Source: Alphaproteobacteria bacterium (GTDB taxonomy: Bacteria; Pseudomonadota; Alphaproteobacteria; Rhizobiales; Hyphomicrobiaceae). From it: a stretch of 64,000 bases of DNA. The stretch covers positions 1 to 64,000 of the forward strand of contig JAHJSN010000035.1 in assembly GCA_018830445.1 (NCBI GenBank). The letters are read 5' to 3'. Under the pieces are notes generated by a model that was not told the DNA's origin, did no database searches, and was given only the letters and a program-made list of their open reading frames with translations. Both the position numbers and the translations under genes were made by a program. Position 1 is the first letter of the stretch; every line of letters starts with the position of its first letter. Of the stretch, positions 1-64,000 are shown piece by piece.

Positions 1-41
1 CAAAAGCTGCCTGAACCGCTTCCGTAACCGTTTGCGACAGG

Positions 42-200
42 CTAGTGTTCCGAATCTGACCTATGGTTCCCTGCCGGGAACCTGAATGTCAGCCCGGAAC
101 ACTCAGCCCAGAAGACTAGGCAACCTTTTGATTGTGTTCTGAATTTACAAACATTTGACGACCTCCACCCAGGAATCAAATGTTGGATCCAGGACACTAG
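42..200. repeat. Family A two-hairpin palindromic element, copy 1
   Basis: The element starts with CTAG-TGTTCCG and ends with GGACA-CTAG. It contains two imperfect hairpins: TGTTCC...GGAACA with inner arms CTGAC/GTCAG and GGTTCCC/GGGAACC, then TGTTCTG...CAGGACA with inner arms AACATTTGA/TCAAATGTT. A second copy with the same spacer lies at 12876-13033 and differs at scattered bases. The identical 4-mers at both ends (CTAG here, TTAG in copy 2) look like target-site duplications. No coding capacity is evident. It ends 11 bp before the hspQ start, so it supplies most of the visible hspQ leader. Assignment to a MITE or BIME-like repeat is inference. Confidence 0.8.
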
Positions 201-211
201 CGAGCGGGACG

Positions 212-535
212 ATGAAGGAAGCGAAGTACAGCGTCGGTGAGGTGGTCAGGCACCGCATCTATCCGTTCCGCGGCATCGTCTACGATGTCGATCCCGAGTT
301 CGCCAATACCGAGGAGTGGTGGCTGTCGATCCCGGAAGAGATTCGTCCGAGGAAGGACCAGCCGTTCTACCACCTGCTCGCCGAAAACGACGAAACCGAA
401 TACATCGCCTACGTTTCCGAACAGAACCTGCTTCCCGACGAGACCGGAAAGCCGCTGCGGCATCCGCAGGTGGATGAGATGTTCACCGAGGACGAAGACG
501 GGCGCTATCACGCGGTGTTCCTCGATCGGCACTAG
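212..535 (+). CDS. hspQ: Heat shock protein HspQ (hemimethylated-DNA-binding YccV-like domain)
   Basis: The 107-residue product matches the HspQ/YccV family in length and in its conserved core: 'YSVGEVVRHRIYPFRGIVYD' at the N-terminus, the 'EEWWLSIPEEIRP' region, then 'QPFYHLLAEND' and 'YVSEQNLLPD'. The family includes an E. coli factor that binds hemimethylated DNA and modulates Lon-dependent proteolysis; the exact role here is not shown. The ORF track starts at a TTG (155) inside the family A repeat, but similarity begins at the ATG at 212, which gives the usual family length. The Shine-Dalgarno is weak (GCGGGAC). No promoter is visible between the repeat and the gene, so the repeat may carry the leader. 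The stop lies in CACTAG followed by six T. Confidence 0.9.
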   Translation: MKEAKYSVGEVVRHRIYPFRGIVYDVDPEFANTEEWWLSIPEEIRPRKDQPFYHLLAENDETEYIAYVSEQNLLPDETGKPLRHPQVDEMFTEDEDGRYHAVFLDRH

Positions 536-870
536 TTTTTTCGCTCACGGCTGATCCGAGCTTTGCTCGGGCCTCCGCGGGGGCGGTGCTTGCACCGGGC
601 CGCGTTGCGGCCTTGGCTTTGACCATGTCAAAGCCGGGTCGGTTCTGGCTGCGCCGAACCGTCGCTGTTTTCGCTCACGGCTGGTTTTAGTTGGTCCACA
701 CTCGGCAGGCCGGTGTGGAGCGGCGCGGCATCGGTGCCATGGTGAGGCTTCGCATGGTATAGAGTCTGGGTTCGCGGCCTTGGCGCTATGAACTCCAGAG
801 CATGAGGCTGGGCGGGACCGTTGGCGATGGCGTGGGTAGGTGAGAGAGTTCTCCGCCAGCAGCCGGCGAC
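536..870. repeat. Intergenic array of short hairpins between hspQ and argC
   Basis: No gene is supported here. Between 556 and 719 at least six short inverted repeats follow each other: CCGAGC/GCTCGG, CGGTGC/GCACCG, GGCCGC/GCGGCC, GGCTTTGA/TCAAAGCC (615-635), GGTTC/GAACC (641-660) and TCCACAC/GTGTGGA (695-719). The 13-mer TTCGCTCACGGCT occurs at 540-552 and again at 669-681, bracketing most of the array. hspQ and argC converge here, so the hairpins could stop transcription from both sides, but only the T-run at 536-541 looks terminator-like. The rest (720-870) shows nothing I can assign. Confidence 0.6.
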
Positions 871-1803
871 TCATAATCCAATCATCAACTTGAGGTTCTG
901 GACGGCGGCGCCGGCGGCGCCCTTGCCGAGGTTGTCGAGGCGGGCAACGAGGACGGCCTGCCCGAAGGCTTGGTCGGCGAAGACGAAGAGTTCCATCTCA
1001 TCGGTGCCGTTGAGCGCCTGCGGTTCGATGCGTCCGTTCATTGCTGAGCCTTCGCCAACGCGCACGCCTGAAGCTGGGTCGGCGTAGTGGGCGCGGTAGG
1101 CTGCTTCGATGTCGGCTGGATTCGGGGCTGACGGCAGGCTCTCCAGATGCAAGGGGATCGAGACCAGCATGCCCTGGGCGAAGTTGCCGACGGAGGGTAC
1201 GAAGATCGGCCGCTTCGTCAGCCCGGAATAAAGCTGGAGTTCGGGTACGTGCTTGTGGTGGAGCGACAACCCGTAGAGTTCGAAGGCGGGCGCTTCGCTT
1301 TTCTCATAGGCTGCGATCATCGCCTTGCCGCCGCCGGAATAACCGCTGACGGCGTTGACGGTGACGGCGAAATCGGCGGGCATTATCCGGGCATCGATGA
1401 GCGGCCGAAGCAGTGCGATTGCGCCTGTCGGGTAGCAGCCAGGATTGGCGACCTTGGCGGCGGCGGCAATACGGTCGGCCTGTCCATTGAACAATTCGGC
1501 AAAGCCGTAGACCCAGCCTTCCGCGGTGCGGTGAGCGGTGGACGCGTCGATAATCTTCGGGGCTTCGCCGCCGAGGCTGTCGGCGAGGGCGACCGCGTCG
1601 CGGGCGGCATCGTCAGGCAGGCAGAGAATGATGACATCGGCCTCGCGCATCATCTCCTTGCGTTCGGTATCGTCCTTGCGCAAAGCGTGGTCGATCGAGA
1701 TGACCTCGACGCTATTTTCCCCGGCAAGCCGGTCGCGGATCTGGAGGCCGGTTGTGCCGGCCTCACCGTCGATGAAGACTTTTGCTTTGTCGGCCTGAGC
1801 CAT
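871..1803 (-). CDS. argC: N-acetyl-gamma-glutamyl-phosphate reductase, short (type 2) form
   Basis: It catalyses NADPH-dependent reduction of N-acetylglutamyl-5-phosphate to the semialdehyde in arginine synthesis. The 310-residue length fits the short ArgC type. Visible motifs are the N-terminal Rossmann glycine stretch 'FIDGEAGTTGLQI', 'IIDASTAHR', and the catalytic cysteine in 'NPGCYPTGAI'. A conserved 'NAVSGYSGGGK' follows. It lies on the minus strand 26 bp after the TerC-family gene, downstream of the rplM-rpsI operon. rplM-rpsI-argC neighbourhoods are common in Hyphomicrobiales; here a membrane protein gene lies between rpsI and argC. Product assignment is secure. Confidence 0.95.
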   Translation of the reverse strand: MAQADKAKVFIDGEAGTTGLQIRDRLAGENSVEVISIDHALRKDDTERKEMMREADVIILCLPDDAARDAVALADSLGGEAPKIIDASTAHRTAEGWVYGFAELFNGQADRIAAAAKVANPGCYPTGAIALLRPLIDARIMPADFAVTVNAVSGYSGGGKAMIAAYEKSEAPAFELYGLSLHHKHVPELQLYSGLTKRPIFVPSVGNFAQGMLVSIPLHLESLPSAPNPADIEAAYRAHYADPASGVRVGEGSAMNGRIEPQALNGTDEMELFVFADQAFGQAVLVARLDNLGKGAAGAAVQNLKLMIGL

Positions 1804-1829
1804 AGCGGTTCAGCTCATCTGGTTCGTGG

Positions 1830-2633
1830 TCAGTGGGAGAGCGGGCCGTGTCCGGGCACGCCGTCCATCCAGGTCGGCAGATCGATGCCGAGCCTGCCGG
1901 CGATCGCCTGCAGAAGATTCTCCGAGCAACCGAAGCCGAAGGCCTGGCAGGTGACTTCGTGCGAGCCGCGATAGATCATGTCGAGGGCGACGTAGAAGAT
2001 AATCAGCAAGCCGATCCAGGTGATCCAGGGATACTTGACGAGTAGCTTGGCGATGAAGTGGGCGGCGACAGCCATCAGGACTATGGCGATGCCGAGCCCG
2101 ATGATGAGGACGAGCGGTTCGCCCTTCGCTGCGCCGGCTACCGCCAGCACGTTGTCGAGGGACATCGACACGTCGGCAATGACGATCTGCGTGACAGCGG
2201 CGCCGAACCCGATGGCCGGACCGGCGGTGGCACCGCTTGCAAGATTGCTTTCGATCGAATGAATGTCGTGCTCGCCGGCGTCGGCGATCTGACGGTACAT
2301 TTTCCAGCAGACCCACAGCAGCAGAAGGCCGCCGGCGAGGGTCAGGCCGACGATGGCAAGCAGCGTCATCGTGACGGACGCGAACAGCACGCGCAGGATG
2401 ACCGCACCGGCGATGCCCCAGAAGATGACGTTGTTGCGGATTTCCGGGCGGACGCGTGAAGCGGCGAGGCCGACGACGATGGCGTTGTCTCCGGCGAGGA
2501 CCACATCGATCATGATAATCTGGAGGAGCGCCTGCCAGTTGTCCGAGTACCATTGCTGTGAGAAGAGCTTTTCGAACTCGACGGCAATTGCCTGGGCAAA
2601 AACGCCGGCATCCACAGCAGCTAGCTCGATCAT
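1830..2633 (-). CDS. TerC-family integral membrane protein (YjbE-like)
   Basis: This polytopic membrane protein has about seven hydrophobic segments. TerC-family signatures are visible in 'IDVVLAGDNAIVVGLAASRV' near the N-terminus and 'ADVSMSLDNVLAVAGAA' in the second half; acidic residues in these repeats are characteristic of the family, which is linked to metal (often manganese) export and tellurite resistance. The substrate cannot be read from sequence. The ORF track starts at 2666, but the ATG at 2633 has AGAGGA about 10 bp upstream, whereas the longer start has no clear Shine-Dalgarno, so I use 2633 (267 aa). The C-terminus has two cysteines ('CQAFGFGC'). It sits between the rpsI terminator and argC. 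Confidence 0.85.
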   Translation of the reverse strand: MIELAAVDAGVFAQAIAVEFEKLFSQQWYSDNWQALLQIIMIDVVLAGDNAIVVGLAASRVRPEIRNNVIFWGIAGAVILRVLFASVTMTLLAIVGLTLAGGLLLLWVCWKMYRQIADAGEHDIHSIESNLASGATAGPAIGFGAAVTQIVIADVSMSLDNVLAVAGAAKGEPLVLIIGLGIAIVLMAVAAHFIAKLLVKYPWITWIGLLIIFYVALDMIYRGSHEVTCQAFGFGCSENLLQAIAGRLGIDLPTWMDGVPGHGPLSH

Positions 2634-2776
2634 CGTGTCATGGTCCTCTTGATCCTGGGCGGGCATGCGACGCGGAATGCGTCGTAGCGCCTGGGCGGTC
2701 AGCCACTACAGGATTGGCCTCTATTGCAGCATGGCCCGATGTGTGGTGCCGGGGCAGATTTGACAAGCGGTCTTCA

Positions 2777-2813
2777 CGGAAAAACAGACAGCCCGCAAAG
2801 GATGCGGGCTGTC
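2777..2813 (-). terminator. Intrinsic terminator of the rplM-rpsI operon
   Basis: On the minus strand an 11-bp perfect stem GACAGCCCGCA/TGCGGGCTGTC with a 5-nt loop is followed by TGTTTTT. It lies 53-90 bp after the rpsI stop codon in the right orientation to end rplM-rpsI transcription before the TerC gene. Confidence 0.9.
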
Positions 2814-2865
2814 AAGGTCATGACGCCGCGCGGTACAAATTCCGCGCGGCGGATCGTGGGAGCGA

Positions 2866-3348
2866 TTAGCGCTTGGAGAACTGGAAGCTGCGGCGGGCCT
2901 TGGCCTTGCCGTACTTCTTGCGTTCCACGACGCGGCTGTCGCGAGTGAGGAAGCCGCCCTTTTTCAGAACCGGACGCAGTTCCGGCTCATAATAGGTCAA
3001 CGCCTTGGAGATGCCGTGGCGGACCGCACCGGCCTGACCGGAGAGCCCGCCGCCGGTGACGGTGGCCTTGACATCGTACTGGTCGGAGCGGGATGCGGCG
3101 TTGATCGGCTGCTTCAGGAGCATCTGCAGGACAGGTCGCGCAAAATACTCGGTGAAGTCCTTGTCGTTGACGATGATGCGACCATTGCCGGGCTTCAACC
3201 AGACGCGGGCGATAGCGTTCTTGCGCTTGCCGGTGGCGTAGGCGCGGCCATGGGCATCGAGCTTCTGGACGTGGACCGGCTGCTCGCTGGCCGGCGGGAC
3301 GCTTGAGATCTCGCCGAGATCTTCGAGGGTCTTGGTTTCTTCGGCCAT
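2866..3348 (-). CDS. rpsI: 30S ribosomal protein S9
   Basis: The 160-residue S9 has an alphaproteobacterial N-terminal extension of about 35 residues before the conserved '[15 protein letters not shown]' core. It ends in the universal basic tail '[11 protein letters not shown]', which reaches the decoding site of the 30S subunit. '[19 protein letters not shown]' is the conserved mid-domain. It follows rplM by 4 bp, forming the classical L13-S9 operon, with the terminator at 2777-2813 behind it. Confidence 0.97.
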
Positions 3349-3352
3349 CTGA

Positions 3353-3814
3353 TCAGCCTCTCACATTCTTCGAATTGAGCGATGCGACGTCGAGCACCTC
3401 GGGCTTCTGGGCCTCATGGGGGTGTTCGGCGCCCTTGTAGACCTTGAGGTTGCGCATCAACTGACGCTGCAAAGGTCCGCGCGCAAGCATGCGCTCGACG
3501 GCTTTGATAAGGACGCGTTCGGGAAAACGGCCTTCCAGGATCTGGCGGGGAGAGCGCTCCTTGATGCCGCCGGGATAACCGGTGTGCCAGTAGTAGCGCT
3601 TGGCTTCCTTCTTGTTCCCGGTGAACACCACCTTGTCGGCGTTGACGACAATGATATTGTCGCCGCAGTCGACGTGCGGGGTGTAGATCGATTTGTGCTT
3701 ACCCTTGAGGCGCATGGCGATGAGCGATGCCAGACGGCCGACGACGAGGCCGGAGGCGTCGATCAAAATCCATTTCTTGTCCACCTCGCCGGGCTTGGCG
3801 ACGTAGGTTTTCAT
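3353..3814 (-). CDS. rplM: 50S ribosomal protein L13
   Basis: The 153-residue protein carries L13 signatures: N-terminal '[17 protein letters not shown]', '[16 protein letters not shown]', '[18 protein letters not shown]' and '[20 protein letters not shown]'. L13 is an early 50S assembly protein. It is the first gene of the minus-strand rplM-rpsI operon. The start follows a GGAGACC-like Shine-Dalgarno, and a candidate promoter lies about 180 bp upstream. Confidence 0.97.
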
Positions 3815-4335
3815 CTTTTGGTCTCCTGCCGGACTTCGAAGCCGGCGCGATTTGTTCGGATAACTGGTTCGGCTGGACCTTCTCCGATATTCCAGGAGGG
3901 GCTCAACCGTTGGCCAGTACGGCCGATCGATTGGTTCTGACCACCGGTACAGACCTCAAACGGCGACTCGTCAGCTGGTTCAAGCGCGTCGAATAGTGGT
4001 GTCGCCTGGGCGTGTCAATCAAAATCCGGATAGGCCGCAATTTGTGATTTTAAATCAAACGATTAGAGTGGCGGTAAAATGTTACCGTGTTGGCTCTATG
4101 GGCTGATCCGATTGCTGATCGTTGAGAACTGAATTCTGCCGCAAGTTCCGCTTGCTCGCGCCGCAAAGATCACGCAAAGCAACGAATGCTGCGCGCGAGC
4201 GTTTGGCCGCAGGCCGGTTGCGGCGATCGTTCGATTGCCTGCCCGAAGGTAGAATGCGAGCGTTGGTTTGCAATTGCAGCCAGTGACGCGGCTATCAAGT
4301 CGGTCGGAATGGCGGAATCATTGGAGGATCACGAT
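3815..4335. other. Divergent intergenic region between rplM and a secreted-protein gene
   Basis: This 521-bp region separates divergently transcribed genes. It holds the candidate rplM promoter (3990-4018). Around 4030-4090 it becomes A+T-rich relative to its surroundings, with a small palindrome GGTAAaatgTTACC near 4074. A promoter for the plus-strand gene is expected there, but I cannot identify a convincing -35/-10 pair. The upstream extension of the ORF (4186-4335) has no signal-peptide character, so it is treated as noncoding. Confidence 0.5.
3990..4018 (-). promoter_or_regulatory. Candidate sigma-70-type promoter of rplM-rpsI
   Basis: On the minus strand TTGACA (4013-4018), a 17-bp spacer and TATTCG (3990-3995) are seen. 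The -35 is a perfect consensus with ideal spacing; the -10 is weaker. It would give a leader of roughly 170 nt before rplM, long enough for ribosomal-protein regulation, but no specific leader structure is recognised. Confidence 0.6.
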
Positions 4336-4884
4336 ATGCGGTACAAAAAGTGGATGGCGGTTGCGGCGGTGGCCTGCATGATCGCCAGCGCGGGGCTGGC
4401 GGGCAACAGCGCATCGGCGCAGGACGCGACGGGCGATATCAATCAGATTGCCCTGAGCGAAACGCAGGTCAAGGGTCTCATCGCTGCGCAGCCGTCGCTT
4501 GCGGCGATTGCCAAGAAGCTCGAGAACGCGCCTGAGAGTAACGACGTCAGTATCGAGAAGGAGCTCGACGAAATCGCCCAGAAGCATGGCTTCAAGAATT
4601 TCGCCGAACTCGACGACGTGTCGGCGAACGTGCAGTTGGTCCTCGACGGGATCGATCCGGAAAACGGCGAGTACACCGATCCGGTTGTCGGGCTGAAGGA
4701 AGAACTCGCCGAGGTCAAGGGTGACACGACGATGCCCGCCGACGAAAAGAAGGCGCTGATCGAGGAACTGGAAGAGGCATTGACGTCTATTCCGCCGCTG
4801 AAGCACAAAGAGAACATCGATTTGGTGAAGAAGCATCAGCAGGCGATCCAGGATGCGCTCGATGCCGGCGATGCGGGAAGATAG
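4336..4884 (+). CDS. Secreted/periplasmic protein of unknown function
   Basis: I do not recognise this 182-residue protein. It begins with a clear signal peptide (basic 'MRYKKW', hydrophobic 'MAVAAVACMIASAGLAG', likely cleavage after 'ASA') and is then helical and acidic, rich in Glu, Asp and Lys. Stretches such as 'LAAIAKKLENAPES' and 'KKALIEELEEALTSIPPLKHKENIDLVKKH' suggest amphipathic helices or a coiled coil. The start is fixed by GGAGG 8 bp before ATG 4336; the longer ORF from 4186 lacks this. It lies upstream of an enoyl-CoA hydratase gene in the same direction (58 bp), and may be co-transcribed. Confidence 0.75.
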   Translation: MRYKKWMAVAAVACMIASAGLAGNSASAQDATGDINQIALSETQVKGLIAAQPSLAAIAKKLENAPESNDVSIEKELDEIAQKHGFKNFAELDDVSANVQLVLDGIDPENGEYTDPVVGLKEELAEVKGDTTMPADEKKALIEELEEALTSIPPLKHKENIDLVKKHQQAIQDALDAGDAGR

Positions 4885-4942
4885 AAACGACGGCGCAGCG
4901 CGCGCCTTTTGAGGCGCGCGGGCCGCATGGTGGAGGACGCTT

Positions 4943-5776
4943 ATGCAGGATCTCAAGGGCGCGGACGGGGCGCGGGGACCGCACGGCGCCGACATCCTGG
5001 TGGAGCGGCCCGAAGACGGCATAGCGGTTGTCACACTCAACCGGCCGGGTGCGCGCAATGCCTTGTCGATCTCGGTGTTGAGAGAGCTGAAGCAGGCCTT
5101 CGCGGGACTCGGCGCTGACGGGTCGGTCCGGGCCATCGTTCTTGCCGCGAACGGGCCGGCGTTCTGCGCCGGTCATGACCTCAAGGAAATGACTTCGCAT
5201 CGCGGCGACGAAGACGGCGGCAGGGCGTTCTATTCGGAAACGATGACAACCTGCTCGGAGGTCATGCAGGCGATTGTCGCGTGTCCGAAGCCGGTGATCG
5301 CGGCGGTCAACGCGATGGCGACGGCGGCCGGCTGCCAGTTGGTCGCGACGGCCGATCTTGCGGTTGCTGCCGAGGGGGCCAAGTTCTGCACGCCAGGGGT
5401 CAACATCGGGTTGTTCTGTTCGACGCCGATGGTTGCCTTGTCGCGGAATGTGCCGCGCAAGCGGGCAATGGAAATGCTGCTGCTCGGTGAAGTCATCGAT
5501 GCACGAACTGCCGCCGATTATGGCCTGGTCAATAAGGTGGTGCCGCTCGATCGACTGATGGATGCAGCCATGGCCTTCGCGCGATGCATCGCCGGCAGTT
5601 CTTCGGCCACAGTGCGGGTCGGCAAGGAAGCCTTCTACCGGCAACTTGAGCAACCGTTGGCGGAAGCCTACGACTATGCCGCCGCAGTGATGGTCGAGAA
5701 CATGCTCTACAGGGATGCCGAAGAAGGGATTGGCGCCTTCATCGAAAAGCGCAAACCTGCGTGGAAGGGTTGCTAG
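4943..5776 (+). CDS. Enoyl-CoA hydratase/isomerase family protein
   Basis: This 277-residue crotonase-fold protein has 'VVTLNRPGARNALSISVLREL' at the N-terminus, an oxyanion-hole region 'FCAGHDLKEM', 'PVIAAVNAMATAAGCQLVATADL' and 'KFCTPGVNIGLFCSTPMVALSR'. The hydrogen-bond glycines of the crotonase family are present. Its substrate is not determinable; the 'GHDLKEM' variant is common in uncharacterised crotonases. The start has GGAGG 8 bp upstream. The stop codon TAG is part of the CTAG that opens the palindromic element at 5773-5847. Confidence 0.9.
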   Translation: MQDLKGADGARGPHGADILVERPEDGIAVVTLNRPGARNALSISVLRELKQAFAGLGADGSVRAIVLAANGPAFCAGHDLKEMTSHRGDEDGGRAFYSETMTTCSEVMQAIVACPKPVIAAVNAMATAAGCQLVATADLAVAAEGAKFCTPGVNIGLFCSTPMVALSRNVPRKRAMEMLLLGEVIDARTAADYGLVNKVVPLDRLMDAAMAFARCIAGSSSATVRVGKEAFYRQLEQPLAEAYDYAAAVMVENMLYRDAEEGIGAFIEKRKPAWKGC

Positions 5777-5847
5777 TGTTCCTTGTGGCTCCGACACTTG
5801 GTCGATAGTGTGCTGCAGGGAAAACCAAGTGTCGGAGCCGGAACTAG
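5773..5847. repeat. Solo hairpin element flanked by CTAG, related to family A
   Basis: CTAG-TGTTCC at the left and GGAA-CTAG at the right enclose a perfect 16-bp stem (GGCTCCGACACTTGGT and its complement) around a loop of about 21 nt. The terminus consensus TGTTCCGgCTCcGACA is close to the family A end TGTTCCGACTCTGACA. The left CTAG contains the stop codon of the upstream hydratase gene. The right CTAG ends 1 bp before the ATG of the VOC gene, so the hairpin occupies the whole intergenic space. Confidence 0.75.
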
Positions 5848-5848
5848 G

Positions 5849-6295
5849 ATGCTGCCGCGCAGAATCAATCTGGTGACGCTCGGTGTGATCGACGTCGTGC
5901 GCTCGCGGGCTTTCTATGAACGACTGGGGTTTGTCGCTTCGGGCTTCGAGAGCGATGAAGTCGCGTTCTTCGATATGAACGGAACCGTGTTCGGTATTTT
6001 CGGCCGGGCGGCGCTGGCCGAAGACGCCGGCGTCGACGACGCTGAGTGTTCGTTTCGCGGTGTCAGCCTGGCAATCAACTTCGCGTCCAAGGCCGAAGTC
6101 GATGCGGCGTTGGCTCATGCGCGGACGTGCGGCGGTCGTATCGTGCAGCCGGCACGGGAAGTGTTCTGGGGCGGCTACTCGGGCTACTTCGCCGATCCGG
6201 ACGGACATCTCTGGGAGTTTGCCTACAATCCCGTATTCGGCCTCGATGAAGCAGGGCAGTTGAAGTTGCCGCCAGCCAACGTTGAAAGGCAGTAG
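5849..6295 (+). CDS. VOC-superfamily (glyoxalase/bleomycin-resistance-like) protein
   Basis: This 148-residue protein has paired beta-alpha-beta-beta-beta modules typical of VOC metalloenzymes: 'INLVTLGVIDVVRSRAFYERLGF' opens module one and 'GGYSGYFADPDGHLWEFAYNPVF' closes module two, with the usual late Glu metal-ligand position ('LWEFAYNP'). Reaction and substrate are unknown. I place the start at ATG 5849, because the upstream ORF extension runs through the palindromic repeat. No good Shine-Dalgarno remains (only CTAGG adjacent to the ATG), so initiation may depend on coupling or on the hairpin. The stop abuts the next ATG (TAGATG). Confidence 0.85.
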   Translation: MLPRRINLVTLGVIDVVRSRAFYERLGFVASGFESDEVAFFDMNGTVFGIFGRAALAEDAGVDDAECSFRGVSLAINFASKAEVDAALAHARTCGGRIVQPAREVFWGGYSGYFADPDGHLWEFAYNPVFGLDEAGQLKLPPANVERQ

Positions 6296-6838
6296 ATGAC
6301 GTCACGCCACGACTCCTATGGGGATGCCTACATAGCCCAAATCCTGAGCGAGGTGCGCGTGTTCGCGTTCGTCGGAGCCTCAGCCAATGTCAGCCGCCCG
6401 AGCTACTTCGCGATGAAGTACCTCATTGCAAAGGGCTATGAAGTGCATCCGGTCAATCCCGGCCAGGCAGGCAAGGAAGTCCTCGGTCGCAAGGTCTATG
6501 CCCGGCTGTGCGATGTGCCGGCACCCGTCGACGTCGTCGATGTGTTCCGCAACTCGGAGGCGGCGCTTGGCGTTACCAGAGAGGCCGTCGACTTGAAGGA
6601 CAGGCTCGGGGTCAAGGTTCTTTGGATGCAGCTTGGCGTGCGCAACGATGCTGCAGCGGCCGAGGCCGAGGAGGCCGGGCTGCGCGTGGTGATGAACCGA
6701 TGCCCGAAGATCGAGTATGGGCGCCTGTCAGGCGAGATCGGTTGGATGGGCGTCAATATGCGGTCGGTGTCGAGCCGCACGCCCAAAGTGTCCGCCTACG
6801 GGGTGCAGTCGCGCGTGCTGCCTGGAAAACTGGTTTAG
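6296..6838 (+). CDS. CoA-binding domain protein (YccU-like)
   Basis: This 180-residue protein has a CoA_binding Rossmann fold: 'FAFVGASANVSRPSYFAMKYL', 'GYEVHPVNPGQAGKEVLGRKV' and 'VDVVDVFRNSEAA', then 'VLWMQLGVRNDAAAAEAEEAGLRVVMNRCPKIEYGRL', the usual family C-terminus with a conserved Cys-Pro. Members bind CoA or nucleotides and lack a firmly known reaction. The ATG follows the VOC stop with no spacer, so the two genes are very likely translationally coupled. Confidence 0.88.
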   Translation: MTSRHDSYGDAYIAQILSEVRVFAFVGASANVSRPSYFAMKYLIAKGYEVHPVNPGQAGKEVLGRKVYARLCDVPAPVDVVDVFRNSEAALGVTREAVDLKDRLGVKVLWMQLGVRNDAAAAEAEEAGLRVVMNRCPKIEYGRLSGEIGWMGVNMRSVSSRTPKVSAYGVQSRVLPGKLV

Positions 6839-6899
6839 TCGCGGATTGCCGTCTCGTAGCAAAAAAGGCGGGCGCGCGTGCTTGGCCGAAGGATAACGT

Positions 6900-7343
6900 T
6901 CACGCGCTCGCTTTGCAGCGGCGTTTCAGCTCGCGGCGCAGATCGCGGTCAACTTCCACGGCTAGAATCATTCCCCTCGAGATCTGGGCCGGCGAAAGCG
7001 AGTTTCCCTGAGGACCGCGAAGAATCGTCCCGGCATTGGAAGCCTCGCTACTGCCGATCTTCAGTTCGTCGCAGGTGAGGTCCGACTTCTTCTTCCTGAA
7101 CGCGAAGAGGCGAACGCCGGAGGCATAAGCGTGGGCCGACGGTGCCTGGCGGACCCAGGCCCGGCTTGTATCGTTCATCATGTAGCCAAGCGTGGTCTTG
7201 CGCTTCTGAACGCACTCGGGGCTGTCGTCGACGCAGTCCAGCCCCGCCATGGGCGAGGTGACGTTGGCCGTGTTGACAGCGCATCCGGGCATAATGAAAG
7301 CTGTGAAGACAACCGGAATGGCCGGGTAAAGAGCTCGTCGCAT
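6900..7343 (-). CDS. Small putative lipoprotein, unknown function
   Basis: The 147-residue product starts with a lipoprotein signal: 'MRRALYPAIPVVFTAFIMPGCAV' with lipobox 'MPGC'. The mature part has cysteine pairs 'LDCVDDSPECVQKRK' and a basic C-terminus 'RDLRRELKRRCKASA'. 'TLGYMMNDTSRAWVRQAPSAHAYASGVRLFAFRKKKSDLTCDEL' looks like a conserved core seen in small alphaproteobacterial lipoproteins, but I cannot name a family. It is convergent with the CoA-binding gene and divergent from the quinone oxidoreductase gene. Confidence 0.75.
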   Translation of the reverse strand: MRRALYPAIPVVFTAFIMPGCAVNTANVTSPMAGLDCVDDSPECVQKRKTTLGYMMNDTSRAWVRQAPSAHAYASGVRLFAFRKKKSDLTCDELKIGSSEASNAGTILRGPQGNSLSPAQISRGMILAVEVDRDLRRELKRRCKASA

Positions 7344-7511
7344 GACACTCCCGCGAGTCTCCGCTAAAGGAGACTTGTTCTCATGGGCCTGAGCCCATAG
7401 AAGGCGGCAATGGCACGGTCAAGGCAGATCAGACAAGTCTGGCCCGGATCCATATTCGGCAACTGAAGCGCGCCGGTCTCCGGATGCGGGCGAACGAAGG
7501 GAAACGCGACC

Positions 7512-8486
7512 TTGGTCCACGCAATCAGAATCCATCAGTACGGCGGTCCGGAAGTGATGCAATGGGATGAGGTCGAGGTCGGCGCTCCCGGTCAGGGGGA
7601 GCTGCGTCTGCGACACTTGGCCGTCGGCGTCAACTACATCGACACCTATCACCGCACCGGTCTTTATCCGGTGGCCGATCTGCCCGCCGTGATCGGTATG
7701 GAAGGATGCGGCGAGGTCGTTGCCGTCGGCGAGGGGGTGAGCGAGTTTGTCGTCGGCGACAGGGTGGCCTACGCAAATCCCATCGGGGCGTATGCCGAAG
7801 AGCGGCTCATTCCTGCCGAGCGCGTGGTGAAGGTGCCTGATAAAATCGCGCCTGAAACCGCAGCGGCGATGATGCTGCAAGGCATGACTGTGCGTTATCT
7901 GCTGAACGTCACCTACAAGGTCGGTCCGGGGACGACGATGTTGTTTCACGCCGCTGCCGGCGGGGTGGGGCTTATTGCCTGCCAATGGGCGAAGCACCTC
8001 GGGGCGACGATCATCGGCACGGTGGGCTCAGAGGAAAAGGCGGAAGTTGCCAAAGCGCACGGATGCACGCACACGATCAACTACCGCAGCGAGGATTTCG
8101 TTGCGCGGGTGAGGGAACTGACCGGCGGCAAGGGTGTGCATGTGGTCTACGATTCGATCGGCAAGGACACATTCCCGGCTTCGCTGGACTGCCTTCGTCC
8201 GTTGGGGTTGTGGGTGTCGTTCGGGGCGGCCTCGGGGCCGGTCCAGAATTTCGATATCGGCCTGCTGTCCAAGAAGGGTTCGCTGTTCGCAACGCGCCCG
8301 ACGCTTTTCACCTACACGGCGACACGCGCGGACCTCGTGGCCAGTGCCAACGATCTTTTCGATCTGGTTGGCAGCGGCGTCGTCAGGATCGGCATCAACC
8401 AGAAATATCCATTGAAGGAAGCAGCACAGGCGCACCGCGACCTGGAGCGACGCAAAACGACGGGTTCTACAGTGCTGACGGTATAA
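7512..8486 (+). CDS. Quinone oxidoreductase (NADPH-dependent, zinc-free MDR family)
   Basis: This 324-residue medium-chain dehydrogenase/reductase of the QOR type carries 'HHAIRI'-like N-terminal 'AIRIHQYGGPEVMQWDEVEVG', 'VNYIDTYHRTGLYPVADLPAVIGMEGCGEV', the nucleotide-binding 'FHAAAGGVGLIACQWAKHLG' (AxxGxxG) and 'VYDSIGKDTFPASLDCLRPLG'. Structural and catalytic zinc ligands are absent, as usual for QOR. Translation appears to start at TTG 7512, with AAGGGA about 8-13 bp upstream; no ATG is near the conserved N-terminus. It probably reduces quinones or enones with NADPH. Confidence 0.9.
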   Translation: MVHAIRIHQYGGPEVMQWDEVEVGAPGQGELRLRHLAVGVNYIDTYHRTGLYPVADLPAVIGMEGCGEVVAVGEGVSEFVVGDRVAYANPIGAYAEERLIPAERVVKVPDKIAPETAAAMMLQGMTVRYLLNVTYKVGPGTTMLFHAAAGGVGLIACQWAKHLGATIIGTVGSEEKAEVAKAHGCTHTINYRSEDFVARVRELTGGKGVHVVYDSIGKDTFPASLDCLRPLGLWVSFGAASGPVQNFDIGLLSKKGSLFATRPTLFTYTATRADLVASANDLFDLVGSGVVRIGINQKYPLKEAAQAHRDLERRKTTGSTVLTV

Positions 8487-8549
8487 ACCGCCGTCGGCGC
8501 AGCGACCTTTCGTTACCGGGAGAAGCTGCAAGGGGAGCGGGCAGGCACG

Positions 8550-10172
8550 ATGAGCGATGCGACGGCGCAAGCGGAAGCGGGGGCGGGAACGGGCAATGCG
8601 GATGCCGCTCGCCAGACGCAGTACGGCGTCGGGTTCGTTGTTGGTGCCGCGACGATCTATTCGCTGTTGCATGCCGGGTTTCGTCTGCTCAGCTCGCGGG
8701 TGCTCGGTGAAGACGATGTCACCGATATCGTTCTGAGCCAGGATCTTCTTGCCGGATACGATTCGTTTCCGCGGCAGCCGCCGCTTTACGATTGGGTGTT
8801 GTGGGCGGTTCAGCAGCTTACGGGGCCGCGCTTCGAGAATTTCCTGGTGATCAAGTATGGGGCGCTCATCGCGGCGGCGGTTTTTTTGTACCTCGCCGCC
8901 CGCCGGGCACTGGGCGACCGACTGTTCGCGCTGCTCACGGTGGAGTCGCTAGCGCTCATCTATTCGATCAGCTGGCGGTACCACGAAGGTTTTACCCACG
9001 AGGTGGGCGCCATGGTTGCGGTGCTGGCGACGGCGTGGCTGGTGTTGCGGATCGCGCAGGATCGGCGGACTCCGGATTTCGCGTGGCTGGGCCTCGTCAT
9101 GGGGCTGGGCGTGCTGACCGAGCCTGCCTACACGGTGTTTCTCGTGGCGCTGCTGATTGCCGTGGCTGTGCAGCCGGGTCTGCGCATGGCCTTCTTCGGA
9201 CAGGCGTTCGCGTTGTCGGTTCTTGGCGCATTGGCGATCGCTTCTCCCTACCTGTTGTGGATGTTCGAGGAGCCGCGCAGGCTGTACTGGCTGACGCGGC
9301 TTTGGCATGATGGCTGGAGCTTCAACTGGGATGGCTTTTGGGATGCGGTGCGCGGTCCGGTCGCGTATCTGTCGCCATTGGCTTTCATTCTGCCGGTCAT
9401 ATTTCCTGGCTGGCTGAAGACGGCCTGGGGGGATCTCAAGGATTGGAGAATCTCGGGAGCAGGGTCAGGGGGCGCTGGAGATTACGAACGGTTGATTCTG
9501 CATGCGACCGGGCTGGCTTTCGCGGCGTCAGTCATTGGCGCGGTGGTGTTCGAGGTCAGCGGGCTGGCGGTGCATGTGTTGATGCCGCTTTATCTCATCA
9601 GCGTAATCTGGCTTTTCGGTGTGGCGCGGCGCTCGGAGCATCGGCCGGTTCATGTGCAGCGGTTCGGCCGGCTTGCGCTCGTCATCGCACTCATTGCGTT
9701 CACGGCGCGGATGGCCAACCTCTATGTCATGGATCCGGTCTGCAATACCTGCCGCTGGGGCATCCCCTACGACGCGTTCGCCAAGGAGATGCGCGCGCGC
9801 GGGGTCGATGACCGCACCACCATCGTCAGTCTCGACAATGAGTTGTCCGGCAACCTGCGTCCGCTGTATCCAGCCAGTCCGGTCATCACGCGGCTTTATC
9901 CCAACTTCACTCCGGAGGGTGCCGACTGGACAAGGGGGCGGGTTGCTTATGTGTGGGAGGGTGGTCTCGATCCGGAAATGGCGCAGAAACATCTGCGTTT
10001 CCTGCTGCCCAAGGGTATCGAGGCCGGCGACGGCGAGCGCATCGAAGTTCCTTGGCGTTCGTGGTGGCGGGATACCGGCTACCGCACCAGCGCGTGGCAT
10101 CTGCTCGTCGTCGAAAAGGGGCTGAAGAAGCGCGTCGTCAATACGGGGCGCGAAAACCGGCTCGGCCTGTAG
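8550..10172 (+). CDS. Membrane glycosyltransferase, ArnT/PMT-like (GT39 family)
   Basis: The 540-residue polytopic membrane protein has a PMT_2/ArnT-like N-terminal half: after a first TM segment comes an acidic loop 'LGEDDVTDIVLSQDLLAGYD', then 'PRQPPLYDWVLWAVQQLTG', which matches the catalytic DE/QPP arrangement of GT39 enzymes using polyprenyl-phosphate sugars. About ten TM helices follow, then a C-terminal periplasmic domain of about 140 residues. The acceptor is unknown; related enzymes modify lipid A or surface glycans. The ATG has AGGGGAG upstream. It follows the quinone oxidoreductase gene by 63 bp. Confidence 0.85.
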   Translation: MSDATAQAEAGAGTGNADAARQTQYGVGFVVGAATIYSLLHAGFRLLSSRVLGEDDVTDIVLSQDLLAGYDSFPRQPPLYDWVLWAVQQLTGPRFENFLVIKYGALIAAAVFLYLAARRALGDRLFALLTVESLALIYSISWRYHEGFTHEVGAMVAVLATAWLVLRIAQDRRTPDFAWLGLVMGLGVLTEPAYTVFLVALLIAVAVQPGLRMAFFGQAFALSVLGALAIASPYLLWMFEEPRRLYWLTRLWHDGWSFNWDGFWDAVRGPVAYLSPLAFILPVIFPGWLKTAWGDLKDWRISGAGSGGAGDYERLILHATGLAFAASVIGAVVFEVSGLAVHVLMPLYLISVIWLFGVARRSEHRPVHVQRFGRLALVIALIAFTARMANLYVMDPVCNTCRWGIPYDAFAKEMRARGVDDRTTIVSLDNELSGNLRPLYPASPVITRLYPNFTPEGADWTRGRVAYVWEGGLDPEMAQKHLRFLLPKGIEAGDGERIEVPWRSWWRDTGYRTSAWHLLVVEKGLKKRVVNTGRENRLGL

Positions 10173-10223
10173 CGTCATCGGGGTTTTCGGTTGTCGGTCG
10201 ACCGGCGCAATTTTGGGCGCCGA

Positions 10224-10466
10224 CTATTCGATATCGGAGAAGCGTGCCGGATCCGGCTTGAGGCCGGTTACGCGTTCCAAGGCGATCGCGGTCATGACTT
10301 TGCCGGCAAGGGTGCGCTGGCCAAGATACTGCATCTCGTAAGTGGAAACCGATGGGGCCGCTGGCAGGGTTGCGGAGTTGAAATCGGCTGCCGGCAGCAG
10401 CGGTGACTGTGCACAGGCGGTCAGGGCGGCGCAAAGCGAAATAATCGTCACGAAACGAGCGAACAC
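10224..10466 (-). CDS. Small putative lipoprotein
   Basis: The 80-residue product has a lipoprotein signal 'MFARFVTIISLCAALTACAQ' (lipobox 'LTAC') and a short mature part 'YEMQYLGQRTLAGKVMTAIALERVTGLKPDPARF'. I do not recognise the family, although small lipoproteins of this form are common in Hyphomicrobiales. The start is GTG at 10466. It is convergent with the glycosyltransferase gene (51 bp between stops). Confidence 0.65.
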   Translation of the reverse strand: MFARFVTIISLCAALTACAQSPLLPAADFNSATLPAAPSVSTYEMQYLGQRTLAGKVMTAIALERVTGLKPDPARFSDIE

Positions 10467-10666
10467 GCGAACCCCCTATTTGTCCCGGGCGAAATGCCCG
10501 GCTTAAACCGTTGCATTCAATCGTCCGGCCCCGGGAACAAAGTAGCGCCTCGCAGCGGACACACAAGGGTTTAAACTGTGGCAGATGAACTCTGTCTGAA
10601 TGGACAATGGCAGCCGATAGAGGCGCGCAATTCAGCTTCGAACGAGGCGGCAGGGAAAGCGGGCAG

Positions 10667-11293
10667 TCAGCACTCGCCAAACAGGGACGTAATGCACCGC
10701 CAGGTCTTCTTGGCGGCGCTGCCGATTGCGTCGCCAGTTTTTTCAATGGTTTGGCCGGTACTCTTGGCGGCATCGACGACAACTTCACCAGCCTGCTTCA
10801 ATCCCTTCTGGGACGCCTTGGCGGTTTGTTTTGCCAGTTCCTCGACCGTCTGAGGTGTTTTTGGTTCGGGCGGGGCTGCGTCAGGTTCGGGTTCGGCTTC
10901 GCCGGTGCGCGGCAATTCGTCCAGCGCTGTTCCAGGTTCAGGAAGCGGTGCGCCGTCCGGCTGCGGTGTTGCTGCAACCACACCTGTCGGCGGCGCCTGC
11001 GGCAAGGGGGTATCGGGTGAGGGGGTGACCTCGGCGATATCGCCGCCGCAGGCGGCTGCAGAGTCGCGGGTGACGGCGCAGGTGGCGTGACCATTCTTCT
11101 TGGCAAGTTCGGTGATGCAAAGAAGCGCAATGGGAGCGTTGGCGGAGAGGCCGGGGTCGTTGACCTGGCAGCGGTAGATGGCGAAGGGATTGTCGCAGCG
11201 CACGCAGGCTTCGAGCGCTGCGGCTGGGTCGGCCGGGTACAGGATTGGCAATGCTGAAGGCAGCAGGAATGTAATAAGCGTGCGGGATTTCAT
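10667..11293 (-). CDS. Secreted protein with Pro/Ala/Glu-rich linker and amphipathic C-terminus
   Basis: The 208-residue product starts with a signal peptide ('MKSRTLITFLLPSALPILYPADPAAA'), then a Cys-containing region ('ACVRCDNPFAIYRCQ', 'ALLCITEL', 'HATCAVTRDSAAACGG'). A Pro/Glu-rich linker of about 70 residues follows, and then an amphipathic helix-rich C-terminus ('AKQTAKASQKGLKQAGEVVVDAAKSTGQTIEKTG') resembling small apolipoprotein-like or YtxH-like segments. It is unrecognised at family level. The start ATG 11293 has GGAG about 12 bp upstream; the ORF track's longer start is an in-frame GTG 4 codons earlier. Family B repeat copy 1 lies 55 bp upstream. Confidence 0.75.
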   Translation of the reverse strand: MKSRTLITFLLPSALPILYPADPAAALEACVRCDNPFAIYRCQVNDPGLSANAPIALLCITELAKKNGHATCAVTRDSAAACGGDIAEVTPSPDTPLPQAPPTGVVAATPQPDGAPLPEPGTALDELPRTGEAEPEPDAAPPEPKTPQTVEELAKQTAKASQKGLKQAGEVVVDAAKSTGQTIEKTGDAIGSAAKKTWRCITSLFGEC

Positions 11294-11348
11294 GGCAGTT
11301 GCCACTCCGTGGGATTTGGATTGACCGGCAACATCAGTATCCGTTGGG

Positions 11349-11517
11349 CTAGTGGCCTGTCTCGCCTAAATCGTTGTGCTGGCCGCAACCGCTGACGATT
11401 TCGGCGAGACATGAAGGCCACTCGCGAAAACAATGGTTCAGTGTGGCATTCAGCGCGCCTCAATTGACAACTCCACTGCGGCACCAACAGGTCAATTAAG
11501 GCGCGACGCCACACTAG
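11349..11517. repeat. Family B two-hairpin palindromic element, copy 1
   Basis: This 169-bp element is bounded by CTAG at both ends. Hairpin 1 has arms TGGCCTGTCTCGCC and GGCGAGACATGAAGGCCA. Hairpin 2 has arms TGTGGC/GCCACA plus GCGCCT/AGGCGC and CAATTGAC/GTCAATT. A copy of identical length lies at 59081-59249. It lies between a minus-strand secreted-protein gene and the plus-strand tRNA-Ser. It has no ORF of its own and the same module organisation as family A. Confidence 0.85.
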
Positions 11518-11808
11518 CTCAATTTCGGTCCGCGCGGCCTTACAGCGGGCAATGAGGCAATTGCCGACGGTTGGCGTGCCGGTGGCGTTTCGCCGGATCG
11601 CCGGATCGCCGGATCGCCGGGTTGCAGGTTTCGGGCGTGCCGGCACATTAGCACGCTTTTTCAGGTTTGCCGCACGCTGCGGGACGGCCACGCCCGGGCG
11701 GCGGAGGGGGCTGCGACCGGCAGCGAGCATTTTCCCACGCGTTCGTGGGCGGATGCTGCGGCGAAGTCTTGCATTCGATCCGACGGATCACTAGAACAAG
11801 GCGCTCAA
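11518..11808. repeat. Intergenic region with a tandem 8-bp repeat before tRNA-Ser
   Basis: No gene is supported. At 11591-11622 the octamer CGCCGGAT is repeated head to tail (three exact units and a fourth ending GGGT). The remainder is G+C-rich. The tRNA promoter should lie close to 11808 but is not obvious. Confidence 0.6.
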
Positions 11809-11901
11809 GGAGACGTGGCCGAGTGGCTGAAGGCAACGGTTTGCTAAATCGTCATACGCTGTCAAGGCGTATCGAGGGTTCGAATCCCTCCGTCTCCGCC
11901 A
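11809..11901 (+). tRNA. tRNA-Ser (anticodon GCU)
   Basis: The 93-nt sequence folds as a class II (long variable arm) tRNA. The acceptor stem GGAGACG/CGTCTCC has discriminator G and an encoded CCA. The D arm is GCCGAGTGGCTGAAGGC, the anticodon loop TTGCTAA carries anticodon GCU, the long variable arm is ATACGCTGTCAAGGCGTAT, and the T loop is TTCGAAT. The long variable arm and GCU anticodon make it a serine tRNA for AGC/AGU codons. It borders the left side of the hairpin-repeat-flanked accessory segment. Confidence 0.97.
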
Positions 11902-11932
11902 TTTTCGTGTCCTCACGCGCTGGTCGCGCTCC

Positions 11933-12025
11933 GGACGGGGCGGCGCATTATTCGTCAACACTGCGCAAGCTTGTGTTGAGCGAGCGCCGGGTCGCGTTGC
12001 TCCCGAGCCCTTCGGGCTTTCGGTT
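11933..12025. repeat. Family C hairpin repeat, left copy
   Basis: The repeat starts with GGACGGGGCGGCGCATT, 32 bp after the tRNA-Ser, and contains the palindrome CAACACTgcgcaagcTTGTGTTG, then GCGAGCGCCGG and a GAGCCC/GGGCTT hairpin. The right copy at 17490-17658 matches over both halves but has an extra internal hairpin. Together they bracket the 5.5-kb segment with recombinase remnants and the SNF2 gene. Confidence 0.75.
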
Positions 12026-12340
12026 GAGTTCGATGCAAGTCCCCCCGGGCCCGCCATAACTTATTGATTCTCAGCGATAATTGATGAATTCCCGACGAGA
12101 TTCGAAGTTGTCCCGGTGTTTCCGCGGGTTACGCCCGACCAGACTGTGCGGCGGGTCGCGGAGACCGCTTTGGTGCCGTTGTGAGGCCGCTGCGCCGGCA
12201 ATAGTCTCCTATCGGGTTTTCAGTGGTGCCGTTGACGGCGGATGACTTCGCCATGCTGTTGCAGTCCGAGGGCTGGAACGACGAACGCACCGTCGCGGGC
12301 GACGGTGGGTTACGGCAGTTTAGCGGCGATAATGATGCGG
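12026..12340. other. Intergenic segment without recognisable gene
   Basis: This 315-bp stretch lies between family C left copy and the recombinase remnant. Short ORFs here (for example 12223-12411) have no recognisable content or ribosome-binding site. It may be decayed DNA of the adjacent recombinase module, but I see no residual motif. Confidence 0.4.
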
Positions 12341-12744
12341 TCAGTCGAAACCCATCTGGCGACGTTGCTCCGACCAGCAGCCAGCAAACTGGCCCGTGCT
12401 CATTGGCTTGATTGCACTGAACTCAGGCGGCTGACGTCCCTGCAGGATGGCCTTCGTGATGTCCGGTGCCAGGAAATTCAGGCGAAATACGCGCGTGAAA
12501 TAAGAGGGGGCTCACCCCGGCCTCGTCGGCGAGGTCCTTTATCGACTTGCCATTGCTGTTCGTGACCAGATTTCTGAAGTGCCGCGCCTGCGCGATCAGT
12601 CACAGGAGGCTGCGATCCGACTTGGCCGCAGCGCAGGACTGCCCTTCGTTCACCAGCTTGTTCGCCATGCCGGTCCGCTTCACGCGCGCCGGTATTGTCA
12701 GGACGTTGCTCGGTCCCTGGTCCGGCAAGTCTGACCGGCAAGGG
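12341..12744 (-). pseudogene. C-terminal remnant of a serine recombinase (resolvase/invertase type)
   Basis: Read on the minus strand, the fragments 'SNVLTIPARVKRTGM', then after an in-frame TGA (12600-12602) 'LIAQARHFRNLVTNSNGKSIKDLADEAGVSP', and after a frameshift near 12490 'FRLNFLAPDITKAILQGRQPPEF' reproduce in order the C-terminal region of large serine recombinases found beside DUF2924/DUF3489 proteins ('...RLVIR...LAPDIxxAILxGRQPPxL'). The catalytic resolvase domain is missing. It is fused to a DUF2924 start, so a deletion removed the intervening DNA. It is non-functional as a recombinase. Confidence 0.75.
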
Positions 12745-12876
12745 CTCAGCTTCTTCGGCGGATGCGACCGATACAGCCGGCGCCATTCCACGCGCAGATC
12801 GGATGCGTCCATCGCGGACAGGGTAGCCAGCGCAGCGGCAAGCGTTTCGGCGGTTTGATCGACTCTCTTGGACATT
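12745..12876 (-). pseudogene. DUF2924 protein, N-terminal remnant
   Basis: The 44 residues from ATG 12876 include 'LAAALATLSAMDASDLRVEWRRLYRSHPPKKLS', the recognisable opening of DUF2924 proteins, which are typically about 140-160 aa and adjacent to a recombinase. The frame then runs without interruption into recombinase C-terminal sequence, so the 3' two-thirds of DUF2924 and the front of the recombinase were deleted. The family A repeat copy 2 starts at the very base of the ATG, separating this fragment from DUF3489. Confidence 0.75.
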
Positions 12877-13033
12877 AGTGTTCCGACTCTGACATATGGT
12901 TCCCTGCCGGGAACCTGAATGTCAGCCCGGAACACTCAGCCCGGAACACTTGGCAACCTTTTGATTGTGTTCTGAATTCACAAACATTTGACGACCTCCA
13001 CCCGGGCATCAAATGTTTGAGCCAGAACATTAG
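12876..13033. repeat. Family A two-hairpin palindromic element, copy 2
   Basis: This element is flanked by TTAG on both sides (TTAG-TGTTCCGACTCTGACA ... CAGAACA-TTAG), whereas copy 1 is flanked by CTAG on both sides. The outer ends form imperfect inverted repeats (TGTTCYGRCTC). Hairpins and the conserved spacer CTTTTGATTGTGTTCTG correspond to copy 1 at 42-200. It is inserted exactly between the DUF3489 gene and the DUF2924 start. Confidence 0.85.
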
Positions 13034-13036
13034 ATC

Positions 13037-13330
13037 TCAACCTTTCTGCGCTTGCAGGCGATAAGCCTTGCGACCGGCATTCAGATCGAGGTTGAAATCG
13101 AAGCCGCGCGATTTCAGCCGGCTTAGCGCACCCAGCACCGAGTGTCTCTGCCAGCCGGTGGCCTCGATCAGTTCGTCTGCCGTCGCGCCGGTCTTGGCGG
13201 CAAGGCGGTCGATGATGACACCCAACTTGCCGCCAGGGCGTTGGGTGGGCGGTGCTTGCTCCGGCTCGGGTGCCGACGGGTTCGCGGGCTTCCGGGATGA
13301 ATTTGAACGTGCATTGCTTGATCCGGCCAT
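13037..13330 (-). CDS. DUF3489 domain protein
   Basis: The 97-residue product has a low-complexity N-terminus (Ser/Pro/Asn-rich) and a C-terminal winged-helix-like DUF3489 core: 'GKLGVIIDRLAAKTGATADELIEATGWQRHSVLGALSRLKSRGFDFNLDLNAGRKAYRLQ'. The family is usually found next to DUF2924 and a serine recombinase in alphaproteobacterial mobile regions and is presumed to bind DNA; its function is not established. The ATG at 13330 has AGAGGA 8 bp upstream, so I choose it over the ORF start at 13501. It appears intact although its partner genes are broken. Confidence 0.8.
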   Translation of the reverse strand: MAGSSNARSNSSRKPANPSAPEPEQAPPTQRPGGKLGVIIDRLAAKTGATADELIEATGWQRHSVLGALSRLKSRGFDFNLDLNAGRKAYRLQAQKG

Positions 13331-13806
13331 TGGGGTGGTCCTCTTTCGCTGGCCGTGCGGAATGCCTGGCCTTCGATGTCTGCCCGCTTTCAGCGGGACC
13401 ACCACCCGAAGCCCCGGAGTTGATCGCCGCGGCGGTACCTGCGACCAGTCATGGCCGCGTGCTACGACTCCAGTACCGCTCCAACGAGCTGAGAAGTCCA
13501 CTGGAAAGTGTGAGACGGCGACTGGGGCGGCCTGAAAAACCGTTCGCTATCAGCACTCTTCGGCTTGTCAGATCGCTGGGCCGCCGGTGCCTGATGACAG
13601 GGCGCAATCCGTCCGCGCGTCTATCGCCCTTGGCGACCCAGCGTGGCCGAGGCGCATCGCCCGCCACGGTGCACCAATGTTTTCAACAACTCTTGCCGTC
13701 GCGGGCGCGACGCGGGGTGCGGCTGTCGCGTAGGCTGGTGCCGAAATGAGTTGGCCGAGGCTCGATCGCAGAGGCCCATGAGCCATCTAAACAGGCGGCG
13801 GCGCCG
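13331..13806. other. Intergenic region between DUF3489 and the SNF2 gene, no gene seen
   Basis: The 476-bp divergent interval has short overlapping ORFs in several frames, none with recognisable sequence or a good ribosome-binding site. Promoters for DUF3489 (minus) and the helicase (plus) must lie here, but none stands out. Confidence 0.4.
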
Positions 13807-16800
13807 ATGGAGAAGTTTGTGGGCGAGGTGCTGAGCGAGGACGTGCTGGCGCGCGAATTTGGCCGCGATACGGTTGCCAAAGGGCGGCGCGTGTTGGGGA
13901 TTGGCGCGGTGCGTTTGCTCGCCGTGTCGGGGGACGGCGCGCGCATCTCGGCCAGCGTGGCGAGCGAGCGACGCGGGTATGGGCAACGGGCACCCTATCA
14001 GCAGACGATCTCGATTTCGCCGCGCGCCGGCAGGTTGCGTGTCGTCGGCTATTGCACCTGTCCGATGGGCCACAACTGCAAGCATGTGGCAGCCGCCCTT
14101 CTGGAGCACCTCGCGCGTTCCGGTACGGCGAGCGAAACCGGCATGGCCAGCGCTTCTCGAACCGTGATGTCCGAGGTGCCGCGTCAGCCGCAGCCGCTGG
14201 CGCTGATCGAGCCGCCGGCACCGATCTCGCCTTTGTCCAGCGAGTTGGCTGAATGGCTGGAACGCCTAGGGCAGGCCGTCGATGCAGCGAGCCCGGCCGC
14301 ATCCGACGCGTTGGCCGCCCGTGCGAAGGGCGATGCGCGCGCCCTTCTCTATGTCCTGGCACCACGTGATCTGGCCCAAGGCGTCCTCTCCCAGCACGCC
14401 ATCGTGCGCGCGGTCAGCGTGCGACTGCGCAAGGCTGGGCCGCCGACCGAGCCCAAGCCCTATTCGCCCAAGAACGTGATGCGCCCCGAATCCCAGCGGG
14501 CGCGCTACCTGACGCCGGAGGATCTCGCGATCCTGCGCGACCTCTACTGGCTACAGCACTCACGCGCGTTCGATTTCCACCACGACGTAGCCCTGCCGCC
14601 AAGCGCGAGCGGGCGCTCTGTGCTGGAGGCGCTGATCGCGACCGGCCGGTTGCATTGGGGCGCCATCGATGGTCCAGCGCTGACGGCCGGGCCAGCGACG
14701 GCTGGCGAGCCACGCTGGACGACGGACGCCATCGGCCGCCAGAGACTTGGCATTGTGCCGTCGGCGGAGACAGAAGAGTTGCGTTTCGACGCTGTCCTGC
14801 CCCTCGCTCCGCTGCACTATGTCGATACCGGACGCGGCAGCATTGGCAGCATCGAGACCGGGCTGCCGCAGGCGCTGGCCGTCGAGGTCGCCCGTTCTCC
14901 CGCCGTGAGCCAAAGCGAAGCGGCGCTCGTCGGCGCAATGATGACGGAGCGGCTGTCGCGCACGACCGCCCGGAGATCCCCAACGCCGCTTGATGGGTCA
15001 ACGCCGTCGGGGGACGATGCCGTTGCCCCGCTCCTGCCCTTGCCCGCAGCCGCCGACCGGGCCGAGGTGCGCTCGGTGGAACCCGTTCCCCGGCTGAAGC
15101 TCGCCATGGCGGATGTACATCTGCGGCCGAACTTCACGTACTATCTCGGTTATGGCGATATCGCGCGGTTGAGTGGCAGCTTTCGCCTGCCAATCGCCTG
15201 CCTCGCGTTCGACTATGCCGGCGAGCGAGTCGCCGCAGGCGATCCGCGCCCACAGCTGGAAGAGCGCAAGGGCGATACGCTTGTCGTCACGCCGCGTGAT
15301 ATGGCCGCCGAGTTGATGGCGCTCAAACGGCTGAGGTCGTTCGGGCTCGCCGAGATCGCGGAGACGCCGGTGGTGTTGGATGCGCCGGCGCCAGGCGCAC
15401 TCTTCCTGCAGCCGGACGACGATCTCGACAGCTTCGGCCGACTCGAGACGCTCGACGAGCCGACGCGCTTCATCGAATTCGTCATGGAGGTTGTGCCGCG
15501 CCTGGAGGCCAACGGCTGGCAGATCGCGTTTTCCGACGACTATCCCTACCGCATCGCGGACGGCGAGATCGGCTGGTGGGCCGATATCGGCCCCGATGAT
15601 GGCGCAGGCTCCGGCATCGACTGGTTCTCCTTCGAGGTCGGCCTCGATTTCGAAGGACAGCGCGTCAACCTCGTACCGCTGCTCACCGGCATCCTGCAGA
15701 AGCTGCCGCCAGATGTCTCAGGAGCAAAGGGCAAGCGCATGCGGGAGACGGCGCTGGCCGACATGACGCTGTTCCAGGAGCTGCCCGACGGCCGTCTACT
15801 GCCGATCCCCGGCGCGCGGCTCGCCCCGCTCGTTCAAGGTCTGATCGATCTCGTCGGCCCGCGCAAGGAGATGATCGCCGCCGGCAAGGTGCGCCTCAAT
15901 CGCGCCGAGGCCCCGGCGCTTGCCGACTTCGCAAAGCAAGCCGGCAGCGACGTTGCTCTTGCCGACAGCGCCGCCCGCCTCGTCGAGCTTGGCCGCACGC
16001 TGCAGAAGGGCCGGCCGCGCAAGACCGTCAAGCTGCCGAAGTCGTTCAACGCAAAGTTGCGCCCCTATCAGGCCCAGGGGCTCCAATGGATGGACTTCCT
16101 GCGCGAGGCGGGCTTTGGCGGCGTGCTCGCCGATGACATGGGGCTTGGCAAGACGGTCCAGGCGCTGGCCTTGCTGGCGCGTGAGAAAGCCCAAGGTCGG
16201 CTCGACAAACCCGCGCTCATCGTCGCGCCGACCAGCGTGCTGCCGAACTGGGTCGCCGAGGGCAAGCGGTTTGCGCCGGACCTCAAGATGCTGGCCCTGC
16301 GCGGGGCCGACCGGCAGATGCTGTTTCCCAAGATCGCTTCCCACGACATCGTGCTCACGACCTATCCGCTCATCGTGCGCGACGCCGGCACGCTGTTGGA
16401 TCACGAATTCCATGTCGCCATCCTCGACGAGGCGCAGGCGATCAAGAACCCCAAGGCCGCCGTCAGCGAGACCGCGCACAGGATCAAGGCGCGCCATCGC
16501 CTGGCGCTGACCGGCACCCCCTTGGAGAACAATCTCGGCGAGGTGTGGTCGCTGTTTCAGTTCCTGTCTCCGGGGCTTCTCGGCGATGCCACCACCTTCA
16601 AGCGACTGTTCCGCACCCCGATTGAAAAGCACGGCGACAAGGCGGCGCAGGCCTTCCTGTCGAAGCGCTTGAAACCGTTCATGCTGCGCCGGACCAAGGA
16701 GGAGGTGGCGCCGGAGCTGCCGGAAAAGACCGAGATCACCGAGCTCGTGCGCCTCGATGGCGGCCAGCGCGATCTTTACGAAACGGTGCGCGTGCTCATG

Positions 16801-17487
16801 GAAAAGCGCGTGCGTGAGGAAATCGACAAGAAGGGTCTGGCGAAAAGCCACATCGTCTTTCTCGATGCGCTATTGAAGCTGCGCCAGGTGTGCTGCGACC
16901 CGCGCCTCCTGAAGATGCCGCAGGCGCAGCGCGTCAAGGAAAGCGCCAAGTTCGAGCGGCTCATGGAGATGATCCCGGAGATGCTGGCCGAAGGGCGCCG
17001 CATCCTGCTGTTCTCGCAGTTCACCAGCATGCTGGGCCTGATCGAGGCGGAAATTGCCAAGCGCAAAATCCCTTACGTCCTTTTGACAGGCCAGACCAAG
17101 GACCGGGCCGAGCCCGTCCGCCGCTTCCAGTCGGGCGAGGTGCCGCTGTTCCTCATCAGCCTCAAAGCTGGTGGCACCGGCCTCAATCTGACCGCGGCCG
17201 ACACCGTCATCCATTATGACCCCTGGTGGAATCCGGCGGTCGAGCGCCAGGCGACCGACCGGGCCTACCGCATTGGCCAGGACAAGCCCGTGTTCGTCTA
17301 CCGCCTCATCGCCGAGGAGGGCATCGAGCAGGCGATCGAGGTTCTGAAGGCGCGGAAGGCAGCGCTCGCCGACGCGCTGTTCGAGGGCACCGCCAAGACG
17401 CTCTCCGACCTCACAGAGGCCGACGTCTCAGCGCTGTTCGCGCCGCTCAGCTCGGCGGCACGACCACCGCGCCGCAAGGCTGCGTGA
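13807..17487 (+). CDS. SWIM zinc-finger SNF2-family helicase (Swi2/Snf2 ATPase)
   Basis: The 1226-residue protein has an N-terminal SWIM zinc finger (C83-x-C85-x5-C91-x-H93 in 'CTCPMGHNCKH'), a central region of about 600 residues, then SNF2 helicase motifs. Motif I is 'DDMGLGKT' near residue 775; the DEAQ box 'ILDEAQAIKN' is near 873. 'ALTGTPLENNLGEVWSLFQFL', 'MLRRTKEEVAPELPEKTE', 'ISLKAGGTGLNLTAADTVIHYD' and 'ERQATDRAYRIGQ' follow. Bacterial relatives are DNA-translocating ATPases of unclear role, often near mobile or defence loci. It is complete. It lies beside decayed recombinase genes and ends 3 bp before the right family C repeat, so horizontal acquisition is possible. Confidence 0.93.
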   Translation: MEKFVGEVLSEDVLAREFGRDTVAKGRRVLGIGAVRLLAVSGDGARISASVASERRGYGQRAPYQQTISISPRAGRLRVVGYCTCPMGHNCKHVAAALLEHLARSGTASETGMASASRTVMSEVPRQPQPLALIEPPAPISPLSSELAEWLERLGQAVDAASPAASDALAARAKGDARALLYVLAPRDLAQGVLSQHAIVRAVSVRLRKAGPPTEPKPYSPKNVMRPESQRARYLTPEDLAILRDLYWLQHSRAFDFHHDVALPPSASGRSVLEALIATGRLHWGAIDGPALTAGPATAGEPRWTTDAIGRQRLGIVPSAETEELRFDAVLPLAPLHYVDTGRGSIGSIETGLPQALAVEVARSPAVSQSEAALVGAMMTERLSRTTARRSPTPLDGSTPSGDDAVAPLLPLPAAADRAEVRSVEPVPRLKLAMADVHLRPNFTYYLGYGDIARLSGSFRLPIACLAFDYAGERVAAGDPRPQLEERKGDTLVVTPRDMAAELMALKRLRSFGLAEIAETPVVLDAPAPGALFLQPDDDLDSFGRLETLDEPTRFIEFVMEVVPRLEANGWQIAFSDDYPYRIADGEIGWWADIGPDDGAGSGIDWFSFEVGLDFEGQRVNLVPLLTGILQKLPPDVSGAKGKRMRETALADMTLFQELPDGRLLPIPGARLAPLVQGLIDLVGPRKEMIAAGKVRLNRAEAPALADFAKQAGSDVALADSAARLVELGRTLQKGRPRKTVKLPKSFNAKLRPYQAQGLQWMDFLREAGFGGVLADDMGLGKTVQALALLAREKAQGRLDKPALIVAPTSVLPNWVAEGKRFAPDLKMLALRGADRQMLFPKIASHDIVLTTYPLIVRDAGTLLDHEFHVAILDEAQAIKNPKAAVSETAHRIKARHRLALTGTPLENNLGEVWSLFQFLSPGLLGDATTFKRLFRTPIEKHGDKAAQAFLSKRLKPFMLRRTKEEVAPELPEKTEITELVRLDGGQRDLYETVRVLMEKRVREEIDKKGLAKSHIVFLDALLKLRQVCCDPRLLKMPQAQRVKESAKFERLMEMIPEMLAEGRRILLFSQFTSMLGLIEAEIAKRKIPYVLLTGQTKDRAEPVRRFQSGEVPLFLISLKAGGTGLNLTAADTVIHYDPWWNPAVERQATDRAYRIGQDKPVFVYRLIAEEGIEQAIEVLKARKAALADALFEGTAKTLSDLTEADVSALFAPLSSAARPPRRKAA

Positions 17488-17489
17488 GC

Positions 17490-17658
17490 GGACGGGGCGG
17501 CGCATTGTCGTCAACACTGCGCAAGCTTGTGTTGACGGGCTTCCTTGGCTCAACACTCATTACTGTTCCCAACATTCGGCAAGCCGATGTTGGTGCGCAA
17601 GCTTGTGTTGAGCAAGCGCCGGGGCGCGTTGCTCCCGTGCCCACCGGGCTTTGGGTTG
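17490..17658. repeat. Family C hairpin repeat, right copy
   Basis: This copy shares GGACGGGGCGGCGCATT, CAACACTgcgcaagcTTGTGTTG and GCGCCGG...GTTGCTCCCG...GGGCTTTsGGTTG with the left copy (11933-12025). It has an additional hairpin block CAACATTCGGCAAGCCGATGTTG with a second GCGCAAGCTTGTGTTGA. It begins immediately after the SNF2 stop. Confidence 0.75.
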
Positions 17659-17850
17659 CGTTCGAACTTTATGCCGCCCTTGACAGCGACTTTTGGCTTG
17701 CCCGCCTGAGGGCACTTCGCATCAATCTGTTGAGTTACGGTTCGGCCAGGCTTTCAGGTGGAACGCTTTGCCCGCGTTATGCGTTAGCGTGGGTTGCTGG
17801 TGGACGTGGGTGTTGAAGTCGGTTTCGGAAATCAAGAGGATCGCTGCGCT

Positions 17851-18546
17851 TTGTTTCCCATCGGAGATACGGTTTCGACGCGCTCGACGCCGGTCGTAGT
17901 TTGGTCGATCATCGCGGCGAACGTGGCAGCGTTTGCATATCAGCTGTCGCTCGGTTCGAGCGGCCAGCAGGCGTTCCTGATGCAGCATGCGCTGGTGCCG
18001 CGGCGCTATGTGGACTTCGCATGGGCGAGCGAGCACGGCCTTTCCAGCTTGGATTTCACGCCGTTCGTGACCAACATGTTTCTGCACGGCGGCTTCCTGC
18101 ATATCGGTTTCAACCTGTGGACGCTGTGGGTGTTCGGGCGGGCGCTGGAGGACCGGCTGGGGCCGTGGCGGTTTCTGCTGCTTTACATTGCAGCAGGTAT
18201 CCTTGCGAGCCTGGCGCATGCGATTTTCAACTTGACGTCGTCGATTCCGGCGCTGGGGGCATCAGGAGCGATCGCAGGGACGATTGCCGCCTACGCGGTG
18301 CGGTTTCCGTTCGGCTGGGTCAAGGTCGTTGTACCGGTGTTCATCTTTCCGTTCTTTTTCGCGATGCCGGCAATGATGTTCGCCGTGATCTGGTTTTCAA
18401 TGCAGGTGATGCAGGGCGTCAGCGAGTTGCTGGCGCCGTGGTACGGTCAGGGGATTGCGTGGTGGGCGCATATCGGCGGGTTCATTGGCGGCTGGCTGTT
18501 GATCAGGCGGCTCGGTCAAGCACCGCGCTGGCGCAGCGGATATTGA
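17851..18546 (+). CDS. Rhomboid family intramembrane serine protease
   Basis: The 231-residue protein has six or seven TM helices. 'FVTNMFLHGGFLHIGFNLWTLWVFG' contains the conserved HxxxN-type segment, 'GASGAIAGTIAAY' carries the catalytic serine (GxSG), and 'WWAHIGGFIGGWLL' carries the catalytic histidine, completing the Ser-His dyad. A TTG at 17851, preceded by AGAGGA at 10 bp, gives the usual start 'FPIGDTVSTRSTP'; the ORF track begins upstream at 17794 without support. The substrate is unknown. Confidence 0.88.
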   Translation: MFPIGDTVSTRSTPVVVWSIIAANVAAFAYQLSLGSSGQQAFLMQHALVPRRYVDFAWASEHGLSSLDFTPFVTNMFLHGGFLHIGFNLWTLWVFGRALEDRLGPWRFLLLYIAAGILASLAHAIFNLTSSIPALGASGAIAGTIAAYAVRFPFGWVKVVVPVFIFPFFFAMPAMMFAVIWFSMQVMQGVSELLAPWYGQGIAWWAHIGGFIGGWLLIRRLGQAPRWRSGY

Positions 18547-18648
18547 TCCGGCACCGGGGGCGGGTTGATTGCGGACAAGGACGGGGCGTGAAGCTAGTCT
18601 AACAAATATGATGACCGGTTTGCAGATCGCTTCGAAAGAGCCTTGCTG

Positions 18649-19185
18649 ATGGCCCGCGTGCTTGTCGCCTTCGCTTCACGCGAGGGGCATACAGAACTGA
18701 TCGCGCACCACGTTGTGCGCCAACTGGAAGACCGCGGGCACCTGACGCGTCTCATCAACCTCACGCGGCATGAGGGGGAAGCGGGAGCGGACGACTACGA
18801 TGCCACGATTATTGCCGGTTCGATCCATGTCGGCAGTTTTGCCCCCGAGGTGTTGGGGTTCCTGATGCGCCACGGCCCGGCGGTGCGCGAGCACGTTTCG
18901 GCGTTCCTGCCGGTCAGCCTGAGCGCGGCCTCGCATGACGACGCCGAGATCGCCGCGATCAACGAGATTGCGGACCGATTTCTGTTCGAGGCCGGCTGGC
19001 AGCCGGAGTTCGTTGAGCATGTGGCGGGCGCAGTCTACGATCGGGAGCTCAATGCGGTCGAGCGAACCGTTCTGCACATGATCATGCGCCAGCACGAGAC
19101 GGTGCCCGATCCTTCGGGTTCGACGGTTCTGACCGACTGGGGTCGTCTTGATGAATTCATTGGGGCGTTTGCCGCGAAGCTTTGA
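18649..19185 (+). CDS. Flavodoxin-domain protein, HemG-like protoporphyrinogen oxidase
   Basis: The 178-residue protein has a flavodoxin FMN-binding fold of the Flavodoxin_5/HemG type: 'VLVAFASREGHTELIAHHVVRQLEDRG' (phosphate-binding loop), 'YDATIIAGSIHVGSFAPEVLGFL', 'FLPVSLSAAS' and C-terminal 'TVLTDWGRLDEFIGAFAAKL'. HemG enzymes oxidise protoporphyrinogen IX with quinone as acceptor. The true activity is not proven, since related proteins exist with unknown roles. ATG 18649 is preferred to the upstream TTG. Confidence 0.75.
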   Translation: MARVLVAFASREGHTELIAHHVVRQLEDRGHLTRLINLTRHEGEAGADDYDATIIAGSIHVGSFAPEVLGFLMRHGPAVREHVSAFLPVSLSAASHDDAEIAAINEIADRFLFEAGWQPEFVEHVAGAVYDRELNAVERTVLHMIMRQHETVPDPSGSTVLTDWGRLDEFIGAFAAKL

Positions 19186-19226
19186 TTGATGCGGGCACGG
19201 CAGGCTGCCTCGTCGGGGCGTTATTT

Positions 19227-20057
19227 CTATTGCGCGTTCTGACCATAGCCCTTGAAGCGTTCGAGCACGTCGGCCATCGCGTCGGCATCGAGGATGCGCG
19301 GCTTGCCCAAGGTCAAAACCTTGTAAAATTGTTCGGAGAGCACCTCGACCTCCTCGGCAAGTTCCAGGGCGGCGGCGAGATTCTTGCCGACGGCGATCTG
19401 GCCGTGGTTGGCCATCAGGAGTGCCGAGCGCCGGGCAAGTCCGTTGCCAACGTGGCCGGCGAGTTCTTCGGTGCCGAAGGGCGCATAGGGGATGATCGGA
19501 ATGTCGACTCCGCCGGCGACCGCGATCATGTAATGAAACGCGGGAATCGTCTTGTTGGCGCAGGCTAGAACCGTTGCGTGCAAAGAATGGGTGTGTACAA
19601 CTGCGCCGATATCGGGGCGGGCGTGATAGGCGGCCAGATGAAAGCGCCATTCGCTCGACGGCTTGCGGGCCTTCTTGCTGAAACTTCCATCAGCATCGAC
19701 GAAGGCGATGTCGGAGGGTTTCAGCTGTTCATAGGCCATTCCGGTCGGCGTGATCAGCATACCGGTTTTCCAGCGGCAGGACACGTTGCCGGAGCGTCCA
19801 GGAGAGAGGCCGGAGCGGCTCATCTTCAAGGCTGTGGCGATAACCGCTTTGCGGGCGGCGGTTTCTGCGGCCTTCGAGGCAGTGCGGGGTCGCGGGGCCT
19901 TACGGAGGGCTGCGGCCGACTTGGTCCGCGGGGCCGTTCCAGCATTCTCAGCGGCCACCGCGGTCTTGTCGGCTTTGCGCACAGGTGCGCGGCGGCTTGC
20001 CGGTGTTGCGGCGGGCTTGCGGGTCGTCGTTCGATTTGTTGTTTGTTTAACTGCCAT
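19227..20057 (-). CDS. Class II aldolase/adducin family protein with a histone-like N-terminal tail
   Basis: Residues 1 to about 68 are an unusually basic Ala/Lys/Arg/Pro/Thr-rich tail ('KPAATPASRRAPVRKADK', 'APRTKSAAALRKAPRPR') resembling H1/AlgP-like low-complexity domains. From about 69 on it is a class II aldolase: 'SGLSPGRSGNVS', 'LITPTGMAYEQL', 'SSEWRFHLAAYHARPDIGAVVHTHSLHA' with the catalytic Glu and two zinc His (155, 157), and 'ANHGQIAVG' with the third His. Relatives are L-fuculose-phosphate aldolase-like. Substrate and purpose of the tail are unknown. Minus-strand gene; a candidate sRNA gene lies upstream in the same orientation. Confidence 0.88.
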   Translation of the reverse strand: MAVKQTTNRTTTRKPAATPASRRAPVRKADKTAVAAENAGTAPRTKSAAALRKAPRPRTASKAAETAARKAVIATALKMSRSGLSPGRSGNVSCRWKTGMLITPTGMAYEQLKPSDIAFVDADGSFSKKARKPSSEWRFHLAAYHARPDIGAVVHTHSLHATVLACANKTIPAFHYMIAVAGGVDIPIIPYAPFGTEELAGHVGNGLARRSALLMANHGQIAVGKNLAAALELAEEVEVLSEQFYKVLTLGKPRILDADAMADVLERFKGYGQNAQ

Positions 20058-20125
20058 CGCCAGGGAGACTAAGTGTTCGTACGAATTGCCGACAGCAGAT
20101 TAGCCTGGATTGGTTTGCGGAGGCC

Positions 20126-20160
20126 TAAAAACACAAAAGAGCAGGATTTCCTGCTCTTTT
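20126..20160 (-). terminator. Intrinsic terminator of the candidate sRNA
   Basis: An 11-bp perfect stem AAAAGAGCAGG/CCTGCTCTTTT with a short loop is followed on the minus strand by GTGTTTTTA. The T-run is much better on the minus strand than on the plus strand, which sets the orientation. No annotated gene lies immediately upstream on that strand, which points to a small transcript. Confidence 0.8.
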
Positions 20161-20309
20161 GAACGCCGGCCGAGACCGATACTGTTCTGCATCTTCTTCC
20201 AAGCTTTGGGAAGACGCAGGCTTGTGAGCCTTTTTCTGGCTCTTGGCGTCTTTCCCTAGACTTGGGCTCTTTGCCGGTGCTTCATGCGGCTTTGACCCTT
20301 TTGGTTAGC
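20126..20309 (-). ncRNA. Candidate structured small RNA (about 184 nt), family unassigned
   Basis: On the minus strand a promoter-like pair (20316-20344) is followed by a highly structured region. The main stem is CCAAG...CTTGG, then GGGAAAGACGC paired with GCGTCTTCCC (one bulge), capped by GAGCC-agaaaaa-GGCTC; an outer CCGGC/GCCGG can close it. It ends with the terminator at 20126-20160. No ORF with a ribosome-binding site fits. The long interrupted hairpin recalls 6S-like architecture, but I cannot match conserved 6S bases, so the family is left open. Confidence 0.55.
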
Positions 20310-20315
20310 GAGGGC

Positions 20316-20344
20316 GTTATAACCCAGGTGTGTCCGTCTGTCAC
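20316..20344 (-). promoter_or_regulatory. Candidate promoter of the sRNA
   Basis: Minus strand GTGACA (20339-20344), an exact 17-bp spacer, and TATAAC (20316-20321): each hexamer is five of six to the sigma-70 consensus. A start near 20309 gives a transcript of about 184 nt ending at the terminator. Confidence 0.6.
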
Positions 20345-20592
20345 TGACAAAAAGTCGTAGTTTGCCTGCAAAGTTTCCAAGCGGTGTGCGAACAATAGGC
20401 AACCGCCGCGTAGAGCCTTTTTCAGCAGAGCGCGGTGAGGACGCCGGGGGAAGGATTGCGCGCTCGCACGGTTCTCGTTAAGAGCGGCTGAATACCGGTC
20501 CGACATGCGTCTATCGCCGAGACACTGGTTTGCTGCGGCGGGGATGATTTGTCTGCTGGAGGCTGGCGCGCAATCGACATCATGGGATTCCA

Positions 20593-21939
20593 ATGCATCT
20601 TTCACGCTTTTTCATGCCCGTCCTGCGCGATACGCCCAAGGAGGCGGAGATCATTTCGCACCAGCTTATGCTGCGGGCTGCGATGATCAAGCAGTCGGCT
20701 GCCGGCATCTATTCGTGGTTGCCGCTGGGCTTGCGCGTCCTGAAGAAGATCGAAGGGATCGTGCGCGAGGAACAGAACCGTGCAGGTGCGGTGGAGATCC
20801 TGATGCCGACAATCCAGTCGGCCGACCTGTGGCGTGAATCGGGACGCTATGAAGCCTACGGCAAGGAAATGCTGCGCATCGTCGACCGCCACGAGCGCGA
20901 CATCCTTTACGGGCCGACGGCCGAAGAGGTGGTGACGGCAATCTTCCGCGACAGCGTCAGAAGCTACAAGGACCTGCCGAAGAATCTCTACAACATTCAA
21001 TGGAAATTCCGCGACGAAATCCGGCCGCGCTTCGGGGTGATGCGCGGGCGCGAGTTTCTGATGAAGGATGCCTATTCGTTCGACCTGACGAAGGAAGATG
21101 CGCGGGCGACCTATCAGCGGATGTTCGCGGCTTATCTTAGAACATTCGCGAGGATGGGGCTCAAGTCGGTGCCGATGAAAGCGGATACGGGACCGATCGG
21201 CGGCGACCTCAGCCACGAATTCATTATTCTGGCCGAGACCGGCGAGAGCGAAGTGTTCCTGCACAAGGACCTTCTCGATGAAAGGGTGCCGCCTGCGGAT
21301 ACCGATTTCTTCGGCGACCTTTCAGGGGTCGTGGAGAACTGGACTTCGCGGTACGCAGCGACCGACGAGATCCACGATGCGGCCAAGTTCGAGAATGAAG
21401 TGCCGGAGGCCAAGCGGGTCACGGCGCGTGGCATCGAGGTCGGCCACATCTTCTATTTCGGCACCAAGTATTCGGCGGCGATGGGAGCGAAAGTGCAGGG
21501 CCCGGATGGGCAGTTGGTGACGCCGGAAATGGGCTCCTACGGGGTCGGGGTGTCGCGTCTGGCCGGCGCCATAATCGAAGCCAGCCATGACGAAGCCGGG
21601 ATAATATGGCCGGTGCCGGTGGCACCGTTCGAAGTCGGACTCGTCAATCTGCGCGCGGGAGATGCGGCAACGGATGGCGCCTGCGCCGACCTCTACAACA
21701 AACTTCAGGCCGCGGGTGTCGAGGTGCTATACGACGATACCGACGAACGGGCAGGCGCCAAGTTCTCCACGATGGATCTGATCGGCCTGCCTTATCAGTT
21801 GATCGTGGGGCCGAAGGGCGTCAAGAACGGCGAGGTGGAGATCAAGGCTCGCGCGGGGGCTGAACGCGAGACGCTCGGGATCGAGGCCGGACTCAATCAG
21901 GTCATCGCGGCGGTCCAGTCTCAGCGCATTCTGGCTTGA
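20593..21939 (+). CDS. proS: Prolyl-tRNA synthetase
   Basis: This class II synthetase of 448 residues is the short alphaproteobacterial form lacking the editing (INS) insertion. It shows the usual opening '[32 protein letters not shown]', '[23 protein letters not shown]' (motif 1), '[28 protein letters not shown]' (motif 2), '[16 protein letters not shown]' (motif 3) and an anticodon-binding C-terminus '[26 protein letters not shown]'. It is followed by lolC/E and lolD, a frequent alphaproteobacterial order. Confidence 0.97.
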
Positions 21940-22002
21940 CGAGCAGGCTCATCGGCCAGAGTTGGTGATGATTTTCGCTGGGGCAATCGGTAAGGGGAAG
22001 AC

Positions 22003-23301
22003 ATGGCAGCCGGACACAGGGCGGACGCGCTGGACAAGTCGAACGCGGACACGATGGCGTTTGCTCCGTTCGAGTGGATGCTGGCGTTGAGGTATCTGCG
22101 GGCGCGGCGCAAGGAAGGCTTCATCTCGGTCATCGCCGGATTTTCGTTTGTCGGGATCATGCTGGGTGTTGCGACACTGATCATCGTGATGGCGGTGATG
22201 AACGGGTTTCGCGCGGACCTGTTCTCCAAGATCCTCGGCCTTAACGGTCATGTCGTCGTGTTGAAGATCGGCGAGAGCTTCAAGGATTACGACGAGATTG
22301 CGAGGAAGATCGAAAGTGTGAAGGGCATCCAGCACGCGCTGCCGCTGATCGAGGGCCAGGTGATGGTGTCGTCGCGCGTGCAGGCGTCCGGCGGACTTGT
22401 CAGGGGGATGTCGGAAGACGGTATCAAGTCCTTGAAGCTGGTTTCTGGCAATGTGCGGTTCGGCAGCCTCGATGGTTTCGATACCTCGCAGGGTATTGCG
22501 GTGGGCATGCGGCTGGCGAATTCGCTCGGTGCCAGTATCAACGATACGATCACTCTGGTTTCACCGCGCGGGGCGACGACGCCATTCGGCACCGCGCCGC
22601 GCACCAAGGCCTATCAGATCAAGGCGATCTTCGAGATGGGCATGAGCGAATACGACCGCACGGTCATCTTCATGCCGCTGGGCGAGGCGCAGAAGTTCTT
22701 TTCAAAGCGCGATGCGGTCGACTTCATCGAGGTGATGGTCGACGATCCGGAGGCGGTCGCAGGCTATCAGGCGGACATCATGGGGGCGATTGGGCGCACG
22801 TTCCAGACAACCGACTGGCAGCAGCGCAATGAGACATTCTTCAGAGTGCTCGAGATCGAGCGGCTGGTAATGTTCATCATCCTGTCGCTGATCATCCTGG
22901 TGGCGGCGCTCAATATCATTTCGGGCATGATGATGCTGGTGAAGGACAAGGGACGCGACATCGCGATCCTGCGCACGATGGGAGCTTCGCGAGGGGCGGT
23001 GATGCGCGTGTTCCTGATTACCGGGGCCGCAATCGGTGTGGTCGGCACGCTGGCTGGCTTCATCCTCGGGGTGGTGTTTTGTTGGAACATCGACGAGATC
23101 AAGGGTGTCGTCGCGTGGCTGACGAATACGCAGATCTTCGACCCAGCGATTTATTACCTGACCAAGCTGCCGGCGAAAATCGATCCCGGTGAAACCGGGA
23201 TGATCGTCGCGATGGGGCTCGGGCTTTCGATCCTTGCGACGATCTATCCGTCATGGCGGGCGTCAACGCTCGATCCTGTCGAAGCGCTGAGGTACGAGTG
23301 A
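22003..23301 (+). CDS. lolC: Lipoprotein-releasing ABC transporter permease LolC/E
   Basis: The 432-residue MacB/FtsX-type permease has a TM helix after 'FEWMLALRYLRARRKEGFISVIAGFSFVGIMLGVATLIIVMAVMNGF', a large periplasmic domain, and three C-terminal TM helices with 'DKGRDIAILRTMGASRGAVMRVFLITGAAIG'. In alphaproteobacteria a single LolC/E-like (LolF) protein often serves as both permeases, moving outer-membrane lipoproteins from the inner membrane to LolA. GGGGAAG precedes the ATG. The stop is 2 bp from the lolD start, indicating coupling. Confidence 0.95.
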   Translation: MAAGHRADALDKSNADTMAFAPFEWMLALRYLRARRKEGFISVIAGFSFVGIMLGVATLIIVMAVMNGFRADLFSKILGLNGHVVVLKIGESFKDYDEIARKIESVKGIQHALPLIEGQVMVSSRVQASGGLVRGMSEDGIKSLKLVSGNVRFGSLDGFDTSQGIAVGMRLANSLGASINDTITLVSPRGATTPFGTAPRTKAYQIKAIFEMGMSEYDRTVIFMPLGEAQKFFSKRDAVDFIEVMVDDPEAVAGYQADIMGAIGRTFQTTDWQQRNETFFRVLEIERLVMFIILSLIILVAALNIISGMMMLVKDKGRDIAILRTMGASRGAVMRVFLITGAAIGVVGTLAGFILGVVFCWNIDEIKGVVAWLTNTQIFDPAIYYLTKLPAKIDPGETGMIVAMGLGLSILATIYPSWRASTLDPVEALRYE

Positions 23302-23303
23302 CC

Positions 23304-24020
<717 letters not shown>

Positions 24021-24313
24021 GGGCGTCGTCTTTCCCGCGTCAATTGAGCGCGAAGCAGTGCGTGTTATCTTATTGCCCGCCTGCTGCGAGGTTCCCACTA
24101 TTGGTGGGGCGCTTGCAGTGACCGGTCCGCGTCGGGCTAGCTAGACCGCCTTTCTCACAGGGGTGTAGACCGTCATCGCATTTGCAGCTGGTGCTGCAAC
24201 CAAATGTCAGAACCAAAAGCTACATCTGAATCATAGAGTAGCTAGAGCATTATCAGATCACACGGAAACGCATCCGCGTTTCGGTGCTCGGATGAAAATA
24301 CTCCGAAAGTGTC

Positions 24314-25246
24314 ATGCAAATCTATCTCCCCATCGCCGGAATGCCGCTGCCCTTGCTGCCACTATTGGGGCTCGGGCTGGCGGTCGGTTTTCTTTCGGGC
24401 ATGTTCGGTGTTGGCGGCGGCTTTATCCTGACGCCAATCCTAATGTTCATGGGTGTGCCGCCGATCGTCGCCGTCGGCACGGGGGCTGCCATCGTGATCG
24501 CGTCTTCCGTATCGGGGGCGATTGCCCATTGGGGGCGCGGTAACGTCGATATCGGTATGGGCGGGATACTGACCGCTGCGGGACTTGTGGGTTCGACGCT
24601 CGGTTCGCAGCTGCAGGCGTTCCTGAAACAACTCGGGCAACTCGAACTCTTCACATCATTGACCTACGCCGCGATTTTGACGGTGATCGGGTCCATCATG
24701 GTGACGGAAGGATTCTGGGCCTGGCACCGGCTGGCGCATCCGGCAGCGCTGCCCGCGGGGACGCTGAGGAAACGCGCGCGCAGCTTCAATCAGAAACTGC
24801 CGCTGAGGATGCGATTTCGCCGGGCGAAAATGTATATCAGCGTGCTGCCGCCTTTGGCGGTCGGAGGGTTCGTCGGCTTTCTCACCGCCATCATGGGGGC
24901 CGGCGGCGGCTTCATTTTGATTCCGCTGCTCGTCTACGTTCTCGGAGTGAACACCCGGGTTGCTGTTGGGACTTCGTCGCTGCAGGTGCTGTGCGTCGCG
25001 AGTTTCACGACCGTGATTCAATCGGAGTTCAACCAGAACGTCGATCTGATGCTCGGGTTTCCGCTGATGGTGGGTAGCGTTATCGCGGCGCAGTTGGGTG
25101 TGCGGTTCGGAGGGCAGTTGAAGCCCGAAACGCTGCGGATCCTGCTCGGCCTTCTCGTGCTCCTGGTCGGATTGCGCATGGTGTCCGATCTGGTGATGAC
25201 GCCGGCGGATCTCTACAGCCTGTCGAGCGAGCGCCTGCATCGTTGA
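24314..25246 (+). CDS. Sulfite exporter TauE/SafE family membrane permease
   Basis: The 310-residue membrane protein has the internal duplication characteristic of TauE/SafE: 'GLAVGFLSGMFGVGGGFILTPILMFMGVPPIVAVGT' in half one and 'VGFLTAIMGAGGGFILIPLLVYVLGVNTRVAVGTSSL' in half two. A basic cytoplasmic loop ('LRKRARSFNQKLPLRMRFRRAK') joins the halves. It is probably an exporter of a sulfur or organic anion, but the substrate is unknown. The 293 bp upstream contain a small hairpin (GAAACGC/GCGTTTC near 24270-24287) and no gene. Confidence 0.9.
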   Translation: MQIYLPIAGMPLPLLPLLGLGLAVGFLSGMFGVGGGFILTPILMFMGVPPIVAVGTGAAIVIASSVSGAIAHWGRGNVDIGMGGILTAAGLVGSTLGSQLQAFLKQLGQLELFTSLTYAAILTVIGSIMVTEGFWAWHRLAHPAALPAGTLRKRARSFNQKLPLRMRFRRAKMYISVLPPLAVGGFVGFLTAIMGAGGGFILIPLLVYVLGVNTRVAVGTSSLQVLCVASFTTVIQSEFNQNVDLMLGFPLMVGSVIAAQLGVRFGGQLKPETLRILLGLLVLLVGLRMVSDLVMTPADLYSLSSERLHR

Positions 25247-25421
25247 GCCTGAGGCGGGGGAAGAGGGCGCCAGTTCGCAGTTGATGGCAGGTTCGATCCG
25301 GGCCGCGCGGGCAAGACTGCGCAGCCGGCGGTGGGCGGCATGGCAATTTCGGGTAAATCAATTGTGGGTAGGCCAGTTCGCGGCCGGTGCGCTGGGCGGC
25401 AGGGCGGGATAGGCTGGCGGT

Positions 25422-28400
25422 ATGAACGCTCCGATTCGACCAGAAGAGACCGCCGCCGCGAGCAAGGCAGATAACGGCGATGCAAACCGCCTGCGGTTCG
25501 TGCACCTGCGCGTGCATTCGGCCTATTCGCTGTTGGAAGGGGCGCTGCCTATCCCGAAGCTCGCCAAGCTTGCCGAGAAGCATGGCTATCCGGCGCTGGC
25601 GCTGACGGACACCAACAATCTATTCGGCGCTCTCGACTTTTCCGAGAAGCTCGCCAAGGCCGGCGTGCAGCCGATCGTGGGGGTGACGATCGCCGTCGAT
25701 TTCGAGGGCGACGGTGTCGAGGATCCGCTTGCTGCCGTGCGGCAGGGGCGTGCCACCGGCAGCGATCATCAGCGGTTGTCGCGCGACGGTTTTCTGGCGC
25801 TGCTCGCAGCATCCGAGACCGGCTACCTGAATTTGATGAAGATCGTCAGCGCGGCGCACCTTGCCGTCGAGGACGGGGCGCCGCCGCATGTAACCTTGTC
25901 GCGATTGCAGACCCATGCCGATGGATTGATCGTGTTGACGGGCGGGCCGGATGGGCCCGTAGACCGGGCAATCGGCGAAGGACGCGCGGGCGTTGCCGAA
26001 TCCCGCATGAAGTCGCTTCGCTCGGCTTATGGCGACAGGCTCTATGTCGAGATCCAGCGCCATGGTTGGGATCGCGAGAGGCAAGTCGAACCGCAGATCA
26101 TAGATCTGGCGTATCGCCTGGAGTTGCCGCTGGTCGCGTCCAACGAGGCCTTTTTCGAGGGGCCGTCGGACTTCGAGGCTCATGATGCGCTGATCTGCAT
26201 CGCGGAAGGCCGCTACGTCGTCGAGGACGACCGCCGGCGGATGACGCCGCAGCATTACTTCAAGTCTAGCGACGAGATGGCGGAAGTGTTCGCTGACCTG
26301 CCTGAGGCGTTGGCCAATACGTTGGAGATTGCGCGGCGCTGCCATTACCGGCCGCTGGGGCGCAAGCCGATCCTGCCGCGCTTCGTGAAAAGCCTGGACG
26401 GCAAGAGCGATGAAGACCTCGTTGCCGAAGAAGCCGCGGAACTGAAGCGGCAGGCCGATGAAGGTCTGGCGCGGCGGCTCGATGCGCACGGGCCGGCTGA
26501 CGGTTTCACGCAGGAGGATTACGAGAAGCGGCTCGCCTACGAAGTCGACGTGATCACCAACATGAAGTTTCCCGGCTACTTCCTGATCGTGGCCGACTTC
26601 ATCAAGTGGTCGAAGGCCCAGGGCATCCCGGTGGGACCGGGGCGCGGCTCGGGGGCGGGATCGCTTGTTGCCTATGCGCTGACGATCACCGACCTCGATC
26701 CATTGCGGTTCGGTCTGCTGTTCGAACGGTTCCTCAACCCTGAGCGCGTTTCGATGCCCGACTTCGATATCGACTTCTGCCAGGACCGGCGCGAGGAGAC
26801 GATCCGCTACGTCCAGGATAAGTACGGCCACGACCGCGTGGCGCAAATCATCACGCACGGCAAGTTGCAGGCACGCGCTGTGCTGCGCGACGTGGGTCGC
26901 GTGCTGCAGATGCCCTACGGGCAGGTCGACAAGCTGTGCAAGTTGGTGCCGAACAATCCGGCCAATCCCGTGACGCTGCCGGAAGCCATCGAAGCGGAAC
27001 CGAAGCTTCAGGAAGCGCAGAAAGCCGAGCCGCTGGTGGCGCAGTTGATCGAAACCTCGATCAAGCTCGAAGGGCTTTACCGGCATGCGTCGACGCACGC
27101 CGCAGGCATGGTGATCGGCGACCGGCCGCTCGAAGAGCTGGTGCCGCTCTACCGCGATCCGAAGTCGGATATGCCGGTGACGCAGTTCAACTGGAAGCTT
27201 GTCGAAGCCGCCGGGCTGGTGAAGTTCGACTTCCTCGGGTTGAAGACGCTGACGGTTTTGAAGAAGGCGGTCGATCTCGTCAGACGCGTGCGCGGGATCG
27301 AGGTCGAACTGGAAAAGCTCGATGTGTTCGACAAGAAGTCCTACGAATTGCTTGCCAGGGCCGATACGGTCGGGGTGTTCCAGCTGGAATCGACGGGCAT
27401 GCGGGAAAGCCTCAAGCGGCTGCGACCCGACCGCTTCGAAGACATCATCGCCATGGTGGCGCTCTACCGCCCCGGACCGATGGACAACATCCCGACCTAC
27501 ATCAACCGTAAGCACGGCGAGGAGCCCGTCGACTGCCTGCATCCGATGCTCGAAGGCATCCTGTCGGAAACCTACGGCGTCATCATTTACCAGGAGCAGG
27601 TCATCCAGATCGCCCAGGTGATGGGCGGCTATACGCTCGGGCAGGCCGACATGCTGCGGCGCGCGATGGGCAAGAAGGACAGGGAAGAGATGGCGCGGCA
27701 TGAGGCGCGCTTCATCGAGGGTGCTGTCGAACGCGGCGTGAAGAAGAAGGACGCCGGCTACATTTTCGAACTGGTCAATAAGTTCGCTGGCTACGGTTTC
27801 AACAAATCGCACGCGGCGGCTTATGCTTTGGTGAGCTATCACACCGCCTACATGAAGGCGAACTACCTGGAAGAATTCATCGCGGCGTCGATGACCCTCG
27901 ACATGGCCAACACCGACAAGCTGGCGGGCTTCGTGGCGGAAGCGAAGAAGTGCGGCGTGCCGGTGCTGCCGCCAAGCGTGAATGCGTCCGAGGTGGACTT
28001 TACGGTTGAGCGACAGTCTCGATCGCCCAGCATGCGGGGAGAGGCAAGGGGTGCGGGGCTGGGTCTGAAGACTAACGCTGCCCCTCACCCTCAATATTCC
28101 GCCCCTCACCCTAGCCCTCTCCCCATGAAGGATGGGGAGACGGGAAAGCCGGGCGCGATTCGGTATTCGCTCGCGGCGTTGAAGAATGTCGGCGCCGGGG
28201 CCGTGCAGACGATTGTCGATGCGCGCAGTGAGGGTGGGGCGTTCAAGTCGCTCGGCGATTTCGCCTCAAGGCTTAATCCGAAGGCGCTCAACAAGCGTGC
28301 CATCGAAACGCTGGCGCAGGCAGGCGCGTTCGATAGGCTGGAGCCGAGCCGGGCGACGGCGAAGGCCAATGCGGAGCAGATTATCGCGCTGGCGCAGCGA

Positions 28401-29150
28401 GTCAGTGCGGATGCGGCAGACGGGACATCGGATTTGTTCGCGGCGCCGGGTTCGGCACCGGGCCTGATCCTGAAACAGGCGAAATCCTGGACCCCGCTTG
28501 AGCAGCTGGAAGCCGAGTTCGGAGCGGTCGGCTTCTATCTTTCCGGTCACCCGCTCGACAGCTATGAAAAGGTGCTCGCCAAGGTGGGTGGTACGACTTA
28601 TGCCAATCTGCACTCCTACACGGAGCGGACGGGGGCGGGCGCGGGCAGAATTGGAGCGATCGTCGTGTCGGTGCGCGAGCGGCGTTCGGCGAAGGGCAAC
28701 AAGTTCGCATTTGCGATGTTCTCCGATGCGACGGGGCAGTTCGAGGCGGTGTTGTTCTCCGATACGCTTTCAGCGGCTGGCGAACTTTTGACAGCCGGAA
28801 CACCGGTGGTGCTGACGGTATCGGCTGAGCGTGACGAAGAAGGCTCGATCAAGATGCGGGTCCAGGCCGTCGAGTCGCTCGATAAGGTCGCCGCCAACGT
28901 GGAGCGCGGTCTGCGGCTCGTTTGCGATCCGAAGGCGCTGGCTACGCGCGAAGAACTGTTCGAGGCGATGAAGGAGTATCTGGTGCCGCCGGTTGCCGGA
29001 ACGCGTGGCGGGGACGTGCATCTGGTGTTGCCGCTTAAAGCGCGCGGTCGCGAATTGGAGCTGAAACTGCAAGGCCGGTTCGATGTGTCGCCGAACATGG
29101 CGGGCCGGCTGGCGACGGTGCCGGGGATCGCCGAAGTGGAGGAGATCTAG
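25422..29150 (+). CDS. dnaE: DNA polymerase III alpha subunit, with an in-frame palindromic insertion
   Basis: The replicative polymerase has an N-terminal PHP domain ('FVHLRVHSAYSLLEGALPI', 'ALTDTNNLFGALDF'), polymerase palm with the catalytic aspartates in 'MPDFDIDFCQDRREETI' (about residue 445), 'GPGRGSGAGSLVAYAL', 'FNKSHAAAYALVSYHTAYMKANY' and a C-terminal OB domain. Its 1242 residues exceed the usual length because residues about 864-909 form a Pro/Gly/Arg-rich, repeat-derived segment inserted between 'VDFTVE' and 'GAIRYSLAALKNVG', which are contiguous in relatives. The reading frame is kept. The ATG has only a weak Shine-Dalgarno. Confidence 0.96.
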   Translation: MNAPIRPEETAAASKADNGDANRLRFVHLRVHSAYSLLEGALPIPKLAKLAEKHGYPALALTDTNNLFGALDFSEKLAKAGVQPIVGVTIAVDFEGDGVEDPLAAVRQGRATGSDHQRLSRDGFLALLAASETGYLNLMKIVSAAHLAVEDGAPPHVTLSRLQTHADGLIVLTGGPDGPVDRAIGEGRAGVAESRMKSLRSAYGDRLYVEIQRHGWDRERQVEPQIIDLAYRLELPLVASNEAFFEGPSDFEAHDALICIAEGRYVVEDDRRRMTPQHYFKSSDEMAEVFADLPEALANTLEIARRCHYRPLGRKPILPRFVKSLDGKSDEDLVAEEAAELKRQADEGLARRLDAHGPADGFTQEDYEKRLAYEVDVITNMKFPGYFLIVADFIKWSKAQGIPVGPGRGSGAGSLVAYALTITDLDPLRFGLLFERFLNPERVSMPDFDIDFCQDRREETIRYVQDKYGHDRVAQIITHGKLQARAVLRDVGRVLQMPYGQVDKLCKLVPNNPANPVTLPEAIEAEPKLQEAQKAEPLVAQLIETSIKLEGLYRHASTHAAGMVIGDRPLEELVPLYRDPKSDMPVTQFNWKLVEAAGLVKFDFLGLKTLTVLKKAVDLVRRVRGIEVELEKLDVFDKKSYELLARADTVGVFQLESTGMRESLKRLRPDRFEDIIAMVALYRPGPMDNIPTYINRKHGEEPVDCLHPMLEGILSETYGVIIYQEQVIQIAQVMGGYTLGQADMLRRAMGKKDREEMARHEARFIEGAVERGVKKKDAGYIFELVNKFAGYGFNKSHAAAYALVSYHTAYMKANYLEEFIAASMTLDMANTDKLAGFVAEAKKCGVPVLPPSVNASEVDFTVERQSRSPSMRGEARGAGLGLKTNAAPHPQYSAPHPSPLPMKDGETGKPGAIRYSLAALKNVGAGAVQTIVDARSEGGAFKSLGDFASRLNPKALNKRAIETLAQAGAFDRLEPSRATAKANAEQIIALAQRVSADAADGTSDLFAAPGSAPGLILKQAKSWTPLEQLEAEFGAVGFYLSGHPLDSYEKVLAKVGGTTYANLHSYTERTGAGAGRIGAIVVSVRERRSAKGNKFAFAMFSDATGQFEAVLFSDTLSAAGELLTAGTPVVLTVSAERDEEGSIKMRVQAVESLDKVAANVERGLRLVCDPKALATREELFEAMKEYLVPPVAGTRGGDVHLVLPLKARGRELELKLQGRFDVSPNMAGRLATVPGIAEVEEI
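28011..28148. repeat. Palindromic repeat inserted in frame within dnaE
   Basis: About 138 bp (46 codons, no stop) interrupt the conserved dnaE sequence. The left part contains GCGGGGAGAGGCAAGGGGTG and the right part CCCCTCACCCTAGCCCTCTCC, near-inverted repeats of the 'CCCTCACCCTAGCCCTCTCCCC' type found scattered between genes in many alphaproteobacteria. GCCCCTCACCCT occurs twice, and CTCCCCATgaaggATGGGGAG forms a terminal hairpin. Base composition and encoded residues (Pro/Arg/Gly) differ from the flanking gene. Exact ends are approximate. Confidence 0.8.
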
Positions 29151-29153
29151 AGA

Positions 29154-29906
29154 TTGTCTATTGGTTTGCGTTCCTGGGCTTTGATGTTGGTTGGTTTTTC
29201 GATTCTTGCGGCGTTTTCGGTTTATCGCTTCTTTCCGGCAAATCCATCGGTCAACGATGTTCTGAGCGATGGGTCGCGGCTGATCCTTGTCGAAACGGAT
29301 TCGTTCGAGGTCAGCGCGGCGGTGATCTCGATGTTCGAACGTGACGGCGAAACAGGTGCTTGGCGGCTTGCCGGTGACAATGCGCCCGCGAGGGTCGGGC
29401 GTAACGGGCTCGGTTGGGGCCACACGTTCCGCCAGCTGGCCGAGGTCGGGGAGCCGATCAAGCAGGAGGGCGACAAGCGCGCACCTGCCGGTGTGTTCAA
29501 GCTGGGCAGGTCGTTCGGGCTGAACTCAGAAAAGCTTCCAGATTATATGCAACTTGAGGATGGGCAGCATTTCTGCGTCGACGATGTCGCCTCCGAGAAC
29601 TACAGCCAGATCGTGCCGGTGGACCACGTACCGGCAGGGACTAGCGGCGAACGCATGTGGGAGATCGGTCTCTACAAGCGTGGTATGGTCGTCGATTATC
29701 CCACAGACAGGGCGGCAAAATCCGGCTCGTGCATTTTTCTGCATGTCTGGCGAACGCCCCAGACGCCGACGGTGGGTTGTGTCGCTGCCGACGAGGAAAC
29801 CGTTGCGCGATTGCAGAAATGGGTCAATGAAGCGTCCGCTGGCGCCTGGATCGCGATTGTGCCCAAGGGGGCGAGAGACCGGTTGCGGTTGAGGTTGGCC
29901 GAGTAG
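29154..29906 (+). CDS. L,D-transpeptidase (YkuD) family protein
   Basis: The 250-residue protein has an N-terminal membrane anchor or signal ('ALMLVGFSILAAFSVYRFF') and a YkuD-like domain: 'RAPAGVFKLG', 'QIVPVDHVPAGTSGERMWEIGLYKRGMVVDYP', and the catalytic 'GSCIFLHVWRTPQTPTVGCVAADEETV' with His and the active-site Cys of the SxGC-type motif (here TVGC). Such proteins crosslink peptidoglycan or attach proteins to it. A TTG at 29154, with GGAG in the end of dnaE 9 bp upstream, seems to be the start. Confidence 0.82.
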   Translation: MSIGLRSWALMLVGFSILAAFSVYRFFPANPSVNDVLSDGSRLILVETDSFEVSAAVISMFERDGETGAWRLAGDNAPARVGRNGLGWGHTFRQLAEVGEPIKQEGDKRAPAGVFKLGRSFGLNSEKLPDYMQLEDGQHFCVDDVASENYSQIVPVDHVPAGTSGERMWEIGLYKRGMVVDYPTDRAAKSGSCIFLHVWRTPQTPTVGCVAADEETVARLQKWVNEASAGAWIAIVPKGARDRLRLRLAE

Positions 29907-30011
29907 CCTTGCTATCCCCCTCAAACGCCTGTATATGGGCGCCTCATCCCACACGCGGATCGTTTTGGCGGAAGCGGATTAAAAGCCCCGTTTCAAGCCT
30001 CCGGTGAGTTT

Positions 30012-30036
30012 GGCCCTGCTGCAAGGGCCTTTCTTC
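30012..30036 (+). terminator. Hairpin with T-rich tail upstream of rpsB
   Basis: GGCCCTgctgcaAGGGCC followed by TTTCTTC. It can end the dnaE-transpeptidase transcript before rpsB, or lie in the rpsB leader; no promoter between it and rpsB is evident, so leader attenuation is possible. Confidence 0.55.
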
Positions 30037-30079
30037 ATTGGTCCGCGGAGGTTCAACCGGAAATAAGGACGACTTCAAG

Positions 30080-31075
30080 ATGGCTCTTCCCGTCTTCAAT
30101 ATGCGTCAGCTGTTGGAAGCTGGCGTGCACTTCGGTCACCAGGCCCACCGCTGGAACCCGAAAATGGCACCGTTCATCTTTGGTGCCCGCAACAACATCC
30201 ACATCATCGACCTGACGCAGTCCGTGCCGCTGTTGCACCAGGCGCTCGTCAAGGTATCCGATACGGTTGCCGGCGGCGGCCGCGTGCTGTTCGTGGCAAC
30301 CAAGCGCCAGGCGCAGGAAGGTGTTGCCGAAGCTGCCGGACGCTCGGCGCAGTACTTCATGAACCACCGCTGGCTCGGCGGCACACTGACCAACTGGAAG
30401 ACGGTTTCCCAATCGATCCGGCGTCTTCGCCAGCTCGACGACATTCTTGAGAACCCGCATGGGCGGACCAAGAAGGAAATCCTCACCTTGCAGCGTGAGC
30501 GCGACAAGCTGCAGATGTCGCTGGGCGGCATCCGCGACATGGGCGGCACCCCCGATCTGCTGTTCGTGATCGATACGAACAAGGAGCAGATCGCGATCAA
30601 GGAAGCCCGCAAGCTGGGTATTCCGATTGTGGCGATCGTCGACACCAACTGCGATCCGGATGGCATCGACTTCCCGATCCCGGGCAACGACGACGCCGGC
30701 CGCGCGATCACGCTTTACTGCGACCTGATCGCACGTGCCGCGATCGACGGGATCGAGCGTTCGAGTGCTTCGTCCGGGGTCGATCTGGGCGCCTTGGAAA
30801 CGCCGGTTGCCGAGGAGCTGCCCGCCGAGGTTGGCAAGTTCCAGGGCATCGAAGCGCCACGCGGAGAGCCCGATGACCTGAAGAGCATTCGCGGAGTTGA
30901 CGCCAAGACGGAACTGTCGCTCAACGACCTGGGCGTGTTCCACTACTGGCAGATTGCGGATCTTGCTGCCGACGATGTGACGGCTCTCGAAGTGGCTCTC
31001 AAAGCCTCGGGCAGGGTCAGTTCGGAAAGCTGGGTCGATCAGGCGAAAAAGCTCGTGGCTCAATCGGCTGCCTGA
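30080..31075 (+). CDS. rpsB: 30S ribosomal protein S2 with C-terminal extension
   Basis: S2 core: '[38 protein letters not shown]', '[10 protein letters not shown]', '[18 protein letters not shown]', '[48 protein letters not shown]'. At 331 residues it exceeds the usual ~240-260. The last ~60 residues ('[43 protein letters not shown]') resemble a helix-hairpin-helix domain also seen at the C-terminus of some rhizobial ribosomal proteins. The start at ATG 30080 has AAGGA 10 bp upstream; the ORF track's upstream start is not supported. Confidence 0.97.
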
Positions 31076-31185
31076 TAGCCGCATTTTTCGAGCTAATTCC
31101 GCTGGACGTTACCGGCGTCATATAATGTTCAAGCTGCGGGGCTAGAAGGCAGCCCGGCAGCGCTTGGAAAAAAAGAGAGAATGAC

Positions 31186-32121
31186 ATGACTGCGATTACC
31201 GCATCGCTCGTGAAGGAGCTGCGCGACAAGACCGGCGCCGGCATGATGGATTGCAAGAAGGCGCTGACCGAGAATGACGGCGATATGGAAGCCGCTATCG
31301 ACTGGCTCAGGACCAAAGGTCTGTCCAAGGCCGCAAAAAAAGCCGACCGCGTGGCTGCGGAAGGACTTGTCGGGGCCAAGTCGGAAGGCACGTCCGGCGC
31401 GGTGGTGGAGATCAATTCGGAAACCGACTTCGTTGCACGAAACGAACAGTTCCAACAGATGGTCGGGGACGTCACTTCGCTTGCGCTCGCAGCAGGAGGC
31501 GATCTCGACAAGCTGCTTACGGCAAAAGTCCCCGGGAAATCGATGGGCGTTGCCGACTACGTGAAGGAAATGGTGGCGACGATCGGCGAGAACATGAATG
31601 TGCGGCGCACTGCTGCGCTGTCGGTCAAGGATGGCGTCGTTTCGGCCTACGTGCACAACAAAGCCGCTGATGACATGGGCAAAATCGGCGTGCTGGTTGC
31701 GCTTGAAAGCAGCGGAGACAAGGCCAAGCTCGGTGAATTCGGCCGTCAGCTGGCGATGCATGTCGCCGCCGCCAATCCGCTGGCGCTGACGCCGGAGGAA
31801 CTCGACCAGGACGTGATCGAGCGGGAACGCGCGATCTACACGGAGCAGGCGATCGCTTCGGGCAAGCCGAAGGAGATCGCGGAGAAAATGGTCGAAGGAA
31901 AGCTGCGCAAGGAATTCTTCCAGCAGGTGGTCTTGCTGCAGCAGACTTTCGTGATCGACGGCAAGGCTACTGTTCAGCAGGCCGTCGAGGCGGCTGCGAA
32001 GTCGATCGGTGCGCCGGTCAAGGTCGCGGGCTTCGTCCGGTACGCGCTGGGCGAGGGTGTCGACAAGGGCGAGGAAGGCGATTTCGCGGCCGAAGTCGCG
32101 GCTGCTGCGGGAAAGAAGTAA
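31186..32121 (+). CDS. tsf: Translation elongation factor Ts
   Basis: The 311-residue guanine-nucleotide exchange factor for EF-Tu carries an N-terminal UBA-like domain 'LVKELRDKTGAGMMDCKKALTENDGDMEAAIDWLRTKG', 'EGTSGAVVEINSETDFVARNEQF' (TDFV motif contacting EF-Tu) and C-terminal 'VVLLQQTFVIDGKATVQQ'. GAGAGAA precedes the ATG. It follows rpsB by 110 bp; a TATAAT within that gap could be an extra promoter. A strong terminator follows. Confidence 0.97.
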   Translation: MTAITASLVKELRDKTGAGMMDCKKALTENDGDMEAAIDWLRTKGLSKAAKKADRVAAEGLVGAKSEGTSGAVVEINSETDFVARNEQFQQMVGDVTSLALAAGGDLDKLLTAKVPGKSMGVADYVKEMVATIGENMNVRRTAALSVKDGVVSAYVHNKAADDMGKIGVLVALESSGDKAKLGEFGRQLAMHVAAANPLALTPEELDQDVIERERAIYTEQAIASGKPKEIAEKMVEGKLRKEFFQQVVLLQQTFVIDGKATVQQAVEAAAKSIGAPVKVAGFVRYALGEGVDKGEEGDFAAEVAAAAGKK

Positions 32122-32146
32122 ATCCGTTCAGTTCGACTGATGCGGC

Positions 32147-32176
32147 AACGGCCGGCTGAATACAGCCGGCCGTTTT
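32147..32176 (+). terminator. Intrinsic terminator after tsf
   Basis: A perfect ACGGCCGGCTG/CAGCCGGCCGT stem with loop AATA and a TTTT tail, 26 bp after the tsf stop. It separates rpsB-tsf from pyrH-frr. Confidence 0.9.
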
Positions 32177-32312
32177 GCTATGTTACGTCAAGGTTGAAGA
32201 GGACTTCTAGCCGTTTGGACTTGTCTCCGGCGGCGAAGGGGCTACACCAGTGCGACTTGGGCGGCAGGCCCTGATTCCCGCCTTGGAACCAGAACGCGCG
32301 ACGAGAGAGACG

Positions 32313-33029
32313 ATGGCGACGATCAAATACAAACGGCTGCTTTTGAAGCTTTCCGGGGAAGCGCTGATGGGCGGCAAGGGTTATGGAATCGATACCGCGG
32401 TGGTTGCCAGGGTGGCTGAGGATATCAAGGCTGCGACCGCTGCGGGCTGCCAGATCGGCGCGGTGGTCGGCGGCGGGAATATCTTTCGGGGGCTGCAGGG
32501 TGCGGCGAGCGGAATGGACCGGGCAAACGCCGACTATATGGGCATGCTGGCGACGGTGATGAATGCGCTTTCCCTGCAAGGCGCGCTGGAGCAGATCGGC
32601 GTCGATGCCCGCGTATTGTCTGCCATTCCGATGCCGACTGTGTGCGAATCCTACATCCGGGCGCGGGCGCTGCGACATCTGGAGAAGGGCCGTGTGGTGA
32701 TCTTCGCGGCTGGAACCGGCAACCCGTTTTTCACCACCGATACTGCCGCGACGCTGAGGGCGGTGGAGATGAACAGCGACGCGGTGGTGAAGGCGACGCA
32801 GGTCGACGGAGTTTATTCGGCGGACCCCAAGAAGGTGGCCGATGCGGTCCGATTCGAGCGCCTTTCATACGAAGAGGTGCTTGCCCGTGACCTCAGAGTG
32901 ATGGACGGTGCGGCGATCGCGCTTGCCCGTGATAATGCACTTCCGGTAATTGTCTGTTCGATCGAAGAGCCAGGCAATCTGCTGAAGTTGTTGACTGGCG
33001 AAGCGCGCGCAACGGTGATTGGCGCCTGA
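32313..33029 (+). CDS. pyrH: UMP kinase
   Basis: It phosphorylates UMP to UDP. The 238-residue amino-acid-kinase fold shows '[15 protein letters not shown]', '[14 protein letters not shown]', '[27 protein letters not shown]', '[28 protein letters not shown]' and '[15 protein letters not shown]'. The start at ATG 32313 follows GAGAGA; the upstream ORF extension lacks similarity. It is the first gene after the tsf terminator and is followed by frr (105 bp). Confidence 0.97.
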
Positions 33030-33134
33030 TTTGCGGGCCGGCGGGCTTTCGGCACACGGCGCCATGAGGCGGCATGCGGCGGCAGATGAACGGCTCGTCC
33101 GTGTGAGCCTTTGGGAACCAGGGAGACAGGAAAG

Positions 33135-33695
33135 ATGGCGGACGGCTTCAACCTGAAAGAGCTTGAAGATCAAATGAAGGCGTCGCTCGATGCCTTGAAG
33201 CGGGAGTTGAGCGGACTGAGAACGGGGCGGGCAAGCACGCACCTGCTCGATCCCATCCAGGTGACGGTATACGGCTCGAAGATGCCGCTTTCCCAGGTCG
33301 GAACGGTGTCGGTGCCTGAACCTCGAACCATATCGATCCAGGTCTGGGACCGTTCGAATGTCTCGGCTGTCGAGAAGGCCATCCGCGAATCGAGCCTCGG
33401 CCTCAACCCGATCATCGACGGGCAGATGCTTCGCCTGCCGATACCGACACTTACCGCCGACCGGCGCAAGGAACTCGTCAAGGTTGCGCACGAGTACGCC
33501 GAGAAATCCAAGGTTTCTGTCCGTAACGTCCGCCGTGACGGGATGGATGCGTTGAAGAAATTGGAAAAATCTGGCGAAATCAGTGAAGATGAGCACCGCA
33601 AGAATTCCGGAAGTGTCCAGGAGTTGACCGACAAGTACGTAAAAGAAGTGGACAATGTGCTGGCAACGAAGGAGCAGGAAATCCAGACTGTCTAG
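33135..33695 (+). CDS. frr: Ribosome recycling factor
   Basis: The 186-residue protein is typical in length. 'SLDALKRELSGLRTGRASTHLLDPIQVTVYG', 'PLSQVGTVSVPEPRTISIQVWDRS', 'LTADRRKELVKVAHEYAEKSKVSVRNVRRDGMD' and 'TDKYVKEVDNVLATKEQEI' cover the two RRF domains. It dissociates post-termination ribosomes with EF-G. ATG 33135 has AGGA at close spacing. Confidence 0.97.
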   Translation: MADGFNLKELEDQMKASLDALKRELSGLRTGRASTHLLDPIQVTVYGSKMPLSQVGTVSVPEPRTISIQVWDRSNVSAVEKAIRESSLGLNPIIDGQMLRLPIPTLTADRRKELVKVAHEYAEKSKVSVRNVRRDGMDALKKLEKSGEISEDEHRKNSGSVQELTDKYVKEVDNVLATKEQEIQTV

Positions 33696-33781
33696 ACTTT
33701 CGGTCCGGCGCGCCGGCAACTCGTGGCTCGAAATCCATTCGCGCGTTCCCTGCAACCTCTTGAAGAAGCGCATCAGCTGCC

Positions 33782-34540
33782 TTGGTCAACCCATCGCCCT
33801 CACAACCCTGCCGTGACGCCAACGTCGCCCCGCTGCGCCATGTCGCGATCATCATGGACGGTAATGGCCGCTGGGCCAATCAGCGCGGTCTGCCGCGGAC
33901 TATGGGCCACCGGGAAGGTGTCGAGGCGGTGCGACGGACGGTCAAGGCCGCGGTCGAACTCAAGATCGCATACCTCACGATCTACAGCTTTTCGTCGGAG
34001 AATTGGTCGCGTCCGCGAGATGAAATCGATTACCTGATGGGGCTTATGAAGCGGTTCATCCGGCGGGATCTGGCCGAACTGCACGAGGCCAACGTGCGTA
34101 TCCTCACGATCGGAGAGCGTGAAGGTGTCGATCCGGAGTTGCTGGCCTTGATCGATGAAGCCAAGGACCTGACGGCTGACAATTCGCGGCTGACGCTGAC
34201 GATTGCGTTCAACTACGGCGGCCGCAACGAGATCGCCAGAGCCGCGCGGCGCCTTGCTACCGAGGTTTCGCTTGGACGCCTTGAAGCTGCTGAAATCGAT
34301 GCCAAGTTGTTAGGTCAGGCTCTCGACACAGCCGAAGTACCCGATCCCGATCTTTTGATCCGTACGAGCGGTGAAATGAGGTTATCGAACTTCCTGCTGT
34401 GGCAGGCTGCCTATGCGGAGTTCGTGTTCCTCGATGCCTACTGGCCGGATTTCGGCCGTGAGCACCTGGAGGCTGCGATTTCGGAATACTACGCGCGCGA
34501 GCGCCGTTATGGCGGTCTGGTACAACGGTCTTCTGCATGA
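33782..34540 (+). CDS. uppS: Isoprenyl transferase (undecaprenyl diphosphate synthase)
   Basis: It condenses isopentenyl diphosphate with farnesyl diphosphate to make the C55 carrier. The 252-residue cis-prenyltransferase has '[27 protein letters not shown]' (catalytic Asp), '[15 protein letters not shown]', '[13 protein letters not shown]' and '[28 protein letters not shown]'. A stop lies in frame 7 codons before TTG 33782, and the first in-frame ATG is inside the active site, so TTG 33782 is the probable start. Downstream of frr, upstream of cdsA. Confidence 0.95.
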
Positions 34541-34553
34541 AAGGCCGCGATCG

Positions 34554-35411
34554 GTGACCATTGAAGTTGGGGGCAGGGGGACAAGGAAGATTGGCTGGTT
34601 CGACGAGCTGAAACTTCGGACGGCGTCGGCGGTGCTTCTTGCTGCCTGCGCGCTTGGCGCGTTGTTTGCCGGGGTGGAGGCGTTTGGCGCGCTGGTTGCC
34701 CTTGTGGCGCTGGTGATGTGCTGGGAATGGGGGCACATCGTCAGGCGCGGCGGCGGCAGGGACGTTTCGTTCGTGGTGCATGCCTTGGCGGTTCTGCTGG
34801 CAATCCTGGCGGTGATTGTTGCCAATCTGGACTGGTCGCTGGGGGTGCTTGCCGCCGGCGCGGTGACGCTACTCGTACTCAATTTCCAGAGCGGTCCGGG
34901 GGTTTCGGTCCTGGGTGTGATATATGTCGGGGTTCCGGCGGTGGCACTGGTCTGGCTGCGCGGGGCGGAACCGTTCGGGCTTACCGCGGTGCTGTTCATC
35001 TTTTCCGTCGTTTGGGCGAGCGATATCGGTGCATTCGCCGGTGGCCGGCTGATCGGCGGGGTCAAGCTCTATCCCAGCATATCGCCGAACAAGACCTGGG
35101 CCGGGCTCATCAGCGGCGTCATCGCGGCAAGCTGCGTTGCGGTGGTCTTTTGGGGCGTTGTCGCGGAAGTGCCGTTTGGCTATCTGGTGGGGTGCGCGGC
35201 AGTCTTGAGTGTTGCGGCGCAATTGGGGGATCTGGCGGAATCGGCGTTGAAGCGGCTGTTCCGGGTCAAGGATGCCAGCGATCTCATTCCTGGCCATGGC
35301 GGGTTCATGGACCGGCTGGACGGAGTGGTGACGGCCGCAACGCTCGGTGTGGCCATCGGACTGGCGATCAACGGGGCGGCGCCGGCTCGGGCATTGCTGT
35401 TCGGCGCCTAA
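34554..35411 (+). CDS. cdsA: Phosphatidate cytidylyltransferase
   Basis: The 285-residue, eight-TM enzyme makes CDP-diacylglycerol for all phospholipids. The signature is the C-terminal 'SDIGAFAGGRLIGGVKLYPSISPNKTWAGLISGV' and 'RVKDASDLIPGHGGFMDRLDGV'. I choose GTG 34554 (AAAGG 9 bp before), which begins 13 bp after the uppS stop; the longer ORF start overlaps uppS in another frame. It sits between uppS and dxr as in many proteobacteria. Confidence 0.93.
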   Translation: MTIEVGGRGTRKIGWFDELKLRTASAVLLAACALGALFAGVEAFGALVALVALVMCWEWGHIVRRGGGRDVSFVVHALAVLLAILAVIVANLDWSLGVLAAGAVTLLVLNFQSGPGVSVLGVIYVGVPAVALVWLRGAEPFGLTAVLFIFSVVWASDIGAFAGGRLIGGVKLYPSISPNKTWAGLISGVIAASCVAVVFWGVVAEVPFGYLVGCAAVLSVAAQLGDLAESALKRLFRVKDASDLIPGHGGFMDRLDGVVTAATLGVAIGLAINGAAPARALLFGA

Positions 35412-35485
35412 TGCATCCGCTGCCGTCCGCCCTTGCGGCGGAGTCCTTGGCTGCGCGGGAATAACTCGGATTGAAGGATGGTTTG

Positions 35486-36730
35486 ATGGCTGCCGGCGCA
35501 GGCATGAGCGGTGTCGTTGATCTGGCTGGGCCCTCAGCATCGACGAAAACCGCCGAAGTTCGCCCGCAGCGGGTTACTGTTCTTGGCGCAACCGGTTCGA
35601 TCGGTGCGAGTACGCTCGATCTCATCAGTCGAAGCGGCGGGGCGTTCGAGGTCTTCGCGGTTACCGCCAATGCCAACGTTGAGGGTTTGGCGGCTTGTGC
35701 GCGTGCAAGTGGCGCGAAGCGGGCGGTGATCGGCGAGGAAGCGCTTTATGCAGCGCTGAGGGACGCACTTGAGGGTAGCGGCATCGAGGCCGCCGCCGGT
35801 GAAGGCGCACTCATCGAGGCCGCATCGGTTCCCGTCGACTGCACGATAGCCGCGATCGTGGGGGCTGCGGGATTGAGGCCGGCCTTGGCGGCCGTCAGGA
35901 CCGGGCGGCGTCTCGGCCTCGCCAACAAGGAATGCCTGGTTTCGGCCGGCGATATTTTCATGAACGAGGTCGAAAGCTCGGGCTGCGAGTTGATCCCGGT
36001 CGATAGCGAACATTCCGCAGCGTTCCAGGTGTTGCGCGGCACGCAGCCGGAGGCGATCGAGAAGATCATTCTGACCGCTTCGGGCGGGCCGTTCCGGGAC
36101 TGGCCATTAGAGCGCATTGTGAACGCAACCCGGGAGGACGCGCTCAAGCATCCCAACTGGTCGATGGGGGCGAAAATCACCGTCGATTCGGCAACGATGA
36201 TGAACAAGGGGCTGGAACTCATCGAGGCATTGCACCTGTTTCCGGTCACGACCGATCAGCTCGGCATGCTGGTGCACCGCCAATCCATCGTTCACTGTCT
36301 GGTTTCGTTCGTCGACGGATCGGTGTTGTCGCAAATGGCGGAGCCCGATATGCGCACGCCGATCGCGCTGGCCTTGTCGTGGCCGCGGAGAATGCCGGCG
36401 CCGACCAAGCGGCTCGATCTGACCCAGATCAGCCAATTATCCTTCGAACCTGCCGATGAAATACGTTTTCCTGCCATACGCATAGCGCGGGCGGCGATGG
36501 AGCGGGGCGGGTCGGCGCCGGCGGTGCTCAATGCGGCCAATGAGATTGCCGTGTCGGCTTTCCTTGACGGGCGGCTCAGGGTACCCGATATCGCCTCAAT
36601 GGTAGAGGAAACGCTTGGACGTGCCGACAAAGGTGGTCTGCTGGGGGAAGCCGACAGTCTGGAGGGCATCCTGGGTTGCGATAGCGAAGCTCGCCGATTG
36701 TGCGAAGAACTTGTTTCCAGGAAGGGTTAG
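35486..36730 (+). CDS. dxr: 1-deoxy-D-xylulose 5-phosphate reductoisomerase
   Basis: It converts DXP to MEP in the non-mevalonate isoprenoid pathway, supplying UppS. The 414-residue protein has the NADPH-binding 'VTVLGATGSIGASTLDLI', 'NKECLVSAG', the metal-binding 'IPVDSEHSAAFQVL', 'ILTASGGPFR', 'HPNWSMGAKITVDSATMMNKGLELIEA' and C-terminal 'VLNAANEIAVSAFLDG'. ATG 35486 has AAGGA 7 bp before. The stop is TAG in GGTTAG. Confidence 0.96.
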   Translation: MAAGAGMSGVVDLAGPSASTKTAEVRPQRVTVLGATGSIGASTLDLISRSGGAFEVFAVTANANVEGLAACARASGAKRAVIGEEALYAALRDALEGSGIEAAAGEGALIEAASVPVDCTIAAIVGAAGLRPALAAVRTGRRLGLANKECLVSAGDIFMNEVESSGCELIPVDSEHSAAFQVLRGTQPEAIEKIILTASGGPFRDWPLERIVNATREDALKHPNWSMGAKITVDSATMMNKGLELIEALHLFPVTTDQLGMLVHRQSIVHCLVSFVDGSVLSQMAEPDMRTPIALALSWPRRMPAPTKRLDLTQISQLSFEPADEIRFPAIRIARAAMERGGSAPAVLNAANEIAVSAFLDGRLRVPDIASMVEETLGRADKGGLLGEADSLEGILGCDSEARRLCEELVSRKG

Positions 36731-37091
36731 TGCTCCGCGTCCGAGGTCGGGTACCCAAACGCTTTCCTGGCAGCAGGTGGTAACCTGTTGGTTGCGTTCT
36801 GGATTCGCTTTCGATTGATGTACTTAGCCGGGTATCAAGCCTGAGACCCAGAGCGCTGGCTTAGCGAGGCAGATCGAACAACGGGGTTGAGAAACTCGTC
36901 AACCCGACAGGTTGCGGTCAACATAATGGCAGAGGCACGGTTTAAGACCGTGGTGAAAGGGAGGTTGCCCTGGCGCTGCGGTTGTGGATGGTTGGGCGGA
37001 ATCGATCCGCTGATCCCGCCGGTCTGGCAGGGTCAGAGCTCGCTGACTGAAATTTCCGGGCTCCTGGCCCGTTGAATAAGGACCATTGTTG
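36731..37091. other. dxr-rseP intergenic region, no gene seen
   Basis: No supported ORF; the 62-codon ORF at 36887-37075 has an unlikely composition and no ribosome-binding site. The segment begins TTAG-TGCTCCG directly at the dxr stop, reminiscent of the YTAR-TGTTCCG repeat ends, but no matching inverted arm is found. A promoter for rseP may lie here. Confidence 0.4.
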
Positions 37092-38516
37092 ATGGAATTC
37101 ATCACGTTATTTGCAAACAACCTGTCGTCTGCGGCGATCACCTTTCTGGGGTTCGTGTTCGCGCTGACGGTGGTGGTGTTCGTCCACGAAATGGGCCATT
37201 TCCTGGTTGCGCGCTGGTGCGGCGTGACGGTGACGACCTTTTCGATCGGGTTCGGCAGGGAAATATTCGCGTTCATGGACAAACACGGGACGCGTTGGCG
37301 CGTCGCGTGGATTCCGGCAGGCGGTTACGTGAAGTTCCTCGATGACGAAAACGCCGCGAGCGTGCCCGACCGGAGTGCCCTCGAGACGATGAGCGAGGAG
37401 CAGCGCAAGGGATCGTTCCAGTTGAAGCCCGTCTGGCAGCGGGCTGCCGTCGTGGTGGCGGGTCCGCTGGCGAATTTCATCCTGGCCATCGCGATTTTCG
37501 CTGGGTTCTTCTATGCGATGGGCGATAATCGGATCGAACCGCGCGCCGATTACATCGTGCCTGGAAGCCCGGCAGATACGGCCGGTTTCAAAGCGGGCGA
37601 CAGGATTCTTGCAATCGGCGGCAAGGAGATCCGCGATTTCGCGCAAATCAATGAAATCGTTTGGACTAGCCCTGGGCGCAAGCTGGCGTTTCTGGTTGAT
37701 CGCTCCGGCGAGGAAGTGGCGCTGACGGTGGAGCCGGTCCTGAAAGAGCGCAACGACTATATCTCGGGCAGGCACAAGCGTCCGACCATCGGCATCAACT
37801 TCGCTATCGAACCGGTGGTCGCTGGTGTGGTCGAAGGCGATCCGGCCGACCTGGCGGGGTTCCAGCCGGGTGACCGGGTGCTCCTGATGAATGGCCAGGA
37901 TGTCAATGATTTCAACAAACTCCAAGAGATCGTCGGGAAGAGCGAAGGACGCGAGATCAAGGTCGTGTTGCAGCGCGGGGCGAGGGAAATACATCTCGTT
38001 GTGACGCCGAAGATGATGTTCCCCGGCGAGACGGCGGCCGATCCGGCGCCACGGCCGTTGATCGGTATCCATAGCGCCATGACACCGGTGCATTCACGCC
38101 ATGTGGACGTCGGGATGATCGAGGCAGTGGGGCTGGGAACCGAGCGTACCTGGACGATTATCACCGGCACCTTGTCCTACATCGGCGACATCTTTGCCGG
38201 GCCCGGGGATTCCAGCCAGATCGGCGGCGTTGTGCGGATAGCGGACGCTGCGGGCAAGTTCGCGGCGCTGGGGTTCACCCAGCTGGTTCTGTTTACGGCC
38301 TTCATCTCGGTGAGTATCGGTCTTATCAACTTGTTTCCAATACCTATTCTCGATGGCGGTCACCTTATGTTCTACGCTTACGAAGCGCTTATGGGCCGAC
38401 CGGCGAACGAGCAGGTGCAGGAGTTCGGATTCCGGGTTGGGTTGGTGTTAATCCTGATGCTGATGTTTTTTGGGTTGTACAACGACCTGGGCATCCTGGC
38501 GCGATGGTTTTCGTAG
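37092..38516 (+). CDS. rseP: Site-2 protease RseP (regulated intramembrane metalloprotease)
   Basis: The 474-residue membrane zinc protease carries N-terminal 'HEMGH' (residues 32-36, HExxH), two PDZ domains ('IVPGSPADTAGFKAGDRILAIGGKEI' and 'VVEGDPADLAGFQPGDRVLLMNGQDV') and a C-terminal 'NLFPIPILDGGHLMFYAYEAL' with the third zinc ligand Asp. It cleaves membrane anti-sigma factors and residual signal peptides. Two PDZ domains match the E. coli-like form. ATG 37092 has AAGGA 10 bp upstream. Order dxr-rseP-bamA is conserved. Confidence 0.96.
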   Translation: MEFITLFANNLSSAAITFLGFVFALTVVVFVHEMGHFLVARWCGVTVTTFSIGFGREIFAFMDKHGTRWRVAWIPAGGYVKFLDDENAASVPDRSALETMSEEQRKGSFQLKPVWQRAAVVVAGPLANFILAIAIFAGFFYAMGDNRIEPRADYIVPGSPADTAGFKAGDRILAIGGKEIRDFAQINEIVWTSPGRKLAFLVDRSGEEVALTVEPVLKERNDYISGRHKRPTIGINFAIEPVVAGVVEGDPADLAGFQPGDRVLLMNGQDVNDFNKLQEIVGKSEGREIKVVLQRGAREIHLVVTPKMMFPGETAADPAPRPLIGIHSAMTPVHSRHVDVGMIEAVGLGTERTWTIITGTLSYIGDIFAGPGDSSQIGGVVRIADAAGKFAALGFTQLVLFTAFISVSIGLINLFPIPILDGGHLMFYAYEALMGRPANEQVQEFGFRVGLVLILMLMFFGLYNDLGILARWFS

Positions 38517-38893
38517 CCGGCGCAGAGACGAAAAAAGTTCCGTTGCGGCATCGCGGCAGAGGCATTTTTGATGGCCGGGGGTTGACGAGTTAACGGCTTG
38601 GAATTTGGGCAGGAATCGAGCATTGCGGGCTGTCTTTGGCAGGCCGCCTAGCGAATCAAAGTTAACAGGGGTCCGTCAAGGGTCGAATCAGGCCGGGTGA
38701 CGCATTCTTGCCACTTCCACAGCGCTTGCTGAATCGTTAATAACTTGGGGGATTGGTGTGTCGATTGCCGGAGGGGTACGGTGTTGCACTGTACAGGCGA
38801 TGGGCCCGCGAATGGAATTCGGGGAAAACCCGGTTACGACACGGGCCAACTGACTGCCGAGAGTTGGACCGTGAATTTTGGGGGATCGGCGGG
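38517..38893. other. rseP-bamA intergenic region, no gene seen
   Basis: This 377-bp stretch lacks a convincing ORF. The bamA ORF can be read back to 38753 (TTG), but that stretch has no signal-peptide or POTRA-like character. The sequence GAATCGTTAATAACTT near 38731-38746 is the most A+T-rich part and could be a bamA promoter region; no clear -35/-10 pair was found. Confidence 0.4.
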
Positions 38894-41308
38894 ATGAGGG
38901 CAGATCCGCGAATGTCAAAGCTTCGGATCAGGTTCGTGGGAGGCTTGAAGGCCGCCCTCATGCTCATTGTGGCGTCGTTTGTCACAGTGGCGTTTGATGC
39001 GGCCGTGGTTTCCGGACCTGCGCAAGCGCAGACGATCCGCGATATCCAAGTTTCCGGAAATCGCCGCGTCGAGCCGGAGACCGTTCGCACCTACCTTCAG
39101 TTGAAAGTCGGCGATGTCTACGATCCCGGCTTGGCGGACGCTTCGTTGCGGACGCTGTTCTCCACCGGGCTGTTCGCCGATGTGAGCATCGACGTGCAAG
39201 GGGCGGTGGTCACCGTCCATGTGGAAGAGAACCCGGTCATCAACCAGATCGCGTTCGAAGGCAATTACGAGGTCGACACCGATACGCTGGCCAGCGAAGT
39301 GCAGCTGAAGCCGCGTTCGGTGTTTACGCGCGCCCGCGTCCAGGCGGACGTGCAGCGCATTCTCGACGTCTATCAGCGCCAGGGGCGCTATGCGGCCTTG
39401 GTGGAGCCGAAGATCATCGAGCTCGAGCAGAACCGGGTGAACCTCGTGTTCGAAATCACCGAGGGTTCGGCGACCAAGGTCAAGGGCATCAATTTCATCG
39501 GCAACCGGGCGTTCACTGATTCGCAGCTGCGCGACATCATATCGACGACCCAGGCCGGTTGGTTCGACTTCCTCAAAGGTACCAGCGTCTACGATCCGGA
39601 CCGGCTCAATCTCGACCGCGAACTGCTGCGCCAGTACTATATGAAGAACGGCTATGCCGACGCGCGCATCATCAACGCCAACGCCGAACTGGACCGCGAT
39701 GGCTCCGGCTTCTTCATCACCTTCACGGTCGAAGAGGGCGAACAGTACGCGTTTGGCGCCATGAATATCGAAAGTTCCCTGCCTGAACTCGATAGCGGAT
39801 CGCTGCGCGGGGACCTGCTGACCTATTCCGGCTCGATTTACGATGCTTCCCTGATCGACAAAACGGTCGAGCGCCTGACCCTGGCGGTTGCCGAACGCGG
39901 TTTTGCCTTCGCTCGGGTTCGGCCTCGCACCACGCCGGATTTCTATAGCCGGACGATCGCCATCAATTACGTGATCGATGAGGGTCCGCGGATCTATATC
40001 GAGCGCATCAATATCTACGGCAACGAACGTACAAAGGATTATGTCATCCGCCGCGAGTTCCGGCTTGCGGAAGGCGATGCCTTCAATCCGCTGCTGGTCG
40101 ATCGGGCTGAGAAGCGCCTCAAGGGGCTCGGTTTCTTCAAGTCGGTGGAGATCAAGAAGCGTCCGGGGTCGGCGCAGGACCGCGTCATTCTGGACGTTGA
40201 GCTTGTCGAGCAGTCGACCGGTGAACTCTCGTTTGGTGCAGGCTTCTCCACCAGCGAGGGCGTCATTGGCGACGTTTCGATCTCCGAGCGCAACCTGCTT
40301 GGCAACGGTCAGTTCCTGCGGTTGCGCGTGGGTGGATCTTTTGAGCGAGCGCAGATCGACTTGAGCTTCACGGAGCCGCGCTTCCTCGACCGCAACCTGG
40401 CGGCCGGTTTCGATCTGTTCCACAAAGAGCTCGATCAGTCCGATACCTCTGGTTTCCGCAGCCGTAAGTCGGGCGGAACACTGCGGCTCGGGTTCCCGCT
40501 GGCGGAAGATCTCTGGGCACAGGCGAACTACACGCTGACCCGTGATGAAATCTTCGATGTCGATAATAACGCTTCGTTGGCAATTCGCGATGCCTGCGGT
40601 GACACCAATCTCAGTCCGCGCCTTCCAAGCGGACGGCCGGTAAATGATCCGTCGTGCGAAGACACCTCGTACTGGACATCGGCACTCGGCGGCAGCCTGG
40701 TCTATGATAAGCGCAATCATCCGTCGAACCCATCGAGCGGCTACTACCTGCAGGCTTCGGCTGATTTTGCCGGTGCCGGTGGTGATGTGCAGTACGTCCG
40801 CGTGCAGGGTGAAGGTCGCGCCTACTATCCGATAGCCGAGAAGATCACCCTGGTCGGGCGCGTTGTCGGCGGTCACATCGAAGGTTGGGGCGGGGATGAT
40901 GTACGTATCCTCGACCTGTACTTCCGTGGCGGGGAAACGGTGCGTGGCTTTGACCAGGCCGGTTACGGACCGCGCGATGCGCGCACCGGTGACTCTCTTG
41001 GCGGCCAGACGTTCTGGGCGGCCACTGCGGAAGTGCGTTTCCCGATCCCATTCATTCCCGACGAACTTGGTATCTCGGGTGCGGTGTTCGCGGATGCCGG
41101 TTCGCTGTTCAATGCTTCAGAGCGGGCCAAGGCCGTCGTCGATGCCAACGATCTGCTGGATGACGAGACGGTGCGTTCGTCGGTTGGCGGCAGCATCCTT
41201 TGGAACTCGCCTGTGGGTCCGCTACGTGTCGACTTCGCTCACGCCTTGAGCAAGGAAAGCTACGACGAAGAACAGTTGTTCCGCTTCGGCGCCTCGACGA
41301 AGTTCTGA
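38894..41308 (+). CDS. bamA: Outer membrane protein assembly factor BamA
   Basis: The 804-residue protein has a signal peptide ('AALMLIVASFVTVAFDAAVVSGPAQA'), five POTRA domains beginning 'QTIRDIQVSGNRRVEPETVRTYLQLKVGDVYD', and a C-terminal Omp85 barrel ('GELSFGAGFSTSEGVIGDVSISERNLLGNGQ', 'FRGGETVRGFDQAGYGPRD' with the RGF loop motif, and 'LFRFGASTKF' ending in aromatic F). It folds outer-membrane proteins in the BAM complex. ATG 38894 is chosen; ATG 38912 (GAGGG upstream) is an alternative. It precedes the lipid A genes. Confidence 0.96.
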   Translation: MRADPRMSKLRIRFVGGLKAALMLIVASFVTVAFDAAVVSGPAQAQTIRDIQVSGNRRVEPETVRTYLQLKVGDVYDPGLADASLRTLFSTGLFADVSIDVQGAVVTVHVEENPVINQIAFEGNYEVDTDTLASEVQLKPRSVFTRARVQADVQRILDVYQRQGRYAALVEPKIIELEQNRVNLVFEITEGSATKVKGINFIGNRAFTDSQLRDIISTTQAGWFDFLKGTSVYDPDRLNLDRELLRQYYMKNGYADARIINANAELDRDGSGFFITFTVEEGEQYAFGAMNIESSLPELDSGSLRGDLLTYSGSIYDASLIDKTVERLTLAVAERGFAFARVRPRTTPDFYSRTIAINYVIDEGPRIYIERINIYGNERTKDYVIRREFRLAEGDAFNPLLVDRAEKRLKGLGFFKSVEIKKRPGSAQDRVILDVELVEQSTGELSFGAGFSTSEGVIGDVSISERNLLGNGQFLRLRVGGSFERAQIDLSFTEPRFLDRNLAAGFDLFHKELDQSDTSGFRSRKSGGTLRLGFPLAEDLWAQANYTLTRDEIFDVDNNASLAIRDACGDTNLSPRLPSGRPVNDPSCEDTSYWTSALGGSLVYDKRNHPSNPSSGYYLQASADFAGAGGDVQYVRVQGEGRAYYPIAEKITLVGRVVGGHIEGWGGDDVRILDLYFRGGETVRGFDQAGYGPRDARTGDSLGGQTFWAATAEVRFPIPFIPDELGISGAVFADAGSLFNASERAKAVVDANDLLDDETVRSSVGGSILWNSPVGPLRVDFAHALSKESYDEEQLFRFGASTKF

Positions 41309-41847
41309 GAATTCCCATCGAGCCGGACTGTTACGATTTGACCGTTCGGCTCGATGTTTTGCATGCAACGGCACGATTGGCCGGATCGGCAGTTGGCATC
41401 CCGGTTTCCGGGGTTGCGGATTGTGCGCCGGCGTTGCCGGGTCGGCGACTTGATCTTCCTTCGGCGGCTCCCCTCGGATCGACTCGCTGGGTTGTGGAAC
41501 AAAATTGCAGCCGTTCGGACTGAGCCGGCGCCGGGGATGTTTTATGGCTTGATCAATATGCGGCAAGCACATTTCTCCGCAGTGTTTGCGATTCGATGGC
41601 ACTTAGCGGGTTGGGGGCGATATGATCGTCCGGTGCGGCCGTGGGTTGCCTGCTGGTCTCCAGATCACGGCATGATTTTTCCACGGGTTTCCGGTTGCGG
41701 TGCCTCGGGCCGGTGTTAAACACATAGCTACAAGCGACATGCGGCTGCCGTGGGGTTGACGCTGCGGAGCCGCTGCCAGTTCGTGATTGAAACTGCGACT
41801 TCGGATGCCGGTGGTTTGCGTGGATTGCGCGAGAGGCGGACACAAGC
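41309..41847. other. Long bamA-lpxD intergenic region
   Basis: This 539-bp gap has the bamA terminator at 41316-41360 and otherwise no gene I can support. No ompH/skp homologue, which many proteobacteria carry between bamA and lpxD, is present. The lpxD start has GAGAGG about 11 bp upstream; a promoter for the lpx operon presumably lies before it. Confidence 0.5.
41316..41360 (+). terminator. Intrinsic terminator after bamA
   Basis: CATCGAGCCG...CGGCTCGATG stem with a loop of about 20 nt followed by TTTTGC, 8 bp after the bamA stop. It separates bamA from the lpxD-lpxB group. Confidence 0.8.
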
Positions 41848-42900
41848 ATGGATCAACCGAATTTCTTCGATTGTGAGGGACGTTTTACCCTCCAGGAGTT
41901 GGCTGTCGTAACGTGTTCAGAGGTCCCTGCGGAATTTGCCAGCCTCGCTGGCTTGCGGGAGATTTTCAACGTACGTCCGCTCAATGAAGCCGGCGGCAGC
42001 GATCTGTCTTTTTTCGACAACCGGAAATATCTGGCACAACTCGAATCGACCAGTGCCGGCGCCTGCTTGCTGCACAGTGCGTTTGCCGACCGGGTGCCTG
42101 CTGGCACCGTTCCGCTTTTGACGCCGAAGCCATATCGGGCATTCGCACTTGCATTGGCCAAATTCTATCCGCAGGCCAAGTGGCCGACAGTCGCGGAGGC
42201 GGGCGGGCCTGTCGGTGTGGATCCGACAGCGCAACTGGAAGAAGGCGTGGTGGTTGAGACCGGCGCCATCGTCGGACCGGAGGCCCAGATCGGTTCGGGC
42301 AGCAGGATCGCAGCTGGTGCCGTCATCGGGCGGCGGGTGAGGATCGGGCGGAACTGCTATGTGGGGGCATTGGCGTCGCTGCAGCATACGCTGATCGGTG
42401 ACCGGGTCATCATTCACGCCGGCGCGCGCCTCGGGCAGGATGGATTTGGCTTTGCGATGGACCGGGAAGGGCATTTGAAGGTGCCGCAGATTGGCCGGGT
42501 CGTCGTGCAGAACGATGTCGAAATCGGGGCTAATTCAACGATCGACCGGGGCGCTCTGAAGGATACGATCATCGGTGAGGGGACCAAAATTGATAATCTT
42601 GTGCAGATAGGGCACAACGTGATTATCGGTCGGCACTGCGTTATCGTTGCCCATACGGGTATTTCCGGATCCACGCAACTCGGTGATTTCGTCGTGATGG
42701 GTGGGCAGTCCGGAACGGTCGGTCATATCAATATCGGGACAGGCGCGCAGGTGGCAGGCGCGTCACATCCGAAGGAGGACGTTCCTGCTGGGGCCCGGGT
42801 CGGTGGTACGCCGGCGCGGCCGCTGAAGCAATGGGGGCGCGAGCTTGCCATTCTGGCGAAACTCTCCAGATCCGGTGGCGATGGCGGCGCCAAAGGTTAA
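41848..42900 (+). CDS. lpxD: UDP-3-O-acylglucosamine N-acyltransferase
   Basis: It adds the second 3-hydroxyacyl chain in lipid A synthesis. The 350-residue protein has an N-terminal uridine-binding domain ('LSFFDNRKYLAQLEST') and a left-handed beta-helix of hexapeptide repeats ('VGPEAQIGSGSRIAAGAVIG', 'DNLVQIGHNVIIGRHCVIVAHTGISGSTQLG'), with the catalytic His in 'QIGHNV'. It starts the lpxD-fabZ-lpxA-lpxI-lpxB cluster. Confidence 0.96.
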   Translation: MDQPNFFDCEGRFTLQELAVVTCSEVPAEFASLAGLREIFNVRPLNEAGGSDLSFFDNRKYLAQLESTSAGACLLHSAFADRVPAGTVPLLTPKPYRAFALALAKFYPQAKWPTVAEAGGPVGVDPTAQLEEGVVVETGAIVGPEAQIGSGSRIAAGAVIGRRVRIGRNCYVGALASLQHTLIGDRVIIHAGARLGQDGFGFAMDREGHLKVPQIGRVVVQNDVEIGANSTIDRGALKDTIIGEGTKIDNLVQIGHNVIIGRHCVIVAHTGISGSTQLGDFVVMGGQSGTVGHINIGTGAQVAGASHPKEDVPAGARVGGTPARPLKQWGRELAILAKLSRSGGDGGAKG

Positions 42901-43017
42901 GTTGATTTGTAACCATGGTGACAGCGAGACCTCGCTCATTCATGGCAGTTCGGCGATTTAAAGGGTCACGTGTTCCTGCAAAATCGGAGCATATCGAGAT
43001 TGGAGATTTAGAAAACG

Positions 43018-43515
43018 ATGGACGATGTGAGTAGCAAATCCGAACTGGGAAGGGCGGATATCGTGCGAGTGATGAAGCTTCTGCCGCACCGCTATCCGTT
43101 CCTGCTGGTCGATGGCATCGACGAAATGGATGGCGACAACAGTGCGATCGGGCGCAAGAACGTCACCATAAACGAGCCGTTCTTCCAGGGGCATTTTCCG
43201 CAATATCCGGTGATGCCGGGCGTGCTCATCATCGAGGGCCTTGCGCAGACGGCGGGAGCGTTGTGCGTGCACAGTATCGGTGAGGACTACAAGGCGGAAC
43301 TCGTCTATTTCATGGGGATCGACAAGGCGAAGTTCCGGCGGCCTGTCGTTCCCGGCGATGTCTTGCACTATCACGTCAAGAAGATCCGTAACCGTGGACG
43401 GGTTTGGAAGTTCTACGGTGAGGCGAAAGTGAACGGTCAAGTCGCGGCGGAAGCGGAAATCAGCGCGATGCTGGCCGACACGGCGGAAGCACGGGCATTT
43501 GCGAGCAGTAAGTAA
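43018..43515 (+). CDS. fabZ: 3-hydroxyacyl-[acyl-carrier-protein] dehydratase FabZ
   Basis: The 165-residue hot-dog-fold dehydratase has '[14 protein letters not shown]', '[28 protein letters not shown]' with catalytic His59 and Glu73. It dehydrates 3-hydroxyacyl-ACP, competing with lpxA and lpxD for the same substrates, which fits its placement between them. It overlaps lpxA by one base (TAATG). Confidence 0.96.
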
Positions 43516-44321
43516 TGGCTGACGAACAGATCCACGCCTCGGCGATCATCGAGGACGGAGCGCAGATCGGCGATGGGGTCAAAATAGGCCCCTATTGTCT
43601 TGTGGGCCCCGAGGTGATGCTTGGGGAGGGCGTGGAACTCGTTTCGCACGTCGTGGTGGCGGGACGCACGTCAATAGGCGAGCGCTCGAGGGTGTTCCCG
43701 TTCGCTTCGCTGGGGCACCAGCCGCAGGATCTCAAATACAAGGGCGAACCGTCGACGTTGAAGATCGGCACGGACTGCCTGATCCGCGAAGGCGTGACGA
43801 TGAATCCGGGAACCGTAGGCGGCGGGATGGCAACCACCGTGGGCAATCATTGTGCGTTCCTGGCGAATTCGCATGTGGGGCACGACTGCCGGGTCGGCAA
43901 GAACGTCATCTTTTCCAACAATGTCATGCTGGCCGGTCATTGCGAGGTCGGCGACTTTGCGATCATTGGCGGCGGAGCGGCGGTCATTCAGTACGCCCGG
44001 GTCGGGCCGCATTCCTTCGTCGGCGGAATGTCGGGTCTCGAAAACGATCTCATTCCTTACGGGATGGCGATTGGAAATCGCGCCTATCTATCGGGGCTGA
44101 ATATCATCGGCCTGCAACGGCGCGGATTTTCGCGAGATGAAATCCACGACCTGCGGCGGGCCTATCGCCTGCTGTTCGCCGCAGAAGGTACGCTACAGGA
44201 GCGTCTCGAAGATATTGCCGATGAGTTCAAGGATCACGTGACGGTTCAGGAAATCATCGGATTCATCCGCAGCGGTGGAAAACGGTCGTTGTGCACGCCG
44301 CGCGGCCAGAACGCGGGCTGA
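43515..44321 (+). CDS. lpxA: Acyl-ACP--UDP-N-acetylglucosamine O-acyltransferase
   Basis: First committed step of lipid A synthesis. The 268-residue left-handed beta-helix protein has 'HASAIIEDGAQIGDGVKIGPYCLVGPEV', 'FASLGHQPQDLKYKGEPSTLKIGT', 'NHCAFLANSHVGHDCRVGKNVIFSNNVMLAGHCEVGDFAIIGGGAAVIQ' (catalytic His in 'HVGHDC') and the C-terminal helical 'NIIGLQRRGFSRDEIHDLRRAYRLLF'. Translationally coupled to fabZ through TAATG. Confidence 0.97.
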   Translation: MADEQIHASAIIEDGAQIGDGVKIGPYCLVGPEVMLGEGVELVSHVVVAGRTSIGERSRVFPFASLGHQPQDLKYKGEPSTLKIGTDCLIREGVTMNPGTVGGGMATTVGNHCAFLANSHVGHDCRVGKNVIFSNNVMLAGHCEVGDFAIIGGGAAVIQYARVGPHSFVGGMSGLENDLIPYGMAIGNRAYLSGLNIIGLQRRGFSRDEIHDLRRAYRLLFAAEGTLQERLEDIADEFKDHVTVQEIIGFIRSGGKRSLCTPRGQNAG

Positions 44322-44386
44322 GCCGAAACGCGAGCGAGTTTCACGAGGCTCCCGAACAATTTCGGCAAGGATCGGTTCAAGCGGCG

Positions 44387-45709
44387 ATGCACAGGCCCTC
44401 TGCGAGACGGATCGGGATTCTGGCCGGCGGCGGGCGGTTGCCGATCGAGATTGCCGAGGGCCTCAAGGCGCGCGGCATCGAGGTGCATATCTCCGCCATC
44501 GAGGGTGAGGCCGATCCCGCCCTGGCGGCTTTCAATCCGGAAGTATTCAATTGGGGCAAGATCGGCGGTATCGTAGCGTCGTTCAAGAAGGCAGGTTGCC
44601 AGCAGGTGGCGATTGCGGGAAGTTCAAGCCGGCCGGATTTATCTTCCATCAAGCCAGATCTTGGGTTTTTCCGCGCGTTGCCGACCGTCCTGCGGTTGAT
44701 CCGCGCCGGCGGTGACGACGCCATTTTGCGCGGCGTGATCGGCTTTTTCGAAAAACACGGGCTGGAGATCGTCGGCGTCAACAAGGTTGCGCCGCAGTTG
44801 CTGGTCGGCGAGGGGTGTTTCGCGGGTCCACCCCATGACGCGAGAGACATTGCGGACATTCAATTGGGCCTCAAGCTTGTCAGAACGCTGGCGCCATTCG
44901 ATGTGGGGCAGGCGGTGGTGGTCGTGGATCGACGGATCGAAGCAATCGAGGGAGCCGAAGGCACCGACCGAATGTTGGACCGCTTGACGAGCGTGCGGCA
45001 TGCGAAGATGCGTGCGCGTCAGCCAGTGGGGCGCGGAATTCTCGTCAAGGCGCCGAAGCCGGGGCAGGAACTGCGTGTCGATATGCCGGCGATCGGGCCG
45101 GAGACGGTGCGCAAGGCGGCAGGCGCGGACCTGAAAGGGATTGCCGTTGAAGCCGGCAGGGCGCTGGCGATCGATCGCGGCGCGCTTCAGGAAATGGCTG
45201 CGACGCATCGAATTTTCGTTTCGGGGGTTAAAAGCGAGCCCACCGGTGGTGGTGAAGCTGGTTGTTCGATCGCCCCGGCCAAAGGCGCTTCCAGCGATCA
45301 CTATATGGTGCGACGGCTGGGCCGGTACAGGTTGCGGGCCGCCGACGTCACCGATGCCGCGAAGGGAGCCGCGCTGATCGAAGCGCTCGCGATGTTCGAC
45401 ACGGCGTGCGCAGTCGTCGTTTCGCGACGGCATGTCCTGGCTGTCGAAGCCGGCGAAGGGGCCGTCGAGACAATCGACAGGGCGGCCCAGCTGAGGCAAT
45501 GGGGAGGGGGAAGCGTGTTTCGATCGCGCAAGGGTGTGGCTGTTCTGGCCGCGGGGCGCGACGTGAACGCGGAGATCCTTGCAAAGGCTTCGGCGGCGGG
45601 GCTGGCAGGCGTGGCTTTCGTGCTGCAGAAGTTTTCCGCAGGCGTCGGTGAGGACGTTGTGGCGGCAGCCGACAGGCATAAGTTGTTCATTGCGACGGTG
45701 GCGGGGTAG
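44387..45709 (+). CDS. lpxI: UDP-2,3-diacylglucosamine pyrophosphatase LpxI with duplicated C-terminal domain
   Basis: LpxI hydrolyses UDP-2,3-diacylglucosamine in alphaproteobacteria. The N-terminal domain ('RIGILAGGGRLPIEIAEGLKARG') and catalytic domain ('DIADIQLGLKLVRTLAPFDVGQAVVVVDRRIEAIEG', then 'VKAPKPGQELRVDMPAIGPETV' with the likely catalytic Asp) end near residue 281, where LpxI usually stops. Residues about 316-440 repeat the second domain ('FDTACAVVVSRRHVLAVEAGEGAVETIDR', 'RKGVAVLAAG', 'AAGLAGVAFVLQ') but lack the DMP motif ('RDVNAEIL'). ATG 44387 is preferred over a GTG upstream that overlaps lpxA. The ribosome-binding site is weak. Confidence 0.93.
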   Translation: MHRPSARRIGILAGGGRLPIEIAEGLKARGIEVHISAIEGEADPALAAFNPEVFNWGKIGGIVASFKKAGCQQVAIAGSSSRPDLSSIKPDLGFFRALPTVLRLIRAGGDDAILRGVIGFFEKHGLEIVGVNKVAPQLLVGEGCFAGPPHDARDIADIQLGLKLVRTLAPFDVGQAVVVVDRRIEAIEGAEGTDRMLDRLTSVRHAKMRARQPVGRGILVKAPKPGQELRVDMPAIGPETVRKAAGADLKGIAVEAGRALAIDRGALQEMAATHRIFVSGVKSEPTGGGEAGCSIAPAKGASSDHYMVRRLGRYRLRAADVTDAAKGAALIEALAMFDTACAVVVSRRHVLAVEAGEGAVETIDRAAQLRQWGGGSVFRSRKGVAVLAAGRDVNAEILAKASAAGLAGVAFVLQKFSAGVGEDVVAAADRHKLFIATVAG

Positions 45710-45714
45710 GCGGG

Positions 45715-46980
45715 ATGGCTGGTGCGCATAAAGAAGTCCGTCGATCAGGTTCTGCGCTTGAAGGCGGGAGGGCCATGCCCGGGCAACGCGAACGGGTCGT
45801 TGTCGATGCCAACAGCCGCAACTACAGGATCTTTATCGTGGCCGGCGAGCACTCCGGGGATGTGCTCGGCGGAAAGCTGATGGAGGTGCTCAATCGAAGA
45901 CTGCATGGGCGGGTCCGCTATCTTGGTGTCGGCGGTGAGAACATGTCGCGCCAGGGACTGGTGTCGCAGTTTCCTCTCGAGGACGTAGCGGTGATGGGGC
46001 CGCTGTCGATCCTGCCGCGGTTGCCGCGTCTGGTGCGACGCGTGTATCAGACGGTGGCCGCCGGTTTGAGTGCCGAGCCTGATGCCGTTGTCATCATCGA
46101 CAGCCCGGAATTCACCCACCCAATCGCCAAGCGCATCAAAAGGCGGCTGCCCTATGTTCCGGTGATCGACTATGTGTCGCCATCGGTTTGGGCGTGGCGG
46201 CCGGGGCGCGCCAGGAAGATGGCGCGTTACGTCGATCATCTGATGGCGCTATTGCCGTTCGAACCCGAGGCGCATCGTCGTCTCGGAGGGCCGCCGACGA
46301 CCTACGTCGGGCACCCGCTGATCGAGCAGGTCGAGTGGTTGGAGCAACTCGATCAAAGCGAGCTTGCAGAGCGTCTCAACCTCGATCCGGAGTTACCCGT
46401 CCTGGTGGTGCTGCCAGGTAGCCGTTCATCGGAGGTGAGCCGTCTGATGCAGCCGTTCGGGCAGGCGGTACAGCTGCTGGTGGAGCGGGGTGTTGGGCCG
46501 CAGGTCATCATCCCGGTTGTCGACAGCGTCCGCGGGCTTGTCGAGACGGGACTTGCCGGATGGCCGGTGAAACCGCATCTGGTGTCCGGCGACGAGGACA
46601 AGTTCAAGGCTTTCAAATTGGCGCGCGCGGCGCTGGCGGCATCGGGTACGGTGGCGCTTGAATTGGCGCTTGCCGGAACGCCCATGGTTGTGGCGTATCG
46701 GGTGGATGGTCTTGCCGCGCAGCTGCGCTTTCTGGTGAGGGTCCACTCCGTCGTGCTGCCGAACCTGATACTGGGTGAGAATGCGTTTCCGGAGTATCTC
46801 CAGGAAGCGTGCGCGCCTGGGCAGCTCGCTGATGCGCTCGAACTGCTCATCAAGGATACGCCAGAGCGAACGGAGCAGCTTGCCGCGTTGGCGCGGGTTC
46901 CCGGAAAGATGCTGCTCGAAGGCCAGACGCCGAGTGAGGCTGCGGCCGATGTCGTCATCGCAGTGCTGGAAGAAGGCTAA
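45715..46980 (+). CDS. lpxB: Lipid-A-disaccharide synthase
   Basis: The GT19 enzyme joins UDP-diacylglucosamine and lipid X. The 421-residue protein has 'YRIFIVAGEHSGDVLGGKLMEVL', 'GVGGENMSRQGLVSQFPLEDVAVMG', 'IDSPEFTHPIAKRI', 'YVSPSVWAWRPGRARKMARYVDHLMALLPFEP', 'LPGSRSSEVSRL' and 'SGTVALELALAGTPMVVAYRVD'. It starts 5 bp after lpxI; a later in-frame ATG at 45775 is a possible alternative start. A 27-bp inverted repeat follows the stop. Confidence 0.96.
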   Translation: MAGAHKEVRRSGSALEGGRAMPGQRERVVVDANSRNYRIFIVAGEHSGDVLGGKLMEVLNRRLHGRVRYLGVGGENMSRQGLVSQFPLEDVAVMGPLSILPRLPRLVRRVYQTVAAGLSAEPDAVVIIDSPEFTHPIAKRIKRRLPYVPVIDYVSPSVWAWRPGRARKMARYVDHLMALLPFEPEAHRRLGGPPTTYVGHPLIEQVEWLEQLDQSELAERLNLDPELPVLVVLPGSRSSEVSRLMQPFGQAVQLLVERGVGPQVIIPVVDSVRGLVETGLAGWPVKPHLVSGDEDKFKAFKLARAALAASGTVALELALAGTPMVVAYRVDGLAAQLRFLVRVHSVVLPNLILGENAFPEYLQEACAPGQLADALELLIKDTPERTEQLAALARVPGKMLLEGQTPSEAAADVVIAVLEEG

Positions 46981-47005
46981 CCGTCCCGGATCGACCGGGA
47001 CGGTT
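46979..47005. terminator. Hairpin between the convergent lpxB and gltA genes
   Basis: AACCGTCCCGG/CCGGGACGGTT, an 11-bp perfect stem with a 5-nt loop, overlapping the lpxB stop codon. T-runs are poor on both strands, so it could act as a bidirectional transcription end or simply an mRNA 3' stabiliser. Confidence 0.6.
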
Positions 47006-47034
47006 CAAGTTTGGCTGGCGGAATACGGGCGGCG

Positions 47035-48348
47035 TCAGCCGCGGTTTGAAAAGGGGACGTAATTGCGGACCGGTGCGCCGATGTAGAGCTGCCGCGGGCG
47101 GCCGATGCGCTGCTCGGGGTCCTCGATCATCTCTTTCCACTGGGCGACCCAGCCGACCGTGCGCGCGACGGCGAACAGCACCGTAAACATCTCGACGGGG
47201 AAACCGATCGCGCGGAGCGTGATGCCGGAATAAAAGTCGATGTTGGGGTAGAGCTTCTTTTCGACGAAGTAGTCGTCCTCAAGCGCGATCCGCTCAAGTT
47301 CCATCGCCACCTGCAATAGAGGCTCGTCGCGGGTGCCGAGGGCATCGAGTACCTCATGGCAGGTCTTCTGCATGACCTTGGCGCGCGGGTCGTAGTTCTT
47401 GTAGACGCGGTGGCCGAAGCCCATCAGGCGGAAGCCGGAGGTCTTGTCCTTGGCCTTCTTGATGTACTCGGGGATGCGGTCGACGGTGCCGATCTCGTTC
47501 AGCATGTTGAGCGCGGCTTCGTTGGCGCCGCCGTGGGCGGGTCCCCACAAGCAGGCGATGCCGGCTGCGATGCATGCGAACGGGTTGGCGCCCGATGAAC
47601 CGGCAAGGCGGACCGTCGAGGTCGAAGCGTTCTGCTCGTGGTCGGCGTGAAGGATGAAGATGCGGTCGAGTGCGCGCGATATGACCGGGTCGACCGTGTA
47701 TGGACCGCATGGTACGGCAAAGCACATCTGCAGGAAGTTGGCCGAGAAATCGAGATCGTTGCGCGGATAGATGAAGGGCTGGCCGACGGAGTATTTGTAG
47801 GCCATGGCCGCGATGGTCGGCATCTTGGCGATCAGGCGGCGCGCGGCAATGGTGCGCTGCTCGGGATCGTTGATGTCGGTGGAGTCGTGGTAGAACGCCG
47901 ACAGCGCACCGACGACGCCGCACATCACCGCCATCGGGTGAGCGTCGCGGCGGAAGCCTGTGTAGAAGCGCGTCATCTGCTCATGCAGCATCGTGTGGCG
48001 GGTGATGCCGAGCATGAACTCTTCGTATTCGGCAGCGTTGGGGAGTTCGCCATGCAGCAGCAGATAGCAGACTTCAAGGAAGTTCGATTGCTCGGCCAAC
48101 TGGTCGATGGGGTAGCCGCGGTGCAGCAGCATGCCCGCGTCGCCGTCGATGTATGTGATTCTCGATGAGCAGTTCGCCGTCGAGGTGAAGCCCGGGTCGT
48201 AATTGAAACAGCCGGTCTCCTTGTAAAGACGGCCGACGTCGATCACGTCCGGGCCGACGGTGCCCGAACGGACGGGCATATCGACTGTCTTGCCATTGAC
48301 TTTGAGGTTGGCCATCGGGGTGGCGATATCGGTTTTGGCAGAACTCAT
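47035..48348 (-). CDS. gltA: Citrate synthase (type II)
   Basis: The 437-residue enzyme condenses oxaloacetate and acetyl-CoA. It shows the Gram-negative (hexameric) N-terminal beta domain ('[46 protein letters not shown]'), '[47 protein letters not shown]' with catalytic His, and '[14 protein letters not shown]' with the second His. AAGGA precedes the ATG. It is convergent with lpxB and lies 270 bp after gltX. Confidence 0.97.
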
Positions 48349-48618
48349 CGGGCGGTTCCTTCAACGGAGATGGAAGTTTAGCGCGGCGGGCTTGCGCGTG
48401 CCTTGAGCATGCGCACTGGGCCAGGCCGATGCCGGAGTTGCATGGTTGGTATCCCACATTCGCAACTGCGGCAAGATAACCCTTGGCAGGGTGCCGCGTT
48501 GGCTTGACTGGACGTGTAACCGCGCGGGTTTGGCGATTGTTTGTGCAATGCGGCACGAGCCATGCACGATACTGCCGCATCGGGCGCCCGTATGTGTTGC
48601 GTGCGCGGAGCCGGGAGC

Positions 48619-50055
48619 CTAATGCGAGGCGTCCTTGAGGCGGCCAAGCGTTTCTTTTTCGCCGAGAACTTGCATGACATCGAAGATCGGAGGGGAAACA
48701 GTCGTGCCGGTCAACGCCGCGCGCAATGGCTGGGCGACCTTGCCGAGTTTGAGTCCTTCCTTCTCGGCGAACTCGCGTACCTTCGCTTCGAGCGGCTGCG
48801 CGGTCCAATCGGGAAGATGTTCGAAATCCGGGATGAGTCGGGCGATCATGGCGCGGGTCTCGGTGTCGAGCAGTTTTGCGGCCTTTTCATCGTGTGCAAG
48901 CGGGCGTTTCGCCCAGAGGAATTTCGCTGCGTCGATGAAGTCGAGAAGTGTTTTGGAGCGTTCCTTCATTGCCGGAATGAGCGCGCGCAGCCTGGGTCCG
49001 GCGCCGGCGGCAAAGGCTTTTGAAACTTCGTCACCGTGGGCCAGATGCGGGAGCAGGTGGACAAGGCGATCGAAGAGTTCGTCGTCGCCGGAGGCGCGGA
49101 TCCAGTGGCCGTTCAAAGCGTCGAGTTTCTGGATATCGAAGCGGGCGGGCGCCTTGTTGATGGCGTCGATGTCGAACCATTCAATGAGCTGTTCGGTGGA
49201 GATGATCTCATCGTCGCCATGGCTCCAGCCGAGCCGCACCAGATAGTTGCGCATGGCGACGGGGAGGTAGCCCATCTCGCGGTAGGCTTCGGCGCCGAGC
49301 GCGCCGTGGCGTTTCGAAAGCTTGGCGCCATCGGGACCGTGGATCAGCGGGACATGCGCCCACTCGGGCACGGTCCATCCCAGCAACGAATAGATCTGCG
49401 ACTGGCGGGCGGCGTTGGTGAGATGGTCGACACCGCGGATGACGTGGGTGATGGCCATGTCATGGTCGTCGACGACGACGGCCAGATTGTAGGTCGGCGA
49501 ACCGTCGGAGCGCAGGATGATGAGGTCGTCGAGGTCCTTGTTGGCGAATGTGACATCGCCCTGGACGTGATCGCGAATGACGGTGTCGCCGTGCTTGGGG
49601 GATTTGAGACGAATTGCGAACGGGGCATCGGCGGGTGCTTCGCCGGGATCGCGGTCGCGCCAAGGGGAGTCGACCTTGAACGGGGTCTTTTCGGCCTCGG
49701 CCTTCTCGCGCATGGCGGCGAGTTCTTCCTGGGTCAGATAGCAGCGGTAGGCGTTTGCGTCGGCCAGTAGCTTTTCGGCAGCTTCGCGATGACGGTCGGC
49801 ACGCTCGAACTGCGATACCGGTTCGCCGTCCCAGTCGAGACCAAGCCAGGTCAGCCCGTCGAGGATTGCCGCAACGGCTTCGGGCGAATTGCGCTCGCGG
49901 TCGGTGTCCTCGATGCGAAGCAGGAACTTACCGCCGTTGGATTTTGCGTAGAGCCAGTTGAAAAGCGCCGTGCGTGCGCCGCCGATGTGAAGATAGCCGG
50001 TCGGGGAGGGGGCGAAGCGGACGACAACGGGCTGGTTTGGTTTGGCGGTCGGCAT
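48619..50055 (-). CDS. gltX: Glutamyl-tRNA synthetase
   Basis: The 478-residue class I synthetase has '[27 protein letters not shown]' (HIGH-type motif), '[23 protein letters not shown]' and '[16 protein letters not shown]' (KMSKS-type motif), plus an anticodon-binding C-terminus. It charges tRNA-Glu (and, in many alphaproteobacteria lacking GlnRS, tRNA-Gln). It is divergent from comEC. Confidence 0.97.
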
Positions 50056-50190
50056 TGATTTGGGTCTCGTTTGAATTGTTGTCGGTTCGGGTCAAAGCGC
50101 GGGGCAACGGCAAGCGCGCGGCGGGACTTTATTGATTTCGCCTGCGGTGTAGCATGGCGAGGGAGGCTGGTTAAGAAGTTAGGTCATTGG

Positions 50191-52449
50191 ATGCAGTGGG
50201 GGGCAGGCGACTCTGAGACGCAAGCGATCTGCGCTGGGACCTTCGCGGAACCGGTCCGGCGCTCGCCGGGCGAGCGTATGGTCGATGCGCTGGAAGACGA
50301 ACGCCCGCGCTGGTTCTACTGGATACCGGTTTTTGTCGGTTGCGGCAGCCTTATCTATTTCTCGCTGCCGTTCGAACCGGAAAGCGTTGCGATTGCCGGA
50401 ATTCTGACCGCTGCGCTTGCGTTGCGCGTTGCGGTCCCCGCCGGCACATTCGCGGAAATCGCGACCGCCATCGTGTTGAGCGTCGCAGTCGGGCTGGCGG
50501 CGGCGAAGGTCAGAACCGAAGTCGTGCGGACTCCTATTGTTGCGGACGGATTGGGGGAAGCGATCGTTTCCGGGCGGGTGGAGCTCATCGAGGTGCGCGG
50601 GGCCGAAGGGCAGCGATTGACGATCAGGGCGTTGAAGATCGCTTCGATTGCGGCGGAGGATTTGCCGGCGCGGGTCAAGGTTTCGATACGTCCGGCGGCA
50701 GACGGGTTGCTGCCCGGCGACTTGATTTCGTTGAAAGCAAAATTGTCACCGCCGCCGCGCGCGTCGGTACCTGGCGGCTATGATTTCGCGCGCTATGCCT
50801 TCTTTCGCGGGATCGGCGCGGTCGGATATGGGGCCGCGGCGCCGGAGAAGGTCGGTTCGATCGTCGGGATATCGATCGAGCAAGGGGCGCTGGAATGGGC
50901 ACTGCATGCCGTCGCCCGGGTGCGCAAAGGGATTGGTGACCGGGTCAAGGCGGCGTTGCCGGGCCAGACCGGCGCAATCGCGAACGCGCTTATCACTGGT
51001 GACCGCAGCGGGATAACCGAAGAAACCAACGAGGCCTATCGGGCTTCGGGGCTGTTCCATATCCTGTCGATCTCCGGGCTGCACATGGCGATCATGGGCG
51101 GCGCGGTGTTTTTTGCGCTGCGATTCATGCTGGCGCTTTTTCCTGCCGTTGTGCTCAACTATCCGATCAAGAAGTGGGCGGCTGCCGGGGCCGTACTCGG
51201 ATCGTTCGGCTACCTGATGATTTCAGGTGGATCGTTCGCGACGGTCCGCTCGTTCCTGATGATCGCGGTGATGTTTGCTGCGGTACTCGCCGACCGCTCG
51301 GCGCTGGCGTTGCGCAACGTGGCACTGGCGGCGCTGCTGATCTTGTTGCTGTTTCCCGAAAGCGTGGTCGATCCCGGGTTCCAGATGTCGTTCGCGGCGG
51401 TGGTGGCTCTGGTAGCCTCATATGAAGCGATGGCGCGGCGTGCCGAGCCGCTGCTGCTGGGTCCGCGAACATGGTTCTGGCGCGGGGCCGGGTTTTTTGC
51501 GGCCATCGTCGGTTCGACCGTGATCGCCAGCGCCGCGGTGGCGCCGCTGGGGGTCTATCATTTCCACCAGACGCAGCTCTTTGCGGTGCTGGCCAACTTG
51601 ATCGCGGTTCCGATCTGCAACCTGATCGTGATGCCGGCGGCGCTGGGGGCGCTGTTGTTGATGCCGTTCGGCGGGGAGGCAATCGCGTTATCGGTGATGG
51701 GACCGGGGCTGGAGGCGATGGGTGCGGTCGCAAGTTGGGTCGCGGGTCTGCAAGGTGCGGTGAGCCGGGTGGCGGCTATCCCCACCGTTGCGCTTGGCCT
51801 GATGACTGCCGGCGGATTGTGGCTCTGTCTATTCCGGGCGCGGTGGCGGCTGTTCGGGGTGGTGGCGATTGCTGCGGGCGTCGCCGTCGCGCCATGGCAG
51901 ACGAAGCCGGATCTCATGATCGGCGACGAAGGCAGGCTGGTGGTGATGCGGGATGCGTCGGGCGCGTTCGCGGGGCTGACCTCGCGATACAACGAATATG
52001 AGCTGTCGCAGTGGCTGGCGCGCGACGGGGATGCGCGAGAGGCCGGGGAGGTGGGCCCCGGTGGTGTGCTGAGGTGTGATGAAGCGGGGTGCGTTGGTAT
52101 TGCAAAGGGGCTGACGGTCGCCATCGCGCGGCACCCGTCGGCGGGCCGGGATGATTGCCGGCGCGCGGACATCGTGGTCCTGGCGTACCGGGGAGCGGGC
52201 GCCGTAGCGGGTGGGGGGGCGGGAGCGGGAGGGCGGATGCGCGACGCCGCCGCGGACGGCCCGGCAACGGTACCGGCAGCAGCCGCGAAGCTACTTTGTG
52301 CCCGCCCGAGGCTGGTCGTTACGCGGGACGCGCTGCAACGATTGGGAACGCATGCGCTCTGGATTGCAGAGGACGGGGCGACAAGCGTTGAAACCGTCGC
52401 CGGCGTTCAGGGAGACCGGCCATGGTCGCCGGCCGGTTCACGGCGTTGA
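50191..52449 (+). CDS. comEC: ComEC/Rec2-family competence membrane protein
   Basis: The 752-residue polytopic protein has an N-terminal DUF4131-type domain ('LIEVRGAEGQRLTIRALKIA') and a competence domain 'ALITGDRSGITEETNEAYRASGLFHILSISGLHMAIMGGAVFFALRF', the ComEC signature. The C-terminal part retains only a short remnant of the metallo-beta-lactamase-like domain ('RADIVVLAYRGAGAV') with a Gly/Ala-rich low-complexity stretch (residues about 670-700). The family transports single-stranded DNA. The start is uncertain: ATG 50191 is used, alternatives are TTG 50071 and ATG 50278. Confidence 0.9.
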   Translation: MQWGAGDSETQAICAGTFAEPVRRSPGERMVDALEDERPRWFYWIPVFVGCGSLIYFSLPFEPESVAIAGILTAALALRVAVPAGTFAEIATAIVLSVAVGLAAAKVRTEVVRTPIVADGLGEAIVSGRVELIEVRGAEGQRLTIRALKIASIAAEDLPARVKVSIRPAADGLLPGDLISLKAKLSPPPRASVPGGYDFARYAFFRGIGAVGYGAAAPEKVGSIVGISIEQGALEWALHAVARVRKGIGDRVKAALPGQTGAIANALITGDRSGITEETNEAYRASGLFHILSISGLHMAIMGGAVFFALRFMLALFPAVVLNYPIKKWAAAGAVLGSFGYLMISGGSFATVRSFLMIAVMFAAVLADRSALALRNVALAALLILLLFPESVVDPGFQMSFAAVVALVASYEAMARRAEPLLLGPRTWFWRGAGFFAAIVGSTVIASAAVAPLGVYHFHQTQLFAVLANLIAVPICNLIVMPAALGALLLMPFGGEAIALSVMGPGLEAMGAVASWVAGLQGAVSRVAAIPTVALGLMTAGGLWLCLFRARWRLFGVVAIAAGVAVAPWQTKPDLMIGDEGRLVVMRDASGAFAGLTSRYNEYELSQWLARDGDAREAGEVGPGGVLRCDEAGCVGIAKGLTVAIARHPSAGRDDCRRADIVVLAYRGAGAVAGGGAGAGGRMRDAAADGPATVPAAAAKLLCARPRLVVTRDALQRLGTHALWIAEDGATSVETVAGVQGDRPWSPAGSRR

Positions 52450-52544
52450 ATAGGCTCGGTGACGGTGCCCATGCCACAATACCCCTGCCACAGTGACCTT
52501 TCGACGTTGAACGGCGTCGTTCGCGTGACTGGGGTTGCGGGTGC

Positions 52545-53252
52545 TCAATACCGGCGGATCAAGCCGACCAGCCGCCCCTGGATGTCGACCTGCTCGGGTC
52601 CGAAGATGCGGGTTTCGTATGCCGGATTGGCGGCTTCGAGCGCAATGGCCGAGCCTTTCTTGCGCAGCCGCTTGAGGGTGGCTTCCTCTTTCTCAACGAG
52701 GGCAACGATGATGTCGCCGTTCTGGGCGGTGTCACAGCGACGGATAATGACGGTGTCGCCGTCGTGGATGCCGGCGTCGATCATCGAATCGCCGCGGACT
52801 TCGAGAGCGAAGTGTTCGCCGCCGCTGATCAGATCGGGCGGGCAGTCGATGTCGTGGGTATGGTCCTGGATGGCGCTGATCGGCGTACCGGCGGCAATAC
52901 GGCCCATGACGGGGATCGGAATTGCCTGGGAGGCTTGGTAGGCGGGAGGTGGCGGTTTCCTGCTTGCGGTGCTCATTCCACCTTCGATGCTGCGTAGGCC
53001 GGTCGGCTCTGGCTGGCGGGATGGTGACGTATCACTTCCTTCGGGAAGCTTGATGACTTCGATGGCTCGGGCCCGGTGCGGCAAACGCCGGATGAAGCCG
53101 CGTTCGACCAGGGCGGTGATGAGACGGTGAATGCCGGATTTGGACTTCAAATCCAGCGCGTCCTTCATCTCGTCGAATGAGGGGGGAACGCCGGCCTGCT
53201 GTAGCCGTTCGTGGATGAAGAGCAAGAGGTCCTTCTGCTTTTGTGTCAGCAT
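52545..53252 (-). CDS. lexA: LexA repressor
   Basis: The 235-residue SOS repressor has a winged-helix N-terminus ('[45 protein letters not shown]'), the autocleavage site Ala121-Gly122 ('[11 protein letters not shown]'), catalytic Ser156 ('[15 protein letters not shown]') and Lys194 ('EATLKRL'). The linker ('[28 protein letters not shown]') is longer than in E. coli, as usual in alphaproteobacteria. ATG 53252 follows AAGGAG; the upstream ORF extension is not conserved. An SOS box lies in its promoter region. Confidence 0.96.
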
Positions 53253-53356
53253 GGCGGTCGTGGGCTCCTTGCGAAATCTAGAATTCCAACCATCGTCTGA
53301 GGCTCGCGAGCGGGCGGCAGCAGCGATGTCGTACAAACCATGAACGCACCATAGCT

Positions 53357-53371
53357 GTTCGTGCTGCGTTC
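53357..53371. promoter_or_regulatory. Alphaproteobacterial LexA (SOS) box upstream of lexA
   Basis: GTTC-gtgctgc-GTTC, a perfect GTTC-N7-GTTC direct repeat, the established LexA operator of alphaproteobacteria. On the minus strand it falls between TTGCGG and TATGGT separated by 17 bp, so bound LexA would block the lexA promoter (autoregulation). Confidence 0.85.
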
Positions 53372-53391
53372 CGCAAGCCTGTGCAACTAAG

Positions 53392-54615
53392 CTAGAACTC
53401 TATTGTTCTCACTGTGACTTTATCGCCCTCGCCCAGCGCGGGCGCATTTGGCTGACGGACGATCAGCGCGTTCGCCTCGCAGAGGATACTCAGGAGGGCG
53501 CTGTCCTGGCTGGAGGCGGGCGTCACCGTAGGCTTGCCGTCAGCGGTGAGCGTCAGGTTGGCGCGCATGTAGTGCTGGCGCGGGCCGTTCTTCGCCAACG
53601 ATTGGGTCAGGCTCGCTTGCAGTTCGGTGGTTGTGGCGGCGTTGCGCACACCGGTCATGGCGGCGATCAGGGGCAGGACAAAAATTGCCGTACAAATGAT
53701 CGAGGAAACCGGGTTGCCGGGGACACCGATGGCGCGCTGGCCGATCTCGTTTTGAGCGAACATCAAGGGCTTGCCTGGACGCATCGCAATTTTCCAGAAA
53801 TCGAGTTCGAAGCCTTCGGCTGCGAGCGCCTTGGCGACGAGGTCGTGATCGCCGACGGAGGCGCCGCCGATGGTCACGAGGATGTCGGCGCCGGCTGCCA
53901 GTTCAAGATGCGACTTGAGGCTTGGCAGCGTGTCGCGGGCTATACCCAACAGCTTTGCCTGGCCACCGGCCCGGTTCACCATCGCAGCTATGGCGTAGCC
54001 GTTCGAGGCGACGATCTGGCCGGGGCCGGGGGGTGTTCCAGGTTCGACGAGTTCGTCGCCGGTGGCGATGACGGCGACAACCGGTTTGCGGCGGACGGGC
54101 AGGGTGTCGTGGCCCATGGAGGCGGCCAGCGCGATATGGCGCGGCATCAGACGGGTGCCGGGTTCGAGGCCGGTTGCGCCTTTGAGGAAATCACCGCCGG
54201 CGGGTCTGACATGGCCAGGGTCGGGCGTACCGTCGACGACGCGGACGAGATTGCCCTCGCCGCGCTCGGTGTTTTCCTGGATGACGATCGCGTCGGCTCC
54301 CTCGGGTAGCGGCGCGCCGGTGAATATGCGGACCGTCTGGCCCAAAGCGAGGGGCGAGCCGGAATAGGGATGCCCGGCTGCGGCTTCACCAATCAGGGTG
54401 AGGCTTGCCGGAAGGGTTGCGACGTCGTCGGCGCGGACGGCGTAGCCGTCCATGGCGGAGGCATGAAACGGCGGCTGGGTAAGCTTGGCAACAAGCGGTT
54501 CTGCAAGCGTGCGGCCATCTGCCTGCGGCAAGCAAACGCGTTCGGTTTGGGTAGGCCCGGCGCCATCCAGGATGCGGGCAAGGGCGTCGTCGACGCTGAG
54601 GGCTCGCTGGGCCAT
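53392..54615 (-). CDS. moeA: Molybdopterin molybdenumtransferase
   Basis: The 407-residue protein inserts molybdenum into adenylylated molybdopterin. Motifs: '[18 protein letters not shown]', '[17 protein letters not shown]'-type segment, '[22 protein letters not shown]', '[17 protein letters not shown]', and '[24 protein letters not shown]'. The ATG at 54615 has AGGAAAG and lies 8 bp after the moaC stop; the ORF track's extra 44 residues overlap moaC. Confidence 0.95.
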
Positions 54616-54623
54616 CGTCTTTC

Positions 54624-55112
54624 CTATGGCTGCATTTCGCCGGCGCGATAGTGGCCGGAGCGCCCGCCGGATTTCTCGATGAGGCGGATGGAGTCGAAGC
54701 GCATCTCCTTGTCGGCGGCTTTCAGCATATCGTAGATCGTCAGGCACGCGACCGACACGGCGGTCAACGCCTCCATCTCGACCCCGGTCTTGCCGGTTAC
54801 TTTCACTTCCGCCGTGACGTGGACACCAATGGGATCTTTGACAAGTGCAAAGTCGACGGTTGCCTTGGCGATGGGAAGGGGATGGCAGAGCGGAATGAGC
54901 TCGTGCGTTTTCTTTGCCGCCATGATGCCGGCGATGCGGGCGGTGGCGAGTACGTCGCCCTTCTTGGCCTCGCCTTTTTCGATCAGCGCGAGCGTCGCCG
55001 GAGCCATGGACACGAAGCCTTCGGCGATCGCGGTGCGGGAGGTGACGTCCTTTTCGGAGACATCGACCATGCGCGCTTCGCCGCGCTCGTTGAGATGGGT
55101 GAGCTTGCTCAT
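54624..55112 (-). CDS. moaC: Cyclic pyranopterin monophosphate synthase
   Basis: The 162-residue enzyme has '[29 protein letters not shown]', '[17 protein letters not shown]' and '[28 protein letters not shown]', the conserved active-site segments. It makes cPMP in molybdenum-cofactor synthesis. It overlaps the trpC stop by 4 bp, and moeA follows, so moaC-moeA are co-transcribed with trpC. Confidence 0.97.
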
Positions 55113-55909
55113 GCGGCGACTCCGGTGAGCAGAGCGTTCGTGGCGGCGGTGACGTCGGCCTGGCGCATCAGGCTTTCGCCGACGAGAAATGTATCGACGC
55201 CGCTTTTTTGCAGGCGGGCGATGTCGTCGTGGGTGAAGATGCCGCTTTCGGATACGAGGGTGCGGCCGGCGGGAACATGAGCGGCGAGGCGTTCGGTCGT
55301 TTCGAGATGCACTTCGAAGTTACGCAGGTCGCGGTTATTGATCCCGATGAGCGGGCTGTCGAGCTTCAGTGCGCGTTCGAGTTCTGTTTCGTCGTGGACT
55401 TCGACCAGCGCATCCATGCCCCAGTCGTGCGCGGCGCTGACGAGCCGTGCGGCTGTTCGATCATCGACCTGGGCCATGATGACGAGGATGCAATCGGCCC
55501 CCCATGCGCGCGCCTCGACGACCTGGTAGGGGTCGAGCATGAAGTCCTTGCGCAGGACCGGGAGTTTGCAGGCCGCGCGCGCCGTCTTGAGGAATTCGGG
55601 TGCGCCCTGGAACGAGGGTGTGTCGGTCAAGACGGACAGGCAGGCGGCGCCGCCGTGCTCGTAGGCCGCGGCCAGGGCCGGGGGATCGAAGTCCGCGCGG
55701 ATCAGGCCTTTCGACGGGCTGGCCTTCTTGATCTCGGCGATGAGGCCGGGTTTGCCTTCGGCGTGCTTGTTCTTCAGCGCGCCGAGGAATGGCCGCACAC
55801 GCGGCGCGCTGCGGGCGTATTCGGCGACGATCTGCAAGGGCTCGCGCGCCTTCGCGGCGGCGATCTCTTCGAGCTTATAGGCGGTGATCTTGTCGAGGAT
55901 GTCTGACAT
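55109..55909 (-). CDS. trpC: Indole-3-glycerol phosphate synthase
   Basis: The 266-residue TIM-barrel protein has '[23 protein letters not shown]', '[40 protein letters not shown]' and '[23 protein letters not shown]', '[33 protein letters not shown]'. It is monofunctional (no TrpF). Ends overlapping moaC by 4 bp (ATGA-type); trpD precedes it by 83 bp. Confidence 0.97.
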
Positions 55910-55992
55910 GGCTCCGATATAAGCCGAAATGCCGGCAAAGGGGTAGTGGCCTTGTCGAGCAGGCTTACCGGCTCAAGGGCGCGGCAGCGAGG

Positions 55993-57018
55993 TCATTCGG
56001 CGTTCGAAGCGATAATCAGTTTTTCGAGTGCCGCCTTGGCGCGGCCGTCATCGATTGCAGCGGCAGCCAGCTTGACTCCTTCGGCGATACCGGCAGCGCG
56101 CTCACCGACGACCAGTGCGGCGCCTGCGTTAAGGCAGACGATGTCGCGGTAGGCGCTCCTGACACCCTCGAGCAGGTCGCGAATTGCCTGGGCATTGATC
56201 GTAACATCGCCACCCTTCAAGTCGCCAAGGTGTGCCAAGGGAAGTCCGGCCTGACCGGGAGTAAGATCGAATATGGAGACCTCGCCGCCCCTGACTTCGG
56301 CGACGATGGTCGGTCCGGTGGTCGTCAACTCGTCCATGCCGTCGGAGCCATGCACCACCCAGGCGTGTTCGGCACCGAGGCTGACGAGTGCATCGGCGAT
56401 GGGGGCGACCCAGTTCGCATCGAAGACGCCGATAACCTGCCGGGTGACGCGGCCTGGGTTCGCAATCGGGCCGAGGAGGTTGAAGAGTGTCCGGATCTTG
56501 AGGGCTGCCCGGGCCGGCGCCCAGGTCTTCATGGCGGGGTGGTGCATCGGCGCCCACATGAAGGCCAGGCCAGCCTTCGAAATGACGCTGCTGACCTGAG
56601 CGGGGCCAAGATCGATTTTTACGCCGAGTGCCTGGAGTACGTCGGAGGCGCCCGACTGGGAGGACACCGAGCGGTTGCCGTGCTTGGCGACCGTGAGGCC
56701 GGCTCCGGCGGCAACGATCGCAGCGCAGGTCGAGACGTTATAGGTGCCGTGGCTGTCGCCGCCGGTGCCGACGATGTCGACGGCGCCTTCGGGAACTTCG
56801 ACGGCAAGCATGCGCTGGCGTAACAGTCGGGCGGCGCCAGCAATCTCGGGCAGCGTTTCGCCGCGTACGCGCAGGGCCATCAGGAAGGCGGCGCGCTGGA
56901 TGTCGTTGGCGGTGTCGCTCATCAACGATTCGAGGGCGGCAGCGATGCCTTCCTCATCGAAGGTTTCGGCGGCGGCGGCGCGCTCAAGGATCGCTTTGAT
57001 GTCGGCTTCTGTGGTCAT
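55993..57018 (-). CDS. trpD: Anthranilate phosphoribosyltransferase
   Basis: The 341-residue enzyme carries 'DIVGTGGDSHGTYNVSTCAAIVAAGAGLTVAKHGNRSVSSQSGASDVLQALG' in consecutive conserved motifs (GTGGD, KHGNR) and 'FMWAPMHHPAMK'. It transfers phosphoribose to anthranilate. ATG 57018 is 14 bp after the trpG stop; the longer ORF overlaps trpG and is not used. Confidence 0.97.
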   Translation of the reverse strand: MTTEADIKAILERAAAAETFDEEGIAAALESLMSDTANDIQRAAFLMALRVRGETLPEIAGAARLLRQRMLAVEVPEGAVDIVGTGGDSHGTYNVSTCAAIVAAGAGLTVAKHGNRSVSSQSGASDVLQALGVKIDLGPAQVSSVISKAGLAFMWAPMHHPAMKTWAPARAALKIRTLFNLLGPIANPGRVTRQVIGVFDANWVAPIADALVSLGAEHAWVVHGSDGMDELTTTGPTIVAEVRGGEVSIFDLTPGQAGLPLAHLGDLKGGDVTINAQAIRDLLEGVRSAYRDIVCLNAGAALVVGERAAGIAEGVKLAAAAIDDGRAKAALEKLIIASNAE

Positions 57019-57032
57019 GGTCCGGTCGCCGC

Positions 57033-57647
57033 TCAAGCGGCCTTGGGCGGCGAGTGGGGCTTCTTCTTGAGGGTCTTGAAGCCCGACAGCTTCAGGAAGT
57101 TCGCGAGGATGTCGTGGCCTTGTTCGGAGGCTATGCTCTCGGGATGGAATTGAACCCCATGCACGGGGTGCTTGGTATGTTGCAATCCCATGATGAGTTT
57201 GTCGTCCGACTCGGCCGTCACTTCGAGGCAATCGGGCAGGGTTTTGCGCTCGACGATCAAGGAATGGTAGCGGGTGACCTCGAATGATTCTGGCAGTCCG
57301 GCGAAGATGCCTTTGCCGGTGTGATGGATCCTGGAGAGTTTGCCGTGCATCGGAAGTGGCGCGCGGATGACCTTGCCGCCATAGGCCTGACCGATCGACT
57401 GGTGGCCGAGGCAGACTCCGAGAATCGGGATTCGCCCTTCGACCGCCCGGATGAGATCAAGACAGATGCCGGCTTCATTGGGCGTGCAGGGGCCGGGCGA
57501 CAAGACGATCGCTTTCGGTTTCAGTTGGATGGCTTCGGCGGCAGTCAATTGATCGTTGCGGTGGACGAGGCAGGTTGCGCCAAGCTCGCCGATGTAATGG
57601 ACGAGATTGTAGGTGAAGCTGTCGTAGTTATCGATGAGGAGCAGCAT
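57033..57647 (-). CDS. trpG: Anthranilate synthase component II (glutamine amidotransferase)
   Basis: The 204-residue class I amidotransferase has '[24 protein letters not shown]', '[12 protein letters not shown]', nucleophile '[15 protein letters not shown]', and '[22 protein letters not shown]' with catalytic His and Glu. ATG 57647 matches the family start. It supplies ammonia to TrpE, which is encoded about 1.7 kb away at 59326-60918. Confidence 0.97.
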
Positions 57648-57725
57648 CGGCTTTACCGTCTGATTATTGTCTGGTGCGGGACCATAGCCCATCGCCGATG
57701 GCGGTGACCAGCCTCTTGGCGCTGG

Positions 57726-58244
57726 TCATTCGAGATCCCGTGGGACGATGAAGGACTCGAGCCGGCCGCCGGCGGGACCGATGTCGTTCCAGTTGCCGGT
57801 TTTGAAGCTGATGACGGCCAAAGCGGCGGTCGGGAACTTCATTGCCAGTGCGCTGAGCGCCTTCTTGTCGCCGTCGCCGACAAGGGTCAGGGCGAGGGCA
57901 TGAATGCCGGGGTTGTGTCCGACGACCATCAGGCGGTGCTCGTCATCGACGGCATGGTCGCCAATGACCTTGAGGATGGTTTCGGCGGCCGCGAGGTAGA
58001 GGCGGGAATCGATTTCGACGGCGGGCTGGGGTGGCGGCATTTCAGGCAGCGCGAGAGCCAGGGTGGCGCGGGCGCGCACGGCGTCGGAACACAAGATGCG
58101 ATCAGGCGACAGACCGGACTTCGCAATGTATTGGGCGACCGCCGGGGCAGTCTTGACGCCGCGCTTATTCAGGGGGCGTTCATGGTCGCTGAGGTCATTG
58201 TGCCAATCGGATTTGGCATGTCGCAGAAGGAGGAGTGTTCGCAT
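57726..58244 (-). CDS. SixA-like histidine phosphatase family protein
   Basis: The 172-residue protein of the histidine phosphatase superfamily carries the 'LLLLRHAKSDWHNDLSDHERPLNKRG' RHG motif at the N-terminus and 'LMVVGHNPGIHALALTL' with the second catalytic His. This organisation is that of SixA-type phosphohistidine phosphatases. The partner is unknown. It lies upstream of trpG on the same strand. Confidence 0.88.
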   Translation of the reverse strand: MRTLLLLRHAKSDWHNDLSDHERPLNKRGVKTAPAVAQYIAKSGLSPDRILCSDAVRARATLALALPEMPPPQPAVEIDSRLYLAAAETILKVIGDHAVDDEHRLMVVGHNPGIHALALTLVGDGDKKALSALAMKFPTAALAVISFKTGNWNDIGPAGGRLESFIVPRDLE

Positions 58245-58438
58245 GATTTCTTTCGGCTGGATTACTGTTCGGTTGTGTTGGCTCTTGTAGTCGAAGTTGC
58301 CGGTCGATGCCGGAACATTCCTGGGAGTTCGGTTGAATCGGAATTGGCGAACTCCAGGTTCATTCGAGGCCCGGTGCCCGATTGGCGGGAGCCTGCCACA
58401 AATTCGTTTTTAGTCCCCGTAGGAAAAAGGAGAGGTTT

Positions 58439-59053
58439 ATGTTGCCAACCTCTGGAAAACTGAAGGTTCTGTTTGCTGCAGCGATGGCGGTGGCGTTCAT
58501 TCCGTTGTCTGCAGCGCAGGCTCAGGATAGCTGCGACGTGAAGGAGTATGCCGGTCCGCCGGATGGCTGTCACGAAGAGCTGATCACGGCATCCGGCCGG
58601 TTGCGCCCGTTCGAAAATGCCTTCCCCAGCGCCAGGGTTTCGGCGCGCAAGGCTTGGGAGCGGCAGGCGCTGACCAAGTTCGGCGAGCGCTTCAAGGTCT
58701 GGGACAACGCAGTCTGCGCGAAGACCGAATGCGTGCCGGGTTCCATCGCGGGCATGAAGCGGTGCACGTACTCGGGCTACGCGTGCGCGCCCAACAAGCA
58801 GCTTGCGAGCGAGACGACGAGTTCGCGCGAGCCGCTGTCGGATTCGGAAGTGCGCGAATTGCAGAGCTTTCTGCGTAAAGCCGGTATTCGCCGGGTACGC
58901 ATCGAGAGCGGGCGCAGGGACGTGAAGGTCGATGGCGAATATGGTCCGGTGACACATGCGGCGATCGCGGAATTCATCGAACGGGAAAACATCGACGACA
59001 GCAATCTGACGGAACGCGATATCCTCGAAATGGTGCGAAAGCGCTATGGGTAG
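58439..59053 (+). CDS. Secreted protein with a peptidoglycan-binding-like C-terminus
   Basis: The 204-residue protein starts with a signal peptide ('VLFAAAMAVAFIPLSAAQAQ'), has a Cys-containing middle ('DSCDVKEYAGPPDGCHEEL', 'CAKTECVPG', 'KRCTYSGYACAP') and a C-terminal segment 'LSDSEVRELQSFLRKAGIRRVRIESGRRDVKVDGEYGPVTHAAIAEFIERENI' that resembles the PG_binding_1 fold ('VDGEYGPVTHAAI'). The assignment to that fold is tentative. GGAGAGG precedes ATG 58439. Its 3' end faces trpE with family B copy 2 between. Confidence 0.75.
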   Translation: MLPTSGKLKVLFAAAMAVAFIPLSAAQAQDSCDVKEYAGPPDGCHEELITASGRLRPFENAFPSARVSARKAWERQALTKFGERFKVWDNAVCAKTECVPGSIAGMKRCTYSGYACAPNKQLASETTSSREPLSDSEVRELQSFLRKAGIRRVRIESGRRDVKVDGEYGPVTHAAIAEFIERENIDDSNLTERDILEMVRKRYG

Positions 59054-59080
59054 ATTGCGGTGACGTTTGCATTCTGAATT

Positions 59081-59249
59081 CTAGTGGCCTGTCTCGCCTA
59101 AATCGGTGTGCTGGCCGGAACCGCTGACGATTTAGGCGAGACATGAAGGCCACTAGCGAAAACAATGGCTTAGTGTGGCGTTCATCGCGCCTCAATTGAC
59201 AACTCCTGTGCGGCACCAACAGGTCAATTAAGGCGCGACGCCACACTAG
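59081..59249. repeat. Family B two-hairpin palindromic element, copy 2
   Basis: This 169-bp copy is flanked by CTAG on both sides and clearly divided into two modules: CTAG-TGGCC...GGCCA-CTAG (59081-59156), a 13-nt spacer, and TTAG-TGTGGCG...CGCCACA-CTAG (59170-59249). Stem arms are better preserved than in copy 1 at 11349-11517. It lies between convergent genes. Confidence 0.85.
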
Positions 59250-59325
59250 AGCCAACGGGCGCGCCACGGTGTGCCCCTTATTTACATCAGTTGTTGGAAA
59301 GCATTGCCTGGGGCGGGTCACTGTT

Positions 59326-60918
59326 TCAGTTGAAACCGTTGCCGTTATTTCCTCCCGGGGCGCCGGAGGATTTCGTCTTGCCGCCGGCAAAGCGGATCGC
59401 GGCTTCGGCGGCGCTGACGACGGCCTTGGCTTTGTTGATGCATTCCTGATGTTCGCTTTCGGGTACCGAGTCGTGGACGATGCCGGCGCCGGCCTGGACG
59501 TGCACCATGCCATCCTTGACGAGGGCTGTGCGCAGCACGATGCAGGTATCCATGTTGCCGTCGGCGGAGAAGTAGCCGACGCATCCCGCATAGGGTCCGC
59601 GCTTGGACTTTTCCAGTTCGTCGATGACTTCCATGGCGCGCACTTTCGGCGCACCGGAGACGGTACCTGCCGGGAACCCGGCCATCAGAGCATCGACCGC
59701 GTCGTGCTTTTTTTCGTCGAGCCGGCCGATGACATTCGAGACGATGTGCATGACATGGCTGTAGCGCTCGATGATGAACTGCGAAGTGACCGCCACCGAG
59801 CCGACTTCGGCAACGCGGCCGACGTCGTTGCGACCGAGGTCGAGCAGCATCAGGTGCTCGGCGCGTTCCTTGGGATCGGCAAGAAGATCGTGTTCAAGCG
59901 CGCGGTCGATGGCTTCGTCGTCGTCACGCCGTCTGGTTCCCGCAATCGGCCTGATGGTGACTTCCCCATCGCGCACGCGCACCAGGATCTCGGGAGAGGA
60001 TCCGACCAGCGCAAAGCCGCCGAAGTCGAGGTGGAACAGGAACGGCGATGGGTTGACGCGGCGCAGGGCGCGGTACAGCGAGAAGGCGGGCAACTCAAAG
60101 CGGGCTGAGAACCGCTGCGAGAGAACGACCTGGAAGATGTCGCCGGCGACGATGTAGTCCTTGGCCTTTTGCACCATCGCCAGATACTCGGCTTCGGTGG
60201 TGTTGGAGACCGGATCGGGCGAAGGCAGGGCGGTCTTCGTGGTGGCACCACGGTGGGAGAGCGGTCCTTCGAGCGAGGCGACGACGTTGCGCAAGCGTTT
60301 CAGGGCCGCCTTGTAGGCGGCCTCGGCGGTCTGGCGGGAACCGGGGTTGGGGCGGACGGGAGTGACGATCGTCATCTCGTCCCTGATCCCGTCGAAGATC
60401 ACCATCACGGTCGGGCGCATCAGGACGGCGTCGGGGACTTCGAGGTCGTCGGGCGGCACGTTTGGCAGGTGTTCGGTGAGGCGGACTGTGTCGTAGCCCA
60501 TGTAGCCGAAGACGCCGGCGGCCATTGGCGGCAGCCCGGCAGGCACGTCGATGCGGCTTTCGGCGAGCAGCGCGCGCAGGGCATCGAGTGTCGGGGCTTG
60601 TTCGGGTTTGAACTTCGCCGACTTGCGTTTCGGGTCGCGGCAGATTTCGGCGCGGGTGCCGTAGGCCCGCCAGACGACGTCGGGCTCGAGGCCGATGATC
60701 GAATAGCGTCCGCGCTGGGCGCCGCCTTCCACCGATTCCAGCAGTAGGCCCATGCCGCCCTGGCCGGACAGCTTCAGGTAGGCGGAGACCGGGGTTTCCA
60801 GATCGGCGACGAGCCGGGTGTGCACGAGCTGGGCGACACCATCCTCGAAGCCTTTGCGAAAGCTTTCGTAGGAAGGCGCTGCTTCAATCAGTTCGCGCCG
60901 CCTGTCGTGGGTGCTCAC
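59326..60918 (-). CDS. trpE: Anthranilate synthase component I
   Basis: The 530-residue protein has an N-terminal regulatory domain with 'GLLLESVEGGAQRGRYSIIG' (tryptophan-binding region) and the chorismate-binding domain 'RRVNPSPFLFHLDFGGFALVGSSPEILVRV', 'IRPIAGTRRR', 'HLMLLDLGRNDVGRVAEVG', 'HIVSNVIGRL' and 'GCVGYFSADGNMDTCIVLRTALV'. No leader peptide or attenuator is seen. It begins 14 bp after the ppiD stop and so is probably co-transcribed with it. Confidence 0.97.
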   Translation of the reverse strand: MSTHDRRRELIEAAPSYESFRKGFEDGVAQLVHTRLVADLETPVSAYLKLSGQGGMGLLLESVEGGAQRGRYSIIGLEPDVVWRAYGTRAEICRDPKRKSAKFKPEQAPTLDALRALLAESRIDVPAGLPPMAAGVFGYMGYDTVRLTEHLPNVPPDDLEVPDAVLMRPTVMVIFDGIRDEMTIVTPVRPNPGSRQTAEAAYKAALKRLRNVVASLEGPLSHRGATTKTALPSPDPVSNTTEAEYLAMVQKAKDYIVAGDIFQVVLSQRFSARFELPAFSLYRALRRVNPSPFLFHLDFGGFALVGSSPEILVRVRDGEVTIRPIAGTRRRDDDEAIDRALEHDLLADPKERAEHLMLLDLGRNDVGRVAEVGSVAVTSQFIIERYSHVMHIVSNVIGRLDEKKHDAVDALMAGFPAGTVSGAPKVRAMEVIDELEKSKRGPYAGCVGYFSADGNMDTCIVLRTALVKDGMVHVQAGAGIVHDSVPESEHQECINKAKAVVSAAEAAIRFAGGKTKSSGAPGGNNGNGFN

Positions 60919-60932
60919 TCGTGCTCTCGCGA

Positions 60933-62831
60933 CTATTGACCGGCCTGGTCGGCGCCGGTGACGCGGTTGAACAGCGTCTGGTTGATGTCAACACCGTAGC
61001 GTTCCTGCAGAGCCTCGACGTATGCGGCAATGGAATCGGTGCGCAGCTGCTGTTGAATTTCGTCCTTGAACTGCTGCCTCTGTTCGACGCTCGGGTCGGG
61101 GGATTTCTTGATCTCGTCGACGCGAAACAGCGTGCGCGACTTGCCATCGGAAGTCTCTGCGTTGCCGAATTCACCTGTCTTGAGGGTGAAGGCCTGGGTC
61201 ATAGCGCTCTGGCTCATTCCGTCGGGAATCGTTGAGCGACCGACTGCGGCTGTCGTGTCGACCTTGCCGCCAGCTTCCTCGGCAACCTTGGCGAAGTCCG
61301 TGCCGGACTTCAGGTCGGCGAGGAATTTTGCCGCCGCGTCGAGAATGCGAGTGCGGGTCTTCTCGGTCGTCCAATAGCGTTTCACTTCGGCCTGGACGTC
61401 TTCGAAGGGGCGCTGTTCGGCGTCCTTGATGTTCTTGACGTCGACCCAGAAATAACCGCCGTCCTTCAATTCCATCGGCTCGCCTTCGAGCCCGATTTCA
61501 CCGCGGAATCCCTGCGAGATGATGGAACTCGCGTCGGGTACGGTGAGACCCGGCTTGTCGCCTTCGGCAACGTTGCCACGGGTGACGCCCTTGATGTCGA
61601 AGAACGGCACACCAACGTCGGCGGCGATGTCGGCGAGGGATTTGCCTTCGGCGCGGCCGTCATCGATCTTGCCGTAGAGATCCTGGATCTGAACGTTGGC
61701 CCACTCGGCGGCAAGCTCGCCGCGAACCTTGTCCTTGACCTCGTCATAGGTCGGGATCTTGCCCGGCTCGATTTTTGCCACGCGCACGATGACTGTGGTG
61801 AAATCGCCCTCGATCACGGAGGAGACTTCGTCCTTTACAAGTTTGAAAGCAGCCTCGTCGATCTTCTTGTCGGCGTGGTCGCCCTTGGCCTTGAGGCCGA
61901 GTTTGACGTCGCTTGCCTCAGCGCCGTTTTCCTTGGCGACTTCGAAGAAGTCCTTGCCGGCCTTGATTTCGGCGAGGGCTTTTTCGGCGGCCGCCTTGTC
62001 CTTGAAGGAAATCTGTTCGATTTCGCGTTTTTCAGGAACTTCATAGACGGATTTGCTCTGCTCGAACGCCTTGCGGATCTCATCATCGGTGAGTTCCGCC
62101 TTGGCCTTGAGATCGTTCAGCGAAAGATAGAGCACCGCCAGATCGCGCCGCGGATCGGTCATGAAGCGCGACTTGTTCTCCTCATAGGTTTTTTTCAGGT
62201 CCGCTTCGGAGGGTTCGGCAAGCGGGGGGAGTTTTTCAGGGTCAATGGTAAAATGTGAAATGACCCGTGTTTCGCCGCGCCATTGCGCCAGTGCGTCGAT
62301 CATCTCGTCGGGCACGACGGTCGAGCGGAGAAGGGCGGTTGTGATCTGGTTGCGGAGTTCGTCCTTGCGGCGCAAATCAAGCAGGCCGCGCTCGGTGAGG
62401 TCGAGTTCCTGCTGGAGGCGCAGGACGAGGTTGCGGTCGAACCTGCCGGCGCTCTGGAAGTTGGGGTCTTCGGCAAGGCCGGCAGCGAGGGTCGAATCGG
62501 ATAGGGCCAGATTGAGTTCGTCGGCGTGGGCTTCGACGGCTGTCGACCTGATCATCTGGGAGAGCACGCGCGAATCGAGGCCGACGGCGCGTGCCTGTTC
62601 GTAGGTGATGCGCTGGCCTGCCTGCCGCGAGAGCTGGTTCAGCTCGTTGCCGAATTCGCGCTGGAATTCCTGAGACGTTATCTGCTTGCTGCCGACGGTC
62701 GCCAATGCGTTGCCGCCTGCGCCGCCGGTGATGTAATCGGAGATGCCCCAGATTGCGAAGCTCAATATGAGCAATGCTATCATGATGAAGGCGACCCAGC
62801 CGGAGGCCCACTTTCGCAAAGATTCGAGCAT
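60933..62831 (-). CDS. ppiD: Peptidyl-prolyl cis-trans isomerase D (SurA/PpiD type)
   Basis: The 632-residue periplasmic folding factor has one N-terminal TM helix ('WVAFIMIALLILSFAIWGI'), a SurA_N-like domain ('VGSKQITSQEFQREFGNELNQL') and a parvulin domain with 'EIEQISFKDKAAAEKALAEIKAGKDFFEVAKENG' and 'VSSVIEGDFTTVIVRVAKI'. ATG 62831 has AAGGA close by; the ORF track's longer start is noise. It is divergent from tpiA. Confidence 0.93.
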   Translation of the reverse strand: MLESLRKWASGWVAFIMIALLILSFAIWGISDYITGGAGGNALATVGSKQITSQEFQREFGNELNQLSRQAGQRITYEQARAVGLDSRVLSQMIRSTAVEAHADELNLALSDSTLAAGLAEDPNFQSAGRFDRNLVLRLQQELDLTERGLLDLRRKDELRNQITTALLRSTVVPDEMIDALAQWRGETRVISHFTIDPEKLPPLAEPSEADLKKTYEENKSRFMTDPRRDLAVLYLSLNDLKAKAELTDDEIRKAFEQSKSVYEVPEKREIEQISFKDKAAAEKALAEIKAGKDFFEVAKENGAEASDVKLGLKAKGDHADKKIDEAAFKLVKDEVSSVIEGDFTTVIVRVAKIEPGKIPTYDEVKDKVRGELAAEWANVQIQDLYGKIDDGRAEGKSLADIAADVGVPFFDIKGVTRGNVAEGDKPGLTVPDASSIISQGFRGEIGLEGEPMELKDGGYFWVDVKNIKDAEQRPFEDVQAEVKRYWTTEKTRTRILDAAAKFLADLKSGTDFAKVAEEAGGKVDTTAAVGRSTIPDGMSQSAMTQAFTLKTGEFGNAETSDGKSRTLFRVDEIKKSPDPSVEQRQQFKDEIQQQLRTDSIAAYVEALQERYGVDINQTLFNRVTGADQAGQ

Positions 62832-63074
62832 CGTTTTCCTTCGTGCGTTCAGGAGGTCCGTGGATCGGCAAATGCAGGCGCGCGGGGTGCGCTCATTTGA
62901 CGGTCCTTGCGGAGGACGTGGACTTATTTCGCCCTTGGCGCAAATGTTTCGCGTGATATGAAGCGCAGGCTCGCCGCGAAAGCAAGGCCGTGTGGCAGTG
63001 TGGCGTTGAGCTTTTTGTTCGCATCGACGCGGGAACGGGACAGCGAAAGTGCGCGAGAGGTTGGAGGGGGACTT

Positions 63075-63857
63075 ATGAACCAGTCTGATGCAGGCGCAAC
63101 TCAGATTCGTGCGCTGGTTGCGGGCAACTGGAAGATGAACGGCCTCAAAGCTGCTCTGAGTCAGGCGCTGGCGGTGGATGAGCAGCTGGCTGGGGCCGGT
63201 GATGCGATCAACGCCGATGTGATGATCTGCCCGCCTGCAACGATGCTGATGGTGCTGTCGGAACTTGCCGGAAAGAGCGGGCTCAAGATCGGTGGCCAGG
63301 ATTGCCATGTCAATCAAGCCGGTGCCCATACCGGGGACGTGTCCGCCGAGATGCTGGCCGACGCCGGGGCGAGCGCCGTCATTCTTGGCCATTCGGAGAG
63401 GCGCGCGGACCACGGCGAGACCGACAAGCTGGTTTGCGAGAAGGTCGCGGCCGCGCACCGGGCCGGGCTGACGGCGATCGTTTGCGTCGGCGAAACCATC
63501 GGGCAGCGGCAGGCGGGCTTGACGCTTGGCGTGGTTGCCCGCCAGCTCACCGGGTCGCTGCCGGACGGGGTTAATGCCGAAACGGTCGTGATTGCCTATG
63601 AGCCGGTCTGGGCCATCGGCACCGGCTTGACGCCCAGCGTGGAGGATGTCGCCCAGGTGCACGGGATGATCCGGGAGCGGCTGGTTGAGCGGTTCGGCGA
63701 AGAGGGCGCGCGGATGCGCATTCTTTACGGTGGCTCGGTCAAGCCGTCGAATGCCGTCGAACTGATGGGGATCGCCAATGTGAACGGCGCGCTCGTCGGC
63801 GGCGCGAGCCTGCTTGCAAGCGACTTTCTCGGGATCGTCGACGCCTATCGGGGCTGA
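63075..63857 (+). CDS. tpiA: Triosephosphate isomerase
   Basis: The 260-residue glycolytic enzyme has '[14 protein letters not shown]' (Lys), '[16 protein letters not shown]' (catalytic His), '[17 protein letters not shown]' (catalytic Glu) and '[16 protein letters not shown]'. ATG 63075 has GGAGGGGG 5 bp upstream, whereas the ORF track's start is far upstream. Nothing after its stop (63858-64000) can be assigned; a gene opening near the window end would be truncated. Confidence 0.97.
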
Positions 63858-64000
63858 TTGGCCACGTTCAATGGGCAGGATCTGGCCGGTACGTTGATGG
63901 CGGCAGGGTATTTCGGTTTACTGGCCGACAGGCTCGGTAGCGCCTTGCGGGCCACAGTCTTTATGATCGATGGAGCAAGTGTGTTGCGTTGGCGGCGGAT

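Follow-up and report, generated by a model that had tools for sequence, protein, structure and literature searches.

The lpxI gene in the window analyzed here, a 64,000-nucleotide stretch of DNA from a Hyphomicrobiaceae bacterium related to Filomicrobium, encodes a UDP-2,3-diacylglucosamine pyrophosphatase in which the N-terminal domain (N) and the catalytic C-terminal domain (C1) are followed, within the same chain, by a second C-terminal domain (C2) that lacks all known catalytic residues (Table 1). This N-C1-C2 architecture is a trait of the family Hyphomicrobiaceae and amounts to a known enzyme with its domains arranged in a new way rather than to a new kind of system; a search of open-licence full texts for a tandem or duplicated LpxI yielded no description of one. 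Because the C2 sequences form a single clade, fit an ancient duplication, are under purifying selection, and carry a conserved signature of their own, C2 is, judging from sequence comparisons, a retained pseudoenzyme domain and not a product of decay.

Table 1. The lpxI locus and the parts of the encoded protein (positions in the window)
Feature	Residues	Positions	Strand	Evidence or remark
lpxD		41848..42900	+	TIGR01853
fabZ		43018..43515	+	TIGR01750
lpxA, directly upstream of lpxI		43515..44321	+	TIGR01852, 342 bits
lpxI, UDP-2,3-diacylglucosamine pyrophosphatase	440 aa	44387..45709	+	Architecture N-C1-C2
LpxI_N	8-138	44408..44800	+	PF17930, E 9.5e-33
C1, first and catalytic LpxI_C	142-278	44810..45220	+	PF06230, 129.6 bits; column mapping
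Acidic linker, fast-evolving, low-confidence	about 283-304	45233..45298	+	pLDDT, identity, length
C2, second LpxI_C without known catalytic residue	305-440	45299..45706	+	PF06230, 45.7 bits; profile; model
C2 signature strand RRHVLAVEAGE	347-357	45425..45457	+	Strong conservation in 27 C2 sequences and A3
C2 signature LRQWG	369-373	45491..45505	+	W372 invariant
lpxB, starts 5 bases downstream of lpxI		45715..46980	+	TIGR00215, 233 bits

The gene is present as a single copy in the genome, within the ordinary alphaproteobacterial arrangement bamA, lpxD, fabZ, lpxA, lpxI, lpxB, and the ATG at 44387 yields an N terminus that aligns with those of related proteins. Both the domain content, with LpxI_N followed by LpxI_C at 113.4 and 129.6 bits (Pfam; cut-offs of 25), and the gene context, between lpxA and lpxB in a genome devoid of an LpxH above the cut-off, identify the product as LpxI, the only UDP-DAGn hydrolase recognized in this genome. 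The LpxH model matches a metallophosphatase (G000:C161:5798-6481, L061) only weakly, at 53 bits against a cut-off of 190; because a similarly weak match occurs in Caulobacter, this protein is probably LpxH2-like. The 440-residue LpxI falls short of the NCBIfam equivalog model NF047836 (222.8 versus 400 bits), as does the single-domain LpxI of another genome, G032 (253.8 bits); the Caulobacter LpxI scores 484.8 bits. The model is narrow, and because its cut-off serves automatic naming and does not define the enzyme, failing it is no sign against LpxI identity; names assigned on this basis will miss LpxIs such as these two.

The original prediction of a tandem second LpxI_C domain was confirmed by profile matching, alignment, and modeling of C2. 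PF06230 matches the protein twice, and the opposite outcome, a tail with no profile similarity to the LpxI C domain, was looked for and not found: residues 282-440 scanned alone score 45.7 bits (E = 7.5e-12; cut-off of 25). The two copies share 31% identity over 97 columns in a BLASTP alignment (E = 4e-8), and their Smith-Waterman score of 111 was attained in none of 2000 shuffles (mean, 33.4; maximum, 60; z = 14). A profile built from 27 C2 domains matches both solved LpxI structures along the entire C domain at E values near 1e-17 (1.3e-17 for 4ggm); a partial match of this profile to a PHP phosphoesterase (3e0f, E = 1e-4) was judged spurious. The start of C2 lies nearer residue 305 than 316, with the first strand at residues 307-310 in the structural model. 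The expectation of a normal LpxI length of about 280 residues agrees with the other LpxIs of the order: in 40 genomes, the single-domain proteins, drawn from about 38 families, end 1-29 residues after the first C domain. The linker between C1 and C2 is only 6-30% identical between the most distant pairs and varies in length from 15 to 50 residues, counted between the last residue of C1 and the first C2 helix, with the short forms limiting how far apart the two domains can lie.

In the Caulobacter crescentus LpxI, the residues binding the pyrophosphate and ribose or participating in catalysis are Q169, T187, D188, K214, and D225 (PMC6286764). Column mapping shows that C1 retains all five (Q175, T193, D194, K221, and D232), whereas C2 retains none, the equivalents being C341, A359, V360, L387, and a deletion at D225. 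Across 28 C2 domains, these positions are conserved in 0-7% of the sequences (T187, 0%; D188, 4%; K214, 0%), compared with 100% in C1. Among the 77 positions at which 41 single-domain LpxIs have a majority residue, 28 are kept by both copies, 35 by C1 alone, including the five catalytic ones, 6 by C2 alone, and 8 by neither. The VDMPAIG block, which the second copy had been reported to lack, is indeed absent, along with the equivalents of Q175, T193, D194, and K221, and the Pfam, column-mapping, and structural comparisons support the view of this copy as degenerate and catalytically dead. C1 presumably provides the active site. Together with the N domain, it would still hydrolyze UDP-2,3-diacylglucosamine (UDP-DAGn), releasing lipid X and UMP, at the step that follows LpxA/LpxD and precedes LpxB.

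The full-chain AlphaFold model, built from 18 related sequences, has a pLDDT of 85.8 and a pTM of 0.85; pLDDT is close to or above 90 over most of C2 and below 50 at the N terminus, in the linker (residues 287-303), and in the loop 373-378. The N and C1 domains of the model superimpose on the closed, substrate-bound LpxI D225A (4j6e; TM of 0.86 by target length, rmsd of 2.7) but not on the lipid X-bound form (4ggm; rmsd of 13.9). For a model of C2 alone (pLDDT of 89.1), 4ggm and 4j6e were the sole matches at E ≤ 0.001 (TMq of 0.74), followed by weak matches to the PurH and cytidine-deaminase folds. Given that a pTM of 0.85 would be hard to reach with a freely floating C2, the model, based on these 18 sequences, indirectly suggests that C2 is packed in a defined position on the N-C1 body. 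Thus, the protein resembles the Caulobacter LpxI (4ggm, 4j6e; PF17930 plus PF06230) in its N and C1 domains with all catalytic and substrate residues, in the closed-form fold (TM of 0.86), and in the gene order lpxA-lpxI-lpxB, but differs from this homodimeric enzyme of about 280 residues with one C domain in carrying a second, catalytically empty C domain in the same chain.

The window belongs to Hyphomicrobiaceae, the named hits being Filomicrobium insigne, Filomicrobium sp., Hyphomicrobium zavarzinii, and Hyphomicrobium sp. The C2 profile matches 97 of 103 other Hyphomicrobiaceae genomes searched, covering all 25 genera. Nearly all of these matches display two C-domain hits, in one frame where inspected. 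The recurrence of the architecture in independent genomes of 25 genera speaks against an assembly or frameshift artefact, and the single open frame in every complete case inspected against two separate genes. Three family members with a single C-domain match were explained otherwise, two by genes cut at contig ends and the third by a frameshifted C1 beside an intact C2. Among the intact LpxIs of the family that were inspected, C2 was found in every one except that of G032 (L110), the only genome assigned to Hyphomicrobiaceae found with an intact single-domain LpxI. This protein, encoded beside lpxB, truly has a single C domain, and its sequence clusters not with its own family but with another of the order (f31), suggesting that the gene was replaced, that the lineage is basal, or that the genome is misassigned. 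No verified tandem LpxI was seen in about 680 LpxI_C-bearing genomes sampled outside Hyphomicrobiaceae from the order, class, and phylum; two LpxI_C matches were present in four of these, corresponding to separate genes or fragments in three and to a broken frame in the fourth. Scanning with PF06230 alone overlooks C2 in part of the family, with one match despite long frames in 3 of 13 members, and hence the absence of C2 outside the family was also judged by protein length.

In phylogenetic trees, the C2 sequences form one clade (support of 100/99), as do the N+C1 parts of the C2-bearing LpxIs (95/94). A tree uniting C1 and C2 in one clade is not rejected (p-AU of 0.47), and with broader sampling, which included 40 family-spread LpxIs, the joined tree scored 38 log units above the free quick search (p of 0.875). 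The simplest reading of these sequence data is that the C domain was duplicated once, within the gene, in the ancestor of the family. Alternatively, another family's LRQWG-type LpxI could have supplied C2 through a fusion, which would be compatible with any of the functions considered here; the first tree indeed places C2 closer to the LRQWG-type single-domain LpxIs than to C1 (90/88). However, this proximity is not significant (p-AU of 0.468), can be mimicked by shared retention of LRQWG, and runs counter to the 38 log units gained by the joined tree under broader sampling, so that we regard fusion as rather improbable.

Besides the invariant W372, C2 strongly conserves R347, H349, E354, R365, R370-Q371, G373, R381, and G383. 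In closer gene pairs, dN/dS is 0.04-0.35 for C2 versus 0.10-0.31 for C1 (saturation of dS makes the ratio uninformative in more distant pairs), indicative of purifying selection on C2. Single-domain LpxIs from several families share the R/HVL/LRQWG/R residues of C2, suggesting that these residues serve the structure of the fold itself. The occurrence of an LRQWG-kind WG motif in 9 of the 41 family-spread single-domain LpxIs weakens a clean partition in which C2 would keep what C1 lost and marks LRQWG as a lineage feature, not a universal one. The single-domain LpxIs of the order fall into two apparent types, one with (H/Y)VLAVEAAEGTD plus LRQWG and the other with RIVAIEGAEGTD and without LRQWG (L029, L058/L119, L144, L145, and relatives).

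With regard to the role of C2, we tentatively favor, at a probability of about 0.4-0.45, a fixed in-chain structural partner, possibly substituting for a subunit of the LpxI homodimer. The Caulobacter LpxI is a two-fold dimer, the function of which is unclear (PMC6286764). The substitution is proposed because that enzyme is dimeric, its two domains open and close, and here a neighbor of the same fold is fixed in the chain. In this scenario, the C domain would have been duplicated in the Hyphomicrobiaceae ancestor, and the second copy would have lost catalysis but been retained owing to its fixed packing against the N-C1 body; it would stand in, within the chain, for the second subunit and hold or bias the cycle in which the two catalytic domains open and close. 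C2 is absent from G032 and from all other families, which weighs against this reading in that C2 is dispensable for LpxI chemistry as such. More specifically, the protein may be a pseudo-heterodimer within a single chain, with catalysis left to one C domain and its dead twin providing the dimer interface and governing active-site closure, although this fuller version is more doubtful. Of the roles suggested originally, namely, regulation, stabilization, and binding of another lipid, stabilization or in-chain partnership fits best. Lipid binding is the weakest, because it is the N domain that holds most of the lipid in the Caulobacter LpxI (PMC6286764), and this domain has no second copy here. 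A silent in-chain LpxI_C copy throughout a family amounts to a natural experiment on the purpose of a second C domain, and perhaps of the dimer.

Other functions appear less probable than structural partnership. The conserved polar and aromatic residues of C2 (R, H, E, Q, and W), unrelated to the catalytic set, and the position of lpxI wedged between lpxA and lpxB are what one might expect if C2 were a docking or scaffolding module that ties LpxI to LpxA, LpxD, LpxB, or the membrane and hands on the insoluble product; yet the presence of R/HVL/LRQWG/R in single-domain LpxIs points to a role intrinsic to the fold, and we consider docking unlikely. Dead enzyme domains often become sensors, and the weak resemblance of C2 to the nucleotide-binding deaminase/AICAR-transformylase fold would suit a regulatory domain derived from the catalytic one and binding a nucleotide, lipid X, or another metabolite. 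The residues that hold the ribose and pyrophosphate are, however, gone from nearly all C2 sequences, and the lipid is bound mostly by the unduplicated N domain, making such a sensor quite improbable. Finally, a slowly decaying, neutral leftover of the duplication, as the faster evolution of C2 than C1 in several lineages and its high divergence in some might indicate, is very improbable in view of its persistence across 25 genera, where no clear loss is seen, the invariance of W and near-invariance of R, G, and further residues, a dN/dS well below 1, and a confidently predicted fold.

LpxI_C resembles the cytidine-deaminase and AICAR-transformylase folds. PurH (ATIC), which combines IMP cyclohydrolase and AICAR transformylase and contains two deaminase-like repeats in one chain and thereby offers a precedent for a fold of this type occurring twice in a protein, was the third-ranked fold match (1zcz, 7mgq; E = 1.1e-10 for the full model and 0.022 for C2 alone). 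The chemistry differs and there is no close superposition (TM of 0.35 for the full model), such that the likeness is one of layout and not of membership: in PurH, the two repeats follow an N-terminal domain, the same order as in N-C1-C2.
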